A DNA stretch of 64,000 bases from positions 1-64,000 of the forward strand of contig NZ_KE384554.1 in the NCBI RefSeq assembly GCF_000426705.1, written 5' to 3'. The translations under genes were made by a program, and so were the position numbers. This DNA is from Spirochaeta cellobiosiphila DSM 17781 (GTDB lineage Bacteria; Spirochaetota; Spirochaetia; DSM-17781). This document shows positions 1 through 64,000 of the stretch, one piece after another (position 1 is the first letter of the stretch; each line of letters starts with the position of its first letter). The notes under the pieces are model-generated. The model had not been told where the DNA came from, searched no databases, and saw nothing but the letters and a program-made list of their open reading frames with translations.

Positions 1-110
1 CTTAAAGATTCCTAAAGACACCTGAGAGAATATCAGGTTGATAGGCTGGGTGTATACGCATGGTAACATGTTTAGCATACCAGTACTAATTTGTCGTGAG
101 GCTTGACCAT
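1..110 (+). rRNA. rrl: 23S rRNA, 3' end (partial)
   Basis: The first ~110 bases match the conserved 3' end of bacterial 23S rRNA: GTTGATAGGCTGGGTGT, then CAGTACTAAT and GTGAGGCTTGACCAT near 110. The 5' part lies outside the window. The exact 3' end was estimated from alignment by memory with the E. coli terminus, so it may be off by a few bases. Confidence 0.93.
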
Positions 111-139
111 ATTATTTGTTATCCCTTAAAAAACATGTC

Positions 140-186
140 TTAAAAGAGAACTTTTAAAGAGGATACTATTTCATTGACTTAGTATC
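140..186 (+). other. 23S-5S spacer with two stem-loops
   Basis: Two perfect inverted repeats lie in the spacer: TTAAAAG/CTTTTAA (140-146 with 151-157) and GATACTA/TAGTATC (162-168 with 180-186). Stems at this place usually guide processing of the 23S-5S precursor. That role is inferred, not shown. Confidence 0.5.
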
Positions 187-206
187 TTGTTTTGAAGAAT
201 ATTATT

Positions 207-318
<112 letters not shown>

Positions 319-557
319 TTTCTTTTTTATAAACTTGTCTCGTTAATTTTCAATAATAAGCACTATCCTTTACTTAATACTTATACTACTTTTATGATTG
401 TTGATCTGTGTTGTGTTCTTAGTTTCTTTAGACCAATAGCATGATACCTGTACGCTATCACAATGTTAATTAATTATCGTTAAAATATTATTATTTTGTC
501 ATTTTGCTATCTTGAAGTAACAGTAGAAAGCAAAAAACAGTGTTTATATAGTATTAT
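319..557. other. Intergenic stretch after the rRNA operon
   Basis: About 240 bases between 5S rRNA and the smpB 3' hairpin. It is AT-rich, with a T-run just after 5S (319-330). I see no tRNA, convincing ORF or clear repeat in it. I looked for tmRNA because smpB follows, and saw no alanine acceptor or tag-peptide sequence. Confidence 0.4.
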
Positions 558-588
558 AAATACTCATAAAATGTGTTTATGAGTATTT
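558..588 (-). terminator. 13-bp stem-loop at the 3' end of smpB
   Basis: A perfect 13-bp inverted repeat (AAATACTCATAAA at 558-570, its complement at 576-588) with a 5-nt loop spans the smpB stop codon (577-579). It has no U-tract immediately downstream on the minus strand, so it may be a terminator of unusual type or a 3'-end stabilising structure. It faces the end of the rRNA operon. Confidence 0.55.
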
Positions 589-1038
589 ATTAACCCTATC
601 TTGCTCTCTTTGCATATCTTTTTGTTTTATACTGTCTCTCTTGTCGTATAATTTTTTCCCTTTACATAAACCAATTTCTACTTTAATAAGTCCTTTATGA
701 ATATAGAATTGTAGAGGGACAAGTGTGTAACCTTTTTCATCTACTTTTTTTCTTAGTTTTGCAATTTCTTGTTTGTGGGCTAATAACTTTCTTGAACGCA
801 CAGTGGTATGATTGAATGTATTACCAAAGGCATAAGGTGTAATGGACAAATTATTAAGCCATAATTCTCCATTTTCAATTTCTGCATAGGAATCGACAAA
901 GTTAAATTTGTTGGCTTTCATAGATTTTACTTCTGTTCCATGTAATACGACACCACATTCTAGTTTTTGCTCTACGAAATATTGAAAATACGCTTTCTTA
1001 TTGTTGGCCAACACCTTGTGTTGTATCTTTTCACTCAT
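577..1038 (-). CDS. smpB: SsrA-binding protein SmpB
   Basis: SmpB binds tmRNA and brings it to stalled ribosomes for trans-translation. The 153-residue product has normal length and the family's features: the GTEVKSM motif near residue 35, the RSRKLLAHKQEI segment near 80, and a basic C-terminal tail (KKLYDKRDSIKQKDMQRE) that inserts into the ribosome. The gene starts 2 bp after the stop of the PEGA gene on the same strand, so the two are very likely cotranscribed from the promoter at 2265-2293. The tmRNA gene itself is not visible in this window. Confidence 0.96.
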   Translation of the reverse strand: MSEKIQHKVLANNKKAYFQYFVEQKLECGVVLHGTEVKSMKANKFNFVDSYAEIENGELWLNNLSITPYAFGNTFNHTTVRSRKLLAHKQEIAKLRKKVDEKGYTLVPLQFYIHKGLIKVEIGLCKGKKLYDKRDSIKQKDMQREQDRVNKYS

Positions 1039-1040
1039 AA

Positions 1041-2255
1041 TTATTTCTCTTTTAATAAAAGTCTAAACCTAATATCATCCAATTGGAAAGTATCAGGAAG
1101 GTATCCTACATCAGATGATGTGCTGTTGTATATGATGTAGCTTGGGTAATTATAGTTCTCACTCGTTAAATATACATCAGAAGAGACTCCTGTACTTGTA
1201 AGCTCCCAATTTTTAGAAGGTTTAATTTGTTTTAAGATCTCTAATGACGGTAAATAAGCTTGCAAATCAATATTATTCAAGTATTTATTATTAAACCAAT
1301 TAATATAGGCAATTATATCAGAGTAAGAGGCCTTTGATACGTCTATAATTTCAGAATTTTGTTTTTCAAAATCTATCTGTTCTAGATGTTTGTCAAGAAT
1401 GTAAATAGCATCATTCTTATTATCAATATATTTATTGAATGTTAGTTGGCCAACACTAATACTTGAGTTAGTTCTGGATATGGTTTTAGGAATACTATTT
1501 TTTCCAGTAATGTCTATTTCTAACTCATGAATATCTGTTAAATGTTTTAAGTATGCTGGATCAGTGTTATTCATGAGATATTTTACGAGTGATAAATAGT
1601 GGGAGGCAGATAGCGTTTTTCCATTTGTATGGAGGTTGCTTATCATTCCAGACCAGTCCCTTAATGTAAATTCACTATTAATAAGGCCAAATGTACCTAG
1701 TAAGTAATCCTTATTATCCCTTATCATATTATTAGTCTGTGATATGGCTAGCCTTTTAGAAGCATTAGTTAAGGTGTAAGGAAATTGATAACGCGTTCGT
1801 GGTTTTCCAGAATAATTCCACGCAGCAAAAGAATAAAAAGAATCATGTAATATTTTCATACTATTGTTTGATTTAAAATTTATTCTAATGGTATCTCTAG
1901 ATGGGAAAAAAAGAGATCCAAATATCCTGCCTTTGACTTTACTTGTTACTTTAACGTCCTCAACATTAGGCAACGAAAAAACTATATTTTGGTTTCCTTT
2001 AGGCACAAAAGCTTTTACAGGAGTACTTCCTAATCTTTTGTCATTATTGTAGACAGCTGCCCCTCGAGGATAGGAATCTAAATATATTATGGACCCGTTC
2101 TTTCGTATTCCGGGGTATAGTAAAATAGCAAATAAACCTATTATTAGCAAAAAGGTATAGAAGACTGGTATATACGTTGTAGGTTTAATTTTGAGAATGG
2201 TAGGTAGCTTTACTGAAAGATTTTCAGGTATTGTGATCGGGTCTTTTTTCTTCAT
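1041..2255 (-). CDS. PEGA-domain membrane-anchored protein
   Basis: A 404-residue protein with a short cytoplasmic N-terminus, one membrane segment at about residues 28-48 (YIPVFYTFLLIIGLFAILLY) and a PEGA-type repeat at about 55-100 (DSYPRGAAVYNNDKRLGSTP). PEGA domains are small beta modules in exported surface-layer and envelope proteins. The remaining ~300 residues are not recognised and probably sit in the periplasm. It is the first gene of an operon with smpB. There is no Shine-Dalgarno sequence before the ATG, and the -10 element lies only 9 bp upstream, which suggests a leaderless message. Function unknown. Confidence 0.75.
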   Translation of the reverse strand: MKKKDPITIPENLSVKLPTILKIKPTTYIPVFYTFLLIIGLFAILLYPGIRKNGSIIYLDSYPRGAAVYNNDKRLGSTPVKAFVPKGNQNIVFSLPNVEDVKVTSKVKGRIFGSLFFPSRDTIRINFKSNNSMKILHDSFYSFAAWNYSGKPRTRYQFPYTLTNASKRLAISQTNNMIRDNKDYLLGTFGLINSEFTLRDWSGMISNLHTNGKTLSASHYLSLVKYLMNNTDPAYLKHLTDIHELEIDITGKNSIPKTISRTNSSISVGQLTFNKYIDNKNDAIYILDKHLEQIDFEKQNSEIIDVSKASYSDIIAYINWFNNKYLNNIDLQAYLPSLEILKQIKPSKNWELTSTGVSSDVYLTSENYNYPSYIIYNSTSSDVGYLPDTFQLDDIRFRLLLKEK

Positions 2256-2264
2256 ATTGATTGG

Positions 2265-2293
2265 ATTATAGAAATTGGTAAATAGCTTGTCAA
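2265..2293 (-). promoter_or_regulatory. Consensus sigma-70 promoter for PEGA-smpB
   Basis: On the minus strand, TTGACA (2288-2293) and TATAAT (2265-2270) are separated by exactly 17 bp, a perfect consensus pair. The expected start site is near 2258, only about 2-4 nt before the ATG at 2255. On the plus strand an overlapping TTGTCA (2287-2292), with TACGGT 18 bp further on, could serve the divergent lepB. Confidence 0.75.
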
Positions 2294-2347
2294 CGATGTT
2301 TCATATGTGTTACGGTTACGAAGAAAAATTCAGGCGGAATTATAATA

Positions 2348-3325
2348 ATGGAAGTAGCAGATTCTTTGGTAAAAATCACAGAAAAATACCTCACAAGACG
2401 AAGAGTAAAGCAGTATATACGAAAAGAGAGATCAAAGCGAAGGCATTTTATTATAGACTGGCTGGATGCTTTTCTTTGGGCTGCTGGTGTAGTGCTTCTT
2501 TTAAATCAGTATTTAATTCAGGCTTATCAAATACCCTCGCCCTCTATGGAAAAAACACTAATTGTAGGTGACAGAATATTTGTAAATAAGCTGGTATATG
2601 GCCCTGAATTGCTACCAGGAATTGCTAAACTACCTAGCCCTATAAAACCCAAGAGGGGTGATATAATAATTTTTGAAAATCCACAATACATATCACAAGG
2701 TCCAATCTTTGATGTCTTACAACGTATCATTTATATGTTGACCCTTTCTATGGTGGATATAGATAAGAATCCTGACGGAACTCCAAAACATCATTTTTTA
2801 ATAAAAAGAGCTGCTGCTGCTGATGGTGATACAATAAAAAATATTGATGGATATATTTACTTTAAACCTGAAGGGGAGTCAGAGTGGTTAGATGAGACAA
2901 CCTATCGTACAAGATTAGACCAAAAAAATAAGACCCAACGTTTGATAAAAGATGAAAACTACAACACGATTCGTCTTGGTTCTCATGCTATTGCATTAAA
3001 TAATAGTGGAGCTACACTTACTTCTGATGAATCCAGTGCCTATTCTCAAATACAGACTGATAGAGATTATTTTGATCTCTATTCAATTCAATTCTATGCC
3101 AATAAAAGTGAATTGGCTTTAAACAGGACATCAAAAATAGACTTTGCAACCTATTATAAAGATATTAATGGTCAATTTGTGCCACATGGTTGGATACTAC
3201 CTCTTGGGGATAATCGCGACAATTCAAAAGATGGTAGAAGCTTTGGGATTATAAGTAAAAAAGAGGTTCTGGGGCAGGCAATGATTAAATACTGGCCCTT
3301 AAACAGGTTTGGCTTGATAAAATGA
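2348..3325 (+). CDS. lepB: Signal peptidase I
   Basis: Leader peptidase that removes signal peptides of exported proteins at the outer face of the inner membrane. The 325-residue protein has an N-terminal cytoplasmic stretch, a membrane segment at about 40-58, the catalytic serine in IPSPSM (Ser66), the general-base lysine in FLIKRAAAADGD (Lys153), and the conserved GDNRDNSKDGR box near the C-terminus. It is longer than minimal SPases because of an insertion at about residues 112-148 and a further one before the last box. An AGGCGG Shine-Dalgarno lies 11 nt before the ATG. It overlaps the next, paralogous gene by 4 bp. Confidence 0.93.
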   Translation: MEVADSLVKITEKYLTRRRVKQYIRKERSKRRHFIIDWLDAFLWAAGVVLLLNQYLIQAYQIPSPSMEKTLIVGDRIFVNKLVYGPELLPGIAKLPSPIKPKRGDIIIFENPQYISQGPIFDVLQRIIYMLTLSMVDIDKNPDGTPKHHFLIKRAAAADGDTIKNIDGYIYFKPEGESEWLDETTYRTRLDQKNKTQRLIKDENYNTIRLGSHAIALNNSGATLTSDESSAYSQIQTDRDYFDLYSIQFYANKSELALNRTSKIDFATYYKDINGQFVPHGWILPLGDNRDNSKDGRSFGIISKKEVLGQAMIKYWPLNRFGLIK

Positions 3326-4014
3326 GTAAGAAGTATCGTCCATATAATACGCAAACAGAAAAGAAACATATTGGGAAGAGAATTGGTCAAACTATCTTAG
3401 TTTTTTTTGTTTTTAAATTAATTATCTTCCAATTTTTCCCAATTTATCAATTTAATTCTACTACTATGACTCCTACATTTGAAGAAGGAGCACGTGTCAT
3501 AACATTAAGCTCTAGGATTGTAAAAAAATATAATAGAGGTGATGTCGTTATCGTTAATCCTCAGAATACTCATCATTCTCTGTTTTTGACTGCACTGGAT
3601 TATATAAGTCGATTTGTGACATTCGAGCAATTTTCTTTAATAAGCTATATGGATGAACCATGGGCTTCTGATAAACAATATAAACGTTTAATAGCTTTAC
3701 CTGGGGATAAAGTAAAAATTATTGATAATATCGCTTATGTGAAAACAAGTGATAATGAATTGTATTTAAGTGAATTTGAACTATCAAAACATTCTTATGA
3801 CATAAGAAGTAAAGTAAATGTTGATATTAATCCTAATTTACCCATAAAGGATGATATGGATGAGATTACTGTTCCAAAGGATGAGATATTTGTTCTAGAT
3901 GATAATCGAATTGTTTGGGGGGATTCTAGATTTTGGGGGACTATCGACAAAAAGGCAATTATTGGAAAAGTTTTATTTCAATATTGGCCTTTTGATTCTA
4001 TTGGTATTAGATAG
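3322..4014 (+). CDS. Signal peptidase I-like protein with Thr at the catalytic Ser position
   Basis: A second S26-family protein (230 residues) encoded directly after lepB with an ATGA overlap. It has an N-terminal membrane segment (about 23-42), the lysine box YKRLIALPGD (Lys121) and a C-terminal LDDNRIVWGDSRFWG box. In the serine box the sequence is FNSTTMTPTF: the residue before the conserved Met49 is Thr48, where active SPases have Ser (compare IPSPSM in the upstream gene). Either Thr48 acts as nucleophile, Ser46 takes over, or the protein is an inactive partner of LepB. Codon 48 reads ACT at 3463-3465. Confidence 0.82.
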   Translation: MSKKYRPYNTQTEKKHIGKRIGQTILVFFVFKLIIFQFFPIYQFNSTTMTPTFEEGARVITLSSRIVKKYNRGDVVIVNPQNTHHSLFLTALDYISRFVTFEQFSLISYMDEPWASDKQYKRLIALPGDKVKIIDNIAYVKTSDNELYLSEFELSKHSYDIRSKVNVDINPNLPIKDDMDEITVPKDEIFVLDDNRIVWGDSRFWGTIDKKAIIGKVLFQYWPFDSIGIR

Positions 4015-5226
4015 ATGTCAACTATATATACAGAAAACTCTCAGAAAGAAGTAAAAATGGGACTGTATGTGCATATACCATTTTGTAAACAAAAATGTTA
4101 TTACTGCGATTTTTACTCTGAGATAGGCCAAACAAAGAAATCCGAACAGTTAATCGATAAAATTATTTCAGATCTGGATTGTAAAATAAATCTGCTTAAT
4201 GTTGATATCATAGATTCAATTTTTATAGGGGGGGGAACCCCAAGTTTATTGACTCCCGATGATTTACACAGGCTTTTAGAAGGTATAAAGAAAACCATAC
4301 CTAATATACCTACCGAAGTATCAATCGAAGCTAATCCAGAATCTTTGACAAAAGTGCATTTGGATATTTTAAAAGACTCAATAGTCAATAGATTGAGTCT
4401 TGGAATACAAACTTTCAATAATAAAGTCCTTGAAACATTAAATCGGCCAACAAGAGAAGAAGATATCATAAGAGTTTTAGAGGAAATTAATGATTATAGA
4501 GACAAAATAAATATAAATTTTGATTTTATAACCGGGTTACCTGATCAGTCTTATTATGATATTAAAAGGGATGTAAATCTTGTTAAAGAATATAATCCTG
4601 AACACATTAGTCTTTATTCTCTGATGATTGAAGAAGAGGCTCCCTTATACCGACTGGTTCAAAAGGGATTTATAAAGCTACCTGATGAGGATTTAGACAG
4701 AGAACTATTTAATAGTTTCAGGACCGAATTGAATAATTTAGGCTATGATAAATATGAAATTAGTAATTATTCAAAACCTGGTAAATATAGTAAACACAAC
4801 ACTAATTATTGGTATTTGAATCCATATATTGGGGTAGGTCCTGGCGCTGTCTCGTTTTATAATGATGAAAAAGGCAAGCCAATAAGGATAAAGAATAGCT
4901 ATTTAAATGATTATTTGAATAACAATAAAAGTTCTATACAGGAAATGATACTTCTACAGGATTTTGTTTTTGAAAATATAATGATGTCGTTACGTTTAAC
5001 AAAAGGTATAGAGGACTCTATATTTAAACGTAGATTTGGATATCCTTTAAAGTACATCTATCCAAAAACAGTCGAAAGGTTATTAAGTGCTAAGAAAATA
5101 GTATATAACAAAGGATATTATTCTATTCCAGAACATCAAATTGATTTTACTGATAATATAATAGCTGATTTTTTAAATGAAGAGCCTAGTAATATCACAA
5201 ACTTGGATTGGACTTGGGAAGGTTGA
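4015..5226 (+). CDS. hemW: Heme chaperone HemW (radical SAM, coproporphyrinogen oxidase-like)
   Basis: The 403-residue protein carries the radical-SAM cluster motif CKQKCYYC (Cys24, Cys28, Cys31), the GGGTPS glycine motif, GIQTF, and the YEISNYSKPG / HNTNYWYLNPYIGVGPGA segments typical of HemW. HemW binds heme and hands it to respiratory enzymes; true HemN has different flanking residues and a longer N-terminus. The ATG follows the previous stop with no gap; an internal Met15 (4057) is a possible alternative start. Cotranscribed with the two signal peptidase genes. Confidence 0.88.
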   Translation: MSTIYTENSQKEVKMGLYVHIPFCKQKCYYCDFYSEIGQTKKSEQLIDKIISDLDCKINLLNVDIIDSIFIGGGTPSLLTPDDLHRLLEGIKKTIPNIPTEVSIEANPESLTKVHLDILKDSIVNRLSLGIQTFNNKVLETLNRPTREEDIIRVLEEINDYRDKININFDFITGLPDQSYYDIKRDVNLVKEYNPEHISLYSLMIEEEAPLYRLVQKGFIKLPDEDLDRELFNSFRTELNNLGYDKYEISNYSKPGKYSKHNTNYWYLNPYIGVGPGAVSFYNDEKGKPIRIKNSYLNDYLNNNKSSIQEMILLQDFVFENIMMSLRLTKGIEDSIFKRRFGYPLKYIYPKTVERLLSAKKIVYNKGYYSIPEHQIDFTDNIIADFLNEEPSNITNLDWTWEG

Positions 5227-5251
5227 CATTACTTTTTTAACTGTGTTAATT

Positions 5252-5260
5252 TGCTATGAT
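5252..5260 (+). promoter_or_regulatory. Extended -10 promoter upstream of yebC
   Basis: TGCTATGAT matches the extended -10 form (TGnTATAAT-like) in the 61-bp gap between hemW and yebC. No good -35 is seen at the right distance, as is usual for extended -10 promoters. The start would fall near 5267, leaving a leader that contains the yebC ribosome site (GACGAGG, 5275-5281). Confidence 0.5.
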
Positions 5261-5287
5261 CCGAAAAATAAATAGACGAGGTGTTTT

Positions 5288-6031
5288 ATGTCTGGCCATA
5301 GTAAGTGGGCTAATATCAAACATAGAAAAGGTGCTCAGGATGCAAAGCGTGGACGCATCTTTGCTAAGATTATAAAAGAAATTACAGTCGCTGCAAGATT
5401 AGGTGGTGGTGAGTTAGATTCAAATCCTAAATTACGTACTGCTGTTTTAAAGGCTCGTGGTCAAAATATGCCTACGGACAATATCGACCGTGCCATTAAA
5501 AAGGGAACGGGAGATCTTGATGGTGTAGACTATGTTGAGCTTCAGTATGAAGGTTATGCTATTGGTGGCGTAGCTATAATGGTCGATACACTCACTGACA
5601 ATAAGAATAGAACAGCTGCAGATGTGAGAAGTATTTTTACTAAAGCAGGTGGTAGTTTAGGTACAACAGGAAGCGTCAGTTATTTGTTTAGCCGAAAAGG
5701 GTTGATAGCTTTTGATGCATCAAAATATTCAGAAGATGAAATATTTGAGGCTGCATTAGAGTCTGGAGCAGAAGACGTTAGTAATGAAGGTGAGGTTATA
5801 GAGGTTTCTACTAGCCCTGAAATGTTTGATACTATACTGGAAGAGTTATCAAAGAAAGGTTACGAAAATGAGATGGCTGAAATTTCTATGGTTCCTTCAA
5901 CTACAGTAGCGTTAGATAAAGAAAAGACTCAAAAAGTTCTAAATCTTATTGAAAAGTTGGAAGATAATGATGATGTACAAAGTGTATCATCAAACTTAGA
6001 GGTTCCTGATGATTGGGAGGACAATGCTTAA
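5288..6031 (+). CDS. yebC: YebC/PmpR family regulatory or translation protein
   Basis: A 247-residue YebC-family protein beginning MSGHSKWANIKHRKG, with the usual AKRGRIFAKIIKEI segment and full-length three-domain structure. YebC-type proteins were long described as transcription regulators and more recently as ribosome-associated factors for proline stretches; I cannot tell which applies here. Placement just before ruvC-ruvA-ruvB is very common in bacteria. The last 8 bp overlap the ruvC start. Confidence 0.93.
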   Translation: MSGHSKWANIKHRKGAQDAKRGRIFAKIIKEITVAARLGGGELDSNPKLRTAVLKARGQNMPTDNIDRAIKKGTGDLDGVDYVELQYEGYAIGGVAIMVDTLTDNKNRTAADVRSIFTKAGGSLGTTGSVSYLFSRKGLIAFDASKYSEDEIFEAALESGAEDVSNEGEVIEVSTSPEMFDTILEELSKKGYENEMAEISMVPSTTVALDKEKTQKVLNLIEKLEDNDDVQSVSSNLEVPDDWEDNA

Positions 6032-6506
6032 GTTTTTAGGTGTTGATCCTGGTTTAGCTTCCACTGGTTGGGGACTAATTGAGATCCAATCAGGGAAAGC
6101 TCATCATGTAGAGCATGGTGTAATCAAAACAAAAAGTATGGACAAAACTGGTCATAGATTAAAGTATATATATGATGAGTTGAGTAAGGTTATTAAGCTT
6201 TATAGTCCTCAAATTGCTTCGATAGAGAGTTTGTATTTTGCAAAAAATGTAAAATCTGCTATGCCTGTATCTGAAGCAAAAGGTGTAATATTATTATGCT
6301 TTGAAAGTAATAATCTTATAACACATGAGTATACTCCTTTACAAATAAAACAAGCATTAGTTGGCAATGGACGTGCTGAAAAAGAGCAAGTTCAAATGAT
6401 GGTAAAGTTAATCTTGGGCTTAAAGGAAGTAATAAAACCAGACCATGCTTCTGACGCTTTAGCAGCAGCTATTTGTGCTTTTCATAGTAATCCTATAGGA
6501 GTTTAA
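6024..6506 (+). CDS. ruvC: Holliday junction resolvase RuvC
   Basis: RuvC cleaves Holliday junctions at the end of recombination. The 160-residue protein starts MLKFLGVDPG, with the first catalytic Asp at residue 8, SIESLYF giving the second acidic residue, and PDHASDALA giving the last two. I placed the start at 6024 rather than further upstream because a GGGAGG Shine-Dalgarno (6015-6020) precedes this ATG and the family begins here. It overlaps yebC by 8 bp and heads the ruvCAB set. Confidence 0.95.
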   Translation: MLKFLGVDPGLASTGWGLIEIQSGKAHHVEHGVIKTKSMDKTGHRLKYIYDELSKVIKLYSPQIASIESLYFAKNVKSAMPVSEAKGVILLCFESNNLITHEYTPLQIKQALVGNGRAEKEQVQMMVKLILGLKEVIKPDHASDALAAAICAFHSNPIGV

Positions 6507-6509
6507 AAC

Positions 6510-7082
6510 TTGATATACAGCTTAAATGGCATGATTTCCGAAAAAAAATTAGATTCTGTTATCATAGATGTAAATAACATAGAATACGAAGTTATTGCTT
6601 CTATGAACACTATAAATAAACTACCTTTGATGAAAGAAAATCAAAAGATCTATACCTATCTGTACCATAGAGAAGATGCTGTACTTTTATATGGTTTTCA
6701 TGATTTAGCAGAAAAGGAGTTATTTTTAGAACTCATCAAAGTTAATGGGATTGGCCCAAAGGGTGCTATAAAGATATTGTCTGGTATTGGAGTCGAAGAT
6801 TTTAAGAAAGCCCTGGAAACAGAAGATTTAAGTGTTCTATCTAAATTGCCCGGAGTGGGTAAAAAGACTGCCCAGCGTATTGTTTTAGCGTTACAAGGTA
6901 AATTAATTAGTAATACGGATAACAATTATCCAAGTGTTTCAGAAGAAATTATTCAATCTTTAGAATTGATGGGATATGATAAGAGCAGTATCATGCGAGC
7001 ATTAAGTAAAATACAAATAACCGAAGATTTGACAGAGTCAGACCTGATGAGACAATTGATAATTGAATTAAGCACTAATTAA
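6510..7082 (+). CDS. ruvA: Holliday junction branch migration protein RuvA
   Basis: RuvA binds the four-way junction and loads the RuvB motor. The 190-residue protein has the N-terminal OB fold (MIYSLNGMI...), two helix-hairpin-helix motifs (KVNGIGPKGAIKIL and LPGVGKKTAQRIVLAL) and a small C-terminal domain that contacts RuvB. The start codon is TTG, 3 bp after the ruvC stop. Confidence 0.95.
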   Translation: MIYSLNGMISEKKLDSVIIDVNNIEYEVIASMNTINKLPLMKENQKIYTYLYHREDAVLLYGFHDLAEKELFLELIKVNGIGPKGAIKILSGIGVEDFKKALETEDLSVLSKLPGVGKKTAQRIVLALQGKLISNTDNNYPSVSEEIIQSLELMGYDKSSIMRALSKIQITEDLTESDLMRQLIIELSTN

Positions 7083-7091
7083 GGTTGTATA

Positions 7092-8120
7092 GTGGATGAT
7101 ATGGAAAGCTTCTACTCGATGGAAGCAAAAACGGATGATGTAAAAGACACAGCCTTAAGGCCTCTTACTTTAAGGGATTTTCAGGGACAAGATAAATTAA
7201 AAGATAATTTAGAAATATTTATTAAAGCAGCTAAGTCGAGAAAAGAAGCATTAGATCATGTATTTATTAGTGGACCTCCAGGATTAGGGAAAACGACCTT
7301 GGCTGGAATAATGGCAAACGAGTTGGGAGTAGAAGCCCGAGTAACTGCAGCTCCTGCACTAGATAAACCAAAAGATCTTGCTGGTCTGTTAACAACAATT
7401 CAGCCAGGAACTGTTTTTTTCATTGATGAAATACATAGACTAAAACCTGCTATAGAGGAGATGTTGTATGTGGCAATGGAAGATTATGAACTGGACTGGA
7501 TTATAGGACAAGGCCCAAGTGCTAGAACTATTAGAATCCCTGTGCCTCCATTCACTCTTGTAGGTGCTACAACCAAGCCTGGAAAAGTATCCAGTCCTAT
7601 GTATACGAGATTCGGAATAACTTTGAAGATGGATTATTATGACAAGAGGGAACTAATCGACATACTTAATCGTTCTTCAGATATTTTAAAAATCGATATT
7701 CATGAGGAAGCCGCTGATTTGTTGGCTAAATGTTCAAGAGGTACTCCTCGTGTTGCCAATAGGTTATTAAGAAGAATGCGTGATTTTGCTCAGGTGAATG
7801 GGGATGGTATTATAACCAAAGCTATTGTTGTCAATGGGCTAAATAGATTAGGAATTGATGATAAAGGTCTAGAGCGTCATGACCGTGATATTTTACGCGC
7901 GATCATCGAGAAATATAATGGTGGTCCTGTAGGTGCTGAAACTTTAGCAATATCAGTAAGTGAAGGTATCGATACATTGGAAGACTTTTATGAGCCATAC
8001 TTGATCAGGCAAGGTTTCTTAAAACGTACCAGTAGAGGTCGAGTAGCAACTTTACGTGCCTATGAGCTATTGAAAATTGATGTGAAGGATAATGATGAAG
8101 GCCAAGGAATTTTATTTTGA
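7092..8120 (+). CDS. ruvB: Holliday junction branch migration ATPase RuvB
   Basis: AAA+ motor of the RuvAB complex. The 342-residue protein shows Walker [13 protein letters not shown], Walker [10 protein letters not shown], sensor 1 LVGATTKPG and a C-terminal winged-helix DNA-binding domain. The start codon is GTG at 7092; the ATG at 7101 is a possible alternative. It overlaps the queA start by 29 bp, so translation of the two is probably coupled. Confidence 0.96.
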
Positions 8121-9114
8121 ATTACCAGATGAATTAATTGCACAAACTCCACCATCAGAGAGAGGGAGTAGTCGATTATTAGTATATAACAGAAAAACAA
8201 AACAAGTCTCTCATGAGCATATAAAAGACATGGTAAAATACTTACCCAAAAATAGTTTGATGATATTTAATAACTCAAAAGTGAGAAAAGCTAGGTTATA
8301 TGCTACAACTGTCCACGGTGGAAAAGTTGAGGTATTACTAACTAAAAATATTGATGGCTATAAGTGGAAGGCAATTGTCAGTAAAGCAAAAAAGCAAAAA
8401 GTTGGTAAGAAACTCTTTTTTCCTGCAAATAAGAGTTGTGAAATTGTTGAAGTTTTAGAGGATGCCAATCGCATTGTTAAGTTCGACTTTGAATTAGATG
8501 ATAACTATTTAGATGAATACGGTCATATTCCTTTACCTCCTTACATAAAGCGTGAGGATACGAAGGATGACGCTGTTCGATATCAAAATGTGTATTCTTC
8601 TGAAATAGGATCTGCTGCTGCACCAACAGCAGGGTTACACTTTACAGAAGAAATTCTCAATTGTATAAAATCTGAAGGTATCGAAATTGATTATGTTACT
8701 TTACACGTAGGATTAGGAACCTTTTCTCCTATGCGTTCTGAAAATGTGAAAGATCATACAATGCATACGGAAGAATATCTCATTACACCTGAATTATTTA
8801 GTAAAATTAATGAGGCAAAAAGACAAGGGCGTCCTATCATTGCTGTTGGAACAACCTCTGTAAGAGCTTTAGAAGCCACATTTAGCAGTCCAACACCAAG
8901 AAGTGGTTGGCAAGAAACTGATATCTTTATTTATCCTGGTTATGAGTTTAAAGTGGTAAATCATTTGTTTACTAATTTTCATACACCAGAATCGACACTT
9001 ATTGTTATGGTATCTGCTTTTGCAGGAATGGATGTTATAAAGAATATATACCAAGAGGCCATTAATGAAAAATATCGTTTTTTTTCCTATGGCGATGCAA
9101 TGTTTATTTTATAA
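8092..9114 (+). CDS. queA: S-adenosylmethionine:tRNA ribosyltransferase-isomerase QueA
   Basis: QueA transfers the ribosyl part of SAM to preQ1 in tRNA, making epoxyqueuosine at the wobble position of Asp, Asn, His and Tyr tRNAs. The 340-residue protein has the family segments [39 protein letters not shown] and [10 protein letters not shown]. The pathway partner tgt lies about 30 kb downstream in this window. ATG 8092 or the adjacent ATG 8095 could be used. Its 3' end overlaps the convergent minus-strand gene by 11 bp. Confidence 0.95.
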
Positions 9115-9790
9115 AACCCTCCCAATCTTTAAATAAGTTATTTAATTCTCCTACTTTATCAGGATCGGCGATTCCATTTTCGCCTGGTCCTGGAAATGTG
9201 GAAGAATCCATTTTATTTAATTCTTCTCTTACTCTAATCAATCTATTTATTTGTTTGTTTATTATTGATTCATAATTCAATTCATCATGATTAATTCTAT
9301 AGGCTTCGTCTTCCCAGAACTGAATTCCCTCTAGAAATAAGTAGGGATAATTTTCTGTTTCCTTCGCTAATTTGACTGCTTCCACCCAATGAGGTAGAGC
9401 AAAATTATATATTTTTTCGGCTATGTCTAGACTTCTTAGAGTGATGTCTTTATAAGGGGCATTATAGAAGTAAGCTTTTTGCTTATCGAACTTATTTCCA
9501 AGTATTAGATAGTTTTCAACAATCTTTAAATGAATGTGCATATCGAATAGTTTTTGATATTTATTCCATTCTTCTTTTGTTTCAATACGCGTTAATGCAT
9601 TCAACGGATTTGCAAAATCTGCATCCAAGGCTTCCTCAAGATACATAAGATTTTCCCAAGTTCTATTAGGGTAAGCATACAAATGACGATGATATAATTC
9701 ATATACCTGTTCCTTGTAAGTAAGTTTATATGCCCATAACGGATGGTTAATAAATAATAGGAATAAAAAAGATGCCATTAGTTTGTTCAT
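9104..9790 (-). CDS. Secreted protein of unknown function, probably conserved in spirochaetes
   Basis: About 228 residues with an N-terminal hydrophobic signal segment (MNKLMASFLFLLFINHPLWA) and a mature part rich in Tyr, Glu and Asn predicted to be helical, ending [13 protein letters not shown] see no catalytic motif. I chose ATG 9790 rather than the upstream TTG 9820 because it puts the signal peptide at the start. It faces the divergent gene at 9950 across a short AT-rich gap and converges with queA. Likely periplasmic; no function can be assigned. Confidence 0.6.
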   Translation of the reverse strand: MNKLMASFLFLLFINHPLWAYKLTYKEQVYELYHRHLYAYPNRTWENLMYLEEALDADFANPLNALTRIETKEEWNKYQKLFDMHIHLKIVENYLILGNKFDKQKAYFYNAPYKDITLRSLDIAEKIYNFALPHWVEAVKLAKETENYPYLFLEGIQFWEDEAYRINHDELNYESIINKQINRLIRVREELNKMDSSTFPGPGENGIADPDKVGELNNLFKDWEGFIK

Positions 9791-9897
9791 TACTCTAAGA
9801 TTATCGGTATTTTGTTTCAAATTACTTATACTGATTTGATATCCACTAAGTTTAAATTATTATATCTGTTTTATCTAATCCATCTAAAATATGAAAA

Positions 9898-9951
9898 ATT
9901 ATTCAAACACATGTATTCATGTTTATAACTCCCTTATATAATTTGAATAAT
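9898..9951. promoter_or_regulatory. Inverted repeats and -10 box in the divergent gap, overlapping the start of the gene at 9950
   Basis: ATTATTCAAA (9898-9907) is the exact reverse complement of TTTGAATAAT (9942-9951), the right arm covering the ATG at 9950. Between them is a smaller hairpin ACATG-TATT-CATGT (9910-9923). TATAAT at 9937-9942 sits 7 nt before the ATG and no Shine-Dalgarno is present. This may be an operator for a leaderless promoter, or an RNA stem hiding the start codon. Confidence 0.45.
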
Positions 9952-10966
9952 GAAAACGTCTATATATCATATATTACTGTTGATGTTTTTATCGGCAAAT
10001 TTGTCGTATCCAGAGACATATCGAAAGGATATCTATATTGGAGGCAATATTACTGATGAAAATATTGAAACTGATAACTTTGATTTTATTTTTGACGATA
10101 GTTTTCCAAGTTTAAAAAGCCAAAATGACAGAGAATCTTTGAAATTTATACCAGGTTTTAAAAAACATGACAAAGAAAACAAAAACGGCTATGTCGATTA
10201 TGAATGGTCAATTGTAAAAGGTTCAATTTATTACAATAAAAATGGACCCAGAAGACCAATTGAAATTAATTATAATCAAATTAACCCGACAATTGTTTAC
10301 ACCAACAACAGTGGTAACATTTATCCAGGTATTATCCTTCAAAATCAGAGTTTGAGTCTCATGTATAAAAGTATCAATAATGATATATTTTTTCATCATA
10401 ATATACCTTTATATTCAAAGATAATGGATTATCGTATTAGCTACGATAATTTATTAACACTTTCTGCAAATTGGGGAGACTGGGGGGCTAGTGTAAATAG
10501 CAATAATAGTTTTTATCCACTTTTCAATATAAATTTTCCATTAAAAACATATAAGATTGCTTTAATTTCGAGTGAATGGAAAGAAAACTATGGTCAAACC
10601 TATCTGTCCTATACTCATACAAGCATCAATAGTTTTTATGAAATGGGAGTAGGGTTTGTTACTGATTATTTTGGATCACAACCTCCTCAGCGTTTAGAGA
10701 CATTATTAATATCTAACATTATATATAAAAAATATTCCTTGAATGTAAGAACCAATTTAGGTATGGAGACTTTGGGAGGACAGATCCTAATCGATTCAAA
10801 GGTGACTGATAACTTCAAAATCGGATTGGCTATTGATAAAGACAATATTCCTTTAAATAAAGCAATTTCAACAGGATTTGTTTTTAAAATATATGATTTT
10901 GAGATAGAATTGGGTACTCAAGATAATATAATCTTATCATCATTATCATACACTAGGAGTTTTTAG
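9950..10966 (+). CDS. Probable outer-membrane beta-barrel protein, function unknown
   Basis: A 338-residue protein with a signal peptide (MKTSIYHILLLMFLSANLSYP), many alternating polar/aromatic strands in the middle, and a C-terminus ending in YTRSF; a terminal Phe is typical of BamA-dependent outer-membrane proteins. It abuts the exbB gene (0 bp gap), so it probably belongs to the same transcript as the ExbB-ExbD-TonB-TamB-BamA-Skp set. No family recognised. No ribosome-binding site precedes the ATG. The barrel prediction rests on composition and context only. Confidence 0.6.
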   Translation: MKTSIYHILLLMFLSANLSYPETYRKDIYIGGNITDENIETDNFDFIFDDSFPSLKSQNDRESLKFIPGFKKHDKENKNGYVDYEWSIVKGSIYYNKNGPRRPIEINYNQINPTIVYTNNSGNIYPGIILQNQSLSLMYKSINNDIFFHHNIPLYSKIMDYRISYDNLLTLSANWGDWGASVNSNNSFYPLFNINFPLKTYKIALISSEWKENYGQTYLSYTHTSINSFYEMGVGFVTDYFGSQPPQRLETLLISNIIYKKYSLNVRTNLGMETLGGQILIDSKVTDNFKIGLAIDKDNIPLNKAISTGFVFKIYDFEIELGTQDNIILSSLSYTRSF

Positions 10967-11566
10967 GTGTTAGACTTAATTAGAGACAATTGGGTTATGT
11001 TATTACCAATATTAGTTCTTTCCATTATTGGTATCTCTCTTATTCTTGAAAGAACCTTTTTTTATTTATATACCAATGCATTATCATCTAAAAAATTTAA
11101 TATTGTCAAAAATCTTTTAAGAATTGGAAATTTACATCAACTAAGAGATACCGTAAAAGATCAACATTCCGCAATTGATAGTTTGATTCTAACTTTTATG
11201 TCTAGACAAGATAGTACTTCTGAAGTTCTTGTACCTATTTTAGAAGCTTCCGCCATGGAATGGAAAAATAAATTATCAAAAAATATCAATATTCTTTTAG
11301 CGATCTCTAATATTTCCACACTTTTAGGTTTATTAGGTACTGTAACTGGAATGATCTTAACCTTTTATAACATGAAAAATACAGGAGCTTCCGACCCTAG
11401 TTCTCTTGCAGGAGGTATATCGCAAGCCTTGATAACTACAGCAGCAGGACTACTTGTGGCCATTCCTAATTTATTTGCTTATTACGGTTTTTCCGAGACA
11501 TTAGATAAAAGATTAGATGAATTGGATATTTTGATTAATGAATTGATAGCATTTAGGAGCAACTAG
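10967..11566 (+). CDS. exbB: MotA/TolQ/ExbB family proton channel protein
   Basis: The 199-residue inner-membrane protein has three hydrophobic segments: about 10-32, then ISTLLGLLGTVTGMILTF and ALITTAAGLLVAIPNLFAYY, the latter two being the conserved ExbB/TolQ channel signatures. With ExbD it uses the proton gradient to drive a TonB- or TolA-type protein. The start is GTG directly after the previous stop. ExbB and TolQ cannot be separated by sequence reading; the following TonB-like gene favours ExbB. Confidence 0.9.
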   Translation: MLDLIRDNWVMLLPILVLSIIGISLILERTFFYLYTNALSSKKFNIVKNLLRIGNLHQLRDTVKDQHSAIDSLILTFMSRQDSTSEVLVPILEASAMEWKNKLSKNINILLAISNISTLLGLLGTVTGMILTFYNMKNTGASDPSSLAGGISQALITTAAGLLVAIPNLFAYYGFSETLDKRLDELDILINELIAFRSN

Positions 11567-11573
11567 AACTAAT

Positions 11574-11987
11574 ATGCGAAGATTAAGTCTTAAAAGAAAA
11601 CAAAATCATGATAAAAGTCTTCCCTTAACACCATTAATAGATATGGTCTTTCTAGTAATGATATTTTTTATCATAAATACTAGTTTTTCCTTAACTCCAG
11701 TTCTTGATATAAAACTTCCAAAAGCAAGTAGTAGCAAGCCTGATTTGACCGAAAAAGAAATTTCAATATATGTACGAGCTACAGGATCAATAGTGATTGA
11801 TGATGAGGAGTATAATACAGAAAGTCTTCTACAGGCTTTAGTTGATAAAGAAAAAGAAATTAAGATATACATCTATTCAGATGAATTTACATCTTATGGT
11901 AAGGTCCTGAATATCTTGGACGTATTGAGGTCTAATGATTTTGTAAATGTATTTTTAGTTACCGATAAGAAAATAGGGAATGAATAG
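11574..11987 (+). CDS. exbD: ExbD/TolR biopolymer transport protein
   Basis: A 137-residue protein with a basic N-terminus, one membrane helix starting at PLIDMVFLVMIFFII, and a periplasmic domain. Asp23 in the helix is the proton-carrying residue conserved in ExbD and TolR. It sits 7 bp after exbB and overlaps the TonB-like gene by 8 bp, the normal arrangement of an energy-transducing complex. Confidence 0.92.
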   Translation: MRRLSLKRKQNHDKSLPLTPLIDMVFLVMIFFIINTSFSLTPVLDIKLPKASSSKPDLTEKEISIYVRATGSIVIDDEEYNTESLLQALVDKEKEIKIYIYSDEFTSYGKVLNILDVLRSNDFVNVFLVTDKKIGNE

Positions 11988-12642
11988 ATTATTCATATAT
12001 ACAACATTTACTTCAATAGTTTTTCACTCTATAGTAATTTTGGTGTTAATTTTATTAAAAATTAATACTTCTACTGATCAAGTAATCCCAATAAATATGA
12101 TATCTAGTAACAAATCAATAACTTCAAACACGGATACGTTAAGAAAGAGAAATGAAAATAATGGTTTCTTAGCACAAGAGAAGGATTTTGATATATCCAA
12201 CTTACCTTCTGATTTCGAGAATGTAGAATCAACAACTTCAATTAAAAAATATTTGGTAGATAATAAAGCATTTCAAATCATGTCTAAATCAGAGAATAAT
12301 TTTTTTGCTATGGATACAGAAATAATAAGTAATACATCACAAGATATTATTAGTACCAACAATGACGTTAATTCAAAATATAGTATTGTTTTCGAACCAG
12401 ACTTTAAATTCATAAATCATAATGATAATATAAATGAAAGTAGGGATATTGAGATTGATGTCATTATTAATACCTCAGGATATGTTGAAAATTATAAGAT
12501 AGCAACAACTGGAAATCCTGATTTGGATGCAAGTTTGGAAGAATATATCAGAGAGTTAGTTTTTAGTCCTTACATAGGTGAAAGAAAATATACTATAGAA
12601 TTTAATTTGAAAGTTGGTATTAAAAGTATATATGAAAAATAA
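11980..12642 (+). CDS. TonB-like energy transducer
   Basis: The 220-residue protein has one N-terminal membrane helix (about 8-27), a long Ser/Asn/Asp-rich periplasmic linker without the Pro-Lys repeats of E. coli TonB, and a C-terminal domain (about 145-215) with the TonB-C pattern: IEIDVIINTSGYVENYKI, PDLDASLEEYIRELVFSPY. By position after exbB and exbD it should carry proton-motive energy across the periplasm. It overlaps tamB by 11 bp, so its partner could be an outer-membrane assembly factor instead of a nutrient receptor. Confidence 0.78.
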   Translation: MNRLFIYTTFTSIVFHSIVILVLILLKINTSTDQVIPINMISSNKSITSNTDTLRKRNENNGFLAQEKDFDISNLPSDFENVESTTSIKKYLVDNKAFQIMSKSENNFFAMDTEIISNTSQDIISTNNDVNSKYSIVFEPDFKFINHNDNINESRDIEIDVIINTSGYVENYKIATTGNPDLDASLEEYIRELVFSPYIGERKYTIEFNLKVGIKSIYEK

Positions 12643-15600
12643 AACTTTTAATATTAATATTAATATTGGAACCATTATAGTAATTGTAGCAATAATACTT
12701 TCATCTTTATGTACTTATCCTTTAATAAAAAGAATCCAATTACTATTTAATGAAGGTAAAAACAATGCGATTCTTCGTTTAGAAGATAAAACAGGTTATA
12801 GCATTTCATATGAAAGCATCTCACCTTCCATTTTCCGTAATTTTAGGATTAAGTCTCTTAAAGTTGTTGATCCGATAACGAAAACTCAATTATTATCAGT
12901 AAATAGTGTTAGAGTTTATTATAATATATTTAAGCTGATTGCTCGCGATTGGGATGGTTTTGTTGATGAAGTACGTTTTGAAAACACCACCTTAAATCTA
13001 GATTTAAATAAAAAGAGTGAAAATGGAAATACTAACTCAATTAGCCCATTAAGTAATATAAAATTACCAGAGGGAATAAACATTTCTGGTAAAAATATAT
13101 CTGTCAATATTCTTTACCGTGCATATCAGATCTCATTAGATGATTTATTCTTTCGTTTGGAAGATCGTGAATCAAATTATAGAACACAGGTATCCAGTAA
13201 CGTAATTATAACAAATATTCAGACACAAACTCATATATTGGATTCTAAACTACGTATTTCAGGGGCAACTGGTAAGAAATTGACTTGGACTAACTGGAAT
13301 ACAGAAATAAAGAAAACAAAATCAGATTATTTTATTATAGAAGATCAGAATATATATTTAGAATATTTTGAGAATAAAATTCACATTCAAAAGACAAGAG
13401 ATAAGTTACCCCTGGATTTACAGTTTAATTATAGTTTAATAGATACGAAATGGTCGTTGAAGATATTAAGTGAGAAATTTAGATTAAACAACATTGTTAA
13501 GTTTATTGGTAAGTTAGACTTTATAAATGGATATGATTTAGATAACTTTACACTTGATGCTTCAATTTCAGGAAATTGGAAACAGAAAACTATAGAATAT
13601 TCTGCGTCTGGTTCTTTTGATTCATACTTAACTTCATTATTTAAAGATAGTCATATTGATCTAGACATTAATGGCTCTCGATTTTTGACAAATGTCAATA
13701 GTTTGCATTTATCCAGTCAGAATGGAGAAATAGTATATTCTGGTAACTTGGATTGGAAAAATCAATTACCCGATGGCGTTGTTCATTTACAGTCAGTACT
13801 TATCCCTGGTTTGTTTAAAAGAATTGATACAAGTCTATTAATTAATTCTAAATCTTCTAATAAAATTATAATCACATCTGATTTAATAAATGTTGGTACT
13901 ACAATTATAGATAGTTTCAGTTTGGATATTTTTAAAATTAAAAATACTTTGTTAGCTACTGGATCGATAGATATTCCAATACTCGATACGGCTTCCAATA
14001 TTGATTTTGAATTTAATATAAATCTGGATGATCTCAATAGTATCATGGGTTATGCCAGCGTAAAAGAATTACCTATTAGTGAAATTTATAAGATAGCTGT
14101 ACCCGATAAGTCTTTTAATTTAGATTATTACACTGCTTTGTCCAAATATAATTATAATAGTGATATTTTTTTAAGAATCAACAAAGGTTCTTTTTTGATT
14201 AGCTCTTTGTCAAACAAAATAAATAACTCCATTGATAAGAATGATAATATAAATTTGTCATTTTCAATATCAAATAATATCATAAGTATTAGTGATATTA
14301 ATATTTCATGGTTTGATAAGAGTATAAAAGGGGAAATAAAGCTAGAAAAAGATGATCATAAGTACAATATAAGAAGTCAATTAAACTGGCTTGGAGAATT
14401 ATATGTCTATACTGGTGAATACCATTGGAATTCTTCTAAACCTTTAACTATTAATTATTTAAATAGTGAGTTCATTAATTGGCAGAAAGATAAATTAGGT
14501 AATAATCTAATTTCTATTAATATTATAGATTTTCCTCTAGAGTTTAATAAGTTCTTTACTACAAGTTCTTTGACATCAAGTATTTATATTAACGACAAGG
14601 GAATAGAAGTAAATATAGATAGTTTAGCTACAACTATTAAGGCTCCAGTATCAAATGTTAGTACTACATTAAACATTTCTGGACGTTATAAGAAAGGAAT
14701 AATTAATATAGAAAATATTTTAGTTGAGTCTGAAGAGGCGGACTTAAAAGGGCATGGTCTATTGTCTGTTACTCCTGGTGTTTTTCCTTTCGCTAATGGA
14801 GAATTGACTTTACAATCAGAATCGACAACTGAAAATATCTCTATCTCCTTAGATTCTAAAATTAGTCAAATATCGTTAAATGTTGATAGTTTGCCCGTAA
14901 GTAGATTTTTTGGTAGTCAGTGGAGTGGAAATGTTGAAGCTACAGTAAATATGACTAAAGAAGAATCATTAGTTATTAAAGGTAGTATTAAAGCTCCAGA
15001 TTTAATCTATAAAAATGATTCTATACAACTTAATAGTCTTTTTAGATATGTTTCTGACAATATAGAGATTTCTAAGACTAATATAAAATACCGTCAAATG
15101 AGTTTGAATAATATTTCAGGCAACATAGCCACATCACAATTAAAAGGCACCCTTCAAGGGGATATTCTAAGTAAAATGGGTAGAGATGTTTTTCAAGGTC
15201 ATCTGGACCTCAACATAGATACCATTAAATCTGAAACAACCAATAACAGAATAGGTTATATAAAAATATCAGATATTCTCCAAAGTGGTCAGATATATGA
15301 TGATTGGCAACTAAATTTCTATTCTGAAAACTCTATAAATAATATTTTTTTTAATGGTGGATACAGAAACTCTATAAATGGATCATTAACAAATCTTAAT
15401 ACATTAAATTTTTCAATTGATAGACAATCTCCCGTAAGTCTTGACGGATATGCATTTATTAGAAATGGGTCATTAACTACTACACTTTCAAATGTAAAAG
15501 TAGAGTTATCTTGGCTAAATAATTTCTTAAATAGAAGTGATTTCGTAATCCATAATGGAGTTCTTACTGGAGAGGTTAATGTAATTGGATCAATAAATGA

Positions 15601-16930
15601 TCCCGATTTCGATGGACATTTTATACTAACTGATTTTAATGCTCAAATTCCGTACATTGAAAAAAATCTTTTAATCGATACCTCAAATATAAAGATATCA
15701 GATAAAGAATTAGTTATCGATAATACAAATGGTCGTATAAATCGAACTAACTTGAATTTTTTAGGTACTGGATTAATTGATCATTGGATTCCCTCGTCTT
15801 ATCAAATCAAAATAGACATTCTTGATAATCCTGGTATTCCATTTAGCTTTGGAAAAAACTATTTGAGTATTGATGGTGATATAAATGGAGCTGCACAAAT
15901 GGAAGGAAATTTCCAGACTGCAGTAATTACAGGAGATATTACTCTTAGTAATTCTGAAATTGTATTAGGTTTAACTGATGATAGCGCTAACAATAAATCT
16001 GAAAGTACAAATTTTAAAGCTATGCTTGATATGAATGTTAAGGTTGGACCTAAAGTACAGCTGTATGCTCCAAGTAAACGTTTTCCTTTAATTAAAGGCT
16101 TTTTAACCATAGGTAATAACCTTAATTTCTACTACAATCAAAGTACAAATGAATACGCAATCCAAGGTAAATTAGCTATCGATCGTGGTGAAATAAACTA
16201 TTTAAAGAGCAGAAGTTTTTATATTAAGGAAGGTATAATAACTTTAAATGAAACTAATGAGTATTTTGATCCTCAATTAGAGGTTAGAGCCGAAACTAGA
16301 GAAAAAGATAATAACGGAGATAGCTATACAATTACTCTCATACATTCTGGTTCATTATTAAACTTTAAACCTAGATTTGAATCAAACCCTCCAAAAACAG
16401 AAGCCCAATTAATGGCTCTCATGGGTTTACCAACAATATCAGAAAATGGTGATTTAATAACTTCAAATGATGATGTTTCTGTGTTGAATGAAATATCTGC
16501 TTCAGAAGTAGGAGCTGATTTAGTTGGTGATACTGTTGGTATTTTTTTAATTCGACCGTTTGAAGCAAAAATTCAAGATTTTCTTAGGCTTGATTTGTTT
16601 ACATTAAGATCGGAAGTATTAAAGAAAGCTATTTTGGAAAGAGATGAAATAACATCTGTTAGTGATGTTCTTGACAATACTCGTGTTTTTTTTGGAAAAT
16701 ACCTTTCTGATGATATATTTCTTGAAACTATCCTTAATTTTAGGAGTTTAGATGATAGTAAAACATATCTAGAAGCTTCTGACACAATTGGAGTGGACTT
16801 GGAATTTGGCCTAACATTTGATACACCTTTGTTTCAGATCGGTTGGAATTTAGCTCCTGAAGAAGAAGATAGAGAAAATTTATATTTAAAAGATACTGTT
16901 TTCTCTTTGGAATGGAGAAAATCGTTCTAA
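12632..16930 (+). CDS. tamB: TamB/DUF490 family inter-membrane protein
   Basis: A 1432-residue protein with one N-terminal membrane helix (about 8-32), a very long beta-strand-rich middle expected to form a hydrophobic groove across the periplasm, and the TamB C-terminal domain containing AIQGKLAIDRGEINYLKSR and ending EWRKSF. TamB-like proteins move phospholipids to the outer membrane and/or assist barrel assembly; in Borrelia the homologue contacts BamA. I start at ATG 12632 because the upstream TTG (12614) would lie deep inside tonB. bamA follows within 17 bp. Confidence 0.92.
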   Translation: MKNKTFNININIGTIIVIVAIILSSLCTYPLIKRIQLLFNEGKNNAILRLEDKTGYSISYESISPSIFRNFRIKSLKVVDPITKTQLLSVNSVRVYYNIFKLIARDWDGFVDEVRFENTTLNLDLNKKSENGNTNSISPLSNIKLPEGINISGKNISVNILYRAYQISLDDLFFRLEDRESNYRTQVSSNVIITNIQTQTHILDSKLRISGATGKKLTWTNWNTEIKKTKSDYFIIEDQNIYLEYFENKIHIQKTRDKLPLDLQFNYSLIDTKWSLKILSEKFRLNNIVKFIGKLDFINGYDLDNFTLDASISGNWKQKTIEYSASGSFDSYLTSLFKDSHIDLDINGSRFLTNVNSLHLSSQNGEIVYSGNLDWKNQLPDGVVHLQSVLIPGLFKRIDTSLLINSKSSNKIIITSDLINVGTTIIDSFSLDIFKIKNTLLATGSIDIPILDTASNIDFEFNINLDDLNSIMGYASVKELPISEIYKIAVPDKSFNLDYYTALSKYNYNSDIFLRINKGSFLISSLSNKINNSIDKNDNINLSFSISNNIISISDINISWFDKSIKGEIKLEKDDHKYNIRSQLNWLGELYVYTGEYHWNSSKPLTINYLNSEFINWQKDKLGNNLISINIIDFPLEFNKFFTTSSLTSSIYINDKGIEVNIDSLATTIKAPVSNVSTTLNISGRYKKGIINIENILVESEEADLKGHGLLSVTPGVFPFANGELTLQSESTTENISISLDSKISQISLNVDSLPVSRFFGSQWSGNVEATVNMTKEESLVIKGSIKAPDLIYKNDSIQLNSLFRYVSDNIEISKTNIKYRQMSLNNISGNIATSQLKGTLQGDILSKMGRDVFQGHLDLNIDTIKSETTNNRIGYIKISDILQSGQIYDDWQLNFYSENSINNIFFNGGYRNSINGSLTNLNTLNFSIDRQSPVSLDGYAFIRNGSLTTTLSNVKVELSWLNNFLNRSDFVIHNGVLTGEVNVIGSINDPDFDGHFILTDFNAQIPYIEKNLLIDTSNIKISDKELVIDNTNGRINRTNLNFLGTGLIDHWIPSSYQIKIDILDNPGIPFSFGKNYLSIDGDINGAAQMEGNFQTAVITGDITLSNSEIVLGLTDDSANNKSESTNFKAMLDMNVKVGPKVQLYAPSKRFPLIKGFLTIGNNLNFYYNQSTNEYAIQGKLAIDRGEINYLKSRSFYIKEGIITLNETNEYFDPQLEVRAETREKDNNGDSYTITLIHSGSLLNFKPRFESNPPKTEAQLMALMGLPTISENGDLITSNDDVSVLNEISASEVGADLVGDTVGIFLIRPFEAKIQDFLRLDLFTLRSEVLKKAILERDEITSVSDVLDNTRVFFGKYLSDDIFLETILNFRSLDDSKTYLEASDTIGVDLEFGLTFDTPLFQIGWNLAPEEEDRENLYLKDTVFSLEWRKSF

Positions 16931-16947
16931 AGATAAGAGGAGTTTTG

Positions 16948-19587
16948 ATGCTAAAAAATAAGGTAATCGTAGTTGCTTTGTTGTTAATACCATTATACCT
17001 GTTTGCACAAGAAGACAATTCTAACTGGTATAACGGAAAAATTATTAAAGATATAAGATTTGAAGGGTTAAAAACGGTATCTAAATCTGAATTGAATGGG
17101 ATAGTTAAGCCGTTTATAGATCAACCTTTTTCAGATGCTCTTTTTCGAGATCTTCAAGGTCGTCTATATGCGTTAGAATATTTTGATGGTCTTATTGTTC
17201 CTAATGCTATTCCTGGTAATGAGAGTCGTTCAAATGTAATCATCTTATTTAAAGTAAAAGAAAAGCCTTTGGTAGATAAAATTATATTTGATGGGAATGA
17301 TAAGTTACGAAGATCAGAATTAATGGGTGCAATAGTTACTAAATTGGATGATATGTACAGGAAAAGTAGAGTAACATTGGATGAAGATGCTATTATCAAA
17401 GCTTATAAAGAAAAGGGTTTTGAAAAAGCCAAAGTCTCTAGTAGAGTAGAGACTGATTCTGAGAAGAACCTAATTAATTTATATTTTCAGATTGATGAAG
17501 GAATACAAACTACAATAAAAAAGATAACCTTTGAAGGGAATCGTTATGCCTCTGAAAATACACTTAAGAAATTATTAGATTCAAAGGTAAAAGGTTTTTT
17601 TAATGATGGGGCCTATCAGGATGATGTAATAGCAATGGATCGTCAAAAAATAGAATCATATTATTGGGAAAAAGGATATATCGATGCAAAAGTTGTTGAT
17701 ATTGAAAAAGTATATGAAGATGTTGAAGATGAAAATAGACAAGAGGTCAGTCTAAATTTTTTAATCAATGAAGGTAGTCAATTTACCTATGGTGGGACAA
17801 CCTTTACAGGAAATAAGATATTCTCCTCCGAAAAATTACGAGAAGAAATAACCCTTAAAGATGGAGAAGTTTTAAATAAAAATGAATTAGAATCCGATTT
17901 TTCAAAAATTACAGACTTGTACTATGAAAATGGATATGTGTTTAATACAATTAACAAAAAAGAAGTCAGATCTGGTAGTGTTGTTTCATATAATATTTCA
18001 ATTATAGAAAGACCCAGAGCACATATTAGAGATATTGTAGTGAAGGGTAATGAAAAAACGAAGGACTATGTGATTCTGAGAGAAATACCGTTAGAATCTG
18101 GTGAGGTATTTAGTAAGAAAAAGTTTGTTCAAGGTTATCAAAACTTAGCAAGGCTACAGTATTTTAATAATGTGGTGCCTGAGACTCCTGTTTCTGATGA
18201 TGGTTTGATTGATTTGATCTTTAATGTCGAAGAAGGTCATACTTCTGATATTATACTTGGAATCGCGTTTAGTGGGGCAACTGATTTTCCCGTATCAGGT
18301 CAAGTGAAATGGCAAGATCGAAATTTTTTAGGACGTGGTCAGACTATTGGTGTTGAAGGAAATTTTAGTCCCACTTCTCAAAATCTTGATGTTAGTTTTT
18401 CAGAAAGCTGGATAGCCGGAAAAAGATGGTCAGGAGGTTTTGATTTAACCGTCGCTCACACACTGTACCAAAATGTTCCACAGGATATCATGAATCCAAT
18501 TTTTGATGAAAGTAATAAAATCATTCCAGATCCTTATACTGGGGCCTATGTTTTTAAGTCTGATTATACTGACTATAACGGAGATCCTGCTAACCTTTCA
18601 AAAAATTATTCTGAAGGAGATACTTTCCCATTCCCTGTTACAGACAATGCATGGATTTCCACATACAACTTAGTTCATGATTATGATTATTACTCAGGAA
18701 ATAACTCATCAGGATCAATGGAATATGATGAATATTCTGTAACAATTGGAGTACATACTGGTTACACCTGGAATTTAGGTGTAGGAAGGTTTAATTTAAG
18801 TTCTGCTATAAGTAGTGGATTATCACTAATAGATTATGATGATACTTTATATAGACCTGCTGATCCTGACATACGTAATGCAAATGGACAATGGCGATTA
18901 CAAAATAAATTAATATTGGGTACTAGTTGGGACACAAGAGACTTGAATTACAATGCAACTAGTGGTTATAGAGTAGCTGAAAGATTGACTTTAACTGGTG
19001 GTTTTTTAGGTGGTGATTTTCATTACACTAAAGAACAACTGACAGGTGAATATTATAAAACTCTATGGAAATTGCCAATTTCCTCTTATGACTTCACTGG
19101 AGTTCTTAGGTTAAAATCAACAGGAACTGCTTTGATGGATCCATTTGATCCGTTTTATAATAGGGATATAGATGTCGGGATATCTTCTGTCAATAAGCTA
19201 TCTATTGATGGAATGTTTACAGCAAGAGGGTGGAGTGACGTTGATGAGAACGGTACAGCATTATGGGATAATAAAGTTGAATTAAGAATCCCTATTGTGA
19301 AGAATATAATTGCTTGGGATTTTATCTTTGATGCTGTGGCTTTATTTGGGGATGACACAAAGAATTTAAGTGGAAACATCTCAAAATTGGACTCCTTAAG
19401 TGATGTTAATCTTGAAGACTTCTATTTTAGTTATGGTTTAGGACCAAGATTTGCTATTCAGAATTTTCCACTTGCATTCTACTTTGTTAAACCATTTGGT
19501 TATATTAATGATGAATGGGTTTTTGATAATGATTCCCCATGGGAGAATATGAATTTTATATTGACGTTTGGTATAGACTTATTTTAA
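16948..19587 (+). CDS. bamA: Outer membrane protein assembly factor BamA
   Basis: Omp85-family insertase that folds beta-barrel proteins into the outer membrane. The 879-residue precursor has a signal peptide (MLKNKVIVVALLLIPLYLFAQ), five POTRA repeats over roughly residues 25-415, each beginning with an 'I..I.F.GN' type strand, and a 16-strand barrel. The lid-loop motif appears as MFTARGW in place of VRGF, keeping the Arg. ATG 16948 was chosen because AAGAGGAG (16935-16942) precedes it and the signal peptide starts there. No lipoprotein Bam partner is seen in the operon. Confidence 0.95.
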   Translation: MLKNKVIVVALLLIPLYLFAQEDNSNWYNGKIIKDIRFEGLKTVSKSELNGIVKPFIDQPFSDALFRDLQGRLYALEYFDGLIVPNAIPGNESRSNVIILFKVKEKPLVDKIIFDGNDKLRRSELMGAIVTKLDDMYRKSRVTLDEDAIIKAYKEKGFEKAKVSSRVETDSEKNLINLYFQIDEGIQTTIKKITFEGNRYASENTLKKLLDSKVKGFFNDGAYQDDVIAMDRQKIESYYWEKGYIDAKVVDIEKVYEDVEDENRQEVSLNFLINEGSQFTYGGTTFTGNKIFSSEKLREEITLKDGEVLNKNELESDFSKITDLYYENGYVFNTINKKEVRSGSVVSYNISIIERPRAHIRDIVVKGNEKTKDYVILREIPLESGEVFSKKKFVQGYQNLARLQYFNNVVPETPVSDDGLIDLIFNVEEGHTSDIILGIAFSGATDFPVSGQVKWQDRNFLGRGQTIGVEGNFSPTSQNLDVSFSESWIAGKRWSGGFDLTVAHTLYQNVPQDIMNPIFDESNKIIPDPYTGAYVFKSDYTDYNGDPANLSKNYSEGDTFPFPVTDNAWISTYNLVHDYDYYSGNNSSGSMEYDEYSVTIGVHTGYTWNLGVGRFNLSSAISSGLSLIDYDDTLYRPADPDIRNANGQWRLQNKLILGTSWDTRDLNYNATSGYRVAERLTLTGGFLGGDFHYTKEQLTGEYYKTLWKLPISSYDFTGVLRLKSTGTALMDPFDPFYNRDIDVGISSVNKLSIDGMFTARGWSDVDENGTALWDNKVELRIPIVKNIIAWDFIFDAVALFGDDTKNLSGNISKLDSLSDVNLEDFYFSYGLGPRFAIQNFPLAFYFVKPFGYINDEWVFDNDSPWENMNFILTFGIDLF

Positions 19588-19600
19588 GAAGAGGAAATAG

Positions 19601-20128
19601 ATGAAGAAATATATAAGTTTTTTAGTTTTAATATGTTTAGTTAGTTCTTTTGCTTTTGCTGATCGCATCACAAAAGTGGGAGTTGTTGATTTATCACGCA
19701 TTTATTCAGTGTATTACAAAGAGTCAAAAGCTGTTAGAGAAATAGAAGAGTTAAAAAAGACTTATCAGAATGATATTAATAGAATGAATGATGAGATTAG
19801 ACAACTAACAGAAAAGAAAATGAAAGCAGAAAATGACGGAGATGATAGCACTGCTCTTAAGCTTGATAATGAAATTTTTAAAAAGAAAGAGCTTCTAAAA
19901 GAATATGCGAGTATGAGGCAAAGTCAGTTGAAGAAAAAATCAGACAGTGTTTTAGAAAGCTCGGACTTTTTAAAGGAGATATTATCACAGATTCAATATG
20001 TTTCAGAAGCTGAAGGATATTCACTTATATTACAGAAGAATGGAACAAGTTCAAATTTAGTGTGGTATTCCCCTGATGTCGATATAACAGATGCTGTACT
20101 TGATAGATTAGTTAAGTCTAAGCAGTAA
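19601..20128 (+). CDS. skp: OmpH/Skp family periplasmic chaperone
   Basis: A 175-residue protein with a cleavable signal peptide (ending AFA), the N-terminal KVGVVDLSRIY strand, a long charged coiled coil (about 45-115) that forms Skp's tentacles, and a closing strand (YSLILQK). Skp holds unfolded outer-membrane proteins on the way to BamA. It has a clear AGAGGAA ribosome site and is the last gene before the terminator at 20147. Confidence 0.92.
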   Translation: MKKYISFLVLICLVSSFAFADRITKVGVVDLSRIYSVYYKESKAVREIEELKKTYQNDINRMNDEIRQLTEKKMKAENDGDDSTALKLDNEIFKKKELLKEYASMRQSQLKKKSDSVLESSDFLKEILSQIQYVSEAEGYSLILQKNGTSSNLVWYSPDVDITDAVLDRLVKSKQ

Positions 20129-20146
20129 GATGCTTTTCTTGAATAG

Positions 20147-20177
20147 AAAAACCCTTAATTTTTTAAGGGTTTTTTTT
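20147..20177 (+). terminator. Rho-independent terminator after skp
   Basis: ACCCTTAA (20151-20158) and TTAAGGGT (20163-20170) form a perfect stem with a TTTT loop, extended by four A-T pairs, followed by a T-run to 20177. It ends the exbB-skp transcript. The stop codon of the convergent STAS gene (20163-20165) lies in the right arm, and the A-run on the left makes it usable in both directions. Confidence 0.88.
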
Positions 20178-20663
20178 GTGCTTTTGTTCTACATGTTGTC
20201 TGAGTATCTTTCGAACATTCTCAAACTTTTTTTTGTTTTCTTCATTTAGCGACATAAGATTCTCATGTGCCGACAATAAAATCTCTGCAGTTGCCGATGG
20301 AGAATCAGAGATTTTATGATAATCCAATCTGAATTGAGAATTATTCTTTACTATGTCTATTATTTTCATGATACCAAGACTGTTAAGTAATTTAGTACAT
20401 TGTTCAGAAGGATTTGTAATTTTAATGTGTTTACCTTTGGACCTTGTAAGCTTCTTATTAAAGCCTATAAGTAGTCCCATAAAAGTAGAGTCCATATAAT
20501 CACAGTCAGATAAATCAACTATTACATCATCTGGTTTGTTTGCGCCTTCAAAACGTTGAAAAACAATATTTTTCAATTCAAAGCACAAATTCGCTGTGAT
20601 ATGTCCTTCAGCTCTTATATAGAGTCGATTCTTATCTTCAGAATAGTATAATGCTTCTTCCAT
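20163..20663 (-). CDS. STAS-domain protein (anti-sigma factor antagonist-like)
   Basis: About 166 residues. The N-terminal half is a STAS domain with the phospho-site region VDLSDCDYMDSTFMGLL, where the Ser of DST is the residue phosphorylated in SpoIIAA/RsbV proteins. The C-terminal ~60 residues are charged, helical and unassigned. Such proteins release sigma factors or other partners from a kinase. I chose ATG 20663 because the upstream frame runs into mutS and lacks the STAS start. A minus-strand TATACA (20671-20676) lies 7 bp before it and there is no close Shine-Dalgarno. No partner kinase is in this window. Confidence 0.75.
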   Translation of the reverse strand: MEEALYYSEDKNRLYIRAEGHITANLCFELKNIVFQRFEGANKPDDVIVDLSDCDYMDSTFMGLLIGFNKKLTRSKGKHIKITNPSEQCTKLLNSLGIMKIIDIVKNNSQFRLDYHKISDSPSATAEILLSAHENLMSLNEENKKKFENVRKILRQHVEQKHKKNP

Positions 20664-20669
20664 TTGCTG

Positions 20670-20699
20670 TTGTATAGCCTTTCCAATATCCACTATAAT
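20670..20699 (+). promoter_or_regulatory. Promoter of mutS in the divergent gap
   Basis: TTGTAT (20670-20675) and TATAAT (20694-20699) are 18 bp apart. The expected start site is about 20706, 2-3 nt before the mutS ATG at 20709, and no Shine-Dalgarno is visible, so the message may be leaderless. The -35 shares bases with the minus-strand -10 candidate for the STAS gene. Confidence 0.55.
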
Positions 20700-20708
20700 C
20701 CATGTACT

Positions 20709-23288
20709 ATGTCTGAAACAACCCCTATGATGAAACAATACCAGGATATTAAAAAGAAGAATAAAGACTCAATCCTTTTCTTTAGGTTGGGTGATTTTTA
20801 TGAAATGTTCCGTGACGACGCTGTCGAAGTTAGTTCGCTACTTAATTTAACTTTGACAAAGCGTCATAATATACCTATGTGCGGGATTCCTTATCATGCT
20901 GCTGAGGGATATATTGGAAGGTTACTAAAATATGGAAAGAAGATAGCTATTTGTGAACAAGTTAGTATGCCAACCGATGGAAAAGGAATAGCCAAACGTG
21001 AAATAGTTGAAGTAATAACTCCAGGTACTATAACTAATGAAAATTATTTAAATCAAAAAGAGAACAACTATATTGTTGTAATAGGCTATTTTTCTACTAG
21101 TCTTTCCTTAGCATTTGCTGATTTATCCACTGGGGAATTCCAGAGCACTAGTTTTAGAATTGAAGACGGTTTAGAGGTTTTAAGAAAAGAATTGCAGAGA
21201 ATAAATCCTTCTGAAGTTATTGTTCAAGATAACATCAATGAGATTTTCCCTGGCATCAATGCTCTATTGTCCTCTAGACCTAATTTGGTAATCAATAGAT
21301 ATCCTGATTGGCAGTTTGACAAAGAAAGCTGCTATAAAACACTAATAGAACATTTTTCAATAATTAATTTAAAAGCATTCAATTTAAATGAATCCAGTCC
21401 AGAAGTTATCTCAGCTGGTGTGTTGATAAGTTATTTGGAAGATACTTCAAAATCTCATCTCCGTCATATTAGGACATTGAAAACTTATTCACATCATCAA
21501 TTTCTTGTAATGGATGATTCAACACAAAGAAATCTGGAATTAATAAGAAATCTGACTACAGGTGATCAAGCTTTTACTTTATTAAAGGTTCTAGATCAAA
21601 CAAAAACTGCTATGGGTGGACGTCTTTTAAAAAAATGGATATTGAGTCCCTTGATTGATCAATCAGAGATAGAAAAGCGACATGATAATGTTCAGTATTT
21701 TTATCAACACCAGCTTCTTTTGTCTAAAATTCGTGATCAACTAAGCAAGATTCAAGACATTGAAAGATTAACTACACGTGTTGCCATGGACAAGGCTCAT
21801 GGCAAGGACCTTTTAGCCTTGTCCAATAGCCTTATTAATATTAGATCCTGTGAACCAACTTTAGAAGAATATAATAAATATATAAACTTTTGGACAAATG
21901 ATGAGGCAAATGTTAAGAAAATAGATTCTCTTGGGGCTTTACTTAGTAATAGTATTCATCCTGAACCTAGCATTCTGACAACAGAAGGGCGGCTCATAAA
22001 GGAAGGTTATAGTTCCGAAGTAGATGAATTAAGACAATTGCAAAATAATGCAAAAGTTGTTCTAAATAATTATCTCAGTGAACAAAAATTAGAATCAGGT
22101 ATTACTGGTCTAAAATTAAAATACAACAAAATTCTTGGTTACTTTTTTGAGGTGACTAATTCGAATTTACAAGCAGTTCCTGAACATTTTGAACGTCGTC
22201 AACAATTAGTAAATGCAGAACGATATGTAACTTCTAGATTAAAGGAACTGGAGAATAATATACACAACGCTGGAGAGCGTTTAATTGAATTAGAAAAAAA
22301 ACTTTTTTATGAAATACGTGAAAAATGCAAAGACTGTATTGATATTCTACAGCAAATATCTCAAAGCATAGGAGAGGTAGATTATTTTCAATCAATGGCG
22401 TATATAGCGACAAGAAGAGGTTATATACGTCCTGAAATCACTAATTCTAGAACTTTGAATATTGATGGAGGCCGTCATCCTGTTGTTGAAGAGGCATTGC
22501 CTTCTAATGAATTCATACCAAATGGTATAAGTCTTGATCCAGATAAAAAAAGTTTTGCCATGATAACAGGTCCCAATATGGCAGGAAAGTCTACCTTTCT
22601 TAGACAAATCGCTCTAATCAGTATCATGGCTCAAATAGGATCCTTTGTTCCAGCGTCTAAAGCTCAGATAGGAATAATTGATAAAATATTTTGTAGAGTT
22701 GGAGCAAGTGATAATTTAGCAAAGGGAGAGAGTACCTTTTTAGTAGAAATGAGTGAAACAGCTCATATTTTACGAAATAGTACTAACCACAGTCTTATTA
22801 TAATGGATGAGGTAGGTAGAGGTACAAGTACAAATGATGGATTATCTATAGCTTGGGCTATTTGTGAATATATCATTGATAAGATAGATGCCAAGTCTTT
22901 ATTTGCTACTCATTATCATGAATTAACTCTATTAAAGAGTAAAAAGATCCAAAATCTGAGTATGGATGTAAAAGAAACGGGTGAAGACATTGTTTTTCTT
23001 AAAAAAATAAAAAAAGGTCCTGCCGGAAATTCCTATGGTATTCATGTTGCAAAGCTTGCAGGTATTCCTCTTGAAGTTGTTTATCGAGCAACCCAAATAC
23101 TTAATGAAATTGGTGATACTGATTCGAAAATAAACATTCCTGATAAAAATAATTCTGGAATCCAATCTGGTTTATTTTCTCCTGAAGAACTAATATCCAA
23201 AGAATTGGCAGGGATGAATCTAAATAATATGACACCAATTCAGGCTTTGAATTTGTTACATAGATGGAAAAATGAACATAATCTTTGA
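20709..23288 (+). CDS. mutS: DNA mismatch repair protein MutS
   Basis: MutS recognises mismatches and signals repair. The 859-residue protein has the mismatch-reading FYEMF motif in the N-terminal domain, the connector and clamp domains, and the ABC-type ATPase with Walker A GPNMAGKST at residue 621, Walker B LIIMDEVGRGTST and the FATHYHEL switch. ATG 20709 (MSETTPMMKQYQ) matches the family start; an upstream in-frame TTG (20664) would overlap the promoter. The same skp-mutS-comF order occurs in Borrelia and Treponema. mutL is not in the window. Confidence 0.95.
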   Translation: MSETTPMMKQYQDIKKKNKDSILFFRLGDFYEMFRDDAVEVSSLLNLTLTKRHNIPMCGIPYHAAEGYIGRLLKYGKKIAICEQVSMPTDGKGIAKREIVEVITPGTITNENYLNQKENNYIVVIGYFSTSLSLAFADLSTGEFQSTSFRIEDGLEVLRKELQRINPSEVIVQDNINEIFPGINALLSSRPNLVINRYPDWQFDKESCYKTLIEHFSIINLKAFNLNESSPEVISAGVLISYLEDTSKSHLRHIRTLKTYSHHQFLVMDDSTQRNLELIRNLTTGDQAFTLLKVLDQTKTAMGGRLLKKWILSPLIDQSEIEKRHDNVQYFYQHQLLLSKIRDQLSKIQDIERLTTRVAMDKAHGKDLLALSNSLINIRSCEPTLEEYNKYINFWTNDEANVKKIDSLGALLSNSIHPEPSILTTEGRLIKEGYSSEVDELRQLQNNAKVVLNNYLSEQKLESGITGLKLKYNKILGYFFEVTNSNLQAVPEHFERRQQLVNAERYVTSRLKELENNIHNAGERLIELEKKLFYEIREKCKDCIDILQQISQSIGEVDYFQSMAYIATRRGYIRPEITNSRTLNIDGGRHPVVEEALPSNEFIPNGISLDPDKKSFAMITGPNMAGKSTFLRQIALISIMAQIGSFVPASKAQIGIIDKIFCRVGASDNLAKGESTFLVEMSETAHILRNSTNHSLIIMDEVGRGTSTNDGLSIAWAICEYIIDKIDAKSLFATHYHELTLLKSKKIQNLSMDVKETGEDIVFLKKIKKGPAGNSYGIHVAKLAGIPLEVVYRATQILNEIGDTDSKINIPDKNNSGIQSGLFSPEELISKELAGMNLNNMTPIQALNLLHRWKNEHNL

Positions 23289-23320
23289 AGGGATATAGAT
23301 AATTAATTTGTATACCTTAT

Positions 23321-23986
23321 ATGAAAATTGATATTTTCCCCCAATACTGTGAACTTTGTGGATCTTTGATAGATATAGGCACACACTTTTGTGATGGTTG
23401 TGCTATTCCCAATGGGATATTTAGAAATAACTTTTGTAAGAATTGTGGTATTATATTGCCTAGTCCATTGATGAAAAAATGTAGTTCCTGTTCTGATAGC
23501 AGCAACTATAATACTTACTTTCTAATGTCTTATGAAGGGAGTATAAAATTGATAATACAAGCATTTAAAAACGTAAAAGAGGATAGATATTGTAAGTATC
23601 TGGCTGATTTATTTATTAGGCTCAGTCCTTGGATTTATTCATATGACATCATTATTCCAGCACCTTCAAAAAGAAATATACTAACTAAGAAAGGTAGCTT
23701 TATAGACATAACTAAGTACATGGCTAAGCATTTTGATCTGAATATAGTATACTTACTTAAGAAAATAAAAAATACTCAGCAGAAAAAACTAAGCCTTCAA
23801 AATCGTCATAGAAACTTGATATCTGTTGATAAGTACAAAATTCAAAAATATATGAAATACACTAACAAGAGAATATGTATAATTGATGATATTTATACAA
23901 CAGGTAATACCATAAAACAATGTGTGTCAGCATTAAAATCCATTGGGTTTAATAATATTGACGTGATTACACTTTGCCGCGACTAA
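23321..23986 (+). CDS. comF: ComF family phosphoribosyltransferase-like protein
   Basis: The 221-residue protein has an N-terminal zinc-finger-like region (CELCGSLIDIGTHFCDGC, then CKNCG and CSSC) and a C-terminal phosphoribosyltransferase fold with the PRPP loop CIIDDIYTTGNTI. ComF/GntX proteins are linked to DNA uptake in competent bacteria, but in most species the role is not known. It lies 32 bp after mutS in the same direction, with no ribosome-binding site of note. Confidence 0.88.
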   Translation: MKIDIFPQYCELCGSLIDIGTHFCDGCAIPNGIFRNNFCKNCGIILPSPLMKKCSSCSDSSNYNTYFLMSYEGSIKLIIQAFKNVKEDRYCKYLADLFIRLSPWIYSYDIIIPAPSKRNILTKKGSFIDITKYMAKHFDLNIVYLLKKIKNTQQKKLSLQNRHRNLISVDKYKIQKYMKYTNKRICIIDDIYTTGNTIKQCVSALKSIGFNNIDVITLCRD

Positions 23987-23988
23987 CG

Positions 23989-24017
23989 TTGACAGTATCT
24001 AATAAAAGTGTTAGTTT
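23989..24017 (+). promoter_or_regulatory. Candidate promoter of the rimP-nusA-infB operon
   Basis: A perfect -35 TTGACA (23989-23994) just after the comF stop, 17 bp, then TAGTTT (24012-24017), a fair -10. The start would be near 24024, upstream of the hairpin at 24047. No other promoter-like pair fits between the hairpin and rimP. Confidence 0.5.
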
Positions 24018-24046
24018 AGTCAAAATTACGTTAGACAATTGTATTC

Positions 24047-24071
24047 AAGAGTCTTAGAGGCTCTTTTTTTT
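24047..24071 (+). terminator. Intrinsic terminator in the rimP leader (possible attenuator)
   Basis: AAGAGTC (24047-24053) pairs with GGCTCTT (24059-24065), one G-T pair included, loop TTAGA, followed by a T-run to about 24071. It lies 20 nt before the rimP start. It may simply end mutS-comF transcripts, but because the likely rimP promoter is upstream it would also stop rimP-nusA-infB transcription unless read through. Confidence 0.75.
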
Positions 24072-24090
24072 GTGCCAAAAAAGGAAGTAT

Positions 24091-24549
24091 ATGTTAAAAG
24101 ATAAACCAGAACATCCCCTTTTTGATGAAGTAGTGAATATCTTGGCTCCTTTAGAAATATGTCCTTTGGAATTCGGTTTACACCGAAATAAAGGATTAGT
24201 AAGAGCTGATTTGGTAATATATAAGAAAAGTGGGGTTTCCCATGATGATTGTCAAAAAACATCTGAAATTCTTTTACCCAAACTAGAAATCTTACTAGAT
24301 AGTCAGGATGTGAATTTGGAAGTTTCATCTCCAGGAATTTCAAGAAACATCAAGACTTTTTATGAATTAGAAGTTTTTGTTGGACAAGGAGTTAGTTTAT
24401 ATCTCAAAAGTAAGTCTGAATGGGTTAATGGTGTCTTAACGAAAAATAAAAATAGTTATATCATTACCAAGGATGGTATAAATATAGATATATCACCGGA
24501 GGATATTCAGAAGGCTAAGCTTGATGACTCCGTAGGAACAGGTAGGTAG
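24091..24549 (+). CDS. rimP: Ribosome maturation factor RimP
   Basis: RimP assists assembly of the 30S subunit. The 152-residue protein has the family's central motif VNLEVSSPGISRNIK and the DDCQKTSEIL segment, with a C-terminal SH3-like domain ending in SPEDIQKAKL. ATG 24091 follows a good AAGGAAG site (24081-24087); the upstream TTG in frame lies inside the terminator T-run and is rejected. nusA starts 3 bp after the stop, the standard rimP-nusA-infB arrangement. Confidence 0.92.
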   Translation: MLKDKPEHPLFDEVVNILAPLEICPLEFGLHRNKGLVRADLVIYKKSGVSHDDCQKTSEILLPKLEILLDSQDVNLEVSSPGISRNIKTFYELEVFVGQGVSLYLKSKSEWVNGVLTKNKNSYIITKDGINIDISPEDIQKAKLDDSVGTGR

Positions 24550-24552
24550 AAA

Positions 24553-26031
24553 ATGGCATCTGAGTTTGCTGAGGCTATAAGGCAAATTGTAGCAAACAGA
24601 GGAATTAGTGAAGATCTAGTTCTTAGAACTGTAGAAGAATTCTTATTAGCTGCTTACAAAAGACGTTTTGGAACAGCAGATAATGCTGTAGTAAAAATAA
24701 CCGAAGAAGGTGAAAATGTCGGCTTGTTTGCAAAAAAGATGATCGTAGAAGACGTCTACGACCCTGTCTCTGAAATGAGTTTGGAAGAAGCCTTAGAATA
24801 TAACGAAGATTGTGAATTAGGTGATGAATTACTCATTGAAATTGATCCTAAAGAATTTGATCGCGTGGCTATTCAATCTGCTAAACAAAAAGCACGGCAA
24901 AATCTAAAGGAAATTCAAAAAGATACATTATATTCTGAGTTCAAACAAAAAGAAGGGGAAATGATCATAGGTTATTTCCAGCGAGAAAGAAATGGTAATA
25001 TTTTTGTTGATCTTGGAAAAACTGAAGGAATTCTCCCTAAAAGGTTTCAATCACCAAGGGAAATCTATCGTCCGGGAGATAGAATTAAGGCGTTAATTTT
25101 TGAAGTAAATAAAAATTCAAGTGGCTTACAGATAGCTTTAAGTAGAACTCATACAGATTTTGTTAAGCGTATCTTTGAGTTAGAAGTACCTGAAATTTAT
25201 GATAATACAGTAGAAATCTTTAAAATTGTCAGGGAGCCTGGATATCGAACAAAGTTGGCAGTCTATTCCAATCGTGAAGATGTTGATCCTGTTGGAGCCT
25301 GTGTTGGATTGAAGGGTGTAAGAATCCAAGCTATTGTACGAGAGCTTGAAGGTGAAAAAATTGATATTCTTCGTTATGAAGAGGATCCTTTAACATTTAT
25401 CAAAAATGCTCTTTCTCCTGCAGAAGTTATACAAGTTATTATTTTGGATGAAGAAAAACGTCAGGCATTAGCAGTGGTTAAAGAGAATCAATTATCTTTA
25501 GCTATTGGTAAGCAAGGATTGAATGTCCGTCTAGCAAATAGGTTGGCTGATTGGAACATTGATGTTAAAACAGAAGAACAGTTTGAAGAAATGGATATTT
25601 CTTTAGAATCAAAATTAGCGGCAAATGCTTTATTTGATACTGTTGAAGAAGAAAGTAGTGATGAAATCTCCCGCATCGATGAACTTCCTGATATTGATAA
25701 CAGGTTGATTACTGCATTAACAAATGCGGGATATGAAATGATAGAAGATCTCATTTCCTTGACGGACAAAGAACTAATAGGGATTGAGGGGTTGACCAAT
25801 GAAGATGTTGAGGTGATCAAATCAGCAATTAGTGAAAATGTAGAGATAATTGAGGAAGAGGAAAGCGAATCTGAACAGCCTGAAGAAGGTGAGGCAGAAG
25901 AGGATTCATTTGAAAGTGGTGATGAGGAGTATGAATGTCCAGAGTGTGGATCTCCTATTACTATTGACATGACATCTTGTCCTGTCTGTGGAGTTGGATT
26001 GAGCTTTGAGGTTGAAGAGATAGAAGAGTAA
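24553..26031 (+). CDS. nusA: Transcription termination/antitermination factor NusA with C-terminal zinc ribbon
   Basis: The 492-residue protein has the N-terminal RNA-polymerase-binding domain, an S1 domain at about 135-200, two KH domains at about 230-345 (including SLAIGKQGLNVRLANRL), a helix-hairpin-helix-like segment at about 380-430 and an acidic linker. It then ends with a four-Cys zinc ribbon (Cys462, Cys465, Cys476, Cys479: CPECGSPIT...CPVCG), which E. coli NusA does not have. NusA binds polymerase at pauses and hairpins, and may act on the terminator in its own operon leader. Confidence 0.95.
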   Translation: MASEFAEAIRQIVANRGISEDLVLRTVEEFLLAAYKRRFGTADNAVVKITEEGENVGLFAKKMIVEDVYDPVSEMSLEEALEYNEDCELGDELLIEIDPKEFDRVAIQSAKQKARQNLKEIQKDTLYSEFKQKEGEMIIGYFQRERNGNIFVDLGKTEGILPKRFQSPREIYRPGDRIKALIFEVNKNSSGLQIALSRTHTDFVKRIFELEVPEIYDNTVEIFKIVREPGYRTKLAVYSNREDVDPVGACVGLKGVRIQAIVRELEGEKIDILRYEEDPLTFIKNALSPAEVIQVIILDEEKRQALAVVKENQLSLAIGKQGLNVRLANRLADWNIDVKTEEQFEEMDISLESKLAANALFDTVEEESSDEISRIDELPDIDNRLITALTNAGYEMIEDLISLTDKELIGIEGLTNEDVEVIKSAISENVEIIEEEESESEQPEEGEAEEDSFESGDEEYECPECGSPITIDMTSCPVCGVGLSFEVEEIEE

Positions 26032-26050
26032 GAAGGAATAAGATTAGAAC

Positions 26051-28633
26051 ATGCCAGAGGATAAGAAAGAAAAACCTAAAGCGACTTTAATTAAACACAA
26101 GAAGTCTACTGACGTTCCTGAGAAAGATGAAAAGCAGGAAAAGAAGAAGGTTGTTGTAGTTAAAAAGACTCATAAAGTTGTTAAGAAGACTCATAAAGTC
26201 GTTGCAAAAAAGAACGACGAAGATACAGACGAAACTTTCACTAAAAATGGATCACCTGATAAAAAAACATCAGGCAATTACAATAACGATAATAGAGAAC
26301 GTCGCCCACGGGATAATCAGGGATACCGAAGTAATTCTGATAGATCTAACAATAATGGTGGGTCTGGAAGATTCGATAATCGACGGAGCAATACTGGTCG
26401 AGATAATAACAGTCGTAATACAAATTACAGAGACCGTGATAATAATAATCGTCCTCAAGGAGAGAGACGTAATTATCGTGATAGAGATCAAAGTCAAAGT
26501 AATAATGTAAATAGACCAAGATATCCTAAACGCGAAAGTACCGGGGATGCTGTTAGAAGACCGTTTAATAAGGACAATAACAACAGACAAGGTAATGATC
26601 GAAGGCCTAATAGCCGACCTGGTAACAATTCTGGAGGAAGAGGTTCTTTCAATAGCAATAGACCAGGTGGTAATAACCGAGGTGGTTATGCTGGTGGTAA
26701 TAACAGAAGTGGTGGAAACAATAATGCAACAGCACAACCTTCCATTACGGATGGTAAAAAAACATCTGCAAAGAAATTTAAGGCAAAGAAGTCTAAGAAT
26801 AGTTTTGTAAAGAAAAGAGAAGAACATACAGAAAAAATGTTCACTCAGAAAAAGAAGTCTATTCAAAAAGCGAACCCTGTTCCAAAAGAAATCGATATTA
26901 TGGAAGTAATAACTGTTTCTGAATTGGCAAGAAAGATGAACTTAAAAGCAAGTGATCTGATTGGTAAATTAATGGGTATGGGTATGATGGTTACCATCAA
27001 TCAGCAGATTGATGCAGATACAGCAACTCTTTTAGCTGAAGAATATAAGTGTAAAGTTAACTTGGTTAGCTTATACGATGAGACAATTATTGAATCAAAA
27101 GAAGACGAAGATGTTGATCTTACTGAACGACCACCTATTGTTACTATTATGGGACATGTTGATCATGGTAAAACCAAGTTATTAGATGCAATAAGAACAA
27201 CAAATGTTGTTGCTGGTGAATACGGTGGGATCACACAACATATTGGTGCCTATCAAGTAACCACACAGAATGGTAAAGTTGTTACTTTCCTTGATACTCC
27301 AGGACACGAAGCCTTCACTTTGATGAGAGCTAGAGGTGCTCAGATTACGGATATAGTTGTATTGGTAGTTGCGGCAAATGATGGCGTTATGCCTCAGACT
27401 ATTGAAGCTATTAACCATGCTAAAGAAGCTAAAGTACCTTTGATAGTAGCTATTAATAAGGTGGATTTACCAGAAGCAAATCCTGATCGAGTTAAGCAGC
27501 AATTGTCAGAATATGAACTGATCCCTGAAGAGTGGGGAGGTTCAACAATGTTTGTCGAAATCTCTGCTTTAAAGCGGCTAAATATTGATGGTCTATTAGA
27601 ATCAATATTGTTACAGTCAGAAATGATGGAGTTAAAAGCTAATCCTGAAAGAAGTGCTGAAGGTCATATCATTGAATCAAAAGTTGATCAGGGACGTGGT
27701 GTCGTTGCTACTGTTTTGATTGAGAAAGGTAAACTTAAAATAGGTGATAGTTTTGTTGGTGGTATTCACTATGGTAAAGTGAGAGCTATGTTTAATGACC
27801 GTGGTGAAAGAGTGAAAGAGGCTGGTCCTTCTATGCCTATCGAGATTCTTGGATTTACTGGAATTCCTAATTCTGGAGATCCTTTCCAAGTGGCAAATAC
27901 TGAAAAGTTTGCACGACAGATTGGAGAAAAAAGACAAGAACTCAAAAAGGTTGAGGATGCTAAAAATGTTAAGAAAATCACTCTGGCAAATCTATATGAT
28001 TCCATACAAGATGGTGAAGTTCAGGAATTAAAGGTAATCATTAAAGGTGATGTCCATGGTTCTGTAGAAGCTTTACAGGTATCACTAGAGAAATTAAGTA
28101 CTAGTGAAATCAGACTTCATGTAATACATGCGGCAGCAGGTGCAATTGTAAAAGATGACGTTTATTTAGCTGCAGCATCAAACGCAATCATTGTCGGATT
28201 CCATGTAAGACCAACCCCTCAGGCTTTGTCTATTGCTGAAGAAGAAAAGGTTGAAGTTAGGAAATACAATATCATTTATGACGCTGTTGAAGATATCAAA
28301 GAAGCCATGGAAGGTATGTTAAGTCCTGAGCTTAAAGAAGAAACTATTGGTTCTGTAGAAGTTCGTGAGACATTTAAAGTTCCTAAAATTGGTGTTATTG
28401 CTGGTTGTATGGTTACAGATGGTACAATACGTAGAAATGCAATGGTTAACCTCATTAGAGATGGTATTCAGATATTCAATGGAAAGATTTCATCATTGAA
28501 ACGTTTTAAAGATGATGTCAAAGAAGTTAATCGTGGATATGAATGTGGTGTAGGTTTAGAAAATTACAATGACTTGAAGGTTGGTGATACTATCGAAGTT
28601 TATGAAATTCGAGAAATTGCCAAGAAGTTGTAG
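26051..28633 (+). CDS. infB: Translation initiation factor IF-2
   Basis: IF-2 is the GTPase that places initiator tRNA on the ribosome. The 860-residue protein has a Lys-rich start with a repeated VVKKTHK motif, a low-complexity Asn/Arg/Gly/Asp-rich stretch (about residues 75-230), an IF2_N domain near 290-340, then the G domain with GHVDHGKTK at 368, DTPGHE and NKVD, and the C-terminal beta-barrel domains. The N-terminal stretch of IF-2 is always variable, but the strong RG/RN bias here resembles RGG-type RNA-binding regions. Several open frames on both strands in this stretch are composition artefacts. Confidence 0.96.
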
Positions 28634-28648
28634 GGAGTATTTTTACAA

Positions 28649-29011
28649 ATGGCTAAGTTTCGTCCAGAAAGAATAGGTAACTTAATCCGAGAAGAAATAA
28701 GTCGTCTAGTTAGTCATGAAGAAATAAAAGATCCTAGGGTTAGTTCTTTTTTATCCATTACAAGGATAAAAGTTGCCCAGGATCTTACTAATGCTAAAGT
28801 GTTTATCTCCTCTATTGAAGGGGAGAGCAAACTTCAAAACGGTGTTAATGGACTAAATAGTGCGGCAGGTTTTATACAAAAGCATTTAGGTCAAAAACTA
28901 AGAATGAGAAATATTCCTAAATTGGTATTTGTAGCAGACTCATCTATAGTAGAGGGTTTTATAATAAACCAAAAAATAGATGAACTAACTAAGGAGTCTG
29001 ATGATAACTAA
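28649..29011 (+). CDS. rbfA: Ribosome-binding factor A
   Basis: A 120-residue KH-fold protein with the RbfA pattern RPERIGNLIREEISRLVSHE, IKDPRVSSFLSITRIKVAQD and LGQKLRMRNIPKLVFVADSS. RbfA helps late 16S rRNA maturation, especially in the cold. It is 15 bp after infB and overlaps truB by 11 bp. Confidence 0.95.
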   Translation: MAKFRPERIGNLIREEISRLVSHEEIKDPRVSSFLSITRIKVAQDLTNAKVFISSIEGESKLQNGVNGLNSAAGFIQKHLGQKLRMRNIPKLVFVADSSIVEGFIINQKIDELTKESDDN

Positions 29012-29858
29012 TGGAATTATATTAGCTGATAAGAACATAGGTCAGACATCTTTTCAATTCCTTGGTACAATTAAAAGAAAACTAAATACTAAAAGAGTTG
29101 GACATGCTGGTACTTTGGATAAATTTGCCAGCGGTTTAATGATTGTATTAGTTGGACGTGCAACCAAATTAAATGCTCTCTTTTCAGGTTTAGATAAATC
29201 ATATATTGCTACTATGAGTTTTGGTGTTGAAACTGACACTCTTGATCCCGAAGGACAAGTAATTAAGACTGCTAATTTGCCCGATTTGAATCAAATAGAA
29301 AAGGTATTGCCTACTTTTCTTGGTACAATTAATCAGATACCACCGGCATATTCAGCAATCCACATTAATGGGAAAAGGGCTTATGAACGTGTTCGTAGCG
29401 GTGAAAAAGTAGAACCCCCTATAAGAAAAATAGATATTAAAAGCTTGAAAGCCGTATCTTATAATGAAGAAACTCTAAAATTTGAAGTTTTTTGTTCAAA
29501 AGGTACTTATGTACGTTCTTTGGCGAGAGATATTGCATATTCTTTGAACTCTTGTGGACATTTAGAACACTTACGCAGAACTAGTATAGGACCTTTCAAC
29601 TTAGAAGATTATAAACAAAATGTACTCATAGGAAGTGATGAGTTGCTTAAGAAATTGTTTAATTGGGATAGTCTTTACTTGAAGCCCGACTACTATAGTT
29701 ATACAAAAGATGGAAAGGTATTGTATCCAGAGTATTTTATAGAGCCACCCGAAATCGAGGGTACTTATTTTCTTTATAGAGAAGATGACGTTTTTGTGGG
29801 AATTGTAGAATTTGCAAATAGAAGTTTAAAATATTATTATTTAGAACGGCTTGACTGA
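29001..29858 (+). CDS. truB: tRNA pseudouridine-55 synthase TruB
   Basis: TruB makes pseudouridine 55 in the T-loop of tRNAs. The 285-residue protein has GHAGTLDKFASGLMIV with the catalytic Asp (Asp40), the IPPAYSAIHINGKRAYE segment and CSKGTYVRSLARDI. Its stop overlaps the ribF start by one base (TGATG), so translation is probably coupled. Confidence 0.95.
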   Translation: MITNGIILADKNIGQTSFQFLGTIKRKLNTKRVGHAGTLDKFASGLMIVLVGRATKLNALFSGLDKSYIATMSFGVETDTLDPEGQVIKTANLPDLNQIEKVLPTFLGTINQIPPAYSAIHINGKRAYERVRSGEKVEPPIRKIDIKSLKAVSYNEETLKFEVFCSKGTYVRSLARDIAYSLNSCGHLEHLRRTSIGPFNLEDYKQNVLIGSDELLKKLFNWDSLYLKPDYYSYTKDGKVLYPEYFIEPPEIEGTYFLYREDDVFVGIVEFANRSLKYYYLERLD

Positions 29859-30628
29859 TGAATGTGCTATCGTGGGACAAATTTCGTGCAAAAACAAGTG
29901 AAAAGGTACCATCTGCCATAACTATTGGTGTTTATGATGGTGTTCATATAGGACATAAATCTTTGATAGCTAATATATTGGATAAAAATCTATATTCGAT
30001 AGTTTTTACCTTCGGTAATAGTCCTAAGAGCTTTCGAAAGTCTAATAAAATGAAATCATTGATGTCTATTGACGATAGGCTTTTAACTTTTGCTTCAATG
30101 GGGATAGATGAGGTTGTACTGATTGACTTTTCTCCCGATTTTAGTAAACTGACAGGAGAAGATTTTCTACAGGAAATTGAGAAAAAGTCCGACCTTCGCC
30201 AAATAACCATCGGATTCAATTTTCATTGTGGTAAAGATAGAGATACCAATTCTAGAGATATAGAGAGTAGGTATCATAATAGCAATACTAAAGTTGATAT
30301 AATTGATCCAGTTTTTTTGGGTTCTGAGAAAGTTAGTAGTTCGACAATTCGTTTAGCTATTCAAAATGGGAACTTGCAAAAAGCTAATGATATGCTAGGT
30401 CGAAAGTATTATATAAATATTTTTGGTAAGGCATATGAACAAGAGGGAGTATACGTTATTTATAAAAATGATATTCCTTATCAACTACCTAAAACCGGTG
30501 TATATCCGATTACAATTCAGGGAGAAAATAACACTCTCTGCTCAACTGAGCTTGAAGTCTATGAGGATAAAATTAGGTGGGTGCAAAAGGACGGATCTAA
30601 TCCAGTTTGTATTGTTTTTGAATCATAG
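29858..30628 (+). CDS. ribF: RibF-like FAD synthetase with a degenerate riboflavin kinase region
   Basis: The N-terminal FMN adenylyltransferase domain is intact: GVYDGVHIGH (residues 24-33), GFNFHCGKDRD, and SSSTIRLAIQNG. The C-terminal flavokinase domain is not: after LGRKYYINIFGKA it lacks the GRxxGxPTAN signature and only LPKTGVYPI remains of the family pattern. At 256 residues it is about 50 shorter than bifunctional RibF. I infer it can make FAD from FMN, but may be unable to phosphorylate riboflavin. It sits between truB and rpsO. Confidence 0.85.
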   Translation: MNVLSWDKFRAKTSEKVPSAITIGVYDGVHIGHKSLIANILDKNLYSIVFTFGNSPKSFRKSNKMKSLMSIDDRLLTFASMGIDEVVLIDFSPDFSKLTGEDFLQEIEKKSDLRQITIGFNFHCGKDRDTNSRDIESRYHNSNTKVDIIDPVFLGSEKVSSSTIRLAIQNGNLQKANDMLGRKYYINIFGKAYEQEGVYVIYKNDIPYQLPKTGVYPITIQGENNTLCSTELEVYEDKIRWVQKDGSNPVCIVFES

Positions 30629-30640
30629 TAAGGAGTAAAT

Positions 30641-30910
30641 ATGTCTTTGGATAAGAGCAAAAAAGAGACGATTGTATCTAATTTTGGAAGAAGTGCACAG
30701 GATACAGGTTCTAGTGAAGTACAGATAGCATTATTAACTAAGAGAATTCAAGAGTTAACAGAACACTTTAAGACACATAAGAAAGATCATAGTTCAAGAA
30801 GAGGTCTTCTAAAACTCGTAGGAAGACGAAGAAGATTGCTAAGGTATCTTAAGAATACTAATATTGATAAATACAGAAGCTTAATCAAAGAACTAGGTTT
30901 ACGTAAATAA
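30641..30910 (+). CDS. rpsO: 30S ribosomal protein S15
   Basis: An 89-residue protein of standard length with the S15 signatures [40 protein letters not shown] and LLRYLKNTN. It has a good AAGGAG ribosome site and is followed by pnp, the usual rpsO-pnp pair. Confidence 0.98.
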
Positions 30911-30925
30911 TAACAAGGATAAAGA

Positions 30926-33058
30926 ATGATAAATCGTGTAAGCATAAGGATCGGTGAAGAAGATCTGATCCTAGAAACTGGACGAATGGCTAAACAAGCA
31001 AACGGATCAGTTTTCGCCACTTATGGGGGATCTTCGGTTCTCGCTACGGTATGTTGTTCTGCAAAAGAGGGGGAAAAGTTGGACTTTGTCCCCCTTTCTG
31101 TAGATTATAACGAAAAGTACTATGCCGCAGGTAAAATACCTGGTGGTTTCCTTAAGAGAGAAGGACGACCAAAAGATAAAGAGATATTGGTAAGTCGATT
31201 GATAGATCGTCCAATGAGACCTCTTTTCTATAAAGAGTTTGGTCGAGAAATACAAGTTATTCCAACAACTGTATCTACAGATCAAATTAACCCTCCTGAT
31301 GTTATAGGAATGGTAGCCGCATTTGCTGCTGTTTCCATATCCGACATTCCTTTTAATGGCCCAGTTGCCGCTGTACGAGTTGCTCTCGTCGGTGATGACT
31401 ATATTGTTAATCCAACATTTGAACAAATTAGTAAAAGTCGCTTAGACATAGTTGTTGCTGGTACTAATGATGGAATTACAATGGTAGAAGGTGGAGGTAA
31501 AGAAGTTTCTGAGGAACAGATGATATCCGCCATTGAAAAAGCTGAGCCGGTTTTAAAACAAATATGTGCCGCTATTGTCGAACTGTCTGATAAAGTAGGA
31601 AATGAAAAGCTGTCTTTACCTGTGTGGGAAACCGTTGTACTAGAACAAGAAGATGCCATTAAGACCAAATATTACAGTGCTTTAGAAGAAGCTTGTTTTG
31701 TAATAGGAAAGCATATTAGATATAAGGCCATAAAAGATCTAAAATTATCTGCATGGGCAGAATATGGTGAAGAAATTGGCGATGAGAATAAAGAAATCTT
31801 TAGTGATTTATTTGCCAAATGGGAAAAAGAAATTGTTCGTTCTTCAATCCTTAATAATAAAAAAAGAACTGATCATAGAAATCCGGAAGAAATACGAAAT
31901 ATTACAACAGAAGTTAATGTCTTAGATCGTACTCATGGTTCTGCTTTGTTTACTCGTGGTGAAACGCAGGCTTTAGCCGTTGCGACTTTAGGAACTGTAT
32001 TCGATGAACAAATTATGGATGATATAGATGGAGATAAACGAGCTAAGTTTATGCTTCACTATAATTTTCCACCATTTAGTGTTGGTGAAACAGGACGTAT
32101 GGGAACAGGACGTAGAGAAATTGGACATGGTCACTTAGCTCAAAGAGCTATTGAAGGGGTCTTACCTGAAACAGCGTCTTTTCCCTACACATTGAGAATA
32201 GTGTCAGAAATACTGGAATCTAATGGTTCATCATCTATGGCAACTGTATGTGGTAGTTCTATGTGTTTACAAAATGCTGGAGTTCCTATTAGAAAACCTG
32301 TTGCTGGGATTGCAATGGGATTGATAAGTGAAGGTGACGACTATGTTATTCTAAGTGATATTCTTGGTGAAGAAGATCATCTTGGAGATATGGACTTTAA
32401 AGTTGCTGGAACAGAAGATGGTATCACTGCCTTTCAGATGGATATTAAAATATCTAATGTCAGTCGTGCCTTAATGGAAAAAGCTTTGGATCAGGCTAAA
32501 AGAGGAAGAATGCATATCCTAGGAAAAATGTCTGAAACTATTCATGATCCTGCGGAAGATGTGTCTGAATTGGCTCCTAAAATCATCAGTATGAAAATAG
32601 ATCCAGATAAGATTGGTATGGTTATTGGACCTGGTGGTAAAAACATTAAAGCAATTTCTGAATCTTGTGATGCCTCAATTAATATTGAAGATGACGGTAC
32701 CGTTACGATATACGGTAAGAAACGTGATGGCGCTCGAATGGCTGAAACAAAACTTCGTGGTATGATTGAAGATCCAGAAGAAGGTCGCGTTTATGACGGA
32801 ACTGTTAAACGAATTGTTGATTTCGGTGCTTTTATCGAAATCCTTCCAAATAAAGAAGGTTTATGTCACATCTCTAAATTGTCTACTGAAAGAGTAGGTG
32901 CAGTGACAGATGTTCTTAAAGAAGGCGATGCTGTTAAAGTTCGATTAGTAGAAATTGATAAAATGGGACGTCTTAATTTAAGTATTGTAGATGTTGATGA
33001 AGAAGTTTGGAAGAAGAGAAGCCAACGTCCTGGAGGAAGCCGACCTCAAAAACGGTAA
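30926..33058 (+). CDS. pnp: Polyribonucleotide nucleotidyltransferase (PNPase)
   Basis: A 3'-to-5' phosphorolytic exoribonuclease of the RNA degradosome. The 710-residue protein has two RNase PH-like domains (first with [20 protein letters not shown], second with [15 protein letters not shown]), a KH domain at about 555-615 ([16 protein letters not shown]) and an S1 domain at about 620-690, then a short basic tail. Length is normal. Confidence 0.97.
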
Positions 33059-33067
33059 GTATAGTAC

Positions 33068-34270
33068 TTGATTAGCAAAAAAATTCTCTCAAACGGAATC
33101 ACATTAATTCAGCAACCAATAGAGAACGTGAAGACCTGCGCCATTGGAGTAGGTCTTCCTTTTGGTTCCAGGCATGAAAGTAAGTCCATAAATGGATATA
33201 CTCATTTTTTGGAGCATATCCTTTTTAAAGGCACAAAGAAGTTTTCTACTCTACAAATAGCAACAAATATAGAAAAATCTGGTGGTCAGATAAATGGATA
33301 TACTGATAAAGAAGAAATATTTTTTCAAATATGGATACCAACAGATTCATTAGCTATCGGACTTGATACCATTGTCAGTATGTTATTTGAACCTTTGTTT
33401 GATCCCAAAGAAATTAAGCGTGAAATTAGTGTTGTGGTTAATGAAATAGAAGCCATTAAAGATGATCCTGATGATTTAATACAAGAATGCAATTTTCAGG
33501 AAATATTTCAAACAAATTCATTGGCAAATCCTATAGCAGGGTTACGCAAGACTATCGAGAAAATAACACCAGAATCTATTAGACAATTTTATAATGATAT
33601 ATTTTCCACAAAAGACCTTATTTTTACAATTGTTGGCAATTATAAAAGTATAAACATAGTAGAACTCTTTAGCGAATTACCTATTAGATCAGGTAATTCA
33701 CCAAGTTTTGAAGCAGTAACTTCTTATAAAAATAAAGGAAGAGTTTTAAAATCAGAATTTAATCAGATTCAAATATTACTATCAAAAGTTATAGAAGGGA
33801 CTCCCTCTCTTGAAGATTCACTTAAAGCACAGCTATGTTCTAATGTTATTGGTGAGACTATGAGTTCTCGCATGTTCCAGAAAATCAGGGAAAAATTAGG
33901 TCTGTGTTATAGTGTTGGGTCTTTTTATCAAGATTATAATGATTTGCAATTCTTTCAAATTTATGCCAACACAAGTGAAAAGTATAAGACTAAAACATTA
34001 GATGCCATGTATCATGAATTGGAGAGCCTTAAGAAAGGTGTCACTAGTGAAGAGTGGCTTATAGCAAGAAGTCAATTTACGGGAAGTCTGTTGTTGTCAG
34101 ATAATGACTATGAATATCACACAAAACGGTTGTTTAATCATTGTGTGGCCAACTGGCCATTACTTGACACTACCCAGTATATAGAAATTATAAATTCCAT
34201 TAGTGACAAGGATTTGGAAGAATACCTTGAAAGGATAGTTGCTGACTCATGGATAAAGGTAATTGGATGA
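33068..34270 (+). CDS. M16 family zinc metallopeptidase
   Basis: The 400-residue protein has the inverted zinc motif HFLEH (His46, Glu49, His50) with the distal Glu in [12 protein letters not shown], and the second half keeps the family's non-catalytic homologous domain ([13 protein letters not shown]). This resembles bacterial YmxG/processing-protease-like M16 enzymes often found after pnp. The start is TTG, 9 bp after the pnp stop. Its stop overlaps dut as ATGA. Substrate unknown. Confidence 0.88.
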
Positions 34271-34701
34271 ATAAGATAACAATTAAATATAAAAAGGGAG
34301 CACGTAAACCTTCATATGCTACTGTTGAAGCTGCTGGCGCAGACGTTTATGCTCTTCTGGATAAAGAGATTCTATTAAAACCAGGAAAGAGAGCTCTTGT
34401 TCCTACTGGTTTATTCATGGAAATACCTCCTGGATATGAAATCCAGGTTAGGCCAAGATCAGGATTAGCCTATAAAAATGGTGTAACTCTAGTAAACAGC
34501 CCTGGAACAATAGATTCGGATTATAGAGGTGAAATAAAAATTTTGTTGATCAATTTAGGTGAAGAAGACTTTACCATTAAGGATGGTATGCGTATTGCTC
34601 AACTGGTTGTGGCACCACTTATTCAAGCACGTTTTGAAGAAGTGCTAATCATTGACAGCACAGAAAGGGGAGATAAGGGATTTGGTTCATCAGGTCAGTA
34701 A
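34267..34701 (+). CDS. dut: Deoxyuridine 5'-triphosphate nucleotidohydrolase
   Basis: dUTPase cleaves dUTP to dUMP and keeps uracil out of DNA. The 144-residue protein has the five family motifs: [39 protein letters not shown] and the flexible C-terminal [13 protein letters not shown] 34267 forms an ATGA overlap with the previous stop and is preferred to an upstream frame-compatible ATG at 34249. The next gene starts inside its 3' end. Confidence 0.95.
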
Positions 34702-35998
34702 AGTTCTCTTTATTTTCTTATTTTCTACACATTTATATTCATTAGCTCAACAAGAGGATATATCATATAAAGAACTAGTCCATAATCCAAATATTGATAT
34801 CCTGTTAAAGCAGAAAGAACCATCAAAAATAATAAATGATTTTGAAAAAAACATTTATCTATCTCGGGATGAACTTACTAAAAACCAATATAGAAAAGCG
34901 CTGGGTGTTTTTCTATATAAACAAGGGCTAAAAGCAGTAGCTATAAAAACATTACAGGATCTTCCTGAATACTATTATACCGACCAAATAAATTTAATTT
35001 TTAGTGACTACTTTTTATTTGAAAAAGAAGAGAAAGATAAAGCATATTATTATTTTTCCAGAATAGATAAAGAAAATAATTTACCTAAAGAAGAGAGCAA
35101 TCTCTTTGAATTATTAAGAAATAGGTTACTGTATTTTAAGGTTGATCAAGCTATCTACCAATTAGAGGATCATAATGTATCTGAAATTCTAGTTGATAAT
35201 GAAGATATATGGATAGGAACTTGGAATGGTGGAATCTTAAGATACAGTTTTAATACTGGCGATTCTATTGTTATTCAGCCACCAAAACCAAGTTTAGAGT
35301 CACAGGCAATACGAAAAATAATATCTTATAATAATGAGATTTATATTGGTCAATATACTGGTCTATCTGTATACAACAAGAGAAGATCGCAGTTGATACC
35401 ACTTTCGTTAGATAAACAAATTAGTCAAATACAGGATATCATAATAAAAAATAATGTTATGTATATATCAACCTTGGAAAACGGTATATGGACCCTCACT
35501 GAAGGTAAATATAAGATGATTCATGGTGGTGATTATAATTATACAGTATTTCAAATATATAAGAATGAGTTGTATGTAGGAACTGTGAATAAAGGACTTT
35601 GGATAATAAATGATTCTCAATTTGATCGTCCTATAAAGGCTTTAAATAATCAATTAAATATAAGTTCTTTAAGCTTGTGGAAAGGTATGCTAGTTATTGG
35701 TACTTATGGTAAAGGACTATATTTTTATGATGGAAAAAAAATATCTAATATTAACAAAAGTAATTCTTTGTTAGGAGATGATTGGATCCTTGATATTGTT
35801 CCTAATAAAACTGAGTTATTTGTAGGTACCTTTGGTGGTGGTTTTTCGTTAATAAAGGATGCAGATCATATAAAAACGTTTAATGTTAATAATGGTTTTT
35901 TGTCACAAGATGTTGCAGCCATATCAGTACTAAAAGACTATATCGTTCTTGGAACATTAGGTAATGGTGTTTATCTTGTTCAATATCAAAAATTATGA
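34682..35998 (+). CDS. Periplasmic seven-repeat beta-propeller-like protein
   Basis: About 438 residues with a signal peptide ([16 protein letters not shown]), a helical, TPR-like N-terminal part to about residue 165, and then seven related repeats of about 40 residues with the core 'hydrophobic-x-hydrophobic-GT/GQ...GhhxY': [59 protein letters not shown] and [10 protein letters not shown]. Seven such repeats suggest a closed seven-bladed propeller. The start is probably TTG 34682, preceded by AGGGGAG (34666-34672) and overlapping dut by 20 bp. ATGA overlap with lptF suggests a role linked to lipid export, but this is inference. Confidence 0.7.
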
Positions 35999-37275
35999 GA
36001 AGAAGTTATACAAAAATTTACATATATATAAGTAAAGAACTTATTTTCAGTTTTCTCGTTAGTTTTCTGTTTTTTTTCTTTTTATTTTTTGTTAATCAGA
36101 TACTAGTTTTAGCTGAAGTTATACTATCCAAAAGAATACCCCTGTGGGATGTCCTCTTATTAATTTTTTTTAGTCTACCGGCGATTATTGCTTTATCAGC
36201 TCCTTTTGGATCCTTGGTGGGAGCTTTGATGACAGTTGGCCGTTTATCATCAGATAACGAAATATTATCTATGCAAGCTGTAGGGGTATCATTACCTAGG
36301 ATATTTATTCCGATTTTTTGCTTATCTATTATTATTTCCTTAATGAGCTTTATAGTTAATGACTATTTTTTACCTTTGGGAATACTTAACTTCAATAAAC
36401 ACTATAAGAAAATAGTCTACCAAATGCCTCAATTAGAACTAGAATCTTATATGGTCAAAAAAATTAATGATACTGTACTAATAACAGGAGATGTAAAGGA
36501 CAATCTTATCAATAATCTTCTTATCATTGATAAAGATACAGAAAAAAATAATCGTGTTATATCTTCATCCTCAGCTGAGTTGATAAAAGGAGATAAAAAT
36601 AGCGATATATTAAGTCTTAAATTACTTGATGTCTTAGGTCTGACACCTGATAAAAAAGTGAAAAATGACTTTGAATATTTTGAAAGTGATAAAATGTTAT
36701 ATAATATTTTACTTAAAGATTTAACAAATCAAGTACAAAACCTCTCACCAAGAGAAATGAGTTCGTATGATGTTTATCAAGAGATAAAAAAGAAAGAAAA
36801 AGATTTTTTAGTTAAGAAGACAGAGAATAGAAGGTCAATTGATAAGAATTTTTTTGATTTAAGTGTAGCTTATTCCAGTAGTACTTCTGAATCCGTAGAT
36901 TTAAAGCGGTATAGATATGATGACACAGATCTAAAAAGAAAACTTAGAACTTTAGAACGATCTAAAATGAAGATAAAAGAAGATCGTTCTATTCATAGTT
37001 GGAAATTAGAATTTAATCAGAAATTTAGCCTTCCTTTTTCATGTATTGTTTTTACCTTTATTGCGTTTCCTATTGGATTATTTAGCAAACGTAGCGGCCG
37101 ATCTGTTGGTTTTGGAATTGGTGTTTTATTATCACTCATATATTGGGGACTATTGGTTAGTGGAAGAACTTTGGGGTATAAAGCAAATTTGAACCCGGTG
37201 ATTTCCATGTGGACGCCTAATATTTTGATGTTTACATTAGGATTAATCCTCTTTAGTATCAGGTTAAAACGATGA
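35995..37275 (+). CDS. lptF: LptF/LptG family permease (first)
   Basis: Inner-membrane component of an Lpt-type exporter. The 426-residue protein has three N-terminal helices (about 15-37, 50-80, 100-122), a periplasmic jellyroll domain and three C-terminal helices. Compared with E. coli LptF (about 366) it has an extra, highly charged stretch at about 255-335 just before helix 4. It is paired with a second permease, as required for the heterodimer. The ATPase (lptB) is not in this window. Spirochaetes differ in whether they make LPS, so the cargo is uncertain. Confidence 0.85.
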   Translation: MRRSYTKIYIYISKELIFSFLVSFLFFFFLFFVNQILVLAEVILSKRIPLWDVLLLIFFSLPAIIALSAPFGSLVGALMTVGRLSSDNEILSMQAVGVSLPRIFIPIFCLSIIISLMSFIVNDYFLPLGILNFNKHYKKIVYQMPQLELESYMVKKINDTVLITGDVKDNLINNLLIIDKDTEKNNRVISSSSAELIKGDKNSDILSLKLLDVLGLTPDKKVKNDFEYFESDKMLYNILLKDLTNQVQNLSPREMSSYDVYQEIKKKEKDFLVKKTENRRSIDKNFFDLSVAYSSSTSESVDLKRYRYDDTDLKRKLRTLERSKMKIKEDRSIHSWKLEFNQKFSLPFSCIVFTFIAFPIGLFSKRSGRSVGFGIGVLLSLIYWGLLVSGRTLGYKANLNPVISMWTPNILMFTLGLILFSIRLKR

Positions 37276-38348
37276 TACTACAAAAAATGCTTTTAAAGAA
37301 AATTCTACCTGTATTTATTGTAGCCGTTTTTTTCTTTGTAACCATATTAGAATTACTGGATTTATTTACTAATTTATGGAGATATCTTCAAAATGAAGTC
37401 AATTTAGTACAGGTCGCATATCTTGCTTTATTATATCTACCTAAATGTGTATCCTTTTCCTTACCAGTAGCTTTGTTGTTTGCTGTATCATTTTCTTTAG
37501 GTGATTTATATGCAAATAATGAGCTTATAGCTGTATTTGGTTCTGGCGTCTCATTACTATATCTGACCATCCCCGTTTTTATATTAGGTTTACTCATATC
37601 TGTCACTGGTCTTATTTTTGATAATTATGTAGTTATTCCTACTTACAAAAATAAAAATAATCTATCTAGAGAATTATTACATCAACAAACTAATTATAGT
37701 AATTCCAATGTTATCAAAATGAGTCAGGAAGGGAGAATCGTATATTTTGCTAATTATTACAATGATAAAACAAAAACATTATCAGGCCTTATCTACCTTG
37801 AAAGAAATAGCGATGGTACTATCCTCAGACGAATTGATGCTGATTATGCAGAATATAGAAATACACAGTGGACATTTAATAAAGCGAGAGTTTTCTTAAA
37901 ATCTTCTGAGAATGAAGTTTATTTCGAAGAAGATTATGATCAAATATCTGAAGAGAAATTCAATGAAGATCCTGAAGTTTTTAAAAAACAAACAACAGAT
38001 ATTGATGAGATGAATTTAACTGAAGCAAAAGAGTATATTCATTTCTTGCAAAAAGGTAATCTTCCCTATAAAGTAGCTCTGACTGATTATTACAATAGGT
38101 TTGCCTTTGCTTTTACACCCTTTATTGTGGCTTTCATTTCTTGTGCCTTGGGTGGAAGATTTAAAAAAAATATTCTATTAATGAGTCTGTTATCCAGTCT
38201 TATTATAGGAGTTGGATATTATGTAATCCAATTAGTTACTGTAATAATGGCAAAACTTGATATATTACCACCTGCATTTGGTGCATGGTTTGGTGTGATT
38301 TTTGTCTTCATCTTTGGAGTCTTTTTATTCTCCAAGGCTAAAACATAG
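37272..38348 (+). CDS. lptG: LptF/LptG family permease (second)
   Basis: A 358-residue protein with the YjgP/YjgQ fold: helices at about 10-30, 50-80 and 95-118, a periplasmic domain, and three C-terminal helices starting near 275 (FAFTPFIVAFISCALGGRF). It overlaps lptF by ATGA, so the two halves of the exporter are made together. The E. coli-like length separates it from the larger lptF. Assigning F and G by order is a convention. Confidence 0.87.
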   Translation: MILQKMLLKKILPVFIVAVFFFVTILELLDLFTNLWRYLQNEVNLVQVAYLALLYLPKCVSFSLPVALLFAVSFSLGDLYANNELIAVFGSGVSLLYLTIPVFILGLLISVTGLIFDNYVVIPTYKNKNNLSRELLHQQTNYSNSNVIKMSQEGRIVYFANYYNDKTKTLSGLIYLERNSDGTILRRIDADYAEYRNTQWTFNKARVFLKSSENEVYFEEDYDQISEEKFNEDPEVFKKQTTDIDEMNLTEAKEYIHFLQKGNLPYKVALTDYYNRFAFAFTPFIVAFISCALGGRFKKNILLMSLLSSLIIGVGYYVIQLVTVIMAKLDILPPAFGAWFGVIFVFIFGVFLFSKAKT

Positions 38349-38358
38349 AGGAGTTTTA

Positions 38359-39468
38359 ATGTTTACAATTAAGGAAACCGATGGTAAAGCACGAAATGGG
38401 GTTATGCATCTTCCACATGGAGATGTGCAAACTCCTGCATTTATGCCTGTCGGTACTAATGGTGCTGTCAAAGCCATTAGTCATAAAGGTATTGAGGAAA
38501 TTGGGCCTAACTTAATACTTGGTAATACTTATCATCTTTATTTACGTCCAGGTATAGAAATTATTAAAAAAGCAGGAAGTCTACATAAATTTGCCAATTG
38601 GAATCACAATATTTTAACAGACTCAGGCGGATTCCAGGTATTTTCCTTGGCGCCTTTTCGCAAAATAAAAGAAGAAGGAGTGAGATTCCGTTCTCATATA
38701 GATGGAGCTTATCATGAGCTCAGCCCGGAAAAGGTAGTTGATATACAAACCATATTCCGCTCAGATATTATGATGCCACTTGATGTTTGTACAGCACCCG
38801 GTATTGATTATCGTCAAGCTTTAGAAGCCTCTGATAGAACTACTAGATGGGCTGCTAGAAGTATGGCTCAAAGAAAAGAAGCTCCCGATGACTATTTGGG
38901 AAAACTTTTCTTAATTATCCAAGGTAATTTTTACGAGGACTTAAGAAGAAAGTCTACCGACGAAATCCTTGAATTAGATTCACCAGGCGTGGCCATAGGG
39001 GGGTTATCTGTAGGAGAACCTTTTGAGGAGTTTTTAAAGCATTTAGAAATGACTGCCAGTTATTTACCCTCAGAAAAACCTCATTATCTCATGGGTATAG
39101 GAACTCCCGAGTATATTTTTGCAGCTGTAGAAAATGGAATCGATATCTTTGATTGTGTTTATCCTACGCGTATAGCCCGGAATGGAACAGTATTCACGAG
39201 AAACGGTATTATAGCTCTTAAAAGAAAAGAATATGAGACTGATTTTACACCCATCGATCCTGGTTGTACATGTCATGCCTGCCAAACATATTCTAAATCC
39301 TATCTTAGACATTTATTCAAGGCAAAGGAAATCCTTGGTCCCATGATGACAACTATACATAACTTGCATTTTTTACATCAAATGATGATTGAAATAAGAC
39401 AAAGTATAAGAGAAGGTCATTTTCATTCCTTCAAAGAGAGTTTTTTTAGACAATATGGGCAAAAATAG
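38359..39468 (+). CDS. tgt: tRNA-guanine transglycosylase
   Basis: Tgt exchanges guanine 34 for preQ1 in tRNAs with GUN anticodons; QueA (8092) then modifies it. The 369-residue protein has LTDSGGFQVFSL with the catalytic Asp, GGLSVGEP, the second Asp region DIFDCVYPTRIARNGT, and the zinc site CTCHAC plus a downstream His. ATG 38359 follows GAGGAG (38349-38353 region); the upstream in-frame start at 38302 lies within lptG and is rejected. Confidence 0.96.
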   Translation: MFTIKETDGKARNGVMHLPHGDVQTPAFMPVGTNGAVKAISHKGIEEIGPNLILGNTYHLYLRPGIEIIKKAGSLHKFANWNHNILTDSGGFQVFSLAPFRKIKEEGVRFRSHIDGAYHELSPEKVVDIQTIFRSDIMMPLDVCTAPGIDYRQALEASDRTTRWAARSMAQRKEAPDDYLGKLFLIIQGNFYEDLRRKSTDEILELDSPGVAIGGLSVGEPFEEFLKHLEMTASYLPSEKPHYLMGIGTPEYIFAAVENGIDIFDCVYPTRIARNGTVFTRNGIIALKRKEYETDFTPIDPGCTCHACQTYSKSYLRHLFKAKEILGPMMTTIHNLHFLHQMMIEIRQSIREGHFHSFKESFFRQYGQK

Positions 39469-40999
39469 ATCTACATCACGTAATACTGCTATTGTAATGG
39501 CTAGTACTTTGCTTTCCCGTATTCTTGGATATGTTCGTACTATGATTTTAGCTAAGTATTTTGGGATAACATGGATTGCAGATGTTCTTAATGGGGTATT
39601 TAATATCCCCAATAACCTGCGGAAATTGATGGCTGAAGGTGCTTTATCAAGTGCCTTTATACCGTCTCTAAGTTTAGCTGAAAAGGAAGATCCTAAAGAA
39701 GCGGTTAAATTAACAAAATCACTTTTGGGATTCCAATTAATAGTACTTATACCTTTAGGTTTGCTTGTACTTTTCTTTTCTTATCCTATTATAAATACAC
39801 TTTTAGTTTATGATAATGAGGCTAAACGCGTTTTGGCTTCGCAAATCTTTAAATATTTTATTTGGTATTTGCCATTGGTTTCCATAAGTGCTGTCATTAT
39901 GGCAGTGTTAAATGTGAAGGGACGTTTTTTCTTAACATCTATTACTCCCATTATTTTTTCTATATCTGTCATAAGTTCTATAATTGTTTTTTATAAAAAA
40001 TTAGGTCCTTTTGGTATGGTCATTGGAGTCTTAGTAGGAGGAGTATTACAGATACTCATCCAATTACCGGTATTCTTCCGCGAAAAATTTTCGATAATAC
40101 CGTCTTTTAACTTTCAATCCCCCTTAATGAAGAAAGTTTTAACAAACTGGCTTCCTATTATGGTAACTTCTTCTATATTCACTGTAAATCAACTGGTTGC
40201 TCATAATTTAGCTTCCAGATTGACAGAAGGAAGTATTGCAGCCTTTAGTTATGCCATTGTTTTCTGGCAATTGCCCTATGGATTATTCACTAATGCTACT
40301 ACTACTGTCTTATTTCCCAAGATGAGTAAGGAAATTGCTAATAAAGAATATGAAAAGGCAAAGTCTACAATGTTGAGAGGGTTAAGTAATCTTATAAGTT
40401 TTCAAATTCCTTCTTCTTTATATCTATTTGTAGCAGGTTTACCTTTAATCGCAGTGTCCTTACAGAAAGGAAACTTTGACCTTGCAGGAACAATTCTGAC
40501 TAATAAGGTGCTTATTCAATTCACAATCGGATTATTTTTTGTCGGAGCCTATAATTTTACAAACCGATACTTCTATAGCCAAGGTAATTATTTCATACCT
40601 CTTAAATCTTCTATCCTCGTTGTAATATGTGATGTCGGATTAAGTATATATCTCATGCACACCAAATTAGGTGTTGCTGGTTTAGCTACAGCCAATTCCA
40701 TATCTTTTATCATAGGCTTATTCTATTTATTTGCTAACAAGGGGATAAAGGTAAGCTTTCATGATGTAATTCCTCTTTTAAACACAACTGTCAAATGTGT
40801 AGTCGGATCTATAGTACCATTAATTGGATTAATTGGCTTTGTGTATTATCTTAAAGGTATATGGAGTCAAGGAAGTACTATTGAAGGGTTTACAATTCTA
40901 GCCATTGGGTCCTTAATCTATGGACTACTAACTCTAACTTTTTACTATTTGGTTAAAGTCGACTTTATACGTGAACTAATTAATAAGAGGCGCAGATGA
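39455..40999 (+). CDS. murJ: Lipid II flippase MurJ
   Basis: MurJ flips the peptidoglycan precursor lipid II across the inner membrane. The 514-residue protein is polytopic (about 14 helices) and starts with the family pattern STSRNTAIVMASTLLSRILGYVR, followed by FNIPNNLRKLMAEGALSSAF. It overlaps tgt by 14 bp and the next gene by ATGA. Borrelia and Treponema keep murJ after tgt as well. Confidence 0.94.
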   Translation: MGKNRSTSRNTAIVMASTLLSRILGYVRTMILAKYFGITWIADVLNGVFNIPNNLRKLMAEGALSSAFIPSLSLAEKEDPKEAVKLTKSLLGFQLIVLIPLGLLVLFFSYPIINTLLVYDNEAKRVLASQIFKYFIWYLPLVSISAVIMAVLNVKGRFFLTSITPIIFSISVISSIIVFYKKLGPFGMVIGVLVGGVLQILIQLPVFFREKFSIIPSFNFQSPLMKKVLTNWLPIMVTSSIFTVNQLVAHNLASRLTEGSIAAFSYAIVFWQLPYGLFTNATTTVLFPKMSKEIANKEYEKAKSTMLRGLSNLISFQIPSSLYLFVAGLPLIAVSLQKGNFDLAGTILTNKVLIQFTIGLFFVGAYNFTNRYFYSQGNYFIPLKSSILVVICDVGLSIYLMHTKLGVAGLATANSISFIIGLFYLFANKGIKVSFHDVIPLLNTTVKCVVGSIVPLIGLIGFVYYLKGIWSQGSTIEGFTILAIGSLIYGLLTLTFYYLVKVDFIRELINKRRR

Positions 41000-42378
41000 T
41001 ATATTTATTTCTTTTAATATCTTTGCTTATAACTCCTGTTTATGGTGATGATGATATAAAGAGCATTAAACAGGATCGTAAAGATACCATTCAATTCGGA
41101 ATAGATGATCAAGTTATTAGTCTCATCACTGACTTAAAAAAAGAAAAGGAAGAAGAATATAATGCAGATTTGTTAAAACTACTGGATCAGTCATCAAATA
41201 CTAAACTTAACAATGCCATACTTGATTTGTTCAAAGAGCAAGAGACTGATATCGCAGCAGAATGGGCCCTTAATGCCTTAAAGACTGAGGCTTTTGATGA
41301 CCAAGCCTCGATATTAGCTAGTTTATCCTATCTTCGAATCATCAAGTATAAAGATTTACGTTCTGTAGTGGATGATTATTTAGAAGATGAAGACCGAGTT
41401 ATTTCTTTAGAAGCCATACGAGATCTTGGAGCTGTTGGAGATGCTGATGATGCTAAGCACTTATTGGATTTATTAGATGATGACGATATAGACGATAGTG
41501 TTCGTCCTGAAATACTACGAAGCTTAGGACGTATTCATAATATAGACACTCTAGAACGTATTATTAAAATCGCTGATAGTGATGAAGAAGATAAGGATAT
41601 GCGTTTGGCTGCAATATGGGCATTAGGAGAAATAGAGACTAGTGAAAGTCACAATGTCCTAATTTCCATTATGACTGATCAAGATCCCTTTATTAGGACG
41701 GAAGCTTTAGGCGCTTTAATTAAACATAAAAATGAAGATCTATCAGAACTATTTATTAAGTCCTTACGAGATTCTTACTGGAAGATTAGAATTGAAGCCC
41801 TTAAAGGAATAGGGGAGAAGAAATATACAGAGGCTCTGGATAATGTTATTTATATGGCTAGGAAGGATCCAGTCGAAAAGGTTCAACTTCAGGCTATGGA
41901 TACTGTAGGTCAATTCGAATCGGGTAAAGGTAAAAGCTATCTCAAGGAATTATTTGAGAATAAAGATACTAAGCCTAAATTACGGCAAAAAGCTTTTCTT
42001 GTACTATTAGAACATGATAAGGGCAGTCTGAAGTCCTCAATTGAAAAAGTAATGAAAGAGGAATGGGATGAAGATAAATCATGGATACTAGATGTTATTG
42101 GTAAAAACATAGCAACAACAAAATATTCTGGATTCAGTAGCCTTTATGAAAAGTTTCTCACTCACAAGAATTATATCATCCAGATATATGGCTTAAGAGG
42201 TATTGAAAATAATAATCTAACAGGTATGAAGAATAAAATAATCCCTCTAGCAGGAGAAAAGCAAAACGGTTTTCTAAGAAAATATGCTTACTCCGTACTA
42301 GAAGAAATGGGCATGTCCAAGGATGCTGTAGACAAAGCCAATGAATCAGAAACTAAGAAGAACGAACCTGACGCATAA
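40996..42378 (+). CDS. Secreted HEAT-repeat protein
   Basis: A 460-residue protein with a signal peptide (MIYLFLLISLLITPVYG) and a solenoid of HEAT-like repeats through most of its length, for example VISLEAIRDLGAVGD, EILRSLGRIHN, LAAIWALGEIET, RTEALGALIKHKN and RIEALKGIGEKK. Very acidic overall. It overlaps murJ by ATGA and is the end of the plus-strand operon; its last 26 bp overlap the convergent VWA gene. Probably a periplasmic scaffold, with no partner known. Confidence 0.8.
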   Translation: MIYLFLLISLLITPVYGDDDIKSIKQDRKDTIQFGIDDQVISLITDLKKEKEEEYNADLLKLLDQSSNTKLNNAILDLFKEQETDIAAEWALNALKTEAFDDQASILASLSYLRIIKYKDLRSVVDDYLEDEDRVISLEAIRDLGAVGDADDAKHLLDLLDDDDIDDSVRPEILRSLGRIHNIDTLERIIKIADSDEEDKDMRLAAIWALGEIETSESHNVLISIMTDQDPFIRTEALGALIKHKNEDLSELFIKSLRDSYWKIRIEALKGIGEKKYTEALDNVIYMARKDPVEKVQLQAMDTVGQFESGKGKSYLKELFENKDTKPKLRQKAFLVLLEHDKGSLKSSIEKVMKEEWDEDKSWILDVIGKNIATTKYSGFSSLYEKFLTHKNYIIQIYGLRGIENNNLTGMKNKIIPLAGEKQNGFLRKYAYSVLEEMGMSKDAVDKANESETKKNEPDA

Positions 42379-44311
42379 GAGCATTTAGTTCATCCAAAGG
42401 TGAACGGTAAGGTTCAAAATATATGGAAAGTATCTGGTTGGTTTTAGATTTTACTTTTATCTCCACTCCAACACAATCTTTAATTAACTCTTCTGTATTA
42501 AGTACATTGTTATTAGATTGATTACGGTAAAAGTTATAATGACCGTTTTCTAATGTTATCTTTCCAATGTATCCATTTATAGGTTTAAGAAAAATCTTAA
42601 AACTATGATTACGACCACCTACTATATGGCTTTGACCATCCTGAAAATATTTCGTATTAAAATTCCCTTGATATCTATTTTGTTCCACTAAACCGCCTTC
42701 CATAAAAACCCTCATTAATAGAGCTTTTGGTAAGCCATTCTCGTCTAGTGAAGCCATGATCGGTGGTTTATATGGGGTTTCTCTTCTTTGTTCTCCATAA
42801 TGTTGTGGAGAGGGTGAAGACAAGTCTGTTGCATCAGAATTATTGGATAAAGAAGCAAGACTTATCTTTTGACCTTTTTTAACATGAGATCTCTTTTTCT
42901 CTGTACGTAGTGGTAGGCTATTAGCTGTTGGAGAAGAACTTCCTCCAGAAGTAGATAAGGACGTTCTCTTCACCGAAGGATTCCTGGTCTGTGAAGAGAT
43001 ATCATTATCACTAACCAAAGCTGTTTGCTTTTGTTGTTCTTCCTTATAAGAAGCTCTGGAATTGTGCACCACATTTTCCTGTTCCCGATTACGGGAAGCA
43101 AGAGGAAGAGACATGGAATGAGAGATCTTTAAGAATACAGAAAACAATATAATAATAACAAGTACACCTACAAAAAGAGTAGCTATAATTAAAACAATAT
43201 TCTTATCGAAGAAGCCATTTTCTTTCAATTCATAAGTTATCACAAAGTTATTAGGAGTTGCATCAAACCCTTTTGCAAAATTAAACCGGAACACATCCTG
43301 TTGTTGTCCATTCTCAATAGATGATGGGAAATCAACAGATAGTTTAATATTCCTTTCTTTTTGAGGATCTAGAAAAATATCAACAGGACTTGCCAAAACA
43401 TTACGATTATCAACAAATAGTTTTCGTATTTTAATTAAGTTAGCTTGGTTGGTATTATTAATGAGATGTATCTTAATTTTTCCAGAACGTTTAATAATCC
43501 CCAAATCCCTTTCCATTGTAATTCTGGGTAAACCAAGAGCTTTTTCTGACATATCTTCTGTTTGTTCAAAGTTAACAACAGGAGTATTTAACTCATTAGA
43601 CAAATCCTCGTACACATTTGTACCTAAAGGTTCTGAATTATCTTTTGGTTCTTCTTTGTTTAATGCTGGATTAATACTATTAGAGGAGGACGTCTTTCCC
43701 TTTGAATCAGTTTGAGAAGAAGACTCTTCCTCAGTGTTAACTAAATCAGAAGTAGAGTCTTTAACTTCAATATCAATCTGGTCATCTTGCTTTTCATTGA
43801 TCTGAATTAAATTAATATTCCATCCTTCCTGACGAAGAATATCTCCCTTTTTCTTGATAGCCTCTTTCAACGCCTCTTGAGAATTAAATACATAACTTGA
43901 TCCTGGAGGAGGATCATGTATTCCATCTGTTAATACGAGGATGACTTTCTGGCTCTCAGGAGCTAAATCACTGGTATACTGATGTAGATAGTCTAATGCT
44001 AATAATAGATCCGTGTATTCCCCTAATGGTTGAATTAATAATAGTTGGTTTAGAGTTTGTTCTATATCAGCCTTTGAATTAATCTGACGTGTAATCTCCA
44101 AATTTGGTTTTTCATCAAAACTAATAAAATAAAAGTGATCTCCTATATTGAGATGTTTCTTAAGAAGATCTGTAAAAAGATAATCATTAACATCTTTATA
44201 GGAGTCAAACATGGACGAAGATGTATCCATAAGAACGATAACGTCCTTATTTTCTGCCCACAGTAGGTGTGCAGAAAATAATAGGACTAATAATAATAGT
44301 TTTTGGCGCAT
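42353..44311 (-). CDS. VWA-domain membrane protein with FHA-like C-terminus
   Basis: The 652-residue protein has a signal peptide, then a von Willebrand A domain with the MIDAS motif DTSSS (Asp29, Ser31, Ser33) and VLTDGIHD. A Ser/Thr/Glu-rich linker, a beta domain near 270-360 and one membrane helix (about 372-394) follow. The cytoplasmic part has a long Ser-rich linker and a C-terminal region (SHIVGGRNHSFKIFL... IGKI) that recalls an FHA fold but lacks the usual Ser/His pair. A metal-dependent adhesion domain outside joined to a possible cytoplasmic reader suggests envelope sensing. It is 17 bp downstream of the GreA-fusion gene. Confidence 0.75.
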   Translation of the reverse strand: MRQKLLLLVLLFSAHLLWAENKDVIVLMDTSSSMFDSYKDVNDYLFTDLLKKHLNIGDHFYFISFDEKPNLEITRQINSKADIEQTLNQLLLIQPLGEYTDLLLALDYLHQYTSDLAPESQKVILVLTDGIHDPPPGSSYVFNSQEALKEAIKKKGDILRQEGWNINLIQINEKQDDQIDIEVKDSTSDLVNTEEESSSQTDSKGKTSSSNSINPALNKEEPKDNSEPLGTNVYEDLSNELNTPVVNFEQTEDMSEKALGLPRITMERDLGIIKRSGKIKIHLINNTNQANLIKIRKLFVDNRNVLASPVDIFLDPQKERNIKLSVDFPSSIENGQQQDVFRFNFAKGFDATPNNFVITYELKENGFFDKNIVLIIATLFVGVLVIIILFSVFLKISHSMSLPLASRNREQENVVHNSRASYKEEQQKQTALVSDNDISSQTRNPSVKRTSLSTSGGSSSPTANSLPLRTEKKRSHVKKGQKISLASLSNNSDATDLSSPSPQHYGEQRRETPYKPPIMASLDENGLPKALLMRVFMEGGLVEQNRYQGNFNTKYFQDGQSHIVGGRNHSFKIFLKPINGYIGKITLENGHYNFYRNQSNNNVLNTEELIKDCVGVEIKVKSKTNQILSIYFEPYRSPLDELNALMRQVRSS

Positions 44312-44328
44312 TAATGTACCTTGTGTTA

Positions 44329-47028
44329 TTAAAAGTTTAGTACGGTGATGCCTTCAACCTTGTATTCATATTCTCTTTCATTGATGGTGAATTTCAAAGA
44401 ATCACCAACTTTACCTTCGAGAAGTTCATGACCTAAAGGAGATAAGTAAGAGATAACCTTGTTATTAGGATCAGATTCCCATGGTCCAAGGATGCTATAC
44501 TCTTCCTCTTCATTTGTATTTAGATTGGTTAAAACCACCTTAGTACCAAAAGCTATTGTATCACCTTTTACATCTTTAGCATTAACAACTTTTGAATTCC
44601 CGATACCTGCTTTTAATTTTCCGACACTAACATTTAGATATTCCTGTCTTTCCTTACCAGCTTTGTATTCTGCATTCTCTTTTAAGTCTCCTAATTCAAT
44701 AGCAGAACCTATTTCTGCAGAGTTCTTAGGTATTTCGACTTCAATGATTTGTTTAAGTTCTTGTTGCTTAGCATTGTAGCTTGCCAAAGTACAAAGAATA
44801 GCTTTTGGAGCTGCTTTTCGCTTAGTTTCGCTTGCTTGAACGCCTCTCGTGAAGAACTTGAAGTCAGGGAATCTATCTGTGATGATATTTTTAAGGTTAA
44901 TAACAAGGGTAGGATCAAGATCTTTGACATCTTCCAGAAGTGTAATCAAGCGAGACACACTTTCTGCATCTGCTGTTTCAAAATGAGTCTTGAGTTTTTC
45001 TTCTTTAAACAAGAAATTATGAATTTGTCTGTTATATTTTCTATTGTTAGATACTTCTTTACGGTTTTCAATATCCCGTCCTGTAATATCTAATAAGTGA
45101 ATCATGGCAATATAGAATTTTTCGGAATGAAATCCTAATTCTTCAAACCATGGTTCTTCTACAATGTTTCTTGCAATCCAAATAAGAGCTTCCCTCATAT
45201 CTCTGTATCTTTCTAAGATATTAGATATCAAACCTTGAAGCTCTTCCGTTTTCTTATTATTTCGTAATTCATCTACAATGAACCTAGTCAGGTAGTAGGG
45301 GAACAAGTTGCAATAGATTTCAGGCCAATTAGCAACATTCTTCTTAACCTGTATAAGAAACTCTTTTCGAAGATCGCTGTCATCAAGTTTTTGAAAAAGA
45401 TCATTGATATCCTCTATTTCATCAAATAATTCAATGAACTTGTAATTATATCCAGGGTTAAGGAAAGGATACTGTTTAACAAGTTTTTGAATAAGTAGAA
45501 AAGATCCCATTACTTGTTCATTAACATTACTAAAGGTTTTTAAGAAGTTGGAAAAATAGGCGAATAGTTCCAAGAAGTATTCACTTTCAGGATCTGATAA
45601 TTTAAGAAACTCATGCAGAGTGGATATTCTATTAAAAAAGTTTTTTTCAGCCTTAAACGTATTGAAAGCTTTCTCTTCAAAAGAAATTGGCTTATCACGA
45701 ACAACAAACTGATCTGCTTTATCAGGAAGGTTACCGAATTCGGAGTTAGTTTTTAAAGTCTGGCGAGCTTCAGTTGACCAACTAGACCATTCCCCTTGTG
45801 TTAGGACAAAAGGAACAAGTTCTTTTTTGATCTTCTTCATATCTGCAACATTATCAAAACTCTTAATGATCATTTTAAGAGCCCAGGGAATGTCTTTTTT
45901 TACAGATTTCTTAAGTTTTTCTTTTGACCAAATTGCTTTTAAAACCCAAATATGATCTTTTTGAAGGGAGGTTAGAGCACTAACTGCCATCTTAAGAGAC
46001 ATTGAGTGTCCTCGTTTCCGTACAAAATCAATAACAATGTTGTCACCTTCGATTTTGCTTATCCGCCCAACACCCCAAGTTTTGTGATGTACAAAGTTAC
46101 CCTTGTCAAAACTAATATGTTTTTCAAAATCACTAATGGCTTCATGAACATTACGCCATCCCTGTGATAGATTTGATACGCGAATATATTCATCTAACTG
46201 ACTGTGACCTTCATATTTCTTTTTATAGATATCTACTATGTCTTTACGAGCCTTAAGATTCTTTGCATCATAGGATAGAATTCTCTTTAGAACTTCTAGA
46301 GCTTGATCCCACATTTCCTTTTCTTTTAACACAGGAAAATAATCTTCCAGTAGTAGGGATGCTCTTTCATTGCTCATACTCTTGGCAATTTTTCTTTCAA
46401 GAAGGAAGAAAAGGTCAAAATCTTCAGGAATATATTGAATCAGTTTAATCCAAATATCCCTAATGTTGGTATACATCTTTTTGTTGATGTATCTGTGCAT
46501 GGCTTTCTTGTAGTATTCTACAGCTGCTTCTGTATCACCTTTTTCTTCTTTTGATTCAGCAATCTTTCGAACGATGTCTGCTTCTTCAAAATCAACTTTG
46601 ATTAAGCGTTCCCATACATCATAAAGTTTTTCTTCATCACTTTCGTTAGTATAACATTCAGTAAGTGTTCTAAGGGCATACTTGTTTTCACCAAAACTCA
46701 AGATTCTGTTGGCTAAATATTCAACAATATTCCACTTGTGATTTCGTGAGAATAAGTTAATCAACATGACTATATTAGAATCATCTACCAATTGCTTACC
46801 TAAGGAAATCATTCCCGATAAATAGAGAGCAATAATGGAATTCTTGGAATCAACCAAGTGGGTGTTACAGATTTCTAGTATTTCATCTTCTGTTTCTGAA
46901 TCATCAATTTTATCGAGCAGATTATCTAATTCTGAAAAATTACCGATCGAAAAGTTGTTAAGAGTTGTTCGTGTCCACTGCTCTTCGTGCAGCTTCTCGG
47001 TAATCTCTTTAATAATCTCTTCACTCAT
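44329..47028 (-). CDS. Large TPR protein with C-terminal GreA domain
   Basis: The 899-residue protein ends with a complete GreA module: an N-terminal coiled coil (SAIELGDLKENAEYKAGKER holds the two acidic tip residues in the family pattern) and the FKBP-like part ending in YKVEGITVLNF. GreA rescues backtracked RNA polymerase by stimulating transcript cleavage. The first ~700 residues are helical, with TPR-like repeats (VEYYKKAMHRYINKKMYTN), and a small beta insertion around 320-355 (HHKTWGVGRISKIEGDNIV) that resembles a CarD/SH3-like fold. A GreA of about 900 residues is known in Borrelia, so this is a lineage feature and not an assembly error. No separate greA is seen in the window. Confidence 0.85.
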   Translation of the reverse strand: MSEEIIKEITEKLHEEQWTRTTLNNFSIGNFSELDNLLDKIDDSETEDEILEICNTHLVDSKNSIIALYLSGMISLGKQLVDDSNIVMLINLFSRNHKWNIVEYLANRILSFGENKYALRTLTECYTNESDEEKLYDVWERLIKVDFEEADIVRKIAESKEEKGDTEAAVEYYKKAMHRYINKKMYTNIRDIWIKLIQYIPEDFDLFFLLERKIAKSMSNERASLLLEDYFPVLKEKEMWDQALEVLKRILSYDAKNLKARKDIVDIYKKKYEGHSQLDEYIRVSNLSQGWRNVHEAISDFEKHISFDKGNFVHHKTWGVGRISKIEGDNIVIDFVRKRGHSMSLKMAVSALTSLQKDHIWVLKAIWSKEKLKKSVKKDIPWALKMIIKSFDNVADMKKIKKELVPFVLTQGEWSSWSTEARQTLKTNSEFGNLPDKADQFVVRDKPISFEEKAFNTFKAEKNFFNRISTLHEFLKLSDPESEYFLELFAYFSNFLKTFSNVNEQVMGSFLLIQKLVKQYPFLNPGYNYKFIELFDEIEDINDLFQKLDDSDLRKEFLIQVKKNVANWPEIYCNLFPYYLTRFIVDELRNNKKTEELQGLISNILERYRDMREALIWIARNIVEEPWFEELGFHSEKFYIAMIHLLDITGRDIENRKEVSNNRKYNRQIHNFLFKEEKLKTHFETADAESVSRLITLLEDVKDLDPTLVINLKNIITDRFPDFKFFTRGVQASETKRKAAPKAILCTLASYNAKQQELKQIIEVEIPKNSAEIGSAIELGDLKENAEYKAGKERQEYLNVSVGKLKAGIGNSKVVNAKDVKGDTIAFGTKVVLTNLNTNEEEEYSILGPWESDPNNKVISYLSPLGHELLEGKVGDSLKFTINEREYEYKVEGITVLNF

Positions 47029-47046
47029 TTTGGTAAGCTCCTTGTG

Positions 47047-47997
47047 TTAGTTAATGTATTTCTGGTAAATCCTGGCATCCAGATGTTTGATGTTTTTCAA
47101 CATCTCATTTATACGGCTACGATCTTCTTTCTTACCTATATAGTGATCGATCAGCCAAAAGTAACGGTTTATCAACTTTGGAATTATGTACTTGGACTCC
47201 TCTTTGTTATCCTGCATCATAGCATTAAGTGAATATATTGATTGCTTGAGTTGACCAAGTTCTACCGGTTTAAGTTCTCGTTTTATATTAAATATTCCAT
47301 GCAAAACGCCATACACCGGAACCCATTCCTGCAGTTCTCTGCCGCTGTAACCATCCTCTTTTAAAGTATCCAAAAGTTTACGGATTAAACCTGATTCTAA
47401 ATATTCAAGTTCAATCTTTTCAGCTCCAATAAAAAAAGCTTCCCTAAAGAAGACTTTTGCGTATTTAAGCTGACCAATTAGTGCATAAGTATCAGCCAGT
47501 TCGGCATAGACACGTGCAGAAGGCATCTTACTAAGGGCATCTTCTAGATAGTCCTGTGCTTTTTCATAATCACCTATCCCTTTGTACAACCGCCCCAGTT
47601 TGAGCCTGACTTCAGGGGTTTTCTCACTAGTCTCGTCAATTATGGATTCATAACTCTTTATAGCTGAGTTAAATACCCATCTTTGAATGGCATGTGTAGC
47701 CATTAATTGATCCGCCTTAAGCTTAGGAACAAAACGAGACACAAAACCCTTCCATTCATAAAGTCTCACTTCTGCCAACTCTATAGAATCGTTAATGTTG
47801 TCTAGTTTATCTTTTCTTTGTCGCCAATACTCAACACATTTAAGTGCAGACAAAAGTTCCCAGTCATCGAAAGAGATCTGTAATGCCTGTTCTAATTTTT
47901 GCCCCGCCTTTTCAAATTGTCCTAATTCAAGGGCCTTATAGGCTTCATCCAGTAATGGTCTAAATTCAGTTGATCTTATTGAATTAGATGGTTTCAC
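47047..47997 (-). CDS. TPR-repeat protein
   Basis: A 316-residue cytoplasmic protein with TPR-type repeats (EAYKALELGQFEKAGQKLEQAL, KLGRLYKGIGDYEKAQDYLEDAL, ELADTYALIGQLKYAKVFF) and no signal peptide. It begins with GTG, is the first gene of the minus-strand operon TPR - GreA fusion - VWA, and has a strong promoter (48027-48054). Partner unknown; the operon suggests it works with the GreA-fusion protein. Confidence 0.75.
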   Translation of the reverse strand: MKPSNSIRSTEFRPLLDEAYKALELGQFEKAGQKLEQALQISFDDWELLSALKCVEYWRQRKDKLDNINDSIELAEVRLYEWKGFVSRFVPKLKADQLMATHAIQRWVFNSAIKSYESIIDETSEKTPEVRLKLGRLYKGIGDYEKAQDYLEDALSKMPSARVYAELADTYALIGQLKYAKVFFREAFFIGAEKIELEYLESGLIRKLLDTLKEDGYSGRELQEWVPVYGVLHGIFNIKRELKPVELGQLKQSIYSLNAMMQDNKEESKYIIPKLINRYFWLIDHYIGKKEDRSRINEMLKNIKHLDARIYQKYIN

Positions 47998-48026
47998 GAA
48001 TCAAAAATCCCATAGCCCTTATTTCT

Positions 48027-48054
48027 ATTATAGCAGACCTAAAATTTTAGTCAA
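48027..48054 (-). promoter_or_regulatory. Strong sigma-70 promoter for the TPR/GreA-fusion/VWA operon, with palindrome
   Basis: On the minus strand, TTGACT (48049-48054), a 16-bp spacer and TATAAT (48027-48032). The spacer and the edge of the -35 hold the perfect palindrome CTAAAATTTTAG (48039-48050), which could be an operator. The start would be near 48020, giving a leader of about 22 nt before the GTG at 47997. Confidence 0.7.
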
Positions 48055-48132
48055 TCTGAGTAAACTTAATTCTTTTAATTTGTGTTTGAATAACAGTTTG
48101 AATAAAAGGAATAAAAGTGTTAAAAGTTAACT

Positions 48133-48789
48133 ATGAATAAGCATACAATAATTGCGCCATCTTTCCTAGCGGCTGATTTTACATTAGGTAAAGAAAGTAT
48201 AAAACTTATGGAAGAAGGGGGTGCTGACTGGGTACATTTGGATGTTATGGATGGATCTTTTGTCCCTGACATAACCTTCGGGCATAAAATGGTAGGGGAT
48301 ATCAATACTAAAACAGATTTACCTCTAGATGTTCACTTAATGGTGGAACATCCCCAAAGTCATATAGATAACTTCATAAAAGCAGGTGCTGATTATATCA
48401 CCTTTCATATGGAAGCAGAGGTTCATTCCCATAGAACTGTGGAACTGATTAAACAAGGGGGTGTCAAAGCAGGCATAAGTATTGTTCCTTCGACCCCTGT
48501 AAGTGCTATTAAGGAGTTGATTCCTTATCTTGATCTAGTTCTTGTTATGACTGTAAATCCTGGATTTGGTGGTCAGATAATGATACCGAGATGTTTGAAC
48601 AAAATAGAAGAAATCAGAGAGATCTCAAGTCGTGTCAATCCTAGTCTATTAGTTAGTATTGATGGCGGTGTTAATAGTGATACTATTAATGTTATAAAAA
48701 CCTATGCACCGGATGTTATTGTAACAGGGAGTGCTTTCTTTAAGGCAAAAGACAAAAAGTCTTATATAAATACATTAAGAAGTAAATGA
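48133..48789 (+). CDS. rpe: Ribulose-phosphate 3-epimerase
   Basis: Rpe interconverts ribulose 5-phosphate and xylulose 5-phosphate in the pentose phosphate pathway. The 218-residue TIM barrel has APSFLAADF, the metal-binding HLDVMDGSFVPDITFG, HLMVEHP, MTVNPGFGGQ and SIDGGVN. Length is normal. There is no Shine-Dalgarno; the sequence upstream has TTGAAT (48098-48103), 17 bp, TAAAAG (48121-48126), which would start transcription at the ATG itself. Confidence 0.95.
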   Translation: MNKHTIIAPSFLAADFTLGKESIKLMEEGGADWVHLDVMDGSFVPDITFGHKMVGDINTKTDLPLDVHLMVEHPQSHIDNFIKAGADYITFHMEAEVHSHRTVELIKQGGVKAGISIVPSTPVSAIKELIPYLDLVLVMTVNPGFGGQIMIPRCLNKIEEIREISSRVNPSLLVSIDGGVNSDTINVIKTYAPDVIVTGSAFFKAKDKKSYINTLRSK

Positions 48790-48853
48790 GATATAGATTA
48801 AGACACAATGTGTCGATAATTGATTAAGAAAACTACCATTTTAGGTCGAGGTT

Positions 48854-49822
48854 ATGCAGAGAAAACTTTGGATATTATATCTATTAACAGCAAGTCTATC
48901 CTTTGCTCAAGTCAATGATGGTGCTTTAAACACTGCTATCAATCAATATAATCAGGGCAAATACAGCGAAGCTACTGAGAGCTTGCGTAATATCCTATTG
49001 GACTCTGATAAAGCTAATCTTCAAGGGGATGCTTATTTTTGGTTAGGTAAAGTCTATGTAACAACTCTTGAGCTTGTACAAGCTGAAAAGAACTTGGAGT
49101 ATTTTCTTCAAAACTTCCCTAATAATACCAATTATCCTGAAGGTATATATCAAAAAGGACGATTGTTATTTTTCCAAAAAGAATATGCCAAGGCCATTAA
49201 TGTTCTAACTGATTTTATTAATAAATATCCTGATTCTTCTCTAATCTCAAATGGACATTTTTGGTTAGGTGAGTGTTTTTATGAAACAGGGCATTGGGAA
49301 GAAGCTATGACAGCTTACCAAGTTGTCATTCAACAATATCCCAAGTCCTTTAAGTTTGAAGCAGCTAAATACAGAGTAACTCTTATTTCCTTAAAAAGAA
49401 GAGAAGAAGAACTATTGAAGTTAATCAAGTGGAGTCATGAAGAGAATCTTGAAAGTTTGGAAGAATTCCAGAAGAGAGAAGTAGAATATCGCAACGCTAT
49501 AAAGGATTATCAAAACAAATTGGCTATTCTACAATCTAAGAATTTGGAAAACCAATTAGTAGATATATCTGATAATCTAAAATCTCAGGAAGACCAAAAC
49601 AGAGCTTTACAGGCTCGTATTGATAACTTAGAAGCAGAAAATAAAGCTCTGAGAACACAGCTAAACTCTAAGGATGCCAATATACAGGATATGACCATTC
49701 AAAATAATGATGATATCCAAAAGCTTAAAGCCCTTATTGATCTTAAGGAACGGGTGTTAAAACTAAAGGAATTCTACTATGTAGAGCTCCTACAAGAAGG
49801 AGTACAAGTTGATGGTCAATAA
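48854..49822 (+). CDS. Periplasmic TPR protein of CpoB/YbgF type
   Basis: The 322-residue protein has a signal peptide (ending SFA), TPR repeats from about 25 to 190 (AINQYNQGKYSEATESL, AYFWLGKVYVTT, GHFWLGECFYETGHWEEAM) and a C-terminal coiled coil from about 215 to 300. In CpoB/YbgF the coiled coil precedes the TPR, so the domain order is reversed here and I do not give the name. Gene order suggests that it acts with the next two proteins. A GAGG ribosome site lies before the ATG. Confidence 0.75.
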   Translation: MQRKLWILYLLTASLSFAQVNDGALNTAINQYNQGKYSEATESLRNILLDSDKANLQGDAYFWLGKVYVTTLELVQAEKNLEYFLQNFPNNTNYPEGIYQKGRLLFFQKEYAKAINVLTDFINKYPDSSLISNGHFWLGECFYETGHWEEAMTAYQVVIQQYPKSFKFEAAKYRVTLISLKRREEELLKLIKWSHEENLESLEEFQKREVEYRNAIKDYQNKLAILQSKNLENQLVDISDNLKSQEDQNRALQARIDNLEAENKALRTQLNSKDANIQDMTIQNNDDIQKLKALIDLKERVLKLKEFYYVELLQEGVQVDGQ

Positions 49823-50861
49823 GAAAGGATTCTACCTCTTATTAACATGGCTCCTTATTTTCAATGTGGTTAGTGTGTATTCCTTGGAGGTAAGCCAAGG
49901 ATCTCTATCTCTTAATATTAATGAGCGTAATGGGTCGGTAATCATTAAAAATACACAAACTGATGAATCATTCTTTTTTGCAGATGATCCTAGAACTAGC
50001 TTTTTTTCCTTAAGGGAGAATGACAAGTCTTATGTACTTGGTAAGGGAAACGCCTTTGATATTAATGTAAGTAAAACCGCATCTGGAGTAAAAGTGGCCT
50101 ATCAAAACCCTTTTTATCTCATCATCGTGGATTATATTTTTATTGTATCTAAGAATACCATGACAGCCAATGGACTAGAAATTGATGTTAATATAAAGAA
50201 TATTTCAGAACGTTCTGCCAAGGTTGGTTTGTTATTCCTTATTGATACTTATCTTGGAGAAAAAGGTGATCATTTTAATCTTTCAGCTGGTCAAACTATT
50301 AAAAATGAAAGAGTGTTTACTAATGATATGCCTCCTTTTTGGATATCGAGAGGCAATAAAAATCCTGGACTAATGGTCATGACAAATGCCATCAGTGGGG
50401 TGACCCAACCAAGTAGACTTGTATTTGCCAACTGGAAACGTTTAGAAGAAAACCTATGGTCCTTTGAAGCAGACCCCTCAAGAGATTTTAATTTACCGCC
50501 CTATAGTTTTAATGACTCTGCAGTAGCCCAGATATATGAAGATAAGATCATGACACCCCAGGAAGAACGTAAAATTAAAATTCTATTGGGGATTCAAAAT
50601 AATGAAGGCTTTAATCTGAATCAAGGCGCCAGCTTGTCACCAGTTTCTGAAATATTGACGGATAGTTCGTCAGATATAGAAAATCCAACAAGGGACAAGA
50701 CAATACAAATGAAAAATGACTATACAGCAGTTATTGAATTGTTGGATAATATTAATACAAGACTGAGAACACCTGAGACCTTAACTCAAGAAGAATTGAC
50801 AGTACTACAAGAAGTCCTCAAAGAACTAGAAAGAAGGCAGGATGCGTATCTACAACAATGA
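49812..50861 (+). CDS. Secreted protein of unknown function
   Basis: A 349-residue protein with a signal peptide (FYLLLTWLLIFNVVSVYS), a mainly beta-strand mature part with a repeated 'ISRGNKNPGLMVM / LVFANWKRLEENLW' style of carbohydrate-module-like sequence, and a helical C-terminus (VLQEVLKELERR). I recognise no family. ATG 49812 is preferred to the TTG one codon upstream. It overlaps the genes on both sides (11 bp and ATGA), so it is cotranslated with the TPR proteins on either side. Confidence 0.65.
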   Translation: MVNKKGFYLLLTWLLIFNVVSVYSLEVSQGSLSLNINERNGSVIIKNTQTDESFFFADDPRTSFFSLRENDKSYVLGKGNAFDINVSKTASGVKVAYQNPFYLIIVDYIFIVSKNTMTANGLEIDVNIKNISERSAKVGLLFLIDTYLGEKGDHFNLSAGQTIKNERVFTNDMPPFWISRGNKNPGLMVMTNAISGVTQPSRLVFANWKRLEENLWSFEADPSRDFNLPPYSFNDSAVAQIYEDKIMTPQEERKIKILLGIQNNEGFNLNQGASLSPVSEILTDSSSDIENPTRDKTIQMKNDYTAVIELLDNINTRLRTPETLTQEELTVLQEVLKELERRQDAYLQQ

Positions 50862-51928
50862 AAGTAGAGGGGGTACTAAAAAAAGCACAAAGTTTATACA
50901 ATAAGAAAAAATACAATGCTGTAATACGATTATTAGAAAAAGAAATTTTTACCTATCGTGACAACATGGATTTTTATATTCTCCTTGGATATTCCTGTCT
51001 TCATTTAAATGATTTTGGAGCTGCAGAATCTTACCTGAAAAGAGCCCAACAACTTGATCATGAAAATTTATTTCCCTATCTAGGTATTGGCTATCTAGCA
51101 TTAAGAAGACGTAATATTGACAAGGCTCTCTCTTTGTATCTAAATATTCTTGATGATTATCCTAATCAAAAAATGGCAAAGCGTGCTCTCAAATTATTAA
51201 GGGATGTAGAAGATCCTAATCTATTACCGGATATTCTTGATAAAAGCAAAAAAGGATATTATCTCCCTAACTTAGGATCTGTCTGGGATCTAATGCGACC
51301 TATATTATCAGTTGTAATTGTGGCTATTGTTCTTATTTCTGGTAGTGTCTTAACTTATCCTTTGATCATGAGCCATATGGAAGAACAAAAACGTGATGGA
51401 GTCTCCTTGGATATTGATGTTGATCAATATTTTGATATGTCTGGAGAATATCAAACTGTACTAACAGAAAATGAAATCAAAGCAGGGCTTAAAAGAGTTA
51501 ATCGGTATTTTCAGGATCATAAAGACAACCTTGTTCGTAAAGAGATCAATTATTTATTAATGGGGAATGTCAATGGCTTAATTAAAGATAGGGTTAGTTC
51601 TTTATTGAGCCATCTGGATAAACCTAGTTTTGCGACTCTAGACACCAATTATCCTTATTCAGAAGTGAAAGAAAATCCTTATTTATATGAAAACACATAT
51701 GTAATCTGGCCAGGGAGAATTTCAAATCCCAAAATTGGAGACAAGATTACATTTGATTTTCTTATAGGATATACAGATGGTAAAGTCTTAGAGGGGATTG
51801 TCCCTGTTGAAGTAAACTTTGGTATCAACCTGGATGATGATACTCCTATTGAAGTCCTTGGGCAGATACATATCCGAGAGGGAAAAGTCTATCTTGAAGC
51901 CCTTAGTATTCATAAGTTAAAAGACTAG
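50858..51928 (+). CDS. TPR protein with single membrane helix and periplasmic domain
   Basis: The 356-residue protein has N-terminal cytoplasmic TPR repeats (about 5-130: AQSLYNKKKYNAVIRLLE, LLGYSCLHLNDFGAAESYLK, GYLALRRRNIDKALSLY), one membrane helix (about 148-170, ILSVVIVAIVLISGSVLTY) and a beta-rich outer domain ending VYLEALSIHKLKD. It joins the cytoplasm and the periplasm, where its two operon partners are found. Function unknown. Confidence 0.7.
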   Translation: MKVEGVLKKAQSLYNKKKYNAVIRLLEKEIFTYRDNMDFYILLGYSCLHLNDFGAAESYLKRAQQLDHENLFPYLGIGYLALRRRNIDKALSLYLNILDDYPNQKMAKRALKLLRDVEDPNLLPDILDKSKKGYYLPNLGSVWDLMRPILSVVIVAIVLISGSVLTYPLIMSHMEEQKRDGVSLDIDVDQYFDMSGEYQTVLTENEIKAGLKRVNRYFQDHKDNLVRKEINYLLMGNVNGLIKDRVSSLLSHLDKPSFATLDTNYPYSEVKENPYLYENTYVIWPGRISNPKIGDKITFDFLIGYTDGKVLEGIVPVEVNFGINLDDDTPIEVLGQIHIREGKVYLEALSIHKLKD

Positions 51929-51960
51929 TACTGATATATTATTTTGCCTATTGAAAAACG

Positions 51961-52161
51961 TCGATTTTGCTTACTTATAAATGGTTGAAACCAAGTAACC
52001 AAATGGACCAAACCAAGTAACCAAATGGTCGAAACCTAGTAACCAAATGGTCGAAACCTAGTAACCAAAAGGTCGAAACCTAGTAACCAAAAGGACCAAA
52101 CCTAGCAGTCAAAAGGACCAAGCCAAGCAGTCAAAATCGATAAAATGCAGTAAGTAAAATC
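51961..52161 (+). repeat. Seven tandem 22-bp repeats with inverted flanks
   Basis: Seven head-to-tail 22-bp units run from 51979 to 52132, consensus AAATGGTCGAAACCTAGTAA plus CC; units 3 and 4 are identical, the outer units drift (GGACC for GGTCG, GCAGTC for GTAACC). Each unit carries GGT...ACC half-sites. The left flank GATTTTGCTTACT (51963-51975) is the reverse complement of AGTAAGTAAAATC (52149-52161) with one mismatch, and TCGATTTTG (51961-51969) is the exact reverse complement of CAAAATCGA (52132-52140). The 22-bp period cannot code for a simple repeat protein and has no spacers, so it is not CRISPR. It fills the gap upstream of the lipoprotein gene. Confidence 0.85.
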
Positions 52162-52279
52162 TTAAATATCAGATTGATAATGGTGAAAGAAAAATGAAGA
52201 GTGTGTATCCATCTATATTGATTAAAACTCACTTATAATCTATTTTATTTAAATGAAAATTTGAAAAAGGAATAGATAA
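52162..52279. other. AT-rich gap between repeat array and lipoprotein gene
   Basis: Together with the array this makes a gap of about 350 bp. After the repeats there is only AT-rich sequence and the ribosome site AAAAGGAA (52264-52271) of the next gene. No ORF or clear promoter was found. Confidence 0.4.
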
Positions 52280-52855
52280 ATGAAAAAATTATTACTACTC
52301 ACTATAACTAGTTTCATGTTTTTTAGTTGTTCGTCAATACAAAAAGAAAAGACTTATGCTAATCTAACGAAGGGTACAGAGCTTTCTGATTATTTCCCCA
52401 ATTCTTCTGGTGTATTATATTTTGATAATCTAGACGATGCTTATGAATATATTAATAGTGCTGAGTATAAATTAAAGAAAACAATTAATAAGAAAAAACA
52501 GAAAGGATTACCTGCGATCTTAGAAGGACCTAAGGTCAAATCTGATAGTCCTGTTACTGTAGCATATTTTCTATCTGCAATGAACCATCTAAGTCAGGAA
52601 GTAACTTTAGATTCTCCAAATATAGATTTAGAGCAAGTATTAAGGCGTAGTGTGTCTGTGACAAATGTTTTTATGATATTTGTTGATGATAAAGCTATAT
52701 CTCTTTCTGCTTTTTACTTAAAAAGTGGTTACAGATACTCTAATAGTTATAGTCAATATCAGAAAATGTCTTTTAACAAAGAAGTATACTTGGCAGACTA
52801 TCCTCGAGGTTGGGATATTGATGATGCTTTTGAATACTTAAAAGTTGAAAATTAA
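52280..52855 (+). CDS. Putative lipoprotein of unknown function
   Basis: A 191-residue protein whose N-terminus (MKKLLLLTITSFMFFSCSS) has a relaxed lipobox FFSC, acceptable for spirochaetal lipoproteins, with Cys17 as the likely lipidation site. The mature part has no motif I recognise. An AAAAGGAA site precedes the ATG. It stands alone, following the repeat array. No neighbours on the same strand are close. Confidence 0.6.
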   Translation: MKKLLLLTITSFMFFSCSSIQKEKTYANLTKGTELSDYFPNSSGVLYFDNLDDAYEYINSAEYKLKKTINKKKQKGLPAILEGPKVKSDSPVTVAYFLSAMNHLSQEVTLDSPNIDLEQVLRRSVSVTNVFMIFVDDKAISLSAFYLKSGYRYSNSYSQYQKMSFNKEVYLADYPRGWDIDDAFEYLKVEN

Positions 52856-53171
52856 ATTCTTCGTTTTTGGAATCTAATTTTTAAAATGAGTTATATGTAA
52901 TAGATTTTTCAGTATTTAAAAGGATCTATTACTGAGCTCTTTTTTAACATGATATTTAATAGTAGAAGATATTCAAATCTATAAAGAGCAATATACAATA
53001 TATTTAAAAAGTGACAGGAGACTAAAGAAAGAATAATAAAAAACTTCTTATCACTTCTGATGACAAAAATAAAGTGGCTAAAACTATAGAACGTTTTGGT
53101 GGTAAAATAAAAAATATGAGTATTCATTAATAGTACGCACAAAAATATATTAGGTCCCTTGGAATTAGTTT
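52856..53171. other. Gene-poor gap, AT-rich
   Basis: About 315 bp without a credible full gene. A minus-strand frame at 52909-53142 is of low complexity and not convincing. The right part contains a possible fragment of an older gene (53026-53130), listed separately. I see no promoter of good quality. Confidence 0.4.
53026..53130 (+). pseudogene. Possible gene remnant (C-terminal fragment)
   Basis: A plus-strand frame, closed by TAA at 53023-53025 and 53128-53130, encodes about 34 codons with protein-like composition (KKLLITSDDKNKVAKTIER, then FGGKIKNMSIH) in an otherwise noncoding gap, but no start codon or ribosome site fits. It could be the tail of a deleted gene. The evidence is only composition and codon look. 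Confidence 0.25.
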
Positions 53172-53657
53172 ATGAAGAAACAAAAAAAATTAAATAGTAT
53201 GCGCTTCCTCGATCAACAGAAAATTCCTTATGAAATAATTGAATATGGTGATGGGGATTTCCATAATGCCATTGAAGTCGCTGATATGTTAAAATTACCT
53301 TATACTCAATTATATAAAACACTTGTTGTGCAGAGTCTTCATAATGCTAATAATTTTTATTTGGCAATCATTCCAGCAAATGGTGAATTGGATTTAAAAA
53401 AGTTATCAATCCTAACAGGTGAAAAAAAACTTCAAATGGCAAGTCAAAAGTTAACAGAAGATAAAACAGGATTAAAAGTAGGAGGTATTAGTTCCCTCTC
53501 TCTAGTCAATAAAAATTGGCCAGTCCACTTAGATATAACAGCTATTCAACATAAACAAATTTGTATGAGCGCTGGACAAAGAGGTATACAAGTTATACTA
53601 GATAGAGATGATTACCTTCATGCTGTAAAAGGAAAAATTGCAGATATTGCAAAATAA
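53172..53657 (+). CDS. ybaK: YbaK/EbsC family Cys-tRNA(Pro) deacylase
   Basis: A 161-residue stand-alone editing-domain protein. It has the YbaK features: YTQLYKTLVVQ with the conserved Lys, PANGELDLKKLSILTGEKKL and a closing GQRGIQVILDRDDYL. YbaK removes cysteine mischarged on tRNA(Pro). Transcribed alone on the plus strand; the next gene is convergent. Confidence 0.87.
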   Translation: MKKQKKLNSMRFLDQQKIPYEIIEYGDGDFHNAIEVADMLKLPYTQLYKTLVVQSLHNANNFYLAIIPANGELDLKKLSILTGEKKLQMASQKLTEDKTGLKVGGISSLSLVNKNWPVHLDITAIQHKQICMSAGQRGIQVILDRDDYLHAVKGKIADIAK

Positions 53658-53693
53658 AGTAACTAGTCGTTTTATAGAATTAGTTAACAATTC

Positions 53694-55262
53694 CTAGTTT
53701 TCAGTTTTTATTGATTCTATTATCTTCATAGTATTATCAAGAAAAGCTTTGGTTATTATCGGATTATCAAAGGTACTAAAAACTTTAAACCAAAGTTCAT
53801 ATTTACTGTCGCCATGCCAAGCTAGGTTTAAGGCTATTGTACGACACAAAAAGGGTAAGGAGAATGCCAGTCTATCCGTACCAAACATTTCTACTGATGC
53901 GGTAGGTAAGGCTAATTCTTCTTTCATTCTCATTAGTATAGGTATTGATTTTATGTCTGTAATAAAGAAATCAAGTAAAGCAACACTTTTAGCTTTTCTC
54001 ATAAAACTAAATTCTGGAATGTTCCAATTGGGATAATGATAGTATTCATCAAAAAAATGGAATTCATAGAGATTTAAACATATAGCAAGATTCTCAAGGA
54101 ATAGAGGGTTTTCTTTGCCATAGATAGCTAAATCAATCAATGTTTGGCTTTTTCTACGAGAAAAAGTCTTAATGGCAATATCTATCATCTTCCCATGATT
54201 TTCATTGTTCAAGTAGGAATTAATAGCAAACCTTACCTCATCAGAATCAAAGAGTAACATAAGATAGGGCATATGAGATGGTAGTTGAGGTAATAGTTTA
54301 ATAATATCTGTTAAATAACCACATTTTATTAAAACATAGAGGAGTTCCACATAGGGGCCTCCTCCTTGGCCATTCACATAATCATCCTCGAGAAATTTCC
54401 GTTCAAATTTATCTGTAAAAGAATTAAGAATGTATTGAGTTGGATAGACAGGGGGAGACGCTATGGTCTCGAGAGTTGCCTGCAAATTAAAACCAGTAAG
54501 TGTTTTGTAAAATCTACTTATATAGGGTGCACAATAATTTGTATTATAATTGTAATCTTCTAGTTTATATTTATTCGATTCATATCTTTCTTTGTTTTTT
54601 ACTGCAGCATCATTATTTTCAAATGCCTTAGCATCAATAATATCAAATTCTTCTGGACTGTCGTTTGCTCCTGTAAAAAAGCGATACTTGTATAGGCTAT
54701 CACCTTTCTTTAACATCTTTTTACTTATTCTACACCATTGCTGTTTGCGATTTAATTCTCCCTTCTCAATCCAGCAAAATGGTGTACTTTCAATACTTTT
54801 AAAATGATATTCCGTTCTTGAAGGAGCTTTTTTATCTACAAAATAGGGATCAAAAAAAGCCTGTTCCAGCTTTTTAGGTTTCTCAACTGGTATACCTGAT
54901 CTTACTTGCCTTTCTTGTTGTTCCAAAAGGAAATCTTGTTCACTATAAAAACCTGGTAGATGATGATCAAATAAAAATGCTTTCTGTAATAAATCTAAAG
55001 CTTTATCCTTTTGATCTGCTATTGAATAAAAGGCTGCTCCAGTTATGAGTAATTTATTGCATTCACTACAAGAGGGAATCCAAGTGTAATCTAATGTATG
55101 CAGATCTAATTCTTTTAAGAATTTAATACCTTTATCTATATCATTGCTGTCTAAGAGTTCTTCTAGGTACTGAACATAAAGTTCCCATGTTGAAATTAAT
55201 CTTCGATCTCTTTTAAGTAATTCTGCTTCTGTTGTATCCATCATTAATTTAACCTTTGTCAC
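53694..55262 (-). CDS. Cytoplasmic protein of unknown function
   Basis: About 522 residues with no signal peptide or membrane helix. The N-terminal 150 residues are helical and TPR-like (ITGAAFYSIADQKDKALDLLQKAF), with a CSEC pair near residue 65; the central part has aromatic-rich strands (FCWIEKGELNRKQQWCRISK), and the rest is helical. I recognise no family. GTG 55262 is chosen because GGAGGT (55266-55271 on this strand) lies 5 bp before it; an ATG at 55289 is the alternative. It is downstream of the chemoreceptor gene in the same direction, with a 53-bp gap. Confidence 0.6.
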   Translation of the reverse strand: MTKVKLMMDTTEAELLKRDRRLISTWELYVQYLEELLDSNDIDKGIKFLKELDLHTLDYTWIPSCSECNKLLITGAAFYSIADQKDKALDLLQKAFLFDHHLPGFYSEQDFLLEQQERQVRSGIPVEKPKKLEQAFFDPYFVDKKAPSRTEYHFKSIESTPFCWIEKGELNRKQQWCRISKKMLKKGDSLYKYRFFTGANDSPEEFDIIDAKAFENNDAAVKNKERYESNKYKLEDYNYNTNYCAPYISRFYKTLTGFNLQATLETIASPPVYPTQYILNSFTDKFERKFLEDDYVNGQGGGPYVELLYVLIKCGYLTDIIKLLPQLPSHMPYLMLLFDSDEVRFAINSYLNNENHGKMIDIAIKTFSRRKSQTLIDLAIYGKENPLFLENLAICLNLYEFHFFDEYYHYPNWNIPEFSFMRKAKSVALLDFFITDIKSIPILMRMKEELALPTASVEMFGTDRLAFSLPFLCRTIALNLAWHGDSKYELWFKVFSTFDNPIITKAFLDNTMKIIESIKTEN

Positions 55263-55315
55263 TGTACCTCCGGAATCAAAAAAAGACAATTATCTTATTT
55301 CTAAAAAAGGGAAGA

Positions 55316-56863
55316 CTACAGTTTAAAAAAACTAACCGTCTCATTTAAATGTTTAGCGCTAACTTCAAATTCTTGGGCCATCCCTGAAAGTTCTTCTGAT
55401 ACTGCAGCATTTTGTTGTACTGTTTCATCTAGTATTCTTAATGCGGAATTTACCTGTTCTATACCTGTTGACTGCTCTCTGGAAGCGGTACTTATTTCTT
55501 GTACAAGATCAGATGTTTTTTGAATTCCCGGTAAAAGTTGGTCAAATAATTCACCTGAATCCTTTGAAATTTTCATACTCTCTAAGGAGAGTTGGGATAT
55601 AACAACGGCAGCATCTTGAGAGTTCTCCGCTAACTTTCTAACTTCAGTAGCAACAACAGCAAATCCTTTACCAGCATCTCCGGCTCTGGCCGCTTCTATA
55701 GCCGCATTTAAAGCCAGTAAGTTTGTTTGTCGAGCAATGGATTCAATTAGTTCTGTTCGAGATTGAATATTGTGCATAGCTTCTACTGTCTTATGAACCG
55801 CTTCACTACCTTTGATGGCATCATTCTTTGCTTTTAATGCAATAATTTCTGTTTGGTTGGCATTTTCTGTTGTTTGCTGAACAGTCGAGGACATTTCTTC
55901 CATAGAAGCACTGGTTTCTTCAGTTGATGCTGCTTGCTGGATAGTCCCATTTGACACTAGCTGAGCTGTTGAATTGATTTCTGAGCTTCCTGTAGATAAT
56001 CGTTTAGATAAATCTTGTATATGTTTAACTATCTGAACTAATTTTTTTTGCATAGTATTTAAGGATTGTATCAGCTTACCGACTTCATCGTTTCCAAGAT
56101 AATGTATTGTACTTTTTAAATCTCCTGAAGCAATATCTCTTGTTAACTTTACCGCTTTCGATAGAGGTATTGTTATGCTTCGATAGAATAATAGGGAGAA
56201 GGGAAGAAAGAAAACAAGGAAGAATCCAATGACTGCAATCAAAATAGACAATATTAGTCGATTGATCATGGAAGTAATGGATTGGTTAATTCCTTTTTTA
56301 ATTGCCTCAACGTTATCAATATATATACCAGTGCCAATCCACATATCTGTTCCAGGTATCATTTCTGCATAACCTAACTTAGGCTGATCACCGTATCCAG
56401 GTTTTAAAAATACGTAAGTGACAAAGTCTCCTCCTCTGTTTGCAGCCTCTGACAATTCTCTTACATAATAAACTCCGTTTACATCCTGATTATCTTTTAG
56501 GTCTGTACCCACTAAGGCCTTATTCGTTGGAAGTGCAACGTTTATTGTGCCTCGATAAACAAAAAAATAACCAGACTCATCCTCTTCGAATCTAATGTCT
56601 TCGACAAATGATTGTACAAAACTGTCTTTATTCTCTTTTGGTACCTCTTTTAGGAGGGCACCCAATCCAATAGCCGCTGTGTGGTTGGCTACTTTTAATT
56701 TTGCCTCTTGACCACTAAGCATTATTTTACCGCTTTCATCAATACTGTAGTTCTTAATATTTTCTATTTCCAAAATGTAAACAGCATTTATTCCTATAGT
56801 CATTAATATAATGAGTACTATGAGTAGAATAATTCTTATAGAAATACTGGTCGATCGGAACAT
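55316..56863 (-). CDS. Methyl-accepting chemotaxis protein with single Cache domain
   Basis: The 515-residue protein has a membrane helix (about 10-32), a periplasmic single-Cache domain containing [11 protein letters not shown] and [19 protein letters not shown], a second membrane helix (about 200-222), a HAMP domain and a cytoplasmic signalling coiled coil with the hairpin tip [20 protein letters not shown]. Cache receptors of this type usually sense small organic acids or amines, but the ligand is not known here. ATG 56863 with AGGGGTG just upstream is chosen over an earlier in-frame start. It would signal through CheA/CheW to the flagella. Confidence 0.92.
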
Positions 56864-56924
56864 GGATTCACCCCTTACATCTAAGTCTAGCTTGTAGGTA
56901 TTGATTGTCAATAAAAGGTTTAAC

Positions 56925-56952
56925 TTGTCAAAATACAACAATGGTTTAATAA
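56925..56952 (+). promoter_or_regulatory. Candidate promoter of the acetyltransferase gene
   Basis: TTGTCA (56925-56930), 16 bp, TAATAA (56947-56952). Start would be near 56960, almost at the ATG (56961). No Shine-Dalgarno is visible. The match is fair but the sequence is AT-rich, so chance is possible. Confidence 0.35.
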
Positions 56953-56960
56953 TAAACTCT

Positions 56961-57521
56961 ATGTCAAAGAAAACAGAAAAAGAAAAAATGCTTGCCGGAG
57001 AACCTTATGATGCTCATTGTGAAGAAATGATAAGCATAAGGACAAAGATAAAACACATACTTCACCGGTTAAACGTGACAGAGTATTATACTGATAATTT
57101 TAAATTAGTTATAAATGAACTATGCCCTAACTCTGCGAAGGATATACATCTAGAACCTCCTTTTTATTGTGATTATGGAGAAAACATTTTTGCAGATGAA
57201 GGGGTTTTTATTAACTTTGGAGCTGTCATTTTAGACGGGGCAAAAGTCCGTATTGGTCGTAAAACATTGATTGCTCCTGGTGTTCATATCTATACAGCAA
57301 GACATCCACTCAGTGTGGAAGAAAGAAGAGTTTGGGAGGACTGTGTTCCTGTCACCATAGGTGAAGAGTGTTGGATAGGCGGTCATGTTACTATTTGTCC
57401 AGGGGTTACAATTGGAGACCGAGCTGTCATAGGTGCTGGTGCTGTCGTTACGAAAGATATCCCTCCTGATGCCTTAGCTGTTGGGAACCCTGCTAAAGTT
57501 GTTAAATATTTAAATCAATAA
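56961..57521 (+). CDS. Maltose/galactoside O-acetyltransferase family protein
   Basis: The 186-residue protein is a left-handed beta-helix acetyltransferase of the Maa/LacA/NodL type: [14 protein letters not shown] at the start, [26 protein letters not shown] with the catalytic His, and the hexapeptide end [20 protein letters not shown]. It transfers acetyl from acetyl-CoA to a sugar. It diverges from the chemoreceptor gene. A weak hairpin (TAAGT/ACTTA, 57531-57548) with a short T-run follows. Confidence 0.9.
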
Positions 57522-57571
57522 AATTTCACTTAAGTATTGAAGCACTTATCTTTTTGTTTCACTATATCGAT

Positions 57572-59026
57572 ATGAATGATGATGAAACTCTTTTCATGGC
57601 TCAAAATGTTTCTTTACTAGTAAAACACAAAGTTTTTATTAAGAACATAAATATCAAAATATCTAAAGGAGACCTTATTTTCATATATGGTCAAAATGGA
57701 TCTGGAAAAACCCTATTGGCGGATTATTTCTCAAGCCATTACAAAGGGTCCTTCGGCGATACCATATTAACAAAACATTCAGCAGTAGTATCTACAGCTG
57801 AGGAAAATCGCTTCCTAGAACAAGAACGTTACAATGATGCTTCAGACTATCAAGATGGTTTGACTGATAAGGGGAGGACTATTGGAGATATTCTCTATGA
57901 GTGCTCTCATTATCCAGATGAAAAAATAAAGGATCTAATTGCCTCATATCAACTGGAACCTGTTTTGGGGCATGGCCTTAAATTTTTATCAACAGGTGAA
58001 TTTCGTAAACTTATGCTTGTGAAGTCCCTATTATCTAAACCAGAACTTATAATATTAGATGAACCAGTAACCGGTTTGGATATAAATAGCAGAACTTATA
58101 TAAAAGATAAACTTATAGATATTAAAAATCATACAGAGGCCTTAGTTGTTATAACGGGTCGTTTTGATGATATACCAGTTACAGAGGCCAGATACTTCTT
58201 ATTAACTTCTTCAGGATTAAAAGAGTTTGATACATTAGAAGATCTTAAAAAGGATGTTGGTTATTCAGAATCAGATAAATCATCCCTAGTGGAAGAAAAA
58301 TATTCCAATAATACTCAAGAAAATATTTCAGAAGAAATTATTTACATGAATAATGTTAATCTCAAATACTATGAAGATACAATTCTATCTAATATTAGTT
58401 GGGTTGTGCACAAAGGTGAACATTGGCAAATAAGTGGTCCAAATGGCAGTGGTAAATCTAGTTTATTAAGCTTATTAGAAGCTGATAATCCTAAAGCCTA
58501 TGGGCAAGAAATAAGGATGTTTGGAAAGCTTAAAGGCAGTGGAGAAACCATATGGGATATCAAAAAGAAAATAGGCTATGTCTCTGGAGCTTTACAAAGA
58601 AATCATAGAGTACGTCAATCTGTTCTCAAGGTTATTATTTCTGGATTGTATGACTCTATAGGTTTATATACACAACCTACAACATTCCAAACAGAATTAG
58701 CCAAAAAAATAGCCAATCAATTTGAGATAAGTGACTTGCACAATACGTCTTTTCATCGATTATCGGAAGGTAAGAAACGAGTCGTACTTATCGCTCGAGC
58801 CATTATAAAGACACCAGAATTATTGATTGTAGATGAACCTTGCCAAGGTCTTGATGATTTAAATTCGAGTTTTATTTTAAAAGTACTTAATAATATTGCT
58901 ATGAAAAATGAAACAACAATATTGTATGTCAGTCATGATCCTCTTTATCAGGTAAGAGGAATAAAGAAGCATTTAACATTAGTTCCCTCTGACATTGGAG
59001 GATATACAGCTATAGTAACCAGATAA
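57572..59026 (+). CDS. Tandem ABC ATPase, ModF/PhrA-like
   Basis: About 484 residues with two ABC nucleotide-binding domains in one chain: the first with Walker A GQNGSGKT, signature-like LSTGEFRK and LIILDEPVTGLD; the second with GPNGSGKSS, LSEGKKR and LLIVDEPCQGLDD. No membrane helices. The length and layout match ModF ('photorepair protein PhrA'), whose real role is unclear. The start may be ATG 57572 or ATG 57596; neither has a Shine-Dalgarno. Confidence 0.82.
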   Translation: MNDDETLFMAQNVSLLVKHKVFIKNINIKISKGDLIFIYGQNGSGKTLLADYFSSHYKGSFGDTILTKHSAVVSTAEENRFLEQERYNDASDYQDGLTDKGRTIGDILYECSHYPDEKIKDLIASYQLEPVLGHGLKFLSTGEFRKLMLVKSLLSKPELIILDEPVTGLDINSRTYIKDKLIDIKNHTEALVVITGRFDDIPVTEARYFLLTSSGLKEFDTLEDLKKDVGYSESDKSSLVEEKYSNNTQENISEEIIYMNNVNLKYYEDTILSNISWVVHKGEHWQISGPNGSGKSSLLSLLEADNPKAYGQEIRMFGKLKGSGETIWDIKKKIGYVSGALQRNHRVRQSVLKVIISGLYDSIGLYTQPTTFQTELAKKIANQFEISDLHNTSFHRLSEGKKRVVLIARAIIKTPELLIVDEPCQGLDDLNSSFILKVLNNIAMKNETTILYVSHDPLYQVRGIKKHLTLVPSDIGGYTAIVTR

Positions 59027-59052
59027 ATTAAAGAAGGAATAAAAAGGGGTAT

Positions 59053-59472
59053 TTGCTTTCAAATCAATTGATAAATATGGGAAATAATTTACTGGAAAAT
59101 ACAACTGATGAGCAAAATGTATTTAAAAGAACCTTTTCCATATTAATAATTGGGGCGATCATTAGTTACGATCAAGATTTATATATAGCTAAATTTATTA
59201 ATTATGTTGAAAGAGAAAACGATTATCGAGGTTATATATTAAATCATGGATGGGCTCATGCTATATCTCATCAAGCTGATGTTTTTGGGGATATAGTGAG
59301 GCACAGATTCATAGATGCAAAATTGATGGAAAATGTGTTAGCCATTCTGGCAAGAAATTCTTATAGGTATGATAAGCAAACATTCATTAATAATGTTGTC
59401 AAAGAAGAACTAACATCTATTTTATTAATCCAACTCAAAAAAATGGATGCGGGACTAAATTATAGATGTTAG
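59053..59472 (+). CDS. DUF2785-like protein, short or truncated at the N-terminus
   Basis: A 139-residue product that matches the centre of DUF2785: VFKRTFSILIIGAII, then YVERENDYRGYILNHGWAHA with the conserved GWAHAISHQAD. The family members I remember have about 100 more residues at the N-terminus, for which there is no room here, since the ABC gene ends 26 bp upstream. The start is TTG after AAGGGG. It may be a truncated gene or a natural short form. Function of the family unknown. Confidence 0.65.
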   Translation: MLSNQLINMGNNLLENTTDEQNVFKRTFSILIIGAIISYDQDLYIAKFINYVERENDYRGYILNHGWAHAISHQADVFGDIVRHRFIDAKLMENVLAILARNSYRYDKQTFINNVVKEELTSILLIQLKKMDAGLNYRC

Positions 59473-59491
59473 TACTAGCGCTAGGACATGC

Positions 59492-59884
59492 TTAACATGA
59501 GCATTTGGGAACTGTTGATTCCTTGGTCGCCTTCAAGCCTTCAGTCCCGTATCCATCAAACTTCCACCATTCAATACCTCCTAATAGTTCTTTTACTTTA
59601 AAACCAAGCTTTGCTAAGTTTAATGATCCTTTTGTTGAGGCATTACACCCTATACCATCACAATAACAAACTAATAGAGCACTCTTATCTAAGTGGCTGA
59701 CACTCTTTGGATTCATTAAGCGGTGAGGAATATTGATGGCACTTGGGATATGTTCTTGGGTGTAGTGTTCTTCACTTCTTGCATCTACTACTAATATATT
59801 TTCCTTGTTCTGAATGAGGTTATATAAATCAGAAGCATCTATCTCATGGCTTAGTTTTAGTTTATAAAATTCTATCTGAGTCAT
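59492..59884 (-). CDS. Rhodanese-like domain protein
   Basis: A single 130-residue rhodanese domain: LVVDARSEEHYTQEHIPSA, and an active-site loop LVCYCDGIGCNAS, in which Cys residues are placed as the persulfide-carrying nucleophile. The last residues KCSC add two more Cys. It is divergent from a LysR regulator (gap 137 bp), which probably controls it. Good TAGGAGA ribosome site. Role in sulfur transfer or stress is inferred from the family. Confidence 0.85.
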   Translation of the reverse strand: MTQIEFYKLKLSHEIDASDLYNLIQNKENILVVDARSEEHYTQEHIPSAINIPHRLMNPKSVSHLDKSALLVCYCDGIGCNASTKGSLNLAKLGFKVKELLGGIEWWKFDGYGTEGLKATKESTVPKCSC

Positions 59885-60021
59885 TATTCTTCTCCTAAAA
59901 GTTACAAAATATAGTTTGAGGATATAGAGTAAATTTATTAATGAGAATTCATATATTCTGAACCATGGTTATGATGTTATTGAACAGACAATCTGATAGG
60001 AATAATGTTATCTTTGTCATT

Positions 60022-60894
60022 ATGGATATATATCGATTGAGTTCCTTTATAGCAGTTGCAGAACAAGGTAGCATACATAAAGCAGCCATTAATCTTAATA
60101 GTACAGTATCAACAATAAGTGGACATATTAAATTATTAGAAGAGGAATTAGGGATAGTGTTATTTACTCGTCAATCTCGAGGTATGAGACTGACTGATTC
60201 TGGAAAGCGCATACTCCTCAGAGCTCGTGAAATCATATCTTCAACTAATAAGCTTTACGCCGAAGCTAGTCTTATCACAAATACAATTACAGGTGATTTA
60301 ATTATAGGAATAAATGCACCTATAGATTGTCTAAGACTTTCTGAGGTAATCAAAGAATTAGATGATTCTAGTCATATAAGAATTATGTTAAAGAACTTGA
60401 GTTCTGGAAAAGTTATAGATGGACTGCAAAATAATGAACTTGATGGAGGCTTCCTTTTTGAGAATCCCAATATTTCCTCTCTAAATCTAACAGCTCTTGA
60501 TGTTAAAAAACTTGTATTTGTTCTTCCTCATCGTTTTAAAAAAGATAAAGAGCTTTCGTGGGAGGAAATGTCTCGATTGACGTGGATTTGCTCAGATGGA
60601 TATTGTCCTCACCAAGAGATAACTGAGTCACTTTTTAAAAAAAAGGGGTTATCTCTCAATAAAAAAATATTTATAGAACAGGAAGAAACAAAATTAAGTT
60701 TAATACAGAAAGGAGTAGGTCCAGCCTTATTGTTGGAAGATGAAGTTAAGGCTTTAATTGATAATAATTATCTTGTACAATGGAGCCTCCCTAGTGATAT
60801 CTATTCTCAACTTTATTTCGCAACGAGGAATAATAATATTAATGATCCTAAAATAAAGCTTTTTATGCACAGCTTAATGAAACAATTTGTGTAA
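60022..60894 (+). CDS. LysR family transcription regulator
   Basis: The 290-residue protein begins with the winged-helix domain (MDIYRLSSFIAVAEQGSIHK, with the recognition helix TVSTISGHIKLLEEELG) followed by a periplasmic-binding-protein-like effector domain. ATG 60022 matches the family start, so the upstream in-frame start (59965) is not used. It is divergent from the rhodanese gene, which is the most probable target. Upstream are TTGAAC (59980-59985) and TAATGT (60003-60008), with a short leader and no Shine-Dalgarno. Confidence 0.88.
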   Translation: MDIYRLSSFIAVAEQGSIHKAAINLNSTVSTISGHIKLLEEELGIVLFTRQSRGMRLTDSGKRILLRAREIISSTNKLYAEASLITNTITGDLIIGINAPIDCLRLSEVIKELDDSSHIRIMLKNLSSGKVIDGLQNNELDGGFLFENPNISSLNLTALDVKKLVFVLPHRFKKDKELSWEEMSRLTWICSDGYCPHQEITESLFKKKGLSLNKKIFIEQEETKLSLIQKGVGPALLLEDEVKALIDNNYLVQWSLPSDIYSQLYFATRNNNINDPKIKLFMHSLMKQFV

Positions 60895-60925
60895 TCTGAA
60901 AATTAAAACTAACTAGGAGAAGGTA

Positions 60926-61501
60926 TTGATAGAGCAACTTTATTATAATGATATTGACTTCACAGAAGAAAATTTTAGTGCTAAGGATATGGCTAACCAC
61001 GAATTTAATAATTGTAAATTTATAAATTGCAACTTAAGCAATGCAATTCTTGATGATTCAAGTTTTGAAACATGTCAATTTGTTAACTGCAACCTAAGTA
61101 ACACTCAACTTAGGAATGCAAAGCTTATAGATGTCGCTTTTAATGAATCAAAACTTATGGGAATAAAATTTAATCAGTGTAGCTCCTTGGCCATTGATAT
61201 AAGTTTTAATGCCTGTCATTTAGAGCTTTGTAATTTTTCCGATATGATATTGAAGAAGATATTTTTTGATCAGTCCCAAATTAGGGATTGCTATTTTCAG
61301 AATACTGTATTAACAGCTTCCAGTTTTAAAGCTGTATCATTTCGTAATGTTCTGTTTCATAATACTAATATTGAAAAAGCGGACTTTTCAGGTGCATCAG
61401 GATATGAAATTAATCCTCTAACGAATAATGTCAAAAAAGCCGTTTTTGAAGCTCCAGAAGCACTTAACTTGCTAGCTCCTTTTGGGATTAAAATAAAATA
61501 A
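60926..61501 (+). CDS. Pentapeptide repeat protein
   Basis: A 191-residue right-handed quadrilateral beta-helix built of A(D/N)LXX-like repeats, for example FNNCKFINCNLSNAILDDSS, CQFVNCNLSNTQL and HNTNIEKADFSG, ending in KKAVFEAPEALNLLAPFGIK. Related Qnr/McbG proteins mimic DNA and protect DNA gyrase from poisons; most others have no known role. The start is TTG after AGGAGAAGG. It lies 31 bp after the LysR gene in the same direction. Confidence 0.87.
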   Translation: MIEQLYYNDIDFTEENFSAKDMANHEFNNCKFINCNLSNAILDDSSFETCQFVNCNLSNTQLRNAKLIDVAFNESKLMGIKFNQCSSLAIDISFNACHLELCNFSDMILKKIFFDQSQIRDCYFQNTVLTASSFKAVSFRNVLFHNTNIEKADFSGASGYEINPLTNNVKKAVFEAPEALNLLAPFGIKIK

Positions 61502-61552
61502 AGATAGCCAACTTAAACAAGGCCATGATAAGATTTTTGAAAAGGAGATTTC

Positions 61553-61903
61553 ATGAAGTTTGTTTATTATCAACACAATGATAAAACTTTTGCGGAATTA
61601 TCATCCAATAATTTAGAAATCAATGATACTTCTGATTTCTTGGATATTATGGCAAATGCAGGTTCTTCAAATCTTTTAATTCACCGTAACCAATTGGCAA
61701 AAGAGTTTTATGATTTGAATAGTGGTATGGCAGGTGAGCTATTACAAAAAGTCAGTAATTATGGTGTTCGTCTTGGTATAATTGGTGATCACACAGATTT
61801 TGATGCTGGTAGTATGCATGACTTTATTTATGAAAGTAATCGGAATGGCCAAATAGTATTTGCAAGTCAACCAGAAGAAGCCATGAATCTAATGGTCAGC
61901 TAA
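61553..61903 (+). CDS. DUF4180 family protein
   Basis: A 116-residue protein with the pattern I associate with DUF4180: LLIHRNQLAKEFYDLNSGMA, GELLQKVSNYGVRLGIIGDH, SMHDFIYESNRNGQIVFAS and a C-terminal EEAMNLMV. Function unknown; members occur mostly in Firmicutes. An AAGGAGA ribosome site precedes the ATG. Confidence 0.8.
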   Translation: MKFVYYQHNDKTFAELSSNNLEINDTSDFLDIMANAGSSNLLIHRNQLAKEFYDLNSGMAGELLQKVSNYGVRLGIIGDHTDFDAGSMHDFIYESNRNGQIVFASQPEEAMNLMVS

Positions 61904-61951
61904 GTATTAGCTGGCTATTCTTTCAGTCATTTATTTATTATACTTTTTTCA

Positions 61952-62323
61952 ATGGAAGATATAATAGATAAATTGGTTAATCTTGTTAAAAGAAAGATGG
62001 CCTTAGATGAACACACAAATTGGGTTAGTAGTTCTGCCGTTTACATGAATGAATTACGAGGTGAACTTGAAGAAGTAAACGATGAGATCGTAAGTAATAG
62101 ATTGTGTTTTTTAGAAGATGAGTTAGGCGATATATTGTGGGATTATATAAATATCATTATGTGCTTAGAACAAGAAAAAGGCATTACACTGGATTCTGTG
62201 ATCAAAAGAGTGTTTTCTAAATATGATGAACGTATAAGTGGATTGGAATCTGGGCAAACATGGAAAGAAATAAAAAATAAGCAGAAACTTCGTCTAGAAC
62301 AAGAATATTCTAGTAAAAAATAG
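61952..62323 (+). CDS. MazG-like nucleotide pyrophosphohydrolase
   Basis: A 123-residue single-domain all-alpha NTP pyrophosphatase with the MazG metal-binding motif ELRGELEEVNDEI and EDELGDILWDYINI. It probably hydrolyses non-canonical or excess NTPs. There is no Shine-Dalgarno; TATACT (61939-61944) ends 7 nt before the ATG, without a good -35. It overlaps the convergent gene by 14 bp. Confidence 0.85.
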   Translation: MEDIIDKLVNLVKRKMALDEHTNWVSSSAVYMNELRGELEEVNDEIVSNRLCFLEDELGDILWDYINIIMCLEQEKGITLDSVIKRVFSKYDERISGLESGQTWKEIKNKQKLRLEQEYSSKK

Positions 62324-62903
62324 ATAACGACTTTAATAAAGCTTTATCTCTAATGCTTCCCAGAATTTTACTTCTGTAGAAGTTTTGAGGGTATAGCTTT
62401 GTTGTCAATTCTACATAAATATAGATTTCTCTATGATTATCTTGAACAGGGTAGCCTTCTTTTTCTGTAATCTGTGTAAAAAGTTTTTCTCCTATATTGT
62501 TTATTAGCTTTCGATTTGCCTTTTCAGTTTTCAAAGAAGATTCCAAATAACTAGTACATATACCACTCCATAGATATAACTTATTATCAAGCATAATATC
62601 TGCAATGTGTGGTTCAGATGTGTTGAAGAAAACTGTATCACTAATTATTAATTGTATTAAATAGTTGTTTTCATAATCCTTTAATTCATTATAATGGGAG
62701 GTAAGATAATCAAACCAATATAAACTGTTAGCTGATTGTATTTCAGAAGAGATAAAAGAAATCTTATCTTCATAGACTAGTTTATCAAAATATTGGGTTA
62801 TTGGATCACTCGGAAGAGACCATGAATAGGGTAAAATAGTAAAAAAAATACTAAACATTAGATAAGTCCTAAAGGATTGCTTGACCCGTAAAATATCTTC
62901 CAT
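62310..62903 (-). CDS. Secreted protein of unknown function
   Basis: About 197 residues with an N-terminal signal segment ([19 protein letters not shown]) and a mature helical part with many Tyr, Asn and Ile. No motif recognised. ATG 62903 is chosen; a longer frame to 62939 has no ribosome site. It is divergent from recA, and the dyad at 62905-62923 is immediately upstream of its start, so the two genes may share an operator. Confidence 0.6.
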
Positions 62904-62925
62904 GTATATTGTTTTGCAATATAAT
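62881..62925 (+). promoter_or_regulatory. recA promoter with dyad resembling a LexA box
   Basis: TTGACC (62881-62886), 18 bp, TATATT (62905-62910) makes a plausible promoter; a TATAAT at 62920-62925 is a second -10 choice. Over the -10 sits a perfect dyad TATATTG-N5-CAATATA (62905-62923). Its core TTG-N5-CAA resembles the TTTG-N5-CAAA box that I recall for Leptospira LexA. A repressor bound here would block recA. Confidence 0.5.
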
Positions 62926-62983
62926 CCTTTTTTTTTCAATCAAAATAAAACAAAAGGGTGTAAAGCAAATAAGAGGTAAAGGT

Positions 62984-64000
62984 ATGGCAAAAAAGGAAGT
63001 AACAAAGACTCCCAGTCTAGCAGAAAAAGAAAAAGCACTTGAAGCGGCCAGACTACAGATAGAAAAGCAATTTGGACAGGGGTCACTCATGAAGATGGGC
63101 AGTGGAGCCCTTAGCCAAAAAATAGAAGCCATCCCATCTGGTTCAATTTTATTAGATGAAGCCTTAGGAATAGGAGGATACCCCAAAGGTAGAATCGTTG
63201 AAATATTTGGCCCGGAATCTTCTGGTAAAACTACCTTAGCTTTACATGCTATCGCTGAATCTCAAATGGCTGGTGGAATTGCTGCTTTTGTTGATGCAGA
63301 ACATGCATTAGATCCTGTCTATGCTAAAAATTTGGGAGTAAATATAGATGAACTGTGGGTGAGTCAGCCGGATACAGGTGAACAAGCTCTAGAAATAGCA
63401 GAATCCCTAGTAAGGAGTGGTGCTGTAGATATTATTGTTGTAGACTCTGTGGCCGCTTTAACACCTAAGGCTGAAATTGAAGGAGATATGGGTGATTCTC
63501 ATGTTGGGCTTCAAGCTCGGTTAATGAGTCAGGCCCTGAGAAAACTAACAGCAACTATCTCTAAATCAAAGGCTTGTTTGGTATTTATTAATCAAATACG
63601 TATGAAAATTGGGGTAATGTTTGGAAATCCTGAAACAACTACAGGAGGAAAAGCCTTGAAATTCTATTCTTCCGTACGTCTTGATGTTAGAAAGATCGAA
63701 ACTATGGCCAAGGGTACTGAAGACGCTATTGGTAACCGAGTAAGAGTCAAGGTTGTAAAAAACAAAGTCGCTCCTCCTTTTAGAAAAGCAGAAATGGAAA
63801 TCATGTTTGGTAAAGGAATCAGTAAGATGGGATCCTTATTGGATGGGGCATTGAAATATGACATTATACAAAAAGCGGGTAGTTGGTATTCATATGGTGA
63901 TGAGAGAATTGGACAAGGTCGTGAAAACGCAAAATCATTTATTGAAGACAACCCTGAAATTGCAGATAAAATATTTACTGATTTGAGAAATAGAATATGG
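62984..64000 (+). CDS. recA: Recombinase RecA (3' end cut by the window)
   Basis: RecA forms the filament for homologous recombination and triggers SOS autocleavage. The 339 codons present start with [20 protein letters not shown] and include Walker [31 protein letters not shown], Walker [19 protein letters not shown], the DNA-binding loop L1 region [10 protein letters not shown] and [19 protein letters not shown] (L2). The C-terminal domain runs off the window with no stop. An AAGAGGT site lies upstream of the ATG. It is the last gene and lies divergent to the secreted protein gene. Confidence 0.97.

Follow-up and report, generated by a model that had tools for sequence, protein, structure and literature searches.

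The 22-bp repeat array in the window (the whole 64,000-nucleotide stretch that was analysed) represents, on a reading that we hold with modest confidence, one copy of a gene-less interspersed repeat family that has transposon-type ends with several sites each and was moved by a transposase. The window's own assembly (3.95 Mb in 29 contigs) was searched and contains at least 12 intergenic elements derived from the unit of this array, which are designated E1 (the window array) to E6 and B1 to B6 (Table 1). All copies are intergenic, even though open reading frames of at least 130 aa cover about 93% of the window. The family is best read as a new MITE/BOX-like one, its ends being inverted repeats of several units each, as in IS21, Tn7, and Mu.

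Structure of the window array

Tandem Repeats Finder reported a period of 22 with 6.1 copies and 91% matches for 51988-52121, a second row with 6.8 copies of the 22-bp unit for 51988-52136, and a row with a 44-bp period and a score of 199. A degenerate 22-mer gives six consecutive matches at the array and none elsewhere in the window (0.2 by chance). The seven repeats described in the sequence-only reading are thus present as seven direct units, of which the seventh is diverged and bears the right border CAAAATCG. That reading also found no coding frame, which agrees with the presence of at least one stop in each of the six frames across the array, some minus-frame positions having single stops that occur late. 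The central copies, which it described as identical, are not: no two are the same over 22 bp, and neighbors among units 1-6 differ by one to three bases. The difference rises with distance, and only 4 of the 5040 possible unit orders are as smooth as the actual one; this stepwise change along E1 is how local duplication looks.

The array is flanked by inverted borders. The matches given in the earlier reading stand: 12/13 between GATTTTGCTTACT (51963-51975) and the reverse complement of 52149-52161, and 9/9 between TCGATTTTG and CAAAATCGA. Taken alone, the inversion at E1 is weak, a 12/13 match being reached in 4 of 300 shuffles and the local alignment score in 44 of 1000. It is convincing because an inverted unit recurs at the matching place in E2, E3, and E5 (1/1000, 13/1000, and 1/1000 shuffles, respectively). 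The proposed outer left unit rests in part on a minus-strand pattern match at C24:51943-51973, and the outer stems of E1 appear in its RNA fold. Rfam models matched only rRNA in the window, with no known RNA family at the array, and the predicted 191-aa product of the neighboring putative lipoprotein gene has no Pfam match.

Table 1. Locations of the units of E1, the other family members, and the neighboring genes
Feature	Location	Strand	Remarks
Whole element E1, proposed	51931..52172	+	242 bp, 11 x 22; CTGATAT to ATATCAG; inferred, limits uncertain
Outer left unit ATTTTGCCTATTG, inverted	51941..51953	-	diverged; ~23 bp outside inner left unit
Inner left unit GATTTTGCTTACTTATAAATGG, inverted	51963..51984	-	inner terminal inverted repeat
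Seven direct 22-bp units	51988..52141	+	consensus AAACCTAGTAACCAAAAGGWCS
Core of E1, GATTTTGC...CAAAATC	51963..52138	+	176 bp (8 x 22)
Outer right unit AGTAAGTAAAATC, direct	52149..52161	+	diverged
Putative lipoprotein gene	52280..52855	+	191 aa, signal MKKLLLLTITSFMFFSC; neighbor outside element
E2	C24:197842-197972		core 131 bp
E3	C3:115363-115471		core 109 bp
E4	C29:211041-211149		core 109 bp
E5	C3:611-719		core 109 bp
E6	C26:103749-103960		23-bp units
B1 and B4	C1		palindromic type
B2	C25:421980		palindromic type
B3	C2:90200		palindromic type
B5	C25:470485		palindromic type
B6	C26:424985		palindromic type
End repeat of family			TTTTGCTTAC
HU-Ig family gene (PF14848)	L180 1259-1954		directly upstream of B5
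HU-Ig family gene (PF14848)	L058 15243-15935		directly upstream of E4
HU-Ig family gene (PF14848)	L059 3-518		directly upstream of E5

Members, lattice, and end modules of the family

The members comprise three groups. (i) E1 and four further arrays found in the genome search, E2-E5, have the same inverted inner ends, with seven direct units in E1 and four or five in the others. (ii) E6 has eight or nine direct units, eight of which contain a perfect GTAAGCAAA, and the remainder of its unit is unlike that of E1. (iii) In the B elements the units alternate in orientation and form head-to-head palindromes. An A-type unit is nevertheless found at a lattice position in two of these, as AAACCTAGTAAGC to the right of B1 and TTTTGATTACTGGGTTT to the left of B3, which ties the A and B types together. 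E4 and E5 sit in a duplicated region at contig ends with matching flanking genes; the near-identical stretches at the end of C29 and the start of C3 each carry an HU-Ig gene, the element, and a GTA-type 3TM holin. A search with the outer ends for members with other interiors gave nothing new beyond B6, and single matches to AGTAAGCAAA elsewhere in the genome lie, as judged by eye, mostly in coding-like or chance sequence.

Scored with one unit matrix, E1-E6 show a spacing of 21-23 bp between adjacent units, in the same or in flipped orientation. Because the 22/23-bp spacing is kept, the sites stay on one helical face despite the orientation flips, and the same-face phasing and protein-binding appearance that were proposed from the window array alone gain support at the sequence level. 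Two head-to-head units form a dyad of 31 to 37 bp, the length being 31 bp in E2-E6 and in most of the B elements. Covariation is seen between the arms of the 31-bp dyad, with 15 cells changed on both sides as compared with 8.9 in shuffles (0/500) and swaps that include CG to GC and UA to CG. The shuffle control ignores the relatedness of the copies, and the covariation therefore supports a maintained dyad and is not proof of an RNA stem.

Outside the units, a left-end module (ATTTYYTAARGCTYAAA) is homologous in E2, E3, E5, and B6, the pairs E2-E3, E3-E5, E3-B6, and E5-B6 each being matched by none of 500 shuffles; it has no significant match in E1. A terminator-like hairpin precedes the left module in E3, E4/E5, and B6, and the form of this hairpin module in E4/E5/B6 (AGGYYATNNGCTTTCGGGATTTYTTAARGC) occurs, with up to three mismatches, at three places in the genome, all of them at these elements. 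E3 and E5 are alike at their right ends as well (1/500 shuffles).

The family is apparently confined to this lineage. BLAST against 59 other genomes gave no match, and when 395 genomes of the class were scanned for the pattern, this genome gave 20 matches and nine others gave one each, the latter being near the control rate; no clear copies were found in the other 394, none of which is of the same genus or family. No relatives were found in plasmids and phages, and viral contigs gave one weak pair of units and no match to the palindrome. A pattern scan of genome contigs returned 17 places in unrelated bacteria, and those inspected are different repeats. A literature search for the unit sequence gave nothing relevant. 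Similar arrangements were seen at a few other places. One other genome of the class has a two-unit look-alike (G280, L081). Several Acinetobacter species have direct repeats of AGTAAGCAAA about 22 bp apart (L090 1124-1155, L088 7807-7837, and L103 2861-2892), which in L090 and L103 precede, at a conserved position, a gene whose product begins MSQKKSV; these are an unrelated look-alike or operator. A Ruminococcus MAG contig (L101, ~3320-3440) has several 21-bp units (ATGTTGTAAGCAAAAGCCAAA) near a mobilization (MobA-like) gene.

Origin of the elements

The MITE/BOX-like reading is preferred because the elements are dispersed, have inverted ends composed of repeated sites, share end modules, and contain no genes. 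The inward-facing units TTTTGCYTACTNRGTTT at both ends would be terminal inverted repeats of several predicted protein-binding sites, and a DDE transposase supplied in trans would once have occupied these repeated end sites next to one another, all on a single DNA face, and carried the element to intergenic positions. The varied counts of internal units and, in the B type, the alternating pairs may have arisen afterward as slippage or unequal exchange multiplied these units. We infer transposition, the type of transposase, and protein binding; the mobile minisatellite of the sequence-only reading is the closest of its suggestions to the evidence, given a dispersed family with shared end modules. 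As in a MITE, the elements are short and gene-less with several dispersed copies in one genome. Terminal inverted repeats are found in E2, E3, E5, and B5 and are weak in E1, and the inversion of the outer border of E6 is not significant. Inspection by eye of the flanks of E1-E5, where the element limits are uncertain, showed no target-site duplication, and neither an empty site nor an autonomous element with the same ends was found; the end-motif matches with up to three mismatches lie within the arrays in all cases but one, and that one corresponds to the control rate. An old MITE family may have lost its partner and does not need one to qualify. The conserved hairpin module is one-sided only, which is atypical for a symmetric MITE and counts against this reading.

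The neighbors of the copies are mostly unrelated, and they and their gene orientation vary. They include CorA and a 2-hydroxyacid dehydrogenase, an α-amylase and a class I tRNA synthetase, an M42 peptidase and a cNMP-binding protein, the GTA-type holin, a response regulator and an M16-type peptidase, and putative lipoproteins. In two independent cases (E4/E5 and B5) the element immediately follows an HU-Ig gene, the two genes sharing 39% identity; this is a possible link between HU-Ig DNA-binding proteins and the arrays that we regard as a lead.

This lead bears on the strongest alternative, which we consider unlikely: the arrays could be chromosomal binding platforms for a host protein, nucleoid or regulatory and possibly of the HU-Ig family whose genes adjoin some copies, that recognizes the unit (core GTAAGCAAA) cooperatively along one helix face. 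The retention of the lattice through flips, the position of E4/E5 and B5 directly after HU-DNA_bdg genes, and the identity of the core in eight units of E6, though the rest of that unit differs from the window's, are all consistent with such a platform. Against it, the core has drifted to GTAACCAAA and GCAGTCAAA in the window array, the shared non-unit end modules would be superfluous for a binding site, the gene contexts vary, and no HU-Ig gene was found in the stretches around E1, E2, or E3. It is improbable that a single protein, perhaps an HU-Ig family member, recognizes the 22-bp lattice in any orientation and number as part of a chromosomal nucleoprotein system with the dispersed arrays as anchors. 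Given about 12 small arrays over several contigs, a partition or iteron use, as brought up earlier, is unlikely.

There is also a small chance that the elements act at the RNA level as terminators, attenuators, or 3'-end protection, with the palindromic units as stems. The covarying dyad arms agree with this, as do the folds, which are better than those of shuffles (z of -2.3 to -2.7), and the terminator-like stems followed by T-rich sequence in E3, E4/E5, and B6, downstream of genes. However, E2 and E6 are located between divergent genes, the direct-repeat middle is mostly unpaired in the fold, and no terminator was predicted in E1. A plain minisatellite, expanded by slippage with neither function nor mobility, would account for the likeness of adjacent units but is quite improbable and already disfavored by the shared end modules, the inverted ends, and the dispersal to about 12 loci.

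Least probable is a phase-variable, copy-number switch acting on the lipoprotein gene at 52280-52855, which the sequence-only reading had suggested as one possibility. The start codon lies about 140 bp beyond the end of the array, and E6, B1, and B4, as well as E1, are upstream of putative lipoprotein genes, but B1 and B4 share one paralogous gene cluster and are not independent, a promoter scan predicted no more than in shuffles, and most copies adjoin unrelated genes, which argues against a role limited to this gene. In a cluster of paralogous putative lipoprotein genes (L053 43-4841), two of the intergenic gaps contain B-type palindromes. This case warns against assigning a tandem array to a gene simply because the two are adjacent.

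Comparison with known systems

The elements probably are a family of MITE relics that act in the manner of a multi-site transposon end, and they are filed neither in IS21 nor in BOX. REP/BIME elements are short intergenic palindromes in pairs or clusters, and such palindromes are present in the family; in contrast, it also has long direct-repeat arrays on a 22-bp lattice and dyads of 31-37 bp.

As in IS21, the family has at least two direct repeats at each end that are inverted between ends; the second left unit of E5 is diverged, and in some copies none scores above threshold. In intact IS21 elements of the class, repeats with a 21-24-bp lag follow istB. The family differs in that its ends do not enclose istA/istB, the units are more numerous (up to eight or nine), and the sequence is different, and no terminal TG..CA was found. 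Filing as IS21 was rejected, the ends being different from those of intact IS21 elements sampled from the class. As a partner in this genome, only decayed istB was found above the cut-off, with no clustered units nearby; the istB remnants are at L111, L112, L113, and L114, with IS3-like orfA fragments beside L111 and L114. IstA requires two direct repeats per end, and the number of end repeats required is a question raised in structural work on IS21 (PMC10122671). In the present family, transposase-type sites differ in number and orientation at a conserved helical spacing, and if the elements are MITEs with multi-site ends, they would offer natural material on the end repeats that IS21/Tn7-like transposases need.

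The BOX elements of Streptococcus pneumoniae have the arrangement boxA-boxBn-boxC and number 125 in one pneumococcal genome, as compared with about 12 copies here (PMC3049150). The likeness, which is one of published architecture only, is that of a small intergenic interspersed repeat with stem-forming end modules and variable tandem internal modules. The boxB module is larger than the ~22-bp units of this family, which are also flipped to form palindromes.
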